From contig CAIPYC010000076.1 of assembly GCA_903869185.1 (NCBI GenBank), positions 1 to 35,934 of the forward strand: a stretch of DNA of 35,934 bases, written 5' to 3'. The notes beneath the pieces were generated by a model. The model was not told where the DNA came from and made no database searches. It saw only the letters and a list, made by a program, of their open reading frames with translations. Each line of letters begins with the position of its first letter. Position 1 is the first letter of the stretch. A program made the translations under genes and the position numbers. This document shows positions 1 through 35,934 of the stretch, in pieces. The DNA is from an uncultured cyanobacterium. Lineage in GTDB: Bacteria; Cyanobacteriota; Cyanobacteriia; Cyanobacteriales; Microcystaceae.

Positions 1-1000
1 GTCGATATATGTCGGATCCTTTTTGGCAAATCAGCTCAGCACATTCTCTCAATTCTCTCAAAGTAATATACTTGAGCCCAAGTTCTTCTAAGCTTCTAGG
101 CAATCCTATCTTTTCATAAAATTTCAGCAATTGCATACGAGATGATAAAGCCAATCGATTCTCTTGAATTATTTCCTCAAGCCTTAACTGCACCAATATA
201 CCGTAGGCAACCTTTTCACCATGTAAAATATTATTTGTTCCCTTTAGGTGAGTTATTCCATTATGTACGGCATGTGCTGCTACTGTGCGGCATCTTGCAC
301 CCCCTAATCCACCTATTAATCCAGCTAGTAAGACAGTGGCATCTACTACTTCTCGCCATTGACTACTTCCTGGATTATCAAGGGCAGTAACTGACTTCTG
401 TAAAAGAAGATCTCTTAGAACACGGGCACTCTGGACTGCTGTAATAGTAAGGCTATCTGTCGAATCTCTACTACTAATCGAGGATTCATACCATTTAGCC
501 AGCGCATCTCCAATACCAGATACCAAAGTTCTTTTCGGTGCCGTCTCAATCAACTTATAGTCCAGAATAAGTAAATCGGGGCATTGGTTTAGAGTTACAT
601 CGTAAAGAAAGCCGCCTTCATCTGTGTAAATATTGGAAAGAGCGGTCCATGCAGCGCAGGTAGCGCCTGATGTCGGTACTGTGACTATGGGTAAGAGACA
701 TTTGTGAGCCAAAATTTTAGCGCTGTCCAAAGCCTTACCCCCTCCTACTCCGACAATTAGATCGTGTTTCCCCTTTTTTACTATCTGCTCTAATCTATTC
801 AATGATGCTTCCGAGCAGTCTGGAGTATAAAGAGCTATCGGAAGATTACCAATGTATTGATTAATGAGAGAACTGCTCTGAGTCCCCCCTACTATCAGGG
901 GATTTGTTCCTAACTCGTTAATTCTATCTACAGTGAAAACTCCCTCACCCCTAATGACTCGATTGGGAGCAACTGATATACTATTAGCGCTTTCAGTCAT
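1..1000 (-). CDS. GldA-like iron-containing alcohol dehydrogenase (partial, 3' end beyond window)
   Basis: A minus-strand frame beginning with ATG at 998-1000 stays open to the window edge, giving 333 visible residues. It reads as an NAD-dependent glycerol dehydrogenase-type enzyme of the iron-containing alcohol dehydrogenase superfamily. The nucleotide-binding glycine run (VGVGGGKALDSAK) and the following PTSGATCAAWTALS segment are typical of GldA. The likely metal ligands are present: Asp in VSGIGDALAKW, His in AAHAVHNGIT and His in LHGEKVAYG. By family knowledge the reaction is oxidation of glycerol or a related polyol to the ketone, but cyanobacterial members are poorly characterised and the substrate is open. 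The gene starts 10 bases after the ycf51 stop, so it is probably the last visible gene of the glyA run. The C-terminal residues are missing only because the window ends. Confidence 0.85.
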   Translation of the reverse strand, partial: MTESANSISVAPNRVIRGEGVFTVDRINELGTNPLIVGGTQSSSLINQYIGNLPIALYTPDCSEASLNRLEQIVKKGKHDLIVGVGGGKALDSAKILAHKCLLPIVTVPTSGATCAAWTALSNIYTDEGGFLYDVTLNQCPDLLILDYKLIETAPKRTLVSGIGDALAKWYESSISSRDSTDSLTITAVQSARVLRDLLLQKSVTALDNPGSSQWREVVDATVLLAGLIGGLGGARCRTVAAHAVHNGITHLKGTNNILHGEKVAYGILVQLRLEEIIQENRLALSSRMQLLKFYEKIGLPRSLEELGLKYITLRELRECAELICQKGSDIYR

Positions 1001-1010
1001 TGAATTTTTA

Positions 1011-1505
1011 CTAATTTAGCTTTTTGAGGTGATCTTGGAAAACTTCTACTTGAATTTCTTTGCTAAAGGGAGCTTTTTTAATTTGTCCAAGGTATATAGG
1101 TTGAGATATTCCTGGTTCAGGATGTATTAAGGTGCGGGCACGAATCACAAGTTCAGATTGACCACTAATTCTACCGTAGGAGAACAATCTATTAGCAGCT
1201 TGTTTGAGAGTAGCTTCCAATTGTGAAGCGCTGACATCGCCAGGCACAGATATTACCGTACTGGAACCTCCATTGTCATAGACTACCGAAAAAGGTACAG
1301 ACCCTGGAACTTCTACGTTTTTAAAAAGCCCCAAGCTAAGTCCAAACAATCCAAATGTCAATACGAGCATAAATCCCGTAGCACCAATCAAACGGAATCT
1401 GGTTCCCCATCGAACCAAAAAAGCAATCAAACTCAGGATGAAAAAAATAGCGGTCGCAATAGCAGACCATTTAGTAAAAGTGGCAAAATCGATGTAACTT
1501 TCCAT
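1011..1505 (-). CDS. ycf51: Ycf51 family protein (DUF2518)
   Basis: This 164-residue protein has two hydrophobic segments near the N terminus (about 14-31 and 39-61) followed by a soluble domain. The pattern W-G-T-R-F-R-L-I-G-x-T-G-F, the VYDNGG segment, the RARTLIHPEPG motif and the PIYLGQ segment match the Ycf51/DUF2518 family of cyanobacteria and some algal plastids. The function is unknown; the membrane segments suggest a membrane-anchored protein. Its ATG overlaps the cinA stop codon by one base (TAATG), indicating translational coupling. It belongs to the glyA operon. I am confident of the family and have no basis for a biochemical role. Confidence 0.88.
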   Translation of the reverse strand: MESYIDFATFTKWSAIATAIFFILSLIAFLVRWGTRFRLIGATGFMLVLTFGLFGLSLGLFKNVEVPGSVPFSVVYDNGGSSTVISVPGDVSASQLEATLKQAANRLFSYGRISGQSELVIRARTLIHPEPGISQPIYLGQIKKAPFSKEIQVEVFQDHLKKLN

Positions 1506-2791
1506 TACCCCATTATATAAGTGTTTTCCTTTTTTATTTTTTGCTTAACAAGAAGTCTTCTTAGCTTATCTAAAGCATTATTAGCACTCAGGTAACGGAT
1601 GGTTTCGCGATCTTTGTTGGTTCCAAATTTGAATTCAAATCCCTCAAAAATTTCACCTGGACCTACTATACCTACATACACCAAACCAATGGGTTTATGG
1701 AAACTCTCTCCCGATGGTCCGGCAATACCAGTGATACTGATTCCCCAATCAGAGTTGGTTTTTTTGACCAAACCTTTGGCCATTTCCATCGCTACCTGTT
1801 GGCTCACTGCACCAAATTGTTCAATTGTGTTTCTACTGACTCCCAGTAGGCTGGTTTTGCATTCGTTAGCATAGGCGATTACTCCCCCTATAAAATAAAA
1901 AGAACTGCCTGGTGTGTCAGTTATGATCTTGCCTAAACCTCCACCAGTGCACGATTCCGCAATTGATAAAGTTTGTTTAGATTCAATCAGTAGCTCGCCA
2001 ACTACCGAAGAAATTGTATCTTCATCGCAACCATAGTAATCTAGTCCGGTTATAGTTTTGATTTGTTCACTAATTGGCTCAATGAGCTCATTGGCAGCAA
2101 TCCTAGATGTTGCTTTAGTAGAAATGCGCAGTCTTACTTCTCCCTTGGACACGTAGGGAGCTACTGTTGGCTCTGTAAGTTCGAACAATGGGGTGATCTT
2201 GCTTGCTAGGTTTGATTCACCAATTCCTAAAAAACGCATTACTCTGCTATAGATGATTTCCTTTCCCCAACCCAAGCTTTGGAGGTAGAGAATGGCTGTT
2301 TGTGTCCACATAGCCATCATCTCGCTAGGTACTCCTGGAAATGTCAATAACAAGAGATCACTTCGAGGATGCCAGATCATGCCAGGAGCTGTTCCTATAG
2401 AATTGGGAAGCACCTGAGCCCCCTTTGGTAAAAGAGCTTGTTTACGATTGTTATCGGTCATAACCAGAGAGCGTTCAGCAAATTTTTTATTGATATCAGA
2501 TAGAATCTGCTCATTTTCTTCTAATGGGGTCGCAAAATAGTTGGCGATTGCTACAGTAGTTAGATCATCTGGAGTAGGACCAAGTCCTCCAGTAAAGATC
2601 AGTATTTCTGCTCGTCTATCTATAGCAATGTCAATAACATGCCCTATACGCTCAATATTATCTCCAACAACACTTTGATGGTAGTGAGGAATGCCCAGTT
2701 TAGCTAATTGATCCGCTATATACCGAGCGTTGCTATTAGTGATTTCCCCCAGAAGTAACTCCGTTCCGACGCATATGATTTCAGCTGTCAT
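1505..2791 (-). CDS. cinA: CinA family protein (competence/damage-inducible protein A, NMN deamidase-type domain)
   Basis: Two-domain CinA of 428 residues. The N-terminal half is a MoCF/molybdopterin-binding fold (IICVGTELLLGE at the start, IFTGGLGPTPDD further on). The C-terminal half, about residues 275-415, carries the CinA domain with SIAESCTGGG and GGVIAYAN. In characterised homologues these domains have ADP-ribose pyrophosphatase and nicotinamide mononucleotide deamidase activities used in pyridine nucleotide salvage. An upstream extension of the frame to 2881 is possible, but I chose the ATG at 2789-2791 because homologues begin with this MTAEIICVG-like sequence, a GAGGAT Shine-Dalgarno-like element lies just upstream, and the longer form would overlap the preceding gene. 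It starts 11 bases after that gene's stop and overlaps ycf51 by one base. Confidence 0.93.
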   Translation of the reverse strand: MTAEIICVGTELLLGEITNSNARYIADQLAKLGIPHYHQSVVGDNIERIGHVIDIAIDRRAEILIFTGGLGPTPDDLTTVAIANYFATPLEENEQILSDINKKFAERSLVMTDNNRKQALLPKGAQVLPNSIGTAPGMIWHPRSDLLLLTFPGVPSEMMAMWTQTAILYLQSLGWGKEIIYSRVMRFLGIGESNLASKITPLFELTEPTVAPYVSKGEVRLRISTKATSRIAANELIEPISEQIKTITGLDYYGCDEDTISSVVGELLIESKQTLSIAESCTGGGLGKIITDTPGSSFYFIGGVIAYANECKTSLLGVSRNTIEQFGAVSQQVAMEMAKGLVKKTNSDWGISITGIAGPSGESFHKPIGLVYVGIVGPGEIFEGFEFKFGTNKDRETIRYLSANNALDKLRRLLVKQKIKKENTYIMG

Positions 2792-2802
2792 TTTTTCTAT
2801 CC

Positions 2803-3855
2803 TCAGCTCATTGATCTCTCTTTGGCGATCTGCCATCCAACATAGAGCAAGATCAAGGTTGATGCAACCGCAAAACCCCAACCACTAGGAACATTGGAAA
2901 ATCCAAGGGCAAGACTGCCTACCCAAAATGTCAGAGCGTATATAAAAATAACAGTTGATTTTTGTGATATGCCAGCATTGAGCAGTCGATGATGGATATG
3001 TCGCTTGTCTGCTAAAAAAGGAGATCGCCCTTGACTGATGCGTGAGACAATCACAAATGTCATATCTATTATTGGGACTGCCAAAATTAGATAAGGAAGC
3101 AGTATCGCAGTTACTGCCAGGCTTTTGACCAGACCAATTGTTCCTAACCCAGCCAAGGTAAATCCCATAAAATAGGACCCACCATCACCCATAAAGATTT
3201 GAGCAGGATTGAAATTGTAGCGTAGAAAACCCAGAGCAGAACCAGCTAGGGCAGCCGCAATCAAACCAGCACCAGCACTCTCTCTGCCTATAAAGAGGAT
3301 GACAATCAGCATAACTACAGCAGAAATACCGGATACCCCTGCAGCTAACCCATCTATACCATCGATCCAATTGATGGCATTGGCCATTCCAACTAACCAA
3401 ATTATAGTTATTGGTACACTCAGCCAGCCTAGGTCTATAATTCCCATCAGTGGCATTGAAATGAAATCTATTCTGACACCCCAATACCAGGCAAGGCTGG
3501 CGACCACTATCTGCAAAAAAAGACGAAAAGAGGGAGAAAGAGAGAAAAGATCATCGGACAATCCTATAAAGAAGAATAAAAGCGAGCCAACTAAAAGCCC
3601 CATAACTTCAAAATGCTGGATATGCTGCGAAGTTCCAAAAGCTCCCAGTGTCCATACCAATATTATGGCAAGAGCAAAACCCAAGAAAATGGCAACTCCT
3701 CCTAGCCTTACCATTGGTCTGTTATGAATTTTACGTTCTCCGGGTTGATCTACGTAACCTGTCAGGTGACCAATATGATTGACGATTGGAGTTGAGATCA
3801 AAACAACAATCAGGGATATCACAAAGGCTATTATATAGTACAATTTGCCAGGCAT
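2803..3855 (-). CDS. WecA/MraY-family polyprenyl-phosphate N-acetylhexosamine-1-phosphate transferase
   Basis: Polytopic membrane protein of 350 residues. It shows the signature blocks of the polyprenyl-phosphate sugar-1-phosphate transferase family: GLSDDLF (the Asp pair that binds Mg), NAINWIDGIDGLAAG, FMGDGGSYFMGF and the cytoplasmic HIHHRLL motif, which is typical of WecA/TagO rather than MraY. By family knowledge it moves GlcNAc-1-phosphate (or a similar sugar) from the UDP-sugar to undecaprenyl phosphate, starting synthesis of a cell-surface polysaccharide. The frame is open to 3927, but the ATG at 3853-3855 is preferred because it avoids overlap with glyA and starts directly before the first membrane segment. 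The donor sugar cannot be told from sequence. It lies between glyA and cinA, 19 and 11 bases away. Confidence 0.9.
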   Translation of the reverse strand: MPGKLYYIIAFVISLIVVLISTPIVNHIGHLTGYVDQPGERKIHNRPMVRLGGVAIFLGFALAIILVWTLGAFGTSQHIQHFEVMGLLVGSLLFFFIGLSDDLFSLSPSFRLFLQIVVASLAWYWGVRIDFISMPLMGIIDLGWLSVPITIIWLVGMANAINWIDGIDGLAAGVSGISAVVMLIVILFIGRESAGAGLIAAALAGSALGFLRYNFNPAQIFMGDGGSYFMGFTLAGLGTIGLVKSLAVTAILLPYLILAVPIIDMTFVIVSRISQGRSPFLADKRHIHHRLLNAGISQKSTVIFIYALTFWVGSLALGFSNVPSGWGFAVASTLILLYVGWQIAKERSMS

Positions 3856-3874
3856 GAGCAGGGTTAGATAGAAA

Positions 3875-5155
3875 TTAGGCGATCGCCATTGCAGATTCTT
3901 TACGGGAATATAGTGGGAAACTTTCACAAAGATCAGCTACTCTCTGTATGCATTTCCTTTTTATTGCCTCATCTTCTGGATTCAAGAGACGATCTGCAAT
4001 AATATTAGCAATTTCTAGGAATTCTGCCACTCCTAGTCCTCTGGTTGTCATTGCAGCTGAGCCTAAACGAAGTCCACTAGTTACAAAGGGCGATTCTGGA
4101 TCGAATGGTACGGTATTTTTGTTGGCTGTAATGTTAATTTCGCTTACTAACCGATCCGCTTCTTTCCCAGTCAGTTTTATTGAGCGTAGATCAATCAATA
4201 AAAGATGATTGTCAGTACCACCAGAAACTAATTTCAAGCCTCGTCTACTCAGTTGGTTAGCCAGTGCCTGAGCATTAGCTATTACATTTGCACAATATTC
4301 CTTAAATTCAGGCTCAAGTGCTTCGCCGAAGGCTACAGCTTTTGCTGCGACAACATGTTCAAGTGGACCACCCTGGGTACCAGGGAAGACAGCTTTGTCA
4401 AATTTTTTGCCCAGTTCTATATCTTTAGTCAGAATGAGTCCGCCTCTTGGTCCTCGGAGCGTTTTATGTGTGGTAGTTGTTACAACATCACAAAAAGGCA
4501 TTGGGTTAGGGTGATGTCCAGAGGCAACCAAGCCGGCTATATGTGCTATATCAGCCATTAAATAGGCCCCAACTTCATCGGCAATGGAGCGAAATTTTTC
4601 GAAATCAATTATTCTAGGATAAGCAGAATAACCACAGATCAAAAGTTTAGGTTTTTCTTTGAGGGCAAGTTGGCGTATATTTTCATAGTCTAGGACTTCT
4701 GTTTCTGGAGAAACGCCATAGTGCGTAGCCTTGAACCATTTTCCGGATACATTAACTGGAGAACCATGAGTCAAGTGTCCTCCATGGGAAAGATCCATTC
4801 CCATAATGGTATCGCCAGGTTCTAGTAAACTAAGAAAGACAGCAAAGTTTGCTTGAGCTCCTGAATGTGGTTGTACGTTGGCCGCAGAGGCTCCAAAGAG
4901 AGCTTTTGCCCTTTCAATCGCTAACTCTTCTATCTGGTCGATGAATTCGCAACCACCGTAGTAACGCTTACCTGGTAGACCTTCTGCGTATTTGTTGGTT
5001 AAAACCGAACCCTGGGCCGCCATTACCGATTCTGAAGCGAAATTTTCACTGGCAATCAATTCCAGATGATCTCTTTGTCTTTGAAGTTCTCGCTGTATGA
5101 TTTCGGCAACAGTTGGATCTGATTCTCTCAAAAAGTCCAGTTGTTTTTTGCTCAT
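3875..5155 (-). CDS. glyA: Serine hydroxymethyltransferase
   Basis: Full-length GlyA of 426 residues. It catalyses the PLP-dependent interconversion of serine and tetrahydrofolate with glycine and methylene-tetrahydrofolate, supplying one-carbon units in the cytoplasm. Diagnostic segments are LIASENFAS (33-41), the [10 protein letters not shown] block (62-71), [12 protein letters not shown] (202-213) and the cofactor lysine in [15 protein letters not shown], Lys231. It is the first gene of a run of five genes on this strand separated by about 20 bases or less. The last codons (Ala-Ile-Ala-stop) contain one of only two GCGATCGC octamers seen in the window. Confidence 0.98.
3879..3886. repeat. 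HIP1 octamer (GCGATCGC)
   Basis: Palindromic GCGATCGC within the last codons of glyA, flanked by G and C so the dyad extends to ten bases. HIP1 is a highly repeated element in many cyanobacteria. The only other copy I saw is at 32305-32312. Confidence 0.7.
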
Positions 5156-5222
5156 TCTTGATTACCTTATTCCTATGATTTGTCCGTTCGTTTTTTTATT
5201 ATCGCAATATTTATAGTTTACG

Positions 5223-6401
5223 ATGACATTCCTTTGTCTTAGTAATGGTCACGGGGAAGACATTATTGCTGTGCGTATCATCGAACAACTAAAGCACTTT
5301 TCCCCAAATCTTGATATTGTTGCTCTCCCTTTGGTAGGGCAGGGTCATGCCTACCAATTTGCTGGTATTCCGGTAATCGGTCCTACTTTGCAGATGCCAT
5401 CTGGTGGATTTATCTATATGGATGGAAACCAATTGCTACGAGATCTCAAGAGTGGTCTCCTTGGATTGACTCTAACTCAATATCGGTTGGTGCATGAATA
5501 CGCTAAGCGGGGCTTTCGTATTATGGCTGTCGGAGATATAGTTCCATTGTTGTTTGCCTGGTTAAGTGGTGCCGAATATGTCTTTGTAGGAACTGCCAAG
5601 TCAGAATATTATCTTAGGGATGAAAATGGTTATCTGGCCCGAGCTAAGTCTTCTGAAAAGATATGGGGTAGTGTCTATCTACCTTGGGAGCGCGCCTTGC
5701 TTTCATCCCGGAAATGTCGTGCTGTTTTTCCTCGCGACAGCTTAACTAATCAAATCCTGAAATCTCTTGGTATAAGTTCTTTTGATTTAGGCAATCCGAT
5801 GATGGATGGACTTGAGCCTGATTCTTGCGATTCTGGTAACTTAACCGTTTTGTTATTACCGGGTTCCCGTTCTCCTGAGTCCGAGAGAAACTGGCGTTTG
5901 ATCCTACAGTCGATCAGGTGGCTGACAGGATCTAAGTTTACCTTTTTGGCAGCGCTAAGCCCCTCTTTAGATAAACTTCCATTTCAAGAGTATTTATTGG
6001 AGTTTGGGTGGAATCCTCAGGGAGATTCTCATTATATTTTGGAAAATTCCCAACTTCTAATGAGTCAAAATTCTTATAGTCATTATCTTTCAGTTTCCAA
6101 TGTAGCCATAGCTATGGCCGGGACAGCGACAGAACAATTTGTAGGTCTTGGTAAACCTGTAATTTCTCTAGTGGGTTCAGGTCCTCAGTTTACTTATGCC
6201 TTTGCTGAAGCACAGACCCGTCTTTTGGGCTGTTCAGTTACTTTGGTTGGAGAACCTGCTCAAGTTCCTGAAACTCTAAAAAATATAATCAACGACCCAA
6301 TTCTATTGTCCAAAATTGCTCAAAACGGAAGAAGTAGGCTAGGTAGTCCTGGTGCTGCTGCCAGAATTGCTTCTCTGGTTACAAATATTTTTGTTTCGTG
6401 A
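5223..6401 (+). CDS. LpxB-related protein (cyanobacterial lipid-A-disaccharide synthase-like family)
   Basis: This 392-residue protein opens with FLCLSNGHGEDIIA and contains LLLPGSRSPESERNW and AMAGTATEQFVGLGKPVI. That is the layout of a GT-B glycosyltransferase related to LpxB and resembles the cyanobacterial 'lipid-A-disaccharide synthase-related' family (TIGR03492 as I recall). True LpxB joins two acylated glucosamine units. This family is divergent and its substrate is not established, so lipid A synthesis should not be assumed. The gene stands alone on the plus strand, divergent from glyA with a 67-base gap and convergent with plsY with only 20 bases between the stops. Confidence 0.85.
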   Translation: MTFLCLSNGHGEDIIAVRIIEQLKHFSPNLDIVALPLVGQGHAYQFAGIPVIGPTLQMPSGGFIYMDGNQLLRDLKSGLLGLTLTQYRLVHEYAKRGFRIMAVGDIVPLLFAWLSGAEYVFVGTAKSEYYLRDENGYLARAKSSEKIWGSVYLPWERALLSSRKCRAVFPRDSLTNQILKSLGISSFDLGNPMMDGLEPDSCDSGNLTVLLLPGSRSPESERNWRLILQSIRWLTGSKFTFLAALSPSLDKLPFQEYLLEFGWNPQGDSHYILENSQLLMSQNSYSHYLSVSNVAIAMAGTATEQFVGLGKPVISLVGSGPQFTYAFAEAQTRLLGCSVTLVGEPAQVPETLKNIINDPILLSKIAQNGRSRLGSPGAAARIASLVTNIFVS

Positions 6402-6421
6402 ACTGCTTAACGTTCTATTGG

Positions 6422-7066
6422 CTATAGTCTCTCTCGTAATTTTTTGCCTATTTTTGGTTCTGTACCTTGTAGTAATCTCTTAATGTTTTCTGTATGTCTG
6501 GCTATAACATAGCTAGAGACAAAAATACCAAGCAAACTGTAAGGTAAGGGTTCTTTTAACAAAAACATAAGGATTACCAAACTAACAGATGCGATGATTG
6601 AACTAAGTGAAACTATTCGAAAAAGAGCTAAGACCAATAGAAAAATAAATAGGGCTAATAATCCCACTTTTGGAGTTATTGTCAAAAATACACCTAAGGC
6701 AGTAGCTACAGATTTTCCTCCTGAAAAATTAAGAAAAATTGATTTGCTATGTCCTAATATGACTGCCAAGGATGTTCCTGCTATCAACCAACTTTGCCAT
6801 TGGCTAGGGATTTGATTGGCTAGATAGACTGGGAGAAGATTAAATAAGCTTGTTGCCAAGACCCCTTTAGCCATATCTACCAGAAGTACGAAAATCCCGG
6901 CTGGCACTCCTAATGTTCTTAATACATTGGTAGCTCCAGTTGAGCCCGATCCTACGTCCCTAATATCTATCTGTTTGAGAGCTTTGCCCACCCAGTAGCC
7001 TGTGGCTATCGAACCTAACAAGTATGCACATACAAGCAATACTCCAGCAATCAACCAAGAGGACAT
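6422..7066 (-). CDS. plsY: Acyl-phosphate:glycerol-3-phosphate acyltransferase PlsY
   Basis: Integral membrane protein of 214 residues with about five hydrophobic segments. The three PlsY motifs are visible: GSGSTGATN near residue 41, SGGKSVAT near 115 (the third residue after the GG is Ser where many bacteria have Gly), and HTENIKRLLQGTEPKIG near the C terminus. It transfers an acyl group from acyl phosphate to glycerol-3-phosphate, the first step of phospholipid and glycolipid synthesis. A strong GGAGGA ribosome site (7077-7082 on the opposite strand) precedes the ATG by ten bases. It follows DUF3086 by 21 bases and is likely co-transcribed with it. Confidence 0.95.
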   Translation of the reverse strand: MSSWLIAGVLLVCAYLLGSIATGYWVGKALKQIDIRDVGSGSTGATNVLRTLGVPAGIFVLLVDMAKGVLATSLFNLLPVYLANQIPSQWQSWLIAGTSLAVILGHSKSIFLNFSGGKSVATALGVFLTITPKVGLLALFIFLLVLALFRIVSLSSIIASVSLVILMFLLKEPLPYSLLGIFVSSYVIARHTENIKRLLQGTEPKIGKKLRERL

Positions 7067-7087
7067 AATTGGTCGTTCCTCCTTTAT

Positions 7088-8107
7088 CTAGTAGTTAAAA
7101 TTGGAATTCTGTTGCTGTGGATCCATTGCAAATGCTAGCCAGAGTGGAAATTGTAGTAGTCCGACATTTACTTGTTCTTCCGTTTCGTCCAATATCACAA
7201 TTGGCATTTGTCCATCGTCAATTAATCGCTCTGCTTTTTGGATTAAAGGCTCAGGTGCTTCAAATAAAACTATGCCTCTATCTGGACCAAAATCGTTTCT
7301 GGAAATTCCCAGACAGTCCTGTAGCCCTCTTCTCCATTCCCCTAAACGCTCAGGATAACTAACCAGGATTAGGGCTTTAGACTTCTCACCATAGATTGTG
7401 TGAGCAATAGCGATGATTGCAGAGGCTACCAATATATTTTGTAGTCTACTGCCTGTAGCCCGAATTGTTCCTCTGCCGCTTTGATTGAAAAACCATTTAT
7501 GGACACGTTCTGCGTGAATTGGCTCAAAAGTTCTTCTAAGTTGCCAAGGAGGTCCATAGTAGTCTGGATTCGTTCTATATTGCTCTATTAGGCTTTTAAT
7601 CGTCCGACTATGTTCAATAAAACCTTTTTGTGATAGAGATGTATCGCTATTTTCTTCTCTCGTTTTTTTAACAATAGGCACTTCTAGGGTTTTAGGAGTA
7701 AGTTCTAACTTTTCTGCTGCTGCTGCCAAATCCTGCAGACTACCTACCAAATAATCTTTGAATCCTTGTACTCTAATAGCGAGATCCTGGGATGCACCTG
7801 CAAAGGTTGAACGCATCTCGTCTTTTATTTTCTCACGTCTTTTTTCCAGTTGTCCAATTGAGAGTTCTAGTTTCTGTCTGCGAATCTCGAGCTCACTTAG
7901 CCCATCTTTGAGAATCTGCGAAATAATTTCTGTCGTTTGGATAATTTGTTCTTGTTTTTTTTCTTCTAATGCTCTTATTTCTTCTTCAAGTGCCTTTTTT
8001 TTGTTTTCCAAGATACTGAGATCTTCTTTGACTAGAGTATTTTCCAGGATATTTTGATTGTCCGGGATTTGAAATTCTGGTAATTCTACTAAATCGTCTG
8101 GGTTCAT
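7088..8107 (-). CDS. DUF3086 domain protein
   Basis: This 339-residue soluble protein has a long, highly charged coiled coil at about residues 30-100, rich in Glu, Lys and Gln, then a linker. A globular C-terminal part follows, starting near YRTNPDYYGPPWQLRRTFEP and including WFFNQSGRGTIRATGSR and an ALILVSYPERLGEWRRGLQD segment. The C-terminal part and the adjacency to a DUF3119 gene match the cyanobacterial DUF3086 family. No function is known. The ATG is 26 bases downstream of the DUF3119 stop, so DUF3119, DUF3086 and plsY probably form one transcript. Confidence 0.87.
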   Translation of the reverse strand: MNPDDLVELPEFQIPDNQNILENTLVKEDLSILENKKKALEEEIRALEEKKQEQIIQTTEIISQILKDGLSELEIRRQKLELSIGQLEKRREKIKDEMRSTFAGASQDLAIRVQGFKDYLVGSLQDLAAAAEKLELTPKTLEVPIVKKTREENSDTSLSQKGFIEHSRTIKSLIEQYRTNPDYYGPPWQLRRTFEPIHAERVHKWFFNQSGRGTIRATGSRLQNILVASAIIAIAHTIYGEKSKALILVSYPERLGEWRRGLQDCLGISRNDFGPDRGIVLFEAPEPLIQKAERLIDDGQMPIVILDETEEQVNVGLLQFPLWLAFAMDPQQQNSNFNY

Positions 8108-8133
8108 TCCTAGCTCATCAAATCAAAGGTTTA

Positions 8134-8529
8134 TTAATTTTTGAAATTACATGGATTTTTTTCCAAGCAATAACTCAATGTTTTTCTATCAAAAATAATG
8201 GGTAAGAAATGAATACTATTTACTTCTCTGAAGTAGAACAGAATTGGTAGTTTTGACCAAAAAATTTCAGAATACTCCCATTGTGTATAGGGAAAATCCC
8301 GAATCAATTTCTTCCCTCGGTATATTTTAAGAGAATCAGCCGTAAAATTTAGCCTGAGAGTGTAAGCCTGTATTGCAAGAAAGATCGCGAATAAGCCTAC
8401 ACCAAAGCATAGCCAAACTTGAAATGCTGATAGTATGATAGCACCTAGTGTCAGGATTATTGGGATATTGTAGCTAGGCTCTAACTCCACTGTTTCTCTA
8501 TTGGGTATTGTGGATTGGTCGGTTATCAT
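8134..8529 (-). CDS. DUF3119 family protein
   Basis: A 131-residue protein with two closely spaced hydrophobic segments (about 22-36 and 39-55) followed by a PH-like soluble part containing LKIYRGKKLIRDFPY and HFLPIIFD. This matches the cyanobacterial DUF3119 family, usually found beside DUF3086. The frame is open upstream to 8652, but that extension would overlap the divergent gene at 8600. I therefore place the start at the ATG 8527-8529, which gives the usual family length. The function is unknown. The upstream gap to the divergent gene is 70 bases and must hold both promoters. Confidence 0.82.
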   Translation of the reverse strand: MITDQSTIPNRETVELEPSYNIPIILTLGAIILSAFQVWLCFGVGLFAIFLAIQAYTLRLNFTADSLKIYRGKKLIRDFPYTQWEYSEIFWSKLPILFYFREVNSIHFLPIIFDRKTLSYCLEKNPCNFKN

Positions 8530-8599
8530 ATTACTGGGTGGGAATCTGTAAGCATACTGCGAACCAACTTCTATTGTATAACATCTTAATGAACTGAAC

Positions 8600-9262
8600 A
8601 TGGAGAATTTATCCCTTATTTCAAAAAGTAAGATTTTCAAATATATCGACAAAGTCTTTTTTGTCTTTTCACTTTTTTATTTATTTTTTATAATATTTTG
8701 GATTAATAGACCTGCTCATTTAAAATATTCTATCTCGAATCATAAATATCAATTATCTAATATTTCTAATAGTCAATTTTTATTTTATTTGCAACAGTCC
8801 CTTAAGGTAATAAAGCAAAATCATAAAAATGAGCAAACTGTTGTGAGTTCTCATCCCATTATAGAAAGGGTTTATGTTCCTCTATATTCTTCAGCTAAAT
8901 TAGCTAATAAATTATCTACATTAAATGCTTTTTCTCCTACAGCAAAAATTCTACCAATTCCTCTTCCAACAAAGAATTATATTCAAGTTAAATCCATACC
9001 TCTACCTACTGTGGCTCTCCCATCTAGCACAAAAAAATATGAAGATAAAGCTATATCAGAAAGCAATATTAAGTTGATTGGTGTTTTGGATTCTGGTTCC
9101 GAATCTATTGCCTTGTTTGATATACAAGGAATTATAAAACGTTTGAAAGTTGGGGATGCTATTGCGGATTCTGGTTGGCTATTTCAAGGTGTTAGTCAGC
9201 AAAAAATATTAATTTCCAAACAAGGAAGTCTTCGTTATATCGAGATAGGTCAAACTTTTTAA
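8600..9262 (+). CDS. Membrane-anchored protein with GspC/PilP-like C-terminal domain
   Basis: I do not recognise a named family for all 220 residues. The protein has a single hydrophobic segment at about 19-34, a low-complexity linker rich in Ser, Pro, Lys and Asn, and a C-terminal domain at about 150-220. That domain reads IKLIGVLDSGSESIALFDI, then VGDAIADSGWLFQGV and ends on IEIGQTF. The arrangement (small beta-rich domain tethered by one N-terminal helix) resembles the homology region of GspC and the PilP domain of type II secretion and type IV pilus systems; this is an inference from pattern only. The gene is distinctly AT-rich. It starts a plus-strand run, 12 bases before the coiled-coil gene. 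Confidence 0.75.
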   Translation: MENLSLISKSKIFKYIDKVFFVFSLFYLFFIIFWINRPAHLKYSISNHKYQLSNISNSQFLFYLQQSLKVIKQNHKNEQTVVSSHPIIERVYVPLYSSAKLANKLSTLNAFSPTAKILPIPLPTKNYIQVKSIPLPTVALPSSTKKYEDKAISESNIKLIGVLDSGSESIALFDIQGIIKRLKVGDAIADSGWLFQGVSQQKILISKQGSLRYIEIGQTF

Positions 9263-9274
9263 ACAACTAATAAT

Positions 9275-9838
9275 ATGAGCATATTTGAAAATTTTAATCA
9301 ATTTTTAGAGACTCGTCTAGAAGAGTTTTTAAAAAAGCATCCTAATCTGCAAATTCAGATTCTTATTGAGCAATTAGAAGAGCAGGAAAAAGACACTAAA
9401 TTGCTTATTCAACAATTAGAGGCAGACCAAGATATTTTAGAAAAAGAAATACTTTCTCTTGGAAAGCAGATTAAATTGTGGCATCAAAGGATAGATAAAG
9501 CTGTTAATGCCAATAGAGTTGATTTAGCTCAGTCTGCACAAGAAAGAGAAGCTGCCCTTTTGCGGCAAGGTAATCAAACCTGGGGCAAAATGACTGGAGT
9601 AAAGGAAAGACTAAAAAAATCCCAAGAATTACTTTTGTCCATTCAGAAACGCAAAAAAGAGGTTGAAGTCAAGTATAACCAGGAGAAAGCCGCTCCGGAA
9701 CAAACGAAAAAAACTAATGATTTTGAAACCAGGGGTTGGCAAAATTCTTCAAAATATGATTCGGTTGATTCTCTAGAGCAGAAATTTAGAGAACTGGAAA
9801 TAGATGAAATGCTCCGGGACTTGAAAAGGAAAAGCTAA
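9275..9838 (+). CDS. Coiled-coil protein, cyanobacterial conserved family (possibly TIGR04376)
   Basis: A 187-residue soluble protein, almost entirely charged helix. Coiled-coil heptads run from about residue 20 to 135, including repeated LIxQLE units, followed by a short polar tail ending in REL-EIDEMLRDLKRKS. It lacks a signal peptide and membrane segments. The general look is PspA/IM30-like, and I recall a similar cyanobacterial family (TIGR04376) of unknown function; the assignment is tentative. Its stop overlaps the start of the following glycosyltransferase gene (TAATG), so the two are probably translationally coupled. Confidence 0.78.
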   Translation: MSIFENFNQFLETRLEEFLKKHPNLQIQILIEQLEEQEKDTKLLIQQLEADQDILEKEILSLGKQIKLWHQRIDKAVNANRVDLAQSAQEREAALLRQGNQTWGKMTGVKERLKKSQELLLSIQKRKKEVEVKYNQEKAAPEQTKKTNDFETRGWQNSSKYDSVDSLEQKFRELEIDEMLRDLKRKS

Positions 9839-12288
9839 TGCAACGTTATTTCAAAATTTGGCAATGTTTACTCGTAATCTGGTTAATTAGCAATATTTCT
9901 GATAGAGTCTGGCTCTTTTTGGATAAAAGTGTACCAGGCTGGGATCAGAGTAATCATTTGACTGGCTCTTTAAATTATCTGCAGTCTCTGCAAAAAATGG
10001 AATTATTCAATAGCTCCTGGTGGCTTGATTTTTGGCGATTGTCATCTAAATATCCACCTCTTAGTTATATTGTTTCGGCTCCTTTTCAGCAGATATTCTC
10101 CAAGGGCAATGATCAGGCTCTGGCTATCAATTTTTTATCTAGTGCTATTTTGATTGTTGCGGTTTATTTACTTGCTAAAGCTCTTGTCAATACAAGAGTG
10201 GCTCTTTTGGCATCTTTTTTATCTGTAATCTTTCCGCGGCTCTATTTACAAAGGCTATTATATTTGACCGACAATCTCTTGATGGCTCTTACTGTTGCTG
10301 CTTTTACTGCTCTAACTCTTTGGCGAATTGAGAGAGAAAATAAAAAAAAACAATGGTTATATATCATTATTTTTGGACTTCTCTGGGGGCTGGCACTTTT
10401 AGCTAAACAAAGTGTGATGTTTTTTTTAGCTTTACCGCTTTTCTGGGTGTTATGTGAATTTTCACTAAAGCGAGAATGGGTCAGAATACTACAGCTTTTA
10501 GTGGGTTTTATTGTCTCATGTTTTATCTGGTGGCCCTGGTACCGGGCTAATTGGATCTATTTATTCGGTCTTTATTCTAATTCAGTTTCTACACCCGCTG
10601 CACTACAAGGGAACGCACCAATAAATACTTTTGCTTCTTGGATCTATTATTGGCAAGATCTCCCTTTGGCAATTTCTTGGCTTTTGTTACTTGTACCTTT
10701 GGTTGGACTGATTTTGAATTTTATGGGGTTTTTTCCCAAAAAAAGTTCTCCTCAAATTAAAGAAGGTTTTCTTTGGCTTGCTTTATATTGTTTGGCAGGC
10801 TACTTAATTTGCACTTTGAATATTAATAAAAACGAACGCTACATCATGCCCTATTTGCCTGTGCTGGCAATTTTTTTAGCATACGGGTTGGCTCAGTGGC
10901 GTGGTAAATGGCAACAAGTACAAGCCTGGACTGTTGGATTGGCCTTGATCTTTATGCTTGGTAAACTTTACCCCATTCCCTTGGTTGCCCAGATTTCTCA
11001 ATTATTCAGCCCTGGTGATCCCAGTTATCCTTATCGCGGTCAAATTTGGCCTGTTTCGCAGGTTATAGAAACTACCATCAAAACCACACCTCATTTACAA
11101 GCTACCTTGGGTGTAATTCCCAATACTGCGCAGATCAACCATAATACACTTAATTACTATGGCGCTCTTGCGGATTTTCAGGTATACGGCAGGGAACTGG
11201 GTTCTCAGGTTTGGCAAGTAACACAGGATGGACAGTCTATGGATTGGTTTGTCACCAAGACCGGAGATAATGCCTTTTCTCGTAAACCTCAACTTGATTT
11301 AGCAGAAAAACTAGTGCAAGATTCTAATTTTAATCTAATCAAAAACTGGACTTTACCCGATCAAAGTATTCTAAAACTCTACCATCGTAAAAATCCCTTA
11401 ATCGCGGTTAAACCAGCTTCAGGTGTCAAAAATCAAATTGAACTATTAGATGTTATAGTTCCTGCAACTGCTCCTCCCAATACTCCCATTAGCGTCACTT
11501 ACCGTTGGCGTGGTTCCTCTCGTGAGTTGAAAAATGGTTTGGTTTTGATTTCTTGGCAAAAAGATAATGGAGAAATAGGCTGGATTCATGATCATAAAGT
11601 AGGCATGGGAGAACTTTATCGAGAAGATGATGAAATAATAGAAGTTGTTGAAAAAACAGCTATGTTACCAGAAAGTGAGCTTGGTAATTATCATCCGATC
11701 GTTACTTACATTAATCCAAAATCAGGAATCAGTAGAAATGTAGAATCACCTCTGGTTAATCTCAAACTTGCTGTGGTTACACCAACTACAAAATTTCCGG
11801 CAAAGATTCCGATTTTAGATAGAGTAACTCAGCTAAGAAAATTGTCTCTTTCACTTGCACAAGGGGTTAAGGGACTTGATCCGATTTTTACCCAGGTTGC
11901 TCGTTTAAACCAATATGATCCCAGACAAGATTATTTGGAGCAGGCGGCACAAACTCTTTCTTATCGCCTGGAGAAGGAGCAATTAAATCAAACTGTGCGT
12001 GTGCAATATCTCTATGGTTTGCTTTTATCTAGAGTTCTTCAGCAAGATGCAGACAGAGCTATCCCGGTGTTGGAAAACTTAATTAAACTACAACCAAATA
12101 ACCTGTATCTTTCTGCTTATTTGGCAGTTGTAAATCTCTATAATTGGAATAGTGCTGCCGCAGAGGCGGCTCTTAAGCCAATTCAAGGTAGTCAAATAAG
12201 AGAAATTCGAATATTAACAGCTGCAACAGATATTCTCAGGGGACATATTTTTCAAGGAATAAATATTCTCAAGGCTGCCCATAATTGA
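9838..12288 (+). CDS. GT39-like membrane glycosyltransferase with TPR-like C terminus
   Basis: This 816-residue protein has about ten or more membrane segments in residues 1-390 and a soluble C-terminal half. After the first membrane helix comes an acidic loop containing GWDQSNHLTGSLNY, which fits the position of the conserved acidic residue in GT39/ArnT-type lipid-linked glycosyltransferases; LKLYHRKNP-type sequence starts the soluble part. The last 130 residues contain helical repeats with LLLSRVLQQDADRAIPVLENL and IKLQPNNLYLSAYLAV, resembling TPR units. By family knowledge it would move a sugar from a polyprenyl-phosphate donor onto a periplasmic lipid or protein; acceptor and sugar are unknown. 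Its start overlaps the preceding gene's stop. Confidence 0.82.
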   Translation: MQRYFKIWQCLLVIWLISNISDRVWLFLDKSVPGWDQSNHLTGSLNYLQSLQKMELFNSSWWLDFWRLSSKYPPLSYIVSAPFQQIFSKGNDQALAINFLSSAILIVAVYLLAKALVNTRVALLASFLSVIFPRLYLQRLLYLTDNLLMALTVAAFTALTLWRIERENKKKQWLYIIIFGLLWGLALLAKQSVMFFLALPLFWVLCEFSLKREWVRILQLLVGFIVSCFIWWPWYRANWIYLFGLYSNSVSTPAALQGNAPINTFASWIYYWQDLPLAISWLLLLVPLVGLILNFMGFFPKKSSPQIKEGFLWLALYCLAGYLICTLNINKNERYIMPYLPVLAIFLAYGLAQWRGKWQQVQAWTVGLALIFMLGKLYPIPLVAQISQLFSPGDPSYPYRGQIWPVSQVIETTIKTTPHLQATLGVIPNTAQINHNTLNYYGALADFQVYGRELGSQVWQVTQDGQSMDWFVTKTGDNAFSRKPQLDLAEKLVQDSNFNLIKNWTLPDQSILKLYHRKNPLIAVKPASGVKNQIELLDVIVPATAPPNTPISVTYRWRGSSRELKNGLVLISWQKDNGEIGWIHDHKVGMGELYREDDEIIEVVEKTAMLPESELGNYHPIVTYINPKSGISRNVESPLVNLKLAVVTPTTKFPAKIPILDRVTQLRKLSLSLAQGVKGLDPIFTQVARLNQYDPRQDYLEQAAQTLSYRLEKEQLNQTVRVQYLYGLLLSRVLQQDADRAIPVLENLIKLQPNNLYLSAYLAVVNLYNWNSAAAEAALKPIQGSQIREIRILTAATDILRGHIFQGINILKAAHN

Positions 12289-12374
12289 TCCTTGTTTATC
12301 TTTATGAGACAGGATAGACAATATATAATTGACCCAGTAACGATTCTAGTGACTCTCTTTATGGAAACAATTAG

Positions 12375-14256
<1,882 letters not shown>

Positions 14257-14349
14257 AAGTATTGCTATTTGCCAATTTTTAAGGGTTCAGGGAACTGTAT
14301 AGTTTTTTTATAAGTGGTTTTAACCTATTTTTAACACAACAAGCTAATA

Positions 14350-16326
14350 ATGCAAGAAATTTTATATATAGAAGTGCCCAAAATTGAAACCCAAGAGGTA
14401 ATAGATTGGCTCAAAAACTCTTGGCAACCAACTAGAGGAACAAAAAAATCCTCTACTAAGGGAGTTATTTTGGAGTTAGACCGGAGCATTCAGCTATCTA
14501 TTTTTGTATGGACATTGCAGAGAACCAGTTATCTCAAGGTATTTCGATATGGACAGGTTGCCTCTGTGGATGAGGATGATATTGTTAAGGACCTTTTGAA
14601 GCAAATCAGAATGCAATTTCCACCTGACTACCCTCAACCGCCTTTGATAGATTTGGACAAAGACGATATTTTCAATAAGTTAGAGGCGTATTACCCCAAA
14701 ACCGTTCATTTTTTTAAAAAAATGCCTCTGGGTGAATTTGATCTTAAAAGATTGTATTGGTGGGAAAGAACATGGAGAGACCAGCTAAAAAATCCAACCG
14801 AACCCAAGCAGGTCATCTTCAAGCAAGAAGCTATATGTTCATTGGAGATTGAATATGATTTGATATATATTGGTGGTGCCTTGGGCGCACTTCATGCGGC
14901 GATGATGTCCAAAATGGGACACAAAGTACTATTAATAGAGCGTTTGCCATTTGGACGGATGAATCGTGAATGGAATATTTCTCGTTCGGAATTTCAGATC
15001 CTGATTGATTTAGAACTTTTCACTCAGCAAGAATTTGAAAGTATAATTGCTCGTGAATATATTGATGGATTTAGTAAATTTTTTGATGGTTATGTCCCAA
15101 AGACAATTAGAGCTGAAACTTTGCATACTCCTACAGTACTTAATGTTGCAATAAATTCTGATCGTCTTCTAGCTCTATGTCGTCAAAAATTAATAGACAA
15201 TGGCGCTATCATCATGGACGAAACAGAATTTAGGCAGGCCCAGATTGATGATAAGGGATTGACGGTAACTGTATCACATCTTCGAACTGGAATTAGTAAA
15301 CAAATCAGAGGCAGATTGTTGATTGATGCCATGGGAACGGCTTCCCCAATTGCTTGGCAAATGAATGGAGTTCGAGCTTTTGACAGTGTATGTCCAACTG
15401 TCGGTGCTATTGTTGAAGGCATAGATCCTGCTGTATGGGATGTTCGTTATGGCGATGTACTTAATTCACATGGAGATATTTCTCGTGGACGACAACTGAT
15501 CTGGGAGCTATTTCCTGGACCTGGTCAGGAAATTACCATATATCTCTTTCATTATCATCAAGTTGATCGGGATAATCCTGGCTCGCTCTTGGAAATGTAT
15601 GAAGATTTTTTCAGCATTTTGCCAGAATACCGGCGCTGCAATTTAGATGAGCTTATTTGGAAGAAACCTACTTTTGGTTATATCCCAGGTCATTTTAGCA
15701 AGAGTAAAAATGATAGAAAAATTGCCTTTGATCGGATATTGGCTATAGGGGATGCTGCCTCTTTGCAATCACCTTTGATATTTACCGGTTTCGGTTCGCT
15801 GGTACGTAATTTGGGAAGATTGACTAATCTTTTGGATATTGCCCTCAAATATGATCTATTAAAGCAGGAAGATTTAAAACAAATTTCTGCTTATCAAAGT
15901 AATGTGGCTGTAACTTGGTTATTTTCCAAAGGAATGATGGTACCAACTGGTAGGGTACTACCACCTGAGAGAGTCAATGCGATGCTCAACAATTTCTTTG
16001 GTCTCTTGGCTAGCGAACCGCCCCAGGTTGCTGAACAATTCATTAAAGATCGCACTAATTGGTTTACTTTTACTCGCCTGGCTTTAAAGGCAGCTCGTCA
16101 AAATCCGACTTTACTGGTTTGGATTTGGGATATGGCCGGTATTTGGGAAATGTTGCGCTGGTTGATAACCTATATAGACTTTACTTTAGAGGAAGTATCA
16201 CTTCGATTTTTACCGTTTTGGTTTCCCTTTTTCCAATGGCTTTTTTTAGAAAAGTTCAAGTTAGAAAAACAGTTTCCTCGTTTATGGCTAAAGGCTCAGG
16301 TGATACAATCTCGACTGCAACTTTAA
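14350..16326 (+). CDS. cruA: CruA/CruP-type lycopene cyclase family flavoprotein
   Basis: A 658-residue protein with about 165 unclassified N-terminal residues, then a dinucleotide-binding fold: DLIYIGGALGALHAA with the Gly cluster at 175-179 and the acidic end of beta-2 at Glu197. The NREWNISRSEF block, LLIDAMGTASPIAWQ, LPEYRRCNLDELIW and AIGDAASLQSPLIFTGFGSL match the CruA/CruP family of cyanobacterial and chlorobial lycopene cyclases and the plant CruP paralogue. Family members use FAD in cyclisation of lycopene to beta-carotene or a related step. I favour CruA over CruP because of the length, but a tree would be needed to separate them. The stop is only 12 bases from the convergent DUF1622 gene. 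Confidence 0.75.
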   Translation: MQEILYIEVPKIETQEVIDWLKNSWQPTRGTKKSSTKGVILELDRSIQLSIFVWTLQRTSYLKVFRYGQVASVDEDDIVKDLLKQIRMQFPPDYPQPPLIDLDKDDIFNKLEAYYPKTVHFFKKMPLGEFDLKRLYWWERTWRDQLKNPTEPKQVIFKQEAICSLEIEYDLIYIGGALGALHAAMMSKMGHKVLLIERLPFGRMNREWNISRSEFQILIDLELFTQQEFESIIAREYIDGFSKFFDGYVPKTIRAETLHTPTVLNVAINSDRLLALCRQKLIDNGAIIMDETEFRQAQIDDKGLTVTVSHLRTGISKQIRGRLLIDAMGTASPIAWQMNGVRAFDSVCPTVGAIVEGIDPAVWDVRYGDVLNSHGDISRGRQLIWELFPGPGQEITIYLFHYHQVDRDNPGSLLEMYEDFFSILPEYRRCNLDELIWKKPTFGYIPGHFSKSKNDRKIAFDRILAIGDAASLQSPLIFTGFGSLVRNLGRLTNLLDIALKYDLLKQEDLKQISAYQSNVAVTWLFSKGMMVPTGRVLPPERVNAMLNNFFGLLASEPPQVAEQFIKDRTNWFTFTRLALKAARQNPTLLVWIWDMAGIWEMLRWLITYIDFTLEEVSLRFLPFWFPFFQWLFLEKFKLEKQFPRLWLKAQVIQSRLQL

Positions 16327-16338
16327 TCCAAGCATTGT

Positions 16339-16683
16339 TTAGAGATTTCTTTCTTCTTTAATCTCTTTGCCTAGAAAATAATTCAGAACAATTCGGATCA
16401 CAGCCAAAAGACCCAGTTTTCCCAATGTATCAAATGATGGAGAGATGGTGGTGGCCAATACATCAGCTCCTAATTGAAATTCTAGGGCTAGAGCCAGCCA
16501 TGTGGCAAAACATAGTCTGACATTTGCCAGCAATGAAGTGGGAGTATGGCGAAACCTATAGGCTTGCTGTAGGGTTTTTACCAAGCCTATAACAACACAA
16601 AGAACCGATATGAATTCTAAGAAAAATTTGGCAAATTTTACAATGAGTGCTAAATTCAAATCCAAAATTTCTAACAATTCCAT
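16339..16683 (-). CDS. DUF1622 family membrane protein
   Basis: A 114-residue protein with three hydrophobic segments. The LALEFQLGADVLATTISPS core and the IRIVLNYFLGKEI end are characteristic of DUF1622, a small bacterial inner-membrane family of unknown function. It starts 3 bases after the MarC-like gene stops and is the last gene of the run that begins with the formylglycine-generating enzyme at 20700. Its stop is 12 bases from the convergent CruA-like gene, with no room for a separate terminator. Confidence 0.88.
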   Translation of the reverse strand: MELLEILDLNLALIVKFAKFFLEFISVLCVVIGLVKTLQQAYRFRHTPTSLLANVRLCFATWLALALEFQLGADVLATTISPSFDTLGKLGLLAVIRIVLNYFLGKEIKEERNL

Positions 16684-16686
16684 ATT

Positions 16687-17322
16687 TTACTTGATCACCC
16701 CAATTCCCATATTTACTAAACCTAGTAAAATCGTTTGCACAGCTAATGCTACTTGAATAAATACTAGAATTGAACCAAGAATTTGTAAGATTGCCATTAA
16801 ACCCGGGATTTTTATGATCTTGTCTATAAAAAACATGATCAAGAAATCCAAAAACATCATAACAAATATTGCTTTATATATAGTACTGATCATGGCTGGT
16901 TGTCCATGAGCAAATAGAATAAAGACCAATATCGCAGCAATTCCCATTGGGGTAACTATTATTGGACTTGCCAAGGGCGAAATGGCTAGATTAAGAGGTT
17001 TTTGGTTGGGTTTTGCAATCGCTTCAGATTGAAAAGGAGGGAAAATAAGACGTAAAGCTGATATCAGTAGTACTATTCCTCCTGCTATTGTAATAGCTTG
17101 AGGAATTAGATGGTACTTTTCTACTAAATTTTCCCCTAGGAGTGCTACTAATAGACACATAATTGTGGCAAAAAATGCACTGAAAACTGCCAATTGCTTT
17201 TTAACTTTTGGATCTATGTTGGCAGTCAATTTGGCAAAAGGACCAATTATCTTGATAGGACCAAGAGTCAAAAAGGAAATTGTAAAGATAAAGGAATCAT
17301 CAAAATCACTTAATAGTTGCAT
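16687..17322 (-). CDS. MarC family integral membrane protein
   Basis: A 211-residue protein with six predicted hydrophobic segments. The family-typical SPLASPIIVTPMGIAAILV block lies near residues 115-133, in the second half of the protein as usual for MarC/YhgN. MarC proteins were once thought to act in multiple antibiotic resistance, but their transport activity is unproven. Position is the main clue to its role here: it starts 20 bases after the sulfatase gene ends and is followed after 3 bases by DUF1622, so it is probably expressed with the sulfatase and its maturase. Confidence 0.9.
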   Translation of the reverse strand: MQLLSDFDDSFIFTISFLTLGPIKIIGPFAKLTANIDPKVKKQLAVFSAFFATIMCLLVALLGENLVEKYHLIPQAITIAGGIVLLISALRLIFPPFQSEAIAKPNQKPLNLAISPLASPIIVTPMGIAAILVFILFAHGQPAMISTIYKAIFVMMFLDFLIMFFIDKIIKIPGLMAILQILGSILVFIQVALAVQTILLGLVNMGIGVIK

Positions 17323-17342
17323 ATTTTTCGGAAATTTTTAAA

Positions 17343-19697
17343 TCATTGTCTTGCAAGGTACATTCGCATTTTCTCCTCGTAATGTTCTACTGGTTCACCA
17401 GTTACATCAACGTAGGCTCTATGGACAACAGAGCTGAATTTAAAAGGAGGATGATAATAGGGTACAACTGGTGACCCGGGATCAGCTCCAACAGCAATTC
17501 CAGCAGATAGCCCGAGATTTAGCGGTATCGTTACTGGAATATCTCCTTCGCCAATTATTGTACCATCTACTAGGAGCTTTACATTGCCAGGTGTACCTTT
17601 ACCTTGGGTAAAATCAGCTGGTCCTGTTGGCTCAAATTGCATACTAAAAAAATGACGACCGATAGGTAAAGATTGTGATGATTCAACTTTGAAGTGGCTT
17701 TCGGCAACATAGTTGTATGCATAGGTTAATTTCCCATCTTGAATATAGAGAACAAAACCACCATCATTGCCACCCACGCTCAAGAGAACACCATTGGCTC
17801 CACCATCCGGTAAGGTTGCTTCTACTGTGATCGAATGTGCACAATTCAATAATCTCGGAGATGCATTTGGAGAGACAACCTGTGTACCTGGATAATATGT
17901 ATAGCGTTTTCTGCTTGCTGCAATCTGTGGACGCTCTATAGCAAATCTCTGGGTGCTTTGGCTGTCAATAGGTAAAACCTTATATTTTCCTGCTTCTACA
18001 TACCACATACCGATCATCGCAATGAGTCGATCGCACTCAATTGCTGAGAGATTATTCGTCTCAGCATAATCCTCATTTATGTTGTAGAGTTCCCATCCAT
18101 GAGCATCGAGCTTAGTGAGAATATCGTAAGTAATAGTATCGCCAAACTTGCGCCCAGATTCGCTAAAGGATATGCCTGGCCAAGGACAGACGGCACGCCA
18201 ACCATCATGGTACAGTGAGCGATGACCAAACATCTCAAAGTATTGGGTTATATGTTTGTTGGCTGCGTTGGCATTATCAAAGGAATCAGCCAAACTAAAA
18301 CCTTCTATAGGCGATTGGGTAACTCCCCTAATAGATTTGGGTGGCTCAATTCCTAGAGCCTCCAAAACAGTTGGTACCATATCAATGGCATGGGCATATT
18401 GCTGACGAATTTCTCCCTTGGCTTGGATTCCTTTAGTCCATGTGACGATAAAAGGATCGCTTGTTCCACCTCGGTAGGTTTCTCGTTTCCATCGCTTAAA
18501 AGGAGTATTTCCGGCATGAGTCCAGCCCCATGGATAGTGATTAAAGAATTTTGGTCCACCAATATCCTCTATCGATGAGAGATTTTGTTCTAAGTTGTCA
18601 GGTATATTGTTAAAAAACTTATTCTCATTGACAGAACCGGTTGGACCTCCCTCAGAACTTGCTCCATTGTCCGAGATAACCATAATCAATGTGTTCTCAT
18701 ATTCACCGATATCCTTGAGAAATTTTATCAACTCACCAATATAGTGGTCAGTATGCTCCAGGAAGCCTGCAAAAACCTCCATCATCCTGGCGTAAAGCCT
18801 ACGTTCATCTGCTGAAAGTGATTCCCAATCTTGTACATCAGGATCATGTCGAGATAAGACGGTATTGGATGGAATGATTCCCATCTCTTTCTGTTTGGCA
18901 AATACTCTTTCTCTATAGGCATCCCACCCATCATCAAATTGTCCATTGTATTTATCTGCCCATTCTTTAGGGACATGATGCGGCGCATGCATCGCTCCTG
19001 TGCAAAAGTACATAAAGAATGGTTTATTGGGAGCTACCTGTTTGGAATCAGCAATCATTGCTCTAGCCTTTTCCACCAGATCCACTGTCAAATGATATCC
19101 TTCTTCGGGTGTTTGTTCAGGCTCAATTTGAGAGTTATCGCGTACCAATTCCGGGTAATATTGATGGGTGTCACCACCTAGGAAACCATAAAATCTTTCA
19201 AACCCGCGTCCTAATGGCCAACGATCATAAGGACCTGCGGCACTGGTCTGCTCGGCTGGGGTAAGATGCCATTTGCCAACGGCGTAGGTGTTATAACCGT
19301 GCTGGAGTAAGGTTTCAGATAAAAAACCATTTTCGAAGGGAATATAGCCATTGGAACCAGGATAGCCCGTTGAGCCTTCAGTAATGCAAGCTAAACCATT
19401 GGAATGGTGATTGCGCCCGGTCAACATACAGGAGCGTGAGGGAGAGCAAAGGGCGGTTGTGTGCATGTTATTGTAGCGCAGTCCATCTCCTGCCAATGCA
19501 TCCAGGTTTGGAGTTTTGATTGGGCTACCAAAGCATCCTAGTTGTCCAAATCCCGTATCATCTAGGACTATAAATAGAACATTGGCTGCCCCTTCTTTGG
19601 CTCGGTTTGGTTCTGGCCAGGCTGGAGTTGATACATCAGCTGTTCGACCGATTACTCCTGGAAAAGTTGTTCCGTTTTTGTATTCCTTGAGTGACAT
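17343..19697 (-). CDS. Cys-type arylsulfatase family protein
   Basis: A 784-residue sulfatase. The maturation motif is C-S-P-S-R with Cys84 inside TTALCSPSRSCMLTGRN, the residue converted to formylglycine. Metal-site residues are Asp46-Asp47 in VLDDTGFG and Asp343-Asn344 in ISDNGAS; Lys142 and His144 in GKWHL and His237 are also in place. The last 170 residues look beta-rich and jelly-roll-like. The size and layout resemble the long cytoplasmic arylsulfatases of mycobacteria. No signal peptide is visible, so it is probably cytoplasmic and would act on imported sulfate esters; the substrate is unknown. GAGAGG precedes the ATG by a normal spacing. The maturase gene lies 34 bases upstream. Confidence 0.93.
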   Translation of the reverse strand: MSLKEYKNGTTFPGVIGRTADVSTPAWPEPNRAKEGAANVLFIVLDDTGFGQLGCFGSPIKTPNLDALAGDGLRYNNMHTTALCSPSRSCMLTGRNHHSNGLACITEGSTGYPGSNGYIPFENGFLSETLLQHGYNTYAVGKWHLTPAEQTSAAGPYDRWPLGRGFERFYGFLGGDTHQYYPELVRDNSQIEPEQTPEEGYHLTVDLVEKARAMIADSKQVAPNKPFFMYFCTGAMHAPHHVPKEWADKYNGQFDDGWDAYRERVFAKQKEMGIIPSNTVLSRHDPDVQDWESLSADERRLYARMMEVFAGFLEHTDHYIGELIKFLKDIGEYENTLIMVISDNGASSEGGPTGSVNENKFFNNIPDNLEQNLSSIEDIGGPKFFNHYPWGWTHAGNTPFKRWKRETYRGGTSDPFIVTWTKGIQAKGEIRQQYAHAIDMVPTVLEALGIEPPKSIRGVTQSPIEGFSLADSFDNANAANKHITQYFEMFGHRSLYHDGWRAVCPWPGISFSESGRKFGDTITYDILTKLDAHGWELYNINEDYAETNNLSAIECDRLIAMIGMWYVEAGKYKVLPIDSQSTQRFAIERPQIAASRKRYTYYPGTQVVSPNASPRLLNCAHSITVEATLPDGGANGVLLSVGGNDGGFVLYIQDGKLTYAYNYVAESHFKVESSQSLPIGRHFFSMQFEPTGPADFTQGKGTPGNVKLLVDGTIIGEGDIPVTIPLNLGLSAGIAVGADPGSPVVPYYHPPFKFSSVVHRAYVDVTGEPVEHYEEKMRMYLARQ

Positions 19698-19731
19698 TGT
19701 TTAACCTCTCAGTATTGTATTGTTTCTTGAA

Positions 19732-20700
19732 TTAATCACGAATGATTAGACGAAAACCCAAATGACAGGTAGATGTATCTATTGCTTGGGCCATTCGTGC
19801 TGCTGGGCGATAACGCTGACAGTAACTAGGGGCACAAAGAAACGAACCACCCTTGATTACTTTGCGCGGAATTTTGATATCGGGCATGTTCGGATCAAAA
19901 CTCTGCTCAAGATTTCCCCCCTTTGGATTCTCCATGCTGCAACAGCCGGATTTTTTAATCAATTTGTGATCTTGATACCAATCTTGTGTCCATTCCCAGA
20001 CATTGCCGATCATGTCGTACAGACCATATCCGTTTGAAGAAAACGAGCCAACCGGAGAAGTTCTCTCGTATCCATCTTGACGGGTGTTTTCATAAGGAAA
20101 TTCACCTTGCCAGGTGTTGGCCATCATTTTGTCTTTTGGATATAGCTCATCACCCCAGGCAAACTCGGCATCCTCGAGACCACCTTTAGCTGCAAATTCC
20201 CATTCGGCCTCGCTAGGAATTTCTTTGCCAACCCAATGAGCATAAGATAGAACATCATTGTATGTTAGGTGAACTACTGGATGTTTCATTCTATCTTTGA
20301 TAGAACTACCGGGTCCTTCAGGGTGCCTCCAGTTTGCGCCTTGAATATAAGACCACCAGTTGTAATGGTCATTTCGATTCACCTTTTGTTGCGGTTTGAA
20401 AAAGACAGTCGAAGATGGTGCTAGTAACTCAGGCTTCGCACCAGGATAATCTTTGGGATCTGCAGGAAGCTCAGCAAAGGTAATATGTCCAGTTTCTTTG
20501 ACAAATTTTTGAAATTGGGCATTGGTTACCAAGAAGCGATCTATCCAGAATCCCTGAACCGTGACATGATGAACAGGAGCCTCTTCAGGATAATGATTAT
20601 TGGAGCCCATTCCAAACTTTCCCCCAATAATATGAATCATGTCCTTCTTGGAGGGAGGTTTTTGAGAACTCAGGTTGGGAGATTGATTTGCTACAGTCAT
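19732..20700 (-). CDS. Formylglycine-generating enzyme (sulfatase maturase, SUMF1/FGE-type)
   Basis: A 322-residue FGE-sulfatase domain protein. The two copper-binding active-site cysteines of FGE are present in GGSFLCAPSYCQRYRPAAR as Cys289 and Cys294. The FGE-specific SGCCSMENPKGG segment, IGNVWEWTQDWY and the terminal HLGFRLIIRD also match. Oxygen-dependent FGE oxidises the Cys of the CxPxR motif to formylglycine, so the adjacent sulfatase with CSPSR is its obvious client. A TTG five codons upstream (20713-20715) could also start the frame; I chose the ATG at 20698-20700, though neither has a good ribosome site. No signal peptide is visible. It heads the four-gene run down to 16339. Confidence 0.92.
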   Translation of the reverse strand: MTVANQSPNLSSQKPPSKKDMIHIIGGKFGMGSNNHYPEEAPVHHVTVQGFWIDRFLVTNAQFQKFVKETGHITFAELPADPKDYPGAKPELLAPSSTVFFKPQQKVNRNDHYNWWSYIQGANWRHPEGPGSSIKDRMKHPVVHLTYNDVLSYAHWVGKEIPSEAEWEFAAKGGLEDAEFAWGDELYPKDKMMANTWQGEFPYENTRQDGYERTSPVGSFSSNGYGLYDMIGNVWEWTQDWYQDHKLIKKSGCCSMENPKGGNLEQSFDPNMPDIKIPRKVIKGGSFLCAPSYCQRYRPAARMAQAIDTSTCHLGFRLIIRD

Positions 20701-20854
20701 ATCTATAGTTGACAATACAGGGACTCGCTTTTTTCTTATTTTATAAGGGTTTATTTAACTGTATTTAAAATTTAAAGATTTGTTTATTTACGTCATAAAA
20801 TGTAAGTAATTGTAACGTATCCGACACATCTACCAGGAGAGGGTTTCAGAATTT

Positions 20855-20887
20855 ATGGGCATCCGCAACAATGAAAGCTTTAATTAG
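20855..20887 (+). other. Ten-codon upstream ORF overlapping the hydrolase start
   Basis: ATG at 20855 opens a frame of ten codons ending in TAG at 20885-20887, overlapping the hydrolase start at 20871 in another frame. The best Shine-Dalgarno match in the leader (AGGAGAGGG, 20835-20843) is well spaced for this ATG but is about 27 bases from the hydrolase ATG. It may be a coupling leader or chance. Confidence 0.3.
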
Positions 20888-21740
20888 GGGAAGTGAAATT
20901 TTTTTTGATGTAGATGGAGCTTCTCTTGCTATTGATGAGAGAGGAATTCTCTGTCAAAAGCCTGTTGCGTTTTTGCTTCATGGGGGACCAGGAGCGGATC
21001 ACACTTCATATAAACCTTCTTTTAATCCTCTAAGGCAAATTCTCCAACTGGTCTATTTCGACCATAGAGGACAGGGCAGATCAGAGCGGGGTCCTAAAGA
21101 TACCTATACCCTAGAGAATAATGTAGAAGATACTGAAGCGCTCAGGCAATACCTGGGTCTAGATAAAATTGTAGTAATCGGTACTTCCTATGGTGGTATG
21201 GTGGCTCTAGCCTATGCTGCCCGTTATCCAGAAAATGTCTCATCTTTGATAGTGATAGCCACAGCAGCAAGTTCTCGTTTTTTAGAGAGGGCTAAGGAAT
21301 ATTTACAGGAAAAGGGAACACCTGAGCAAAAAAACATCGCCCAATATCTCTGGGATGGAAAATTTACCAGCGAAGAACAATTAAAATACTATTTTGATGT
21401 GATGCTGCCTCTCTACTCGCTATCATACAAACTAAACCCAGTCGCCCCAACCCCCACTCAGACTATTCTTTCTGTTGATGCAATTAACCAAGCTTTTGGT
21501 GGTTTTTTAAGAAGGTATAACCTCTTGCCTGATTTAGGTAAAATTACTGCACCTACTTTGGTTTTGGCTGGTCGTCATGATTGGATTTGCCCTGTAGAAT
21601 TTTCGCAAGAAATAGCACTGTTTGTTCCCAAAGCTAAGCTAAGAATCTTTGAAAATAGCGGGCATCTGATTCGCCTAGATGAACCAAAATTGCTCATTGA
21701 AGAAATAACTGCTTTTTTAACTGGAGATGTATTTGAATAA
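20871..21740 (+). CDS. Alpha/beta hydrolase (proline iminopeptidase-like)
   Basis: A 289-residue alpha/beta hydrolase. The oxyanion motif HGGPGADH is at 37-44, VYFDHRGQGRSE at 61-72, the nucleophile elbow GTSYGG has Ser106, the likely acid is Asp in LAGRHDWICP, and the His is in ENSGHLIRLDEP. The HGGPG start and DxRGxGxS pattern are those of proline iminopeptidase-like (S33) enzymes, but many esterases and other hydrolases share them, so the substrate is open. The stop overlaps the downstream methyltransferase start by 14 bases. The gene is divergent from the sulfatase operon across a 170-base AT-rich gap. Confidence 0.9.
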   Translation: MKALIRGSEIFFDVDGASLAIDERGILCQKPVAFLLHGGPGADHTSYKPSFNPLRQILQLVYFDHRGQGRSERGPKDTYTLENNVEDTEALRQYLGLDKIVVIGTSYGGMVALAYAARYPENVSSLIVIATAASSRFLERAKEYLQEKGTPEQKNIAQYLWDGKFTSEEQLKYYFDVMLPLYSLSYKLNPVAPTPTQTILSVDAINQAFGGFLRRYNLLPDLGKITAPTLVLAGRHDWICPVEFSQEIALFVPKAKLRIFENSGHLIRLDEPKLLIEEITAFLTGDVFE

Positions 21741-22554
21741 AATAAGTTGCCGTCCATTTCTAAAGTGGGTAGGCGGTAAGTCTCAATTATTACCTGAACT
21801 ATATAAACGCTTACCCGATTCATTCAACAACTATTTTGAGCCTTTCGTTGGCGCAGGAGCTCTTTTGTTCTCTCTGCAACCAAAGAAAGCTCATATCAGT
21901 GATTTAAACCTGGAGTTAATCAATTGTTACGAAGTAATCAGGAATTACGTTGATGAACTCATTTTGGATCTCAGGCAGCATTGTTATGAAAAAGAATATT
22001 ATTATCAGCTGCGCAATGCAGATAGGCTTGATTCTTTTGAGCAATGGTCTCCTATCCAAAAAGCCAGCCGGATGATCTTCCTAAATAAAAGCTGTTTTAA
22101 CGGTCTATATAGGCTCAACTCGAAATCTCAGTTTAATGTACCTTTTGGTAGATATACCAATCCAACTATTGTCGATGAAAATAATTTAAAGGCTTGCAGT
22201 CAGCTTCTCTCTAGAACCTCAATTAAAAAAGTAAGCTTTCTAGAAATAGAATTAGATATATCTAAGGGTGATTTGGTTTATTTTGACCCGCCTTATATAC
22301 CATTGAATAATACATCTAATTTTACTAGTTATAATCCCGATGGCTTTGGAATGAATATGCAATATGAATTACTGGAAATGTGCCGGCGCTTGCATGATAG
22401 GGGAATTATGTTTATACTCTCGAACTCTTCAGCTCCCACAGTCTTGGATCTATATCAGGATTTTAGAATTGAATTGGTTCCCGCCAAGAGAGTGATCAAT
22501 TCCAAGGCACAAGGTAGAGGAAAAATCAATGAAGTGATTATCCGTAATTTTTGA
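21727..22554 (+). CDS. Dam-like DNA adenine N6-methyltransferase (D12 class)
   Basis: A 275-residue class D12 methyltransferase. The N-terminal FLKWVGGKSQLLPEL, the SAM-binding FEPFVGAGALLF (FVGAG at 40-44) and the catalytic VYFDPPY (DPPY at 187-190) are complete. The FLNKSCFNGLYRLNS segment resembles that of GATC-specific Dam enzymes, which supports but does not prove GATC as the target. No restriction endonuclease gene is adjacent, so it looks like a solitary methyltransferase. The start lies inside the 3' end of the hydrolase gene, implying shared transcription and perhaps reinitiation. Confidence 0.93.
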   Translation: MYLNKISCRPFLKWVGGKSQLLPELYKRLPDSFNNYFEPFVGAGALLFSLQPKKAHISDLNLELINCYEVIRNYVDELILDLRQHCYEKEYYYQLRNADRLDSFEQWSPIQKASRMIFLNKSCFNGLYRLNSKSQFNVPFGRYTNPTIVDENNLKACSQLLSRTSIKKVSFLEIELDISKGDLVYFDPPYIPLNNTSNFTSYNPDGFGMNMQYELLEMCRRLHDRGIMFILSNSSAPTVLDLYQDFRIELVPAKRVINSKAQGRGKINEVIIRNF

Positions 22555-22648
22555 GATAAAGTGGAAAGAATTTGGACGTTGTGCAAGAGATCAAAAAAAA
22601 GCTGACTCGGGAGATAAAATGCCCTGAATATCAAACCCAGAAAAAGAC

Positions 22649-23329
22649 ATGTTAGTAGAAACAAATGTATTGTTAATTGACCTGGAAGAAGATCTATCGA
22701 TCGAAATAAAGCGTGACCTTAAAAAAATTGGATATCGAGGGGTAACAAGCTGCAAGGTAAGGGATGCGCTTGAGGATGTCAAGCAAAAAAATCCTCGTAT
22801 GATAATCTTGGATCGCCATAGAACTGGTGAATTGGGACTAGAATTTTGTAGGCAGGTCAGGAGCATGGGGAGCCAAGCCTTAATTTTGATGTTGTTACTC
22901 AAGGAAACCCTCCAAGAGAGAGTCACTTGTCTGGATTCAGGATCCGACGACTATTTTTTGCTTCCCTATCATGTTAAGGATTTCCTGAATTTGGTGCAAT
23001 TTTACCTTCAGCCGGATCTTATTCAACAGGAGCAGATTGTATTTGCTAGTTTGACTCTTGATCTTTCAACTCGTTGTCTTTTGATCAACAACAAAGAAAT
23101 TTCTCTTACCATGAAAGAATTTGAGTTGTTAAAATACTTGATGTCTCATCCCGGCGAGGTTGTCAGTCGCAATCAGATTCTCGATAATGTCTGGGGTTTT
23201 GATTTTATAGGCGAATCTAACGTAATCGAGGTTTATATTCGCTATCTGAGACTTAAGTTAGAAGCAGAGGGGGAAAAACGAATTATTCAAACAGTACGGG
23301 GTGTGGGCTACGTCATGCGGGAAGGATAA
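22649..23329 (+). CDS. nblR: OmpR-family response regulator with degenerate receiver, NblR-like
   Basis: A 226-residue regulator: receiver domain about 5-118, winged-helix domain about 128-224 (SLTMKEFELLKYLMSHPGEV, ending RVGYVMREG-like GVGYVMREG). The phosphoacceptor Asp55 is kept, but the conserved Thr/Ser is Leu83, the conserved Lys is Leu105 (LLPYHV) and the second acidic residue is Leu12. Such a receiver is unlikely to respond to phosphorylation normally. The CLDSGSDDYF..PY and LDxxxxGELGLEFCRQ patterns are like cyanobacterial NblR, which controls phycobilisome degradation under nutrient stress and is reported to work without phosphorylation. The NblR identity is moderate; another atypical OmpR-type regulator is possible. 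No sensor kinase is adjacent. Confidence 0.8.
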   Translation: MLVETNVLLIDLEEDLSIEIKRDLKKIGYRGVTSCKVRDALEDVKQKNPRMIILDRHRTGELGLEFCRQVRSMGSQALILMLLLKETLQERVTCLDSGSDDYFLLPYHVKDFLNLVQFYLQPDLIQQEQIVFASLTLDLSTRCLLINNKEISLTMKEFELLKYLMSHPGEVVSRNQILDNVWGFDFIGESNVIEVYIRYLRLKLEAEGEKRIIQTVRGVGYVMREG

Positions 23330-23493
23330 TTCAACAGATAATCATTGATTTTTATAACAAACCTGTTAAAAATTCAAAATTAATACTATAATTTTGCAAC
23401 ATGACAACATTTAGAGATGCTTAGATAATTTTCTTGTGTCTAATTGCTTTATGTTCATTTTTAATATAACCATGTTGATAATCTAGAAATGTG

Positions 23494-23688
23494 ATGCCAG
23501 ATAGGTACAGCCATCGTAAACTACTCAAGTTTCTCAAAGATGAGCTTAAGCTTTCATCGGAATCTTTGGTGATGGCTGAGCGCTCCGCCAAAGATAATAG
23601 AGGTCCTCTGCCAATGGTTCTCTGGCAATATGGACTAGTTACTCTAGAGCAGCTAGATAAAATCTATGACTGGCTAGAGAGAATATAG
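23494..23688 (+). CDS. DUF2949 family small protein
   Basis: A 64-residue protein with the DUF2949 pattern: HRKLLKFLKDELKL at the start and LPMVLWQYGLVTLEQLDKIYDWLE at the end. This is a small cyanobacterial family of unknown function. GTG and ATG codons are adjacent at 23491 and 23494; I use the ATG. It is monocistronic by position, with 164 bases before it and a perfect hairpin after it. Confidence 0.85.
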   Translation: MPDRYSHRKLLKFLKDELKLSSESLVMAERSAKDNRGPLPMVLWQYGLVTLEQLDKIYDWLERI

Positions 23689-23713
23689 TCTAGAGCCAGT
23701 TGGAATTTATTAG

Positions 23714-23737
23714 AACCAAGAACCATGATTCTTGGTT
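23714..23737. terminator. Perfect 9-bp hairpin after the DUF2949 gene
   Basis: AACCAAGAA at 23714-23722 and its exact complement TTCTTGGTT at 23729-23737 enclose a six-base loop. It lies 25 bases after the DUF2949 stop and before rsfS. There is no strong T-run, so terminator function is plausible rather than shown. Confidence 0.5.
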
Positions 23738-23792
23738 ATTAATTACAATAGGAATAGATATAATCATCTTATTATTAGTTTCTCATTACTGA

Positions 23793-24179
23793 ATGAATCA
23801 ATCTTCATTAATCTCAGGTGTAATGCTTGATGAGACAATCAAAAACCTAGTTCAAAATATATTAGAGTCTGCAGATGATCGTAAATCCGCTGATCCGGTC
23901 GTTTTAGACGTATCTGAGATATCTTATTTGTCTGATTTTTTTGTGATACTGACCGGATACTCCAGAGCTCAAGTCAGGGCTATATGTGATTCCATTGAGG
24001 AGAGATTAGAGAGCCAGTTCGGCAGAAAGCCAATTCGCTTGGAGGGCAAACAGGATGCATCTTGGATCTTGATGGATTATGGGGTAATAATTGTCCATAT
24101 ATTTTTACCAACCGAGAGAGAATATTACAACCTAGAAGCATTCTGGGGACATGCGGCTAGGATTTCCTTTACTCCTTAG
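23793..24179 (+). CDS. rsfS: Ribosomal silencing factor RsfS (Iojap family)
   Basis: A 128-residue RsfS. DVSEISYLSDFFVILTGYSRAQV and the IRLEGKQDASWILMDYGVIIVHIF block, then REYYNLEAFWG, are typical. RsfS binds ribosomal protein uL14 and blocks subunit joining when nutrients are short. It leads a tight plus-strand run with CGLD27 (11 bases) and asparaginase (6 bases). Confidence 0.96.
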   Translation: MNQSSLISGVMLDETIKNLVQNILESADDRKSADPVVLDVSEISYLSDFFVILTGYSRAQVRAICDSIEERLESQFGRKPIRLEGKQDASWILMDYGVIIVHIFLPTEREYYNLEAFWGHAARISFTP

Positions 24180-24190
24180 GCTTTCCTCCT

Positions 24191-24721
24191 ATGACTAGAG
24201 ATCCTCTACAGATAGAATTTATCTGTCCTGTCCCAGCCGAACAACAACCCTGTAACGAATATACAGATCTTAAGGAATCTTTTTTCTTTGGCTGGCCGCA
24301 GCTGCCGCTTGGGAAATATATCCAGAAACTTATATCGCTAAGCTTATGGAGCTCCTTTTTGGCTGGACCGATTGCAGCGGCTTTATTTCACCCTGGCAAA
24401 GATATTGCCAGATTTCTGCTTGCAGGTTTTTTTGGAGTGTTAATCTCTCTGGCACTGGCTAATTTGAGACTTTATCTGGGGTGGTCCTATGTTCGTGAGA
24501 GACTCAAAGCAAAAAAAGTTTTTTATGAGGAATCAGGATGGTATGATGGGCAAGTTTGGCAAAAGCCGGAAGCGTTTCTCAGCAGAGATCTTTTAATTGT
24601 TCACTATCAAATAGAACCAATTATGCAACGACTCAGAAAAACAGCGCTGGTTTTATTGTCCGTAGTTATTACGTCTTCCCTTGCTTGGTCTGTCCTTGCA
24701 CAATTGCCACCAAAACCTTGA
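24191..24721 (+). CDS. CGLD27 family protein (DUF1230)
   Basis: A 176-residue membrane protein with hydrophobic segments near 45-65, 72-98 and 145-168. CPVPAEQQPCNEYTDLKESFFFGWP at the start and the YEESGWYDGQVWQKPEAFLSRD block are hallmarks of the CGLD27/DUF1230 family, conserved in cyanobacteria and in plastids of plants and algae. Its biochemical role is not settled. It lies 11 bases after rsfS and 6 bases before the asparaginase gene. Confidence 0.92.
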   Translation: MTRDPLQIEFICPVPAEQQPCNEYTDLKESFFFGWPQLPLGKYIQKLISLSLWSSFLAGPIAAALFHPGKDIARFLLAGFFGVLISLALANLRLYLGWSYVRERLKAKKVFYEESGWYDGQVWQKPEAFLSRDLLIVHYQIEPIMQRLRKTALVLLSVVITSSLAWSVLAQLPPKP

Positions 24722-24727
24722 AATAAA

Positions 24728-25684
24728 ATGATCAATAGAAGCAAAAGAACAAATATCCCAGCAATGCAGGTTCACCTTCTGCGAGAGGGACTAATTGAAT
24801 CAGTTCATCAGGTTGAAGTGGTAATCACCGACGAAAGAGGAAGAGTAATGTTTTTAGCTGGCCAAGCAGAAAATACTTCTTTTATCCGCTCGGCTCTGAA
24901 GCCCTTTCAATCGTTAGCTGTCGTCGGAACTGGGGTATTGGATCACTATTGTTTAACAGACAAGGATTTAGCGATTATTTGCAGTTCTCATCAAGCGACC
25001 TTAGAACATTCTAGACAGGTTTTTAATGTTCTTTGGCATTGTGATATAGACCCCGCCCTATTGCAATGTCCCATACCTGCCAACAGCCAGAGCCGATTGC
25101 AACATAATTGCTCAGGTAAGCATGCAGGAATGCTGGCAGTATGTCAACACCTCAACTGGCCTTTACACAACTATTTGGAGCCGAGCCATTCGGTTCAGAA
25201 ATTGATTCTAGGCAAAATAGCGGAACTTTTGTCAATGCCTGCAGGGGAATTCTTGGGTGCACATGATGATTGTGGCGCACCAACGTACCTTTTGCAGATT
25301 AGACAGATGGCTCAGTTATATGCTGTACTTTCTGCTGGTAGAAATCTGGATTTGGAAAGAATTGCCCGCGCCATGACATATTACCCCAATATGGTCTCAG
25401 GCGATGGAAGTTTTGATACTGAATTGATGCTGCTTTCTCATGGCGAACTGATTTCTAAAGCAGGAGCTGAGGGGATTCAATGTGTTGGCAGAATTGGACA
25501 GGGAATTGGCTGTGCTATTAAAGTACGAGATGGTTCCAAAAGAGCTAAACATGCTGTTGCTATTGAGGTGCTTAAGCAGCTATCTTGGATCAGTCCAAGT
25601 GTTGCAGAGAATCTCTCAGAGAAATTCATGAATATAGACAAGTACACAAGACTGGAAGTAATAGGGGAAGTTGTAATGCCCTAA
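24728..25684 (+). CDS. L-asparaginase II family protein
   Basis: A 318-residue protein of the Rhizobium etli-type (thermolabile) asparaginase family, distinct from the E. coli AnsA/AnsB fold. Family landmarks are the S-x-x-K in IRSALKPFQ, the SSHQATLEH segment, NCSGKHAGML, the AHDDCGAPTY block and KVRDGSKRAKH. It would hydrolyse L-asparagine to aspartate and ammonia in the cytoplasm. The ATG at 24728 lies 6 bases after the CGLD27 stop; the conserved domain starts at the second Met. It is followed after 45 bases by the initiator tRNA gene, which may be co-transcribed. Confidence 0.92.
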   Translation: MINRSKRTNIPAMQVHLLREGLIESVHQVEVVITDERGRVMFLAGQAENTSFIRSALKPFQSLAVVGTGVLDHYCLTDKDLAIICSSHQATLEHSRQVFNVLWHCDIDPALLQCPIPANSQSRLQHNCSGKHAGMLAVCQHLNWPLHNYLEPSHSVQKLILGKIAELLSMPAGEFLGAHDDCGAPTYLLQIRQMAQLYAVLSAGRNLDLERIARAMTYYPNMVSGDGSFDTELMLLSHGELISKAGAEGIQCVGRIGQGIGCAIKVRDGSKRAKHAVAIEVLKQLSWISPSVAENLSEKFMNIDKYTRLEVIGEVVMP

Positions 25685-25729
25685 AAAACTTGTCTTTTTT
25701 CTCAGATACATGTTAGAATTCTAAAGTAT

Positions 25730-25803
<74 letters not shown>

Positions 25804-25880
25804 TTTTATCACTTTCCTTAATACTGCATTTATCTCCAGCTTCAAGAGCGCTCGGGAATTTTTTGTTTTAAGTTAAATGC

Positions 25881-25922
25881 TTTGCTTTAGGCTTTAGTAG
25901 TTAGCCCAAAGCAAATTTTTTT
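25881..25922 (+). terminator. Rho-independent terminator after tRNA-fMet
   Basis: TTTGCTTTAGGC (25881-25892) pairs with GCCCAAAGCAAA (25904-25915) over 12 positions with one A-C mismatch and an 11-base loop, followed by seven T residues. It stands directly against the hfq stop at 25923. In the opposite direction the stem would be followed only by non-T sequence, so it works best for plus-strand transcripts. Confidence 0.8.
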
Positions 25923-26141
25923 CTAATCAGGTTCTTGATAAATATATACAAGAGATTGGCGCCAGAGTATAATTTTTTTTTGTTGAGTTTTGAGAACTAG
26001 GCAAATACACTCACCATCTTGCCAAACAATATTACCGGAGAAGGTCTCGCCTGTGTTCATTTGTATTTCGACTAACCTGTTTTCCCGGATATATGATTGG
26101 ATATGTCTTGCGGTCGGTGAAGCAGAGTCAAATTCAGGCAT
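25923..26141 (-). CDS. hfq: RNA chaperone Hfq (cyanobacterial type)
   Basis: A 72-residue Sm-like protein. The Sm1 part (LVEIQMNTGETFSGNIVWQDGECICLVL) and the divergent Sm2 part ending SLVYIYQEP fit the short, divergent cyanobacterial Hfq rather than the enterobacterial form with its C-terminal tail. In Synechocystis this type is tied to type IV pilus function and does not bind sRNA in the classical way. It is transcribed alone on the minus strand, convergent with the tRNA gene. Confidence 0.93.
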   Translation of the reverse strand: MPEFDSASPTARHIQSYIRENRLVEIQMNTGETFSGNIVWQDGECICLVLKTQQKKIILWRQSLVYIYQEPD

Positions 26142-26367
26142 AAAATCCAGAAAAAAAAGACTGTATATATTTTATATATTTTACGTTGTATTTTTGCCGA
26201 ACCATTTCCTAATTTGTTTAAATCAGTTATTCTAAATATGGTGGAATGATCTATAGAGCCAGAAAATCTAGAGAAATCCCATCCTAAATTTTATTCTGGC
26301 TATTTTGTTTCTGTTTAGTTTTATCTTTTGGAATTTTTAGAATCATAGCTGAGAAAGACTAAATTGT

Positions 26368-29352
26368 GTGATAAATATGGAAAAAAAGCAAACTCATTTA
26401 GCAATAGCCGCTACTTTTACAGCAGAGCCGATAGAACAATCGTTGAATTTCTGGATGCAAGAACTGGAGATAGAAACCAAAATTGAATTTGCTCCATATA
26501 ACCAAATATTTCAACAACTATTAGATCCAACCAGTCTCTTTGCCAATAATCAACAAGGAATTAATTTAGTTTTGGTAAGACTACAAGATTGGCAAGGGAC
26601 TCAAAATAAAGAGATTGATCGTAATATAGAAGATTTTAGTAATCTTATTAAAGATGCCGTTACTCGATATAAAACACCTTATATTGTAATTATTTGTCCT
26701 AGTTCACCAGAACAGCAATCACTTTTACATAATACCGAAGAAGCCCTGATAAAACAGCTCAATACTATAGCAGGACTATATTTAGTTACAAATGAAGATT
26801 TAGAGAATTATCCAGTAGAACATTATTATGATGAAACGAAAGATAGATTAGGTAATATACCCTATACTTCTCTATTTTTTACAGCTTTGGGAACAGCTAT
26901 AGCTAGAAAAATATACAGTTTAAAAACATCGCCACATAAGGTGATAGTCTTAGACTGTGATAATACTATATGGAAGGGTGTAGTAGGAGAAGAAGGAGTA
27001 GAAGGTATTGACATAACTCCGGAATATCGACAACTTCAAAAATTCATGATGAAACAGAAAGAAGCAGGAATGCTGCTGAGTTTGTGTAGTAAGAATACAG
27101 AATCAGATGTTATACAAGTTTTTCAAGAACGAGAAGATCTAGAATTAAAATTAGATGATTTAGTAAGTTGGAAAGTAAATTGGCAGCCCAAATCAGAAAA
27201 CCTGAAATGCTTGGCTACAGAATTAAATTTAGGATTAGACAGTTTTATTTTTATAGATGATAATCCAGTAGAATGTGCTGAAGTGCGCAGTAATATTCCA
27301 GAAGTTCTAACAATTAACTTACCAATAGAAAAAGATATTGTACATTTTCTTAAACATATTTGGGCATTTGATCATGTAAAGGTAACAGAAGAAGATCAAC
27401 AAAGAACAACATTGTATCAACAGAATGTACAACGTGAGAGATTTCAGAAAGAAACAACTGGATTAGAAGAATTCCTAGAAGGTCTAAAGTTAAATATAGA
27501 AATCAGTCAAATAAGGAAAGATCAGATAACTAGAGCTGCTCAATTAACTCAAAGAACTAATCAGTTTAATCTGACAACCAAACGTTATTCAGAGAAAGAA
27601 ATATCTGAAATTTTAATCGATCAACTTGAAGGTCGAGTCGTACGTGTAAGTGATCGTTTTGGCGATTACGGACTTGTAGGACTAATGCTATTCATGAAAG
27701 AATTAGACAGCCTTAAAATAGACACTTTTTTATTAAGTTGTCGAGTTTTGGGACGAGGCGTAGAATATCAAATGCTAAAAATTCTGGGAGAAATCGCTCA
27801 AGAAGCTAATTTATCTACTGTTAAAGCAACCTATATTCAAACGAAAAAAAACTTGCCAGCTCTCAATTTCCTGGAAAAATTTGGATCTCTTTATCAGAAA
27901 AAAACTGACGATGGGTCTGAATTTGTTTTTCCTACAGAATTTATCTTCAATCTAAGCTATACCTCAAGTTACATTCATAGCAATACGACTACTACAGAAG
28001 TTGTTGTGTCAACGCAGATACTCACTAAAACTCAAGAACAAAAACTAGATAAAAATATTCTCATCAATACAATTGTCAGCGAGCTGAGTCATGTTAATTC
28101 AATAGAAGAGCGTATTAAAAACAAGGTCAACTATAGCAACTTAAGAAACTTGACTACAAACTATACTGTTCCAGCTACTTTTACAGAAAGACAGCTTGTC
28201 AAAATATGGTCAGATATATTAAAGGTTGAGCCAATTGGTTTAGATGATAACTATTTTGATTTGGGTGGGACATCTCTAAAATCAGTAGAACTTATTGTAC
28301 AGATTGAAAAACAATTCTCAACCAAATTACCCTTGACAAGTTTGGTAACTGCGCCGACTATAAAACAGATGTCACAATTGCTAAATCAAACTGGTCAATT
28401 GTCTAACAATTCTTGTTTAGTATTGCTTAAAAAAGGAGATTCTTACCCTCCCTTATTTTTAATACATGATGGTAATGGAGAAACGATTCTCTATCGCAAC
28501 TTAGCTCTTAATCTTCATCCTAAGAGGACTGTATATGGATTACAACCTCTTGCAAGCTCGGATTTTCCCTTACTTCATACACGTATTGAAGATATGGCGG
28601 CTCATTATTTGAAACAAATAAAAACCATTCAACCAGAAGGTCCCTATCTTTTGGGAGGAATGTGTGCCGGAGGCGTTATTTCTTTTGAAATTGCTTTACA
28701 ACTTCAACAACAACAGCAGGAGATCGCTATGCTCGCTATAATTGATGCTGCCAATGTAGGAACACCTCTCAAAATATCAACTAAGACTATTTCCAAATTG
28801 GAGAGCATTTCCTCCTTTTTTAATGAACATAAAGACAATATAAAGATTAAGGAATCGATTCATATACTCAAATTAGTTTCAAAAAAAATCTTTAATTTCA
28901 CCCGCTATAATTTAAGTACATCACAAAGTAAACTTGATTCTATTAAATTAAAACTCTTTGATTACTGTCTGTCCAAAGAAATTACACCTCCTTCATTTTT
29001 AAAAGGATTAGACCTTATTAAGATATATGCTCTCGCAGAAAGAAAATATGTACCCACATCACAGCTTTTTGATGGCGATATTTTATTATTTTTAGGCACA
29101 AAAGGTGAGGGGTTAGACACGCCATTTACTGAATTTTTTGATGATCCTTTGTTGGGCTGGTCAAAAAGGGTAAATGGTGACATTAAACCAGTTAAAGTAC
29201 CAGGTGGACATTCTAGTAGTCTCCAAGAGCCCAACGTTGTTTTTATGGCACAGGAAATAGAAAAATATCTCCACTCTTTAATTGCTCAAGACATCAAGGT
29301 TAACGATCATGATGTCAGTCCCTCAAAGAGACCTATAATGCATTTTGAATAA
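26368..29352 (+). CDS. FkbH-type HAD-IIIC / acyl carrier protein / thioesterase fusion
   Basis: This 994-residue natural-product-type enzyme has four parts in order. Residues 1-185 are the SGNH-like N-terminal domain of FkbH proteins (ATFTAEPIEQSLNFW). Residues 190-345 are the HAD phosphatase core with Asp196 and Asp198 in VLDCDNTIW. Residues 365-510 are the FkbH C-terminal acyltransferase-like part (QRTNQFNLTTKRY, DRFGDYGLVG). Residues 603-672 are an acyl carrier protein with attachment site Ser636 in LGGTSLKS, and 685-970 a type I thioesterase whose elbow is GMCAG, with Cys766 in place of Ser, plus Asp793 and His948. FkbH enzymes take glyceryl from 1,3-bisphosphoglycerate to a carrier protein. 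The start could be GTG 26368 (used, with GAGAAAGA nine bases upstream) or ATG 26377. It is much more AT-rich than gltA. Confidence 0.9.
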   Translation: MINMEKKQTHLAIAATFTAEPIEQSLNFWMQELEIETKIEFAPYNQIFQQLLDPTSLFANNQQGINLVLVRLQDWQGTQNKEIDRNIEDFSNLIKDAVTRYKTPYIVIICPSSPEQQSLLHNTEEALIKQLNTIAGLYLVTNEDLENYPVEHYYDETKDRLGNIPYTSLFFTALGTAIARKIYSLKTSPHKVIVLDCDNTIWKGVVGEEGVEGIDITPEYRQLQKFMMKQKEAGMLLSLCSKNTESDVIQVFQEREDLELKLDDLVSWKVNWQPKSENLKCLATELNLGLDSFIFIDDNPVECAEVRSNIPEVLTINLPIEKDIVHFLKHIWAFDHVKVTEEDQQRTTLYQQNVQRERFQKETTGLEEFLEGLKLNIEISQIRKDQITRAAQLTQRTNQFNLTTKRYSEKEISEILIDQLEGRVVRVSDRFGDYGLVGLMLFMKELDSLKIDTFLLSCRVLGRGVEYQMLKILGEIAQEANLSTVKATYIQTKKNLPALNFLEKFGSLYQKKTDDGSEFVFPTEFIFNLSYTSSYIHSNTTTTEVVVSTQILTKTQEQKLDKNILINTIVSELSHVNSIEERIKNKVNYSNLRNLTTNYTVPATFTERQLVKIWSDILKVEPIGLDDNYFDLGGTSLKSVELIVQIEKQFSTKLPLTSLVTAPTIKQMSQLLNQTGQLSNNSCLVLLKKGDSYPPLFLIHDGNGETILYRNLALNLHPKRTVYGLQPLASSDFPLLHTRIEDMAAHYLKQIKTIQPEGPYLLGGMCAGGVISFEIALQLQQQQQEIAMLAIIDAANVGTPLKISTKTISKLESISSFFNEHKDNIKIKESIHILKLVSKKIFNFTRYNLSTSQSKLDSIKLKLFDYCLSKEITPPSFLKGLDLIKIYALAERKYVPTSQLFDGDILLFLGTKGEGLDTPFTEFFDDPLLGWSKRVNGDIKPVKVPGGHSSSLQEPNVVFMAQEIEKYLHSLIAQDIKVNDHDVSPSKRPIMHFE

Positions 29353-29377
29353 TATTATATACAAGTAGATTGACTTT

Positions 29378-30514
29378 ATGACATTTTGTGAATATAAGCC
29401 AGGACTCGAAGGGATTCCAGCAGCCCAATCCAGTATTAGTTGTGTCGATGGAACAAAGGGAATCCTCGAATACCGTGGCATCGCCATAGAAGAATTAGCT
29501 CAAAAAAGTACTTTCATTGAAACAGCATATCTTTTGATCTGGGGTAAATTACCGACTTTAGATGAGTTAGAAGATTTTGAAACCGATATTCGTCTACATA
29601 GACGTATTAAATACAGTATTAGGGATATGATGAAATGCTTTCCTGATAGAGGACACCCTATGGATGCACTTCAGACTTCTGTGGCTGCATTGGGACTCTT
29701 TTATTCACGCCGAGCGCTAGATGATCCTATCTATATACGCGGAGCGGTAGTGCGTATACTGGCCAAAATTCCTACTATGGTTGCAGCCGCCAATTCCATG
29801 CGCAGAGGAAATGATCCAATTCAACCCAATGACAATTTAGATTATTGTGCGAATTTTCTCTATATGCTTACTGAATCCAAGCCCGATCCACTTTCGGCTA
29901 AGGTTTTCGATGCTTGCTTGACTCTTCATGCAGAGCATACGATGAACGCCTCTACTTTCAGTGCAATGGTAACTGCATCTACTCTCACTGATCCTTATGG
30001 GGTAATTGCTTCTGCAGTTGGTACCTTGGCTGGCCCATTGCATGGCGGGGCCAATGAAGAGGTTTTATTGATGCTTGAGGAGATTGGTACAGTAAAAAAT
30101 GTGCGAACTTATGTCGAGAACTCTATTACCAACAAAAGAAAAATCATGGGCTTTGGACATAGGGTTTATAAAGTCAAGGATCCTCGTGCTACCATTTTGC
30201 AGGAACTTGCTGAACAGCTTTTTGAACTAAAAGGACATGATGAATACTATGATATAGCCCTGGAACTCGAAAGAGTTGTCGAAGAAGAACTAGGCAGCAA
30301 GGGAATCTATCCCAACGTCGATTTCTACTCCGGATTGGTCTATCGAAAACTCGGTATTCCCCAAGATCTATTTACGCCCATTTTTGCCATTGCTCGCGTG
30401 GCCGGCTGGCTAGCCCACTGGAAGGAACAGTTGGCCGAAAACCGCATCTTCCGTCCTGCGCAAATCTATACTGGTCTCCATGAACAAACCTATATCCCTA
30501 TTGATGAACGCTGA
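29378..30514 (+). CDS. gltA: Citrate synthase
   Basis: A 378-residue citrate synthase of the short bacterial/archaeal-like type. The catalytic triad is in place: His222 in GPLHGGANEEV, His261 in GFGHRVYK and Asp315 in VDFYSGLVY. It condenses acetyl-CoA with oxaloacetate, the entry to the cyanobacterial citrate branch feeding 2-oxoglutarate and nitrogen assimilation. A 2-methylcitrate synthase cannot be fully excluded by sequence, but the single-copy context favours GltA. It starts 25 bases after the FkbH-ACP-TE gene and has no clear ribosome site, while its base composition is markedly richer in GC than that gene. Confidence 0.95.
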   Translation: MTFCEYKPGLEGIPAAQSSISCVDGTKGILEYRGIAIEELAQKSTFIETAYLLIWGKLPTLDELEDFETDIRLHRRIKYSIRDMMKCFPDRGHPMDALQTSVAALGLFYSRRALDDPIYIRGAVVRILAKIPTMVAAANSMRRGNDPIQPNDNLDYCANFLYMLTESKPDPLSAKVFDACLTLHAEHTMNASTFSAMVTASTLTDPYGVIASAVGTLAGPLHGGANEEVLLMLEEIGTVKNVRTYVENSITNKRKIMGFGHRVYKVKDPRATILQELAEQLFELKGHDEYYDIALELERVVEEELGSKGIYPNVDFYSGLVYRKLGIPQDLFTPIFAIARVAGWLAHWKEQLAENRIFRPAQIYTGLHEQTYIPIDER

Positions 30515-30560
30515 ATCTTTCAATATCTTGCCTAATCCGGACTAAATTTGTCGGGTATTG

Positions 30561-30589
30561 TTGACTCATAAATTATCGCATGATACGAT
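30561..30589 (+). promoter_or_regulatory. Sigma-70-type promoter of thrC
   Basis: A -35 box TTGACT (30561-30566) and a -10 box TACGAT (30584-30589) are separated by 17 bases, with an extended -10 TG at 30581-30582. It lies 45 bases before the thrC ATG. A start site near 30596 would give a short leader. Confidence 0.6.
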
Positions 30590-30633
30590 AGCTGTATTGA
30601 GTTAGAAGATTAGAGATCACAAGAGGTTAAGAG

Positions 30634-31932
30634 ATGACCCAAGCCGCCGTAGCCCAAGAGTTTACCCCCACTTTCACTAAGCTGGTTTCAAAAGAAGGGG
30701 GTATCGAGTATCCCTTGGAGGCTCTTTATGTTTGTGAGGAGACCTTCTCTCCATTAGAGGTAGCCTATGACTATGATGCAATTCGTCGGCAGGTAAGTCG
30801 GGAGAAAATTCAAGCTGGCCCCAATTCAATCTGGCGTTACAAGGCTTTTCTGCCTGTTGCAACCGATAACGTGATCGATGTCGGTACAGGAATGACTCCG
30901 CTGGTTAAATCAAATCGCTTAGCTCGTCGATTGGGACTCAAGAATCTCTATATAAAAAATGATGCAGTAAATACGCCAACTCTAAGCTTCAAGGACAGAG
31001 TTGTTTCGGTGGCCCTTTCGCGAGCAAGAGAGCTGGGATTCACTACGGTATCTTGCTCTAGTACTGGTAACCTAGCCAATTCAACTGCTGCTTTGGCTGC
31101 GTATGCTGGACTAGACTGCTGTGTTTTCATCCCGGCCGATCTCGAAGCAGGTAAAGTGCTGGGTACTCTCATATACAATCCTACGGTCATAGCAGTCAAG
31201 GGTAATTATGACCAGGTTAACAGGCTCTGCTCAGAAGTTGGAAATACTCACAAATGGGGATTTGTAAATATTAATTTACGGCCCTATTATTCCGAAGGCT
31301 CCAAAACCTTGGGTTTTGAAGTGGCTGAGCAATTAGGTTGGCAACTACCGGATCACATAGTGGCGCCACTGGCCTCGGGTTCACTTTATACCAAAATTTA
31401 CAAAGGTTTTCAGGAATTTATTAAAGTTGGCTTGGTCAAAGACAAGCAGGTTCGTTTTAGTGGTGCCCAATCAGAAGGTTGCTCACCTATTGCCCAGGCT
31501 TTCAGAGAGGAAAGAGATTTTATAACTCCCGTTAAGCCCAATACTATCGCTAAGTCCATTGCCATTGGTAATCCTGCAGATGGAGTTTACGCACTGGATG
31601 TGGCCAGAAAGACTGGTGGTCATATTGAAAGTGTCAATGATGCTGAGATAATTGAAGGCATGAAGCTGTTGGCTGAGACTGAAGGTATTTTTACCGAGAC
31701 AGCTGGTGGTACTACTATTGCCGTGCTTAAGAAACTGGTTGAAGCTCGTAAAATTGATCCCGAAGAGACAACTGTAGTCTATATCACCGGTAATGGTCTC
31801 AAAACCCAGGAAGCTGTTCAAGGATATATTGGCGAACCTCTGGTGATTGAGCCAAAACTCGACAGCTTTGAATTAGCTTTAGAGCGTTCTCGTACCTTGG
31901 AACGCTTGGAATGGCAGCAAGTATTAGTTTAG
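30634..31932 (+). CDS. thrC: Threonine synthase
   Basis: A 432-residue PLP enzyme converting O-phospho-homoserine to threonine. The cofactor lysine is Lys120 in LSFKDRVVS, followed by the SSTGNLANS phosphate/substrate loop and [11 protein letters not shown]. The N-terminal [17 protein letters not shown] block is typical of plant-like and cyanobacterial ThrC. AGAGG sits seven bases before the ATG, downstream of a good promoter. The ThiS/MoaD-like gene follows after 22 bases and is probably co-transcribed. Confidence 0.96.
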
Positions 31933-31954
31933 ATTGATTCTAGAGGAAATAAGA

Positions 31955-32230
31955 ATGAGCGTAGTTGTTTTGATTCCACCTGCTCTGCAGAAATTTACCA
32001 ATAACCAAGCCAAGTTTGAGTGCGATGCCGAAAGTGTCGGAGATCTCATCGTTGTTTTAGAGGATAAGTGTCCAGGCATCAAGTCTAGAATTTGCAATGA
32101 ATCCGGACAGATTAGACAATTTATTAATTTCTATGTCAACAGTGAAGACATTCGTTTACTAAGCAAAGAACAGACCAAGTTACAAAGCGGAGATGAAGTC
32201 AGCATAGTTCCGGCAGTTGCCGGCGGTTAA
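31955..32230 (+). CDS. ThiS/MoaD-family sulfur carrier-like protein
   Basis: A 91-residue beta-grasp protein ending in AVAGG, the C-terminal Gly-Gly that is adenylated and thiocarboxylated in ThiS, MoaD and CysO. The frame extends upstream to a TTG at 31934, but the ATG at 31955 is the better start because AGAGGAA lies seven bases before it. The sequence [15 protein letters not shown] and [15 protein letters not shown] match the family. Its place behind thrC suggests a link with amino-acid or sulfur metabolism rather than molybdopterin. No E1-like activating enzyme or cysteine synthase is adjacent. The stop overlaps the cysS 3' end by four bases. Confidence 0.88.
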
Positions 32231-33654
32231 GCCCGATGCCATTGGGTTGTGCCGTTGGGTTGATCTACTAGGATTACTCCACTTGTTTTAAGCAATTCTC
32301 TGATGCGATCGCTCTCTTTGTAGTTCTTCAGCTCTCGAGAACGAAGTCTTTGGTGGATTAGCTCCTCTATCTCGTCTTGTGTGATTTGTGAAGTAGATTG
32401 AATATCTTCAGTAAATTTGAACCCCAGAACTGAGCTTAGTTCTAACAATGTTTGCCATTTTTTTTGGAGATCTTTGTGCTGCGTTTCTAGTGTCTGATTA
32501 TGCATATAGAGATTGCGTTCCTTTTTCAGGACTTTGGCTAATTCAAACAATACAGCTAGACCGGCTGTAAAGTTAAAATCATCATCTACTAATTCAGTGA
32601 ATTTATTCTCATATTCATTGTTTTCGCTCTTGTGTTCATCTTTCCAACCTAATTGATAACCAAAGCCCAGAGCATCTTGAAGAGTTTGCCATCCCTTATT
32701 TGCCGCATCGAGTGCTTCATCAGTAAAATCTATCGGTTTACGATAGTGAGCCTGAAGGATCAACAATCTTACGGCCATTGGGTTATATTTCTTTAGCAGA
32801 TCTCGAATAGTTATGAAATTGCCCAGAGATTTAGACATTTTCTCTCCTTCGATCTTTACCATCCCATTGTGCAGCCAGTAGTTAGCTAAAATCTTGCCAT
32901 TAGCAGCCTCAGATTGAGCTATCTCATTTTCATGATGTGGAAAAATTAAATCACTTCCCCCTACATGAATGTCTATAGTCTCACCCAATTCCTGCCTGAC
33001 CATAGCTGAGCACTCTATATGCCATCCAGGCCTACCTGGACCCCAGCAGGAATCCCATGCTGGCTCCCCTGGTTTGGCTCCTTTCCAGAGGGCAAAATCG
33101 AATGGATCTTTTTTCTTTTGATATTCCTCATCGACAACTTCTATCCTGCCACTGGCTCCAATTTGCAGATCTTCTAATTTTCTTTTGGATAGTTTGCCGT
33201 AGTCCGCAAATTTTCGAACGGCATAATATACATCGCCACCAGCTGGATAAGCATAGCCTTTTTGCTCTAGCTCCCAAACCAGTCTTTTGATACCGTCAAT
33301 GGTGTGGGTTGCCCTGGGGTAACTATCGGCCCTAGCTACACCGAGGCAATCCATATCTTCAAAATAGGCTTGAATGTATCGCTGGGAGATTTCGTGCATC
33401 GAAACACCCTCCGATTGAGCCTTCCTGAGAATCTTGTCGTCAATATCAGTAAAATTCTGGACATAGCGCACACTAAATCCACGCCATTGCAGATAACGTC
33501 TGACCACATCCCAGACCAGGCAGGTCCTGGCATGACCCAAATGGCAGTAATCATATACTGTAATACCGCAACAGTAAAGTGAAACCTCTCCTTCTCTTAT
33601 GGTTTGCAGGGTTTCTAGGGTGCTGGTCAAGGTATTGTATATTTTTATGTTCAT
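32227..33654 (-). CDS. cysS: Cysteinyl-tRNA synthetase
   Basis: A 475-residue class I synthetase. The HIGH-type motif is YDYCHLGHA (His38-His41), the zinc site uses Cys28 or Cys29, the WHIECSAM and HHENE segments, and KMSKSLGNF is the second signature. It charges tRNA-Cys with cysteine. It is convergent with the ThiS/MoaD-like gene (four-base overlap). An 18-base dyad (33662-33680) lies just upstream of its ATG on the template side, so it would be in the 5' leader. Confidence 0.97.
32305..32312. repeat. HIP1 octamer (GCGATCGC)
   Basis: Second GCGATCGC seen in the window, inside the cysS 3' region (codons for a Ser-Asp-Arg-Ile stretch). Confidence 0.7.
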
Positions 33655-33661
33655 CTTAAGG

Positions 33662-33680
33662 CTAGTCTTTCTTTGACTAG
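33662..33680. repeat. Dyad repeat copy 1 (CTAGTC-N7-GACTAG)
   Basis: CTAGTCTTTCTTTGACTAG forms a six-base-pair stem with a seven-base loop. The first 18 bases recur exactly at 35844-35861. On the minus strand it reads Leu-Val-Lys-Glu-Arg-Leu within a short open tail (a frame reading [13 protein letters not shown] then stop) just upstream of cysS. Confidence 0.75.
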
Positions 33681-33724
33681 ATCATTATAGTCCCTAATTT
33701 TGCCTCACCATTTGCTAAAAACCT

Positions 33725-33750
33725 GATTTTGTACAGTTAACTACAAAATC
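33725..33750. promoter_or_regulatory. Inverted repeat between divergent cysS and GH5 gene
   Basis: GATTTTGTA (33725-33733) and TACAAAATC (33742-33750) are exact complements around an eight-base loop containing GTTAAC. It lies in the 228-base divergent gap, so an operator or a minus-strand leader hairpin is more likely than a terminator of either gene. Confidence 0.4.
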
Positions 33751-33803
33751 AAAGCTTGCTTTATTTCTCGTATTAATGTATCTTACCCCTAAGCAAATTA
33801 TCT

Positions 33804-33856
33804 TATTGGATTAAATTTGCTATAAAATCAACCTAAGAAATAACATAAATCCAATA
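33804..33856 (+). promoter_or_regulatory. Inverted repeat flanking a -10-like box upstream of the GH5 gene
   Basis: TATTGGATT (33804-33812) and its complement AATCCAATA (33848-33856) enclose 35 bases containing TATAAAAT (33821-33828), a good -10 candidate 55 bases before the ATG. No clear -35 box accompanies it. The layout would suit a bound regulator, but this is inference. Confidence 0.35.
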
Positions 33857-33882
33857 GGAAAATAGTAGTAATAATTAAACCT

Positions 33883-35349
33883 ATGTCTAAAATTTCGCAG
33901 TTCATCCCAGTTGCTGCCCTATTAAGTTTCGGGTTGATCTCCCCGGTTTATGGGCAACAGGTTTTTGCTCCCATTGTCAATCAACAAGGTTTCTCTGTAA
34001 ATTGTCTCAGCGTGGGAGCTGGCGGAGCCTGCACCAAATATAGCCAGTTGATCAGCAATGCTACCGGGCGTACTTTTATCCCTGTGGGCTATAACGACAA
34101 TTTTGGTTATTACACTCAAACAGCTCCAGACGGATTGCCAGCAGCCTATCATTATTTAACAGATGGTTACCCTGCCGGTATCTCGCCAATGCAATATAGC
34201 GGAGCCAATACCGTTAGACTTTGGACCGGACAGTGGGCTGGCAACCCCACACAGGCAGTAGGTACTGCTTTTCCTGCTGTTGGATATGATAGTCAGACTG
34301 CAGGCTATGCCCAATTGATCAAGGTATCTCTCCAAGATGGATTGGTGCCTATCTTGGCAATCGCCCAGACCAATAGCTCGGAATACTGGCCATCTGATCC
34401 CTCAGATCTAACCTTTCCGGTTATTCGCTCTTCTACTGGTGCTTGGTCAGTTCCAAGAGCCACGCTAAATGTAGTTAATGGCAATAAGAGTGGCACTATT
34501 GGGCTAAGTCAATCGGTCAGTCAATGGATTACGCCACAAATGTTGGCACTTTTAAAAGCCAATCCCAATGTCATTGTCAATATCTCAAACGAATGGGGAC
34601 AGCCTATGAGTACGGTTAATCCTCTCGATACTAAATACAATACACCGATAGAGCAATATTGGGCTAATTGCTACAAGTACGCTATTAATGTATTGCGCGC
34701 AGCAGGCATGACAAATGCCCTGATGGTTGATGCCACTGGAGGTGGTTCATATGCTGATGGAATCATCCAAGATGGAGTCAGCATAGAAAACTCAGATCCC
34801 CTGCATAAGGTGATATTTAGCGCGCATGCCTATAGTATTTACAGCGATAGCAAGGATTGCGGCATTTCCGGATTTACAAACTGTTCTACAGTAACTCCCA
34901 ATCCCTATCAATATGATCTTGCAACAGAACTCAATGCTCTAGCTAATGCCGGAGTCCCTGTGGATATCGGTGAATTTAGCAATGGTTATTTTAATGGCAA
35001 TAATTACAATTACAAAAATTTAGTTACCTTGGCTGACCAATATGGGATCGGATGGCAATATTGGCTTTATGGTAATCCAGGAGATCCATTCTACGAGCAG
35101 CCGTACCTTAACGGTGTAATGTATACCTTAGATGCCAATCCCAACTATCGAATTCAACCAAATGCGTTGATATCTTCTGTATCTACACCTTCTGTACCTA
35201 TGTTTGCTGGTGCGAGTACAGCATATCCTTCAGGAGACTCTGTGTCAAGCACCAATGTACCTTTTGAATTTTCACCTATTCAAGGTTTTATATTAGGTCT
35301 ACCTTGTTTCCTGGGTTTGAGATATCTTAAAAAGAAAAACAAAAGATAA
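33883..35349 (+). CDS. Secreted GH5-like glycoside hydrolase with PFE-CTERM anchor
   Basis: A 488-residue protein with a signal peptide (about residues 1-25, ending PVYGQQ). The catalytic domain has the GH5/clan A landmarks: acid/base Glu237 in NISNEWGQ, His315 and Tyr317 in SAHAYS, nucleophile Glu364 in VDIGEFSNG and Trp393 in WQYWLYG. Such enzymes cut beta-1,4-glucans, mannans or similar polymers; the substrate is open. The C terminus has a Ser/Thr-rich spacer, then VPFEFSP at 459-465, a hydrophobic stretch of about 15 residues and a basic tail (KKKNKR). This is the cyanobacterial PFE-CTERM sorting signal, so it is probably anchored at or processed onto the cell surface. It is followed after 12 bases by a transposase remnant. 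Confidence 0.88.
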   Translation: MSKISQFIPVAALLSFGLISPVYGQQVFAPIVNQQGFSVNCLSVGAGGACTKYSQLISNATGRTFIPVGYNDNFGYYTQTAPDGLPAAYHYLTDGYPAGISPMQYSGANTVRLWTGQWAGNPTQAVGTAFPAVGYDSQTAGYAQLIKVSLQDGLVPILAIAQTNSSEYWPSDPSDLTFPVIRSSTGAWSVPRATLNVVNGNKSGTIGLSQSVSQWITPQMLALLKANPNVIVNISNEWGQPMSTVNPLDTKYNTPIEQYWANCYKYAINVLRAAGMTNALMVDATGGGSYADGIIQDGVSIENSDPLHKVIFSAHAYSIYSDSKDCGISGFTNCSTVTPNPYQYDLATELNALANAGVPVDIGEFSNGYFNGNNYNYKNLVTLADQYGIGWQYWLYGNPGDPFYEQPYLNGVMYTLDANPNYRIQPNALISSVSTPSVPMFAGASTAYPSGDSVSSTNVPFEFSPIQGFILGLPCFLGLRYLKKKNKR

Positions 35350-35361
35350 ATTGAGAGCATC

Positions 35362-35691
35362 TCAGTTATGTAAGACTAAGCGGGAAAATTGGCTATTGAG
35401 GTATGCTGATCGATGTTTAAGTAATTGTGAAACGTTACATTTATTCCATTGAGCACCAGATATTTTAATCCGTTGTCCTATCTGTTTAACAGTGGATTCA
35501 ATTGCGCTGGATCCAATTGAAATACCTTGTACCAATCGCTGTTGAGTACCATGAAAAACAAATGTCCCTACCAAGACTTGAATATCCTCTGTCGCTCTTT
35601 CATATGAGTTGTTTGCACTCAATAACAAGCAACACTTTTCCACATAGGGACTCCACCTTGTGTGTGAATTGATATCAAGCTTCTGAGCCTG
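35362..35691 (-). pseudogene. Internally deleted ISKra4-type transposase remnant
   Basis: The frame is open from a TAA at 35692-35694 to the stop at 35362, about 109 codons, with GTG 35641-35643 as the only likely start. The first part (WSPYVEKCCLLLSANNSYERATED) looks like the N-terminal third of an ISKra4-family transposase. It runs straight into a C-terminal piece (IGSSAIESTVKQIGQRIKISG, then RSAYLN). The catalytic middle is missing, so the product cannot be active; full-length members are several times longer. The deletion junction lies near TQQRLVQ/GISIGSS. It lies just behind the GH5 gene, and I could not define terminal repeats. Confidence 0.72.
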
Positions 35692-35823
35692 TTACAAGTT
35701 TCGATAAAAAATCCTAGTCCATTTACATTGCCCTCTTACTACTAAGTTTTTCACTTTAACTCTAGAATTGTAAAATTAAATATAAGTATAAATACTTATT
35801 GCAAAATTGGGATGCACTCTGTT

Positions 35824-35934
35824 TTATTTCCCATGTTTTATGTCTAGTCTTTCTTTGACTAAATTATTAATTAACCTCAGTTCGGGATAAGGAATAACAG
35901 AAAAAGGGGCGGCCAATAAGCTGAAAATAAAGTA
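35824..35934 (-). CDS. Possible C-terminal end of an unidentified gene (partial)
   Basis: A minus-strand frame enters from the window edge and stays open for 36 codons to TAA at 35824-35826. It reads a hydrophobic start (FIFSLLAAPFSVIPYPELR) and then a charged end with LVKERLDIKHGK. The composition looks protein-like, and the LVKERL codons are the 18-base repeat that also occurs before cysS. I do not recognise the family and the stretch is short, so it may be a chance frame. Confidence 0.3.
   Translation of the reverse strand, partial: YFIFSLLAAPFSVIPYPELRLINNLVKERLDIKHGK
35844..35861. repeat. Dyad repeat copy 2
   Basis: CTAGTCTTTCTTTGACTA is identical over 18 bases to 33662-33679 in the same orientation. 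The two copies bracket the GH5 gene and the transposase remnant, 2.18 kb apart. Confidence 0.75.

Follow-up and report, generated by a model that had tools for sequence, protein, structure and literature searches.

FkbH domains load glyceryl taken from D-1,3-bisphosphoglycerate, as described in two reports (PMC8949500, PMC10143770). In the nonribosomal peptide synthetase (NRPS) and polyketide synthase (PKS) systems that use them for loading (AerB of suomilide and varlaxin, vioprolide, and cystomanamide), the FkbH domain precedes a carrier domain. Thioesterases with a Cys nucleophile are exemplified by ObiF1 and SulM, in which the acid of the triad is described as moved from the place after strand 6 (PMC11298585). 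The thioesterase of Pks13 is described as releasing its product on polyols, with trehalose preferred (PMC9210659). CmaE, SyrC, and CouN7 are described as moving a carrier-bound acyl group either between carriers or from a carrier onto a free-standing substrate (PMC8748450). Glyceryl and acetyl substituents on a bacterial polysaccharide are described for gellan (PMC4392319, PMC4432689).

We analyzed a 35,934-nucleotide stretch of DNA from an uncultured cyanobacterium (the window) that encodes an FkbH-acyl carrier protein (ACP)-thioesterase protein. Like the NRPS and PKS loading modules, it has an FkbH domain and then a carrier domain, but what comes after the carrier is a Cys thioesterase instead of a condensation or ketosynthase domain, and relatives of the protein are partnered with a glycosyltransferase. 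Its thioesterase shares the PF00975 fold and the Cys nucleophile with ObiF1, SulM, and AB3403; these three are NRPS termination modules, unlike the window protein. AB3403 (4zxh) was the best sequence match in the PDB (E 4.3e-36, over the ACP-thioesterase part). The Pks13 thioesterase has the same fold (Z 23.5) and is a type I thioesterase described as transferring an acyl group from carrier to sugar, but its acyl group is mycolate and its carrier is part of a PKS. To our knowledge, the Pks13 system includes no family-2 glycosyltransferase (GT2) partner. CmaE, SyrC, and CouN7, which we liken to the window family from their descriptions, are separate proteins of secondary-metabolite pathways. 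Gellan carries L-glycerate, whereas FkbH chemistry should yield D-glyceryl.

A preliminary description of the window had proposed a single 994-residue protein joining the three units, and the profiles agreed: TIGR01686 scored 314.3 bits against a curated cutoff of 146.65, PF00975 scored 76.2 bits against 26.4, and PF00550 was also above its cutoff. Asp196, Asp198, Ser636, and Cys766 in the elbow GMCAG were all found at the positions it had named. The reading frame (Table 1) has a GTG start, with an ATG 3 codons in, and no internal stops. In the predicted model, the N-terminal and HAD domains together resemble BF1531 (3slr; Z 30.5, 332 residues aligned, rmsd 3.6, model residues 4 to 339), and the thioesterase has an alpha/beta-hydrolase fold that both Foldseek and VIA matched to thioesterases. 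The predicted Cys-His-Asp triad is intact. In the FkbH part, Cys458 is, by analogy with OzmB, a candidate for the Cys that carries glyceryl. The description had also stated that the window contains no PKS or NRPS gene; no such domain was found elsewhere among the ORFs scanned with Pfam. The scan covered 26 of the 35 that are 100 amino acids or longer, the FkbH gene among them, and left out nine that are short or overlap others as well as one that runs off the end.

Table 1. Features of the FkbH-ACP-Cys-thioesterase gene in window coordinates
Feature	Position	Strand	Basis
FkbH-ACP-Cys-thioesterase gene, 994 aa	26368..29352	+	ORF, Pfam/TIGR profiles, full-length relatives
N-terminal domain preceding HAD domain, residues 9-185	26392..26922	+	Structural match that includes the HAD domain
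FkbH domain, residues 190-508	26935..27891	+	TIGR01686
Asp196 / Asp198, HAD motif DCDNT	26953..26961	+	Both present in 24/24 members
Cys458 in SCRVLGRG	27739..27741	+	24/24 members
Acyl carrier domain, residues 609-672	28192..28383	+	PF00550, above cutoff
Phosphopantetheine site Ser636	28273-28275	+	Ser in 24/24 members
Thioesterase domain, residues 695-953	28450..29226	+	PF00975, fold matches
Asn703	28474..28476	+	Asp in all 23 other members compared
Cys766, elbow nucleophile of GMCAGG	28663..28665	+	24/24 members
Asp793, triad acid	28744..28746	+	24/24 members; directly after strand 786-792 (DSSP of model)
Ile884	29017..29019	+	Arg in all 23 other members compared
His948 of triad (GGHSS)	29209..29211	+	24/24 members

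The stand-alone FkbH-ACP-Cys-thioesterase that the description had recognized is a real architecture, present in several phyla. We compared 24 full-length members (the window protein, one from an Aquisphaera plasmid, and 22 from loci found by genome scan), which are 35 to 52% identical and come from four phyla: cyanobacteria, Planctomycetota, Pseudomonadota, and Myxococcota. The homologues are not always in large PKS/NRPS clusters. All 24 have C766, which rules out a strain-specific elbow Cys, and the elbow is also Cys in all 18 related enzymes whose loaders are of another kind or unknown; the L018 elbow is Cys-type. In quick trees made without bootstrap, where some branches are long and some sequences have an unusual composition, the window FkbH domain fell inside a stand-alone clade (SH-aLRT 95) and its thioesterase inside a Cys clade with the elbow G(M/L)C(A)GG (SH-aLRT 96; here the window sequence is among those of unusual composition). 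Fourteen loci repeating the same genes had been dropped before the ORF set was made, and six duplicates were dropped from the FkbH tree.

Four thioesterase residues, D701, D703, R884, and D917, are common to FkbH-loaded and otherwise loaded Cys-thioesterases but rare in 26 other thioesterases (0, 1, 1, and 2 of 26, respectively; one of the two patterns used for scanning already included D701 and D/N703 in part). Their occurrence with different loaders fits the expectation of a common acceptor.

Across the genomes searched, the family seems to be rare and its distribution patchy. A first whole-protein scan of genome contigs found no relative. With scoring confined to the top two or three candidates in each genome, 386 cyanobacterial genomes gave no full-length match besides the window, and 246 Planctomycetota genomes gave one, the search's own centre. 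A search of 36 genomes from the order to which L063 belongs gave three full-length matches, two of them new to the search's centre, and one partial relative, L116.

The description had suggested that the protein could act by itself, as a self-contained pathway, and here the neighbors of its homologues point the other way. One particular GT2 lies within the fetched stretch at 19 of 23 loci (including L064, the source of the GT2 query), and at 13 loci it is the immediate neighbor or, in one case, is fused to the thioesterase. The fusion, at L091, is a single FkbH-ACP-thioesterase-GT2 protein. At least two homologues lie in exopolysaccharide clusters, on the Aquisphaera plasmid and in Leptolyngbya sp. 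FACHB-36. Remnants of the gene in G001 and G002, two genomes of the same genus as the window's, also have surroundings of this kind, with a flippase next to the G001 remnant and a GT4 next to the G002 remnant. Because most homologues are near this specific GT2 and at least two are in such clusters, a sugar acceptor is more likely. Neighbor genes were called as longest ORFs, so that where G+C content is high some of the calls are false or run two genes together. Exactly one such GT2 was present in 16 of the 17 genomes examined, in 14 of these at the place matching the fetched locus. The four loci with no GT2 in the fetched stretch are L062 and L090, whose stretches stop right after the FkbH-ACP-thioesterase gene; L077, which has the GT2 elsewhere in its genome; and L070, in whose whole genome none was found.

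The pairing extends to similar Cys-thioesterases with other acyl loaders, which had the GT2 nearby at 10 of 19 loci (6 of 12 from the genome scan and 4 of 7 from the whole-genome search); at L092 a single protein has the order formyltransferase-A-ACP-thioesterase-GT2. More distant thioesterases, taken as a control, had the GT2 at 0 of 10 loci, 8 of the 10 being near-copies from Nostocales. In cyanobacterial genomes with the GT2, a hexapeptide acetyltransferase part was fused to it or adjacent in 9 of 11, a count biased toward fusions by its query, the GT2-hexapeptide fusion of the window's genome. A sequence search of the GT2 against the PDB gave no match at E 1e-5.

We propose, from gene context and at about even confidence, that the protein is a carrier-protein-based glycan acyltransferase that relays glyceryl from 1,3-bisphosphoglycerate by way of its ACP and Cys766 to a surface-glycan sugar. 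If known FkbH chemistry holds, the FkbH part would take glyceryl from the D-isomer, remove the phosphate, and load the ACP; the thioesterase, with its conserved Cys-His-Asp, would accept the glyceryl on Cys766. The gene pairing and the fusion suggest that it would then go to a hydroxyl or amine of the sugar added by the partner GT2, and that this sugar would be part of an exopolysaccharide or another surface glycan of that sort. Cys-thioesterases with other loaders may place other acyl groups via the same route. For the window protein, the best reading of the predicted activity is still that it releases or transfers a glyceryl unit, and the role of the family is probably the decoration of surface sugars rather than the making of an antibiotic-like compound.

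The window copy itself is, judged by gene content, an orphan of this loader/Cys-thioesterase/GT2 system: neither the GT2 nor any other glycan-assembly gene lies beside it in the window, and the GT2 of its genome is on contig C194, fused to a hexapeptide acetyltransferase-like domain. The window protein as query matched its own genome on C76 (the window gene only), C128 (which carries an FkbH-containing NRPS), C6, and C141. It may be that the orphan is decaying or already nonfunctional, a doubtful reading in our estimate, though it carries more weight with us than any other alternative. In two genomes of the same genus, G001 and G002, we found only fragments with stops and deletions; the G002 remnant is at the syntenic place before citrate synthase. 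The window protein departs from the family at 9 of 133 otherwise invariant columns, and 7 of the 9 are among the 42 thioesterase columns; of the four signature residues, D701 and D917 are kept and N703 and I884 are changed. At 33.4%, the G+C content of the gene is the lowest of the 21 window genes measured. A degenerate relative, L116/L132, which retains the Cys but has lost the triad Asp and His, likewise has no GT2 nearby. Against decay stand 994 stop-free codons with the triad, the ACP Ser, and the HAD Asp intact, and a member of the phosphopantetheinyl transferase family in the genome. Nine departing columns is high but within the range of the other members, 0 to 10 (10 in L088 and L091; 7 in L080, which is 56% identical to its closest relative). 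The window protein has L909, G910, and S951 in common with the G002 remnant, which dates some of these changes to before the loss. The pooled dN of 0.28 against the remnants, with dS about 2.0, also speaks against decay, but dS is almost saturated and a shared past accounts for most of the ratio, and we do not use it as proof. The changed thioesterase residues suggest either an altered acceptor or a weakening function.

Other readings concern the reaction. The GT2 may instead glycosylate the glyceryl, on the carrier or after its release, with the thioesterase releasing or transferring a glycosyl-glycerate, and the product would be either a small glycoside or a building block for glycans. The GT2 pairing and the fusions fit this equally well, so that gene context cannot tell acyl transfer to a sugar from glycosylation of the acyl group, and glyceryl and the A-KR products have hydroxyls that could accept a sugar. 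We nevertheless consider it unlikely: plain A-domain loaders (substrates not predicted) would yield amino acids with no obvious hydroxyl, and the acetyltransferase-like domain that accompanies the GT2, albeit counted with the fusion-biased query, fits sugar acylation better. Simple hydrolysis of glyceryl-ACP, which would make the protein a bypass to free D-glycerate, is a common reaction of the thioesterase fold and would suit a gene with no adjoining partner, but it leaves the GT2 pairing, the fusions, and the exchange of loaders unexplained, and we rate it improbable. The Cys had been taken as a hint of beta-lactone formation. ObiF1 and SulM, in the account of PMC11298585, do form four-membered rings with a Cys nucleophile, glyceryl has a beta-hydroxyl, and a second conserved acid, D917, a candidate for an acid at position II, follows the next strand and is kept in 22 of the 23 other members. 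The hint is nonetheless weak, and we think this or any other intramolecular release very improbable, since D793 is at the usual triad place in 24 of 24 members and the gene context is that of glycans. In ObiF1 and SulM, according to PMC11298585, the acid has moved; AB3403 combines the Cys with an acid in the usual place, after strand 6, as in our model of the window protein. Our first idea had been a collapsed NRPS, in which a cyanopeptolin- or aeruginosin-like cluster lost what lay between carrier domains, so that its FkbH loading module was joined to its terminal thioesterase: FkbH-carrier parts of long assembly-line ORFs, the top matches outside the genome, are 44 to 50% identical to ours in related cyanobacteria and in its own genome, and G007 has FkbH, sulfotransferase, and NRPS domains in one ORF. 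Both domain trees contradict it, placing the window FkbH apart from assembly-line FkbH domains, including that of its own genome, and the thioesterase away from the Ser-type thioesterases of its relatives, and of all the alternatives we give this one the least credence.

More broadly, and tentatively, at somewhat short of even confidence, the loader-carrier-Cys-thioesterase proteins, single-module and NRPS-like, and one GT2 family may form a unit with exchangeable loaders, an undescribed class of glycan acylation spread over at least four phyla. The loaders would be FkbH (glyceryl), A (amino acids), A-KR (hydroxy acids), formyl-A, and C-type, and the chemistry of assembly lines would thereby put acyl groups on surface polysaccharides. 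A search of the open-access literature on FkbH, HAD-IIIC, and glyceroyl with glycans gave no description of such a system among the matches listed. Acyl groups such as glyceryl alter the charge and gelling of bacterial polysaccharides. If the glycan-acylation reading is true, glyceryl would be installed via a thioester carrier from an intermediate of glycolysis and the Calvin cycle rather than from a coenzyme A donor, and the L091 and L092 fusions would be single-polypeptide objects for testing it. It would also account for a group of small "NRPS-like" genes, which may be classed in genome mining as natural-product fragments, and the window would offer a case of such a gene fading in a small genome.

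The open reading frame (ORF) encodes FkbH, carrier (ACP) and thioesterase (TE) domains, and these matches together with the elbow motif confirm the Cys-elbow FkbH-ACP-TE protein of the preliminary description. Its start codon is GTG, and the true start may be an ATG three codons further on. An asparaginase II gene also lies 5' of the gene, and a citrate synthase gene follows after a 25-base gap. At 33.4%, the G+C content of the gene was the minimum among the 21 window genes measured (the rest, 36.2 to 45.3%). The window is the entire contig C76 of a 2.76-Mb genome (G000) in 205 contigs.

Positions of the FkbH-ACP-TE gene, its domains and other features of the window
Feature	Position	Strand	Remarks
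FkbH-ACP-TE ORF	26368-29352	+	994 codons
FkbH domain	residues 190-508		TIGR01686
Carrier domain	residues 609-672		PF00550
Thioesterase domain	residues 695-953		PF00975; elbow GMCAGG at Cys766
tRNA-Met	25729-25804		5' of the FkbH-ACP-TE gene
Short ORF	~25800-26100	-	In the gap 5' of the gene; cyanobacterial Hfq-like (by eye, six-frame translation)
Sulfatase and formylglycine-generating-enzyme genes	17343-20715	-	The two genes are neighbors
GH5 cellulase-like protein	33883-35349	+	PFE-CTERM sorting tail; similar-looking ORF at the same place in G002, a same-genus genome

The protein belongs to a family found in several phyla. A plasmid protein of Aquisphaera giovannonii (Planctomycetota) aligned with 97% of the window query at 42% identity and has GMCAGG. 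A genome-collection scan with a two-row thioesterase alignment gave 44 loci, and at 22 of them a single ORF aligned to the window protein all the way from its FkbH domain to its thioesterase; the hosts, several of them metagenome assembled, were Leptolyngbya, Elainella, other cyanobacteria, Planctomycetota, Pseudomonadota and Myxococcota. The window protein was 35 to 52% identical to the 23 other members (the 22 plus Aquisphaera), and D196, D198, C458, S636, C766, D793 and H948 were identical in all 24 full-length members. Because the elbow lies in neither scan pattern (FL[IV]HDG[ND]G and LHTRIEDM), the invariant Cys is not a product of the search; a family trait (24/24), it is not the strain-specific change that had been considered.

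The gene 3' of the FkbH-ACP-TE protein was repeatedly a family-2 glycosyltransferase (GT2) of one kind. With the copy at L064:11026-12033 as the query, matches of at least 45% identity within the fetched stretch were present in 19 of the 23 family loci, the query source counted. The GT2 was the next gene downstream in ten loci (L061, L063, L064, L066, L073, L082, L084, L085, L087 and L088), the adjacent upstream gene in two (L068 and L058, the latter with the GT2 in two pieces), and 1 to 9 kb off in L067, L071, L074, L075, L080 and L083. At L091 it was fused, a single 1360-aa ORF containing carrier (662-725), thioesterase (750-1013) and GT2 (1030-1272). The partner was not found in the fetched stretches of L062 and L090, where both contigs end right after the gene, nor anywhere in the genome of L070; it was absent from the fetched stretch of L077 and present elsewhere in that genome, possibly 25 kb off. 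Whole-genome searches of 17 family genomes gave exactly one GT2 match at E 1e-40 in 16, and 14 of these matches coincide with the fetched locus when the coordinate ranges are compared. In the same scan, none of ten distant-thioesterase loci (L093 to L099, L101, L103 and L104) had the partner, a control that is effectively smaller than ten because eight are near-copies of one Nostocales gene. The betaproteobacterial copy at L102 (314-2767 and 2776-3711) runs through several reading frames of its contig and is adjoined by the GT2; its breaks may reflect sequencing error or a pseudogene.

Related Cys-thioesterases had other loaders (acyl-loading domains before the ACP): C-ACP-TE in L065, L069 and L072, A-ACP-TE in L076, partial C-A-ACP-TE in L078, A-KR-ACP-TE in L081 and L031 (genome G053), and formyltransferase-A-ACP-TE in L086 and L092, with the GT2 fused to the thioesterase in L092. 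Of 12 such loci that the genome scan supplied, 6 had the same GT2 nearby (L069, L078, L081, L092, L100 and L102, the last being the frame-broken FkbH member), and L086 was adjoined by a more distant GT2 (28% identity). Among loci from the whole-genome searches it was near four of seven (L031, L133, L136 and L138) and not nearby in L134, L135 and L137. D701, D703, R884 and D917, of which D701 and D/N703 are partly built into the scan patterns, were kept in 23, 23, 23 and 22 of 23 FkbH-type members. The corresponding counts were 16, 17, 17 and 16 among the 18 enzymes whose loader is different or unknown, 5, 6, 6 and 5 for the subset of 7 that the pattern scan had not supplied, and 0, 1, 1 and 2 among 26 other thioesterases. 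Since Cys-thioesterases with differing loaders have these residues in common, their sequences point to a common acceptor. A Streptomyces sp. NBC_00441 plasmid (L060, 3304-10049) encodes an FkbH-carrier protein, a separate Cys-type thioesterase (GWCVGG) and a separate carrier, along with glycosyltransferases and nucleotide-sugar genes, which may together form a comparable system divided over several proteins.

In a tree of 50 FkbH domains, that of the window fell into a 27-row group (SH-aLRT 95) of 25 stand-alone proteins, a Streptomyces FkbH-carrier protein and the frame-broken member; FkbH domains of longer assembly-line ORFs, including G000's own, fell outside. In a tree of 70 thioesterases, that of the window fell into a 44-row group (SH-aLRT 96; 43 Cys-type, 1 unread), within which the tree did not resolve the branching; the 26 outside had Ser (23), Cys (2; L013 and L018) or His (1). 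Given these placements, an origin of the window protein from nonribosomal peptide synthetases (NRPSs) was rejected. G000 has a two-protein NRPS on contig C128 (L024, 482-15453; FkbH-T-C-A-T and C-A-T-TE), accompanied by an ABC transporter, a Wzz-like protein and a glycosyltransferase; His aligns at the elbow position of its thioesterase. Among the FkbH domains nearest to the stand-alone family is that of a 1418-aa FkbH and carrier protein (L028, 5371-9624; G053), the last 700 residues of which had no Pfam match at the threshold used.

The same-genus comparison comprised two other genomes, G002 and G001, the latter a draft (430 contigs, 90% completeness) from which an intact copy could be missing. 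Both contain broken remnants of the gene, so all three genomes formerly shared a gene that encoded both FkbH and thioesterase. The G001 remnant comprises fragments, broken by stops, of residues 1-46 and 26-181, directly joined to 747-819 with GMCAGG intact; the ORF with the thioesterase piece runs on into sequence resembling the 2OG-Fe(II) oxygenase gene of the Leptolyngbya sp. FACHB-36 locus (L061), and a flippase gene adjoins. What remains in G002 is residues 379-449 joined to 895-930 and 939-968. Next comes a GT4 glycosyltransferase gene, and behind it, as in the window, are citrate synthase, threonine synthase, cysteinyl-tRNA synthetase and cellulase-like genes (identified by position, gene order and reading of translations; the GT4 alone was profile scanned). 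Thus, in both genomes glycan genes stand beside leftovers of the FkbH-TE gene.

The window copy has an intact catalytic triad, and G000 has a phosphopantetheinyl transferase family member. The 23 other members are identical to one another at 133 columns; the copy differs from them at 9, and 7 of the 9 changes, including D703N and R884I, are among the 42 such columns in the thioesterase (hypergeometric, 0.004). In leave-one-out comparisons, other members differed at 0 to 10 columns; L088 and L091 (10 each) are more distant, but L080 had 7 at a similar distance, and the total of 9 is therefore within the family range. The changes at 909, 910 and 951 are common to the G002 remnant. Because of the thioesterase changes, and because G000's GT2, fused to a hexapeptide part, is on another contig (C194), we read the window copy as an orphan with a putatively altered or weakening acceptor site, not a typical member. 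A 25th member, found by whole-protein query in G450 (Elainella order; L116/L132, 8167-11139, minus strand), keeps the elbow Cys with D793 changed to Asn and H948 to Phe; judged by these residues its thioesterase is degenerate. It had no GT2 neighbor within 13.6 kb and is perhaps another broken or repurposed copy.

When 194 cyanobacterial genomes were searched with G000's GT2-hexapeptide fusion, 11 had the GT2 part at E 1e-70, and in 9 of the 11 (G000 counted) the hexapeptide part was fused or adjacent, an upper estimate, as a fusion query favors fusions. A Cys-thioesterase ORF was 3.4 kb from the GT2 in G160; neither partner was seen near the GT2 in G189. The GT2 is therefore often paired with some acyl-transfer partner. 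The best likenesses were below curated cutoffs for both parts: serine O-acetyltransferase/EpsC and colanic-acid acetyltransferases for the hexapeptide part, and rhamnosyltransferase, mycofactocin and hormogonium polysaccharide glycosyltransferases for the GT2. Neighbors of the Aquisphaera gene include glycosyltransferases, dTDP-sugar enzymes, a polysaccharide tyrosine autokinase, an exosortase and ABC transporter genes. The FACHB-36 order is hexapeptide transferase, FkbH-ACP-TE, GT2, a protein without a family match, 2OG oxygenase, GT4, three GT2, flippase and GT4. Among 103 scanned neighbors of noncyanobacterial members were GT2 (18, partners counted), RmlD (7), GDP-mannose dehydratase (6) and ABC-2 exporter families (5). 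The 64 scanned neighbors of cyanobacterial members included 8 GT2 (partners counted), but recurrent families there also include cytochrome b, pantothenate kinase and RuvX, so not every member sits in a glycan cluster.

The domains, the conserved catalytic residues, the GT2 pairing, the fusions and the exchange of loaders are all directly observed; the chemistry proposed is as follows. FkbH would put D-glyceryl on the carrier, by analogy with NRPS FkbH domains, for which such loading is described (PMC8949500). The Cys-thioesterase would accept the glyceryl as an acyl-enzyme and pass it on to the sugar on which the GT2 acts. Cys nucleophiles are present in ObiF1, SulM and AB3403 (PMC11298585) and are in themselves nothing unusual. 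For a type I thioesterase that moves an acyl chain from its carrier to a sugar, Pks13 is a precedent (PMC9210659). The structure predicted for the window protein (mean pLDDT, 81.4; pTM, 0.64) had the Pks13 thioesterase among its nearest folds; residues 4-339 matched BF1531 (Z, 30.5), and EntF and AB3403 were matched over their carrier and thioesterase at a Z of 25. None of the component parts is of a new kind, but no description of them combined with exchangeable loaders was found in the portions of the literature searched. A self-contained small-molecule pathway had been proposed earlier; given the GT2 in 19 of 23 loci and the fusions, glycan acylation beside a glycosyltransferase is likelier, and the family likely serves as the glycan-acylating partner of a glycosyltransferase.
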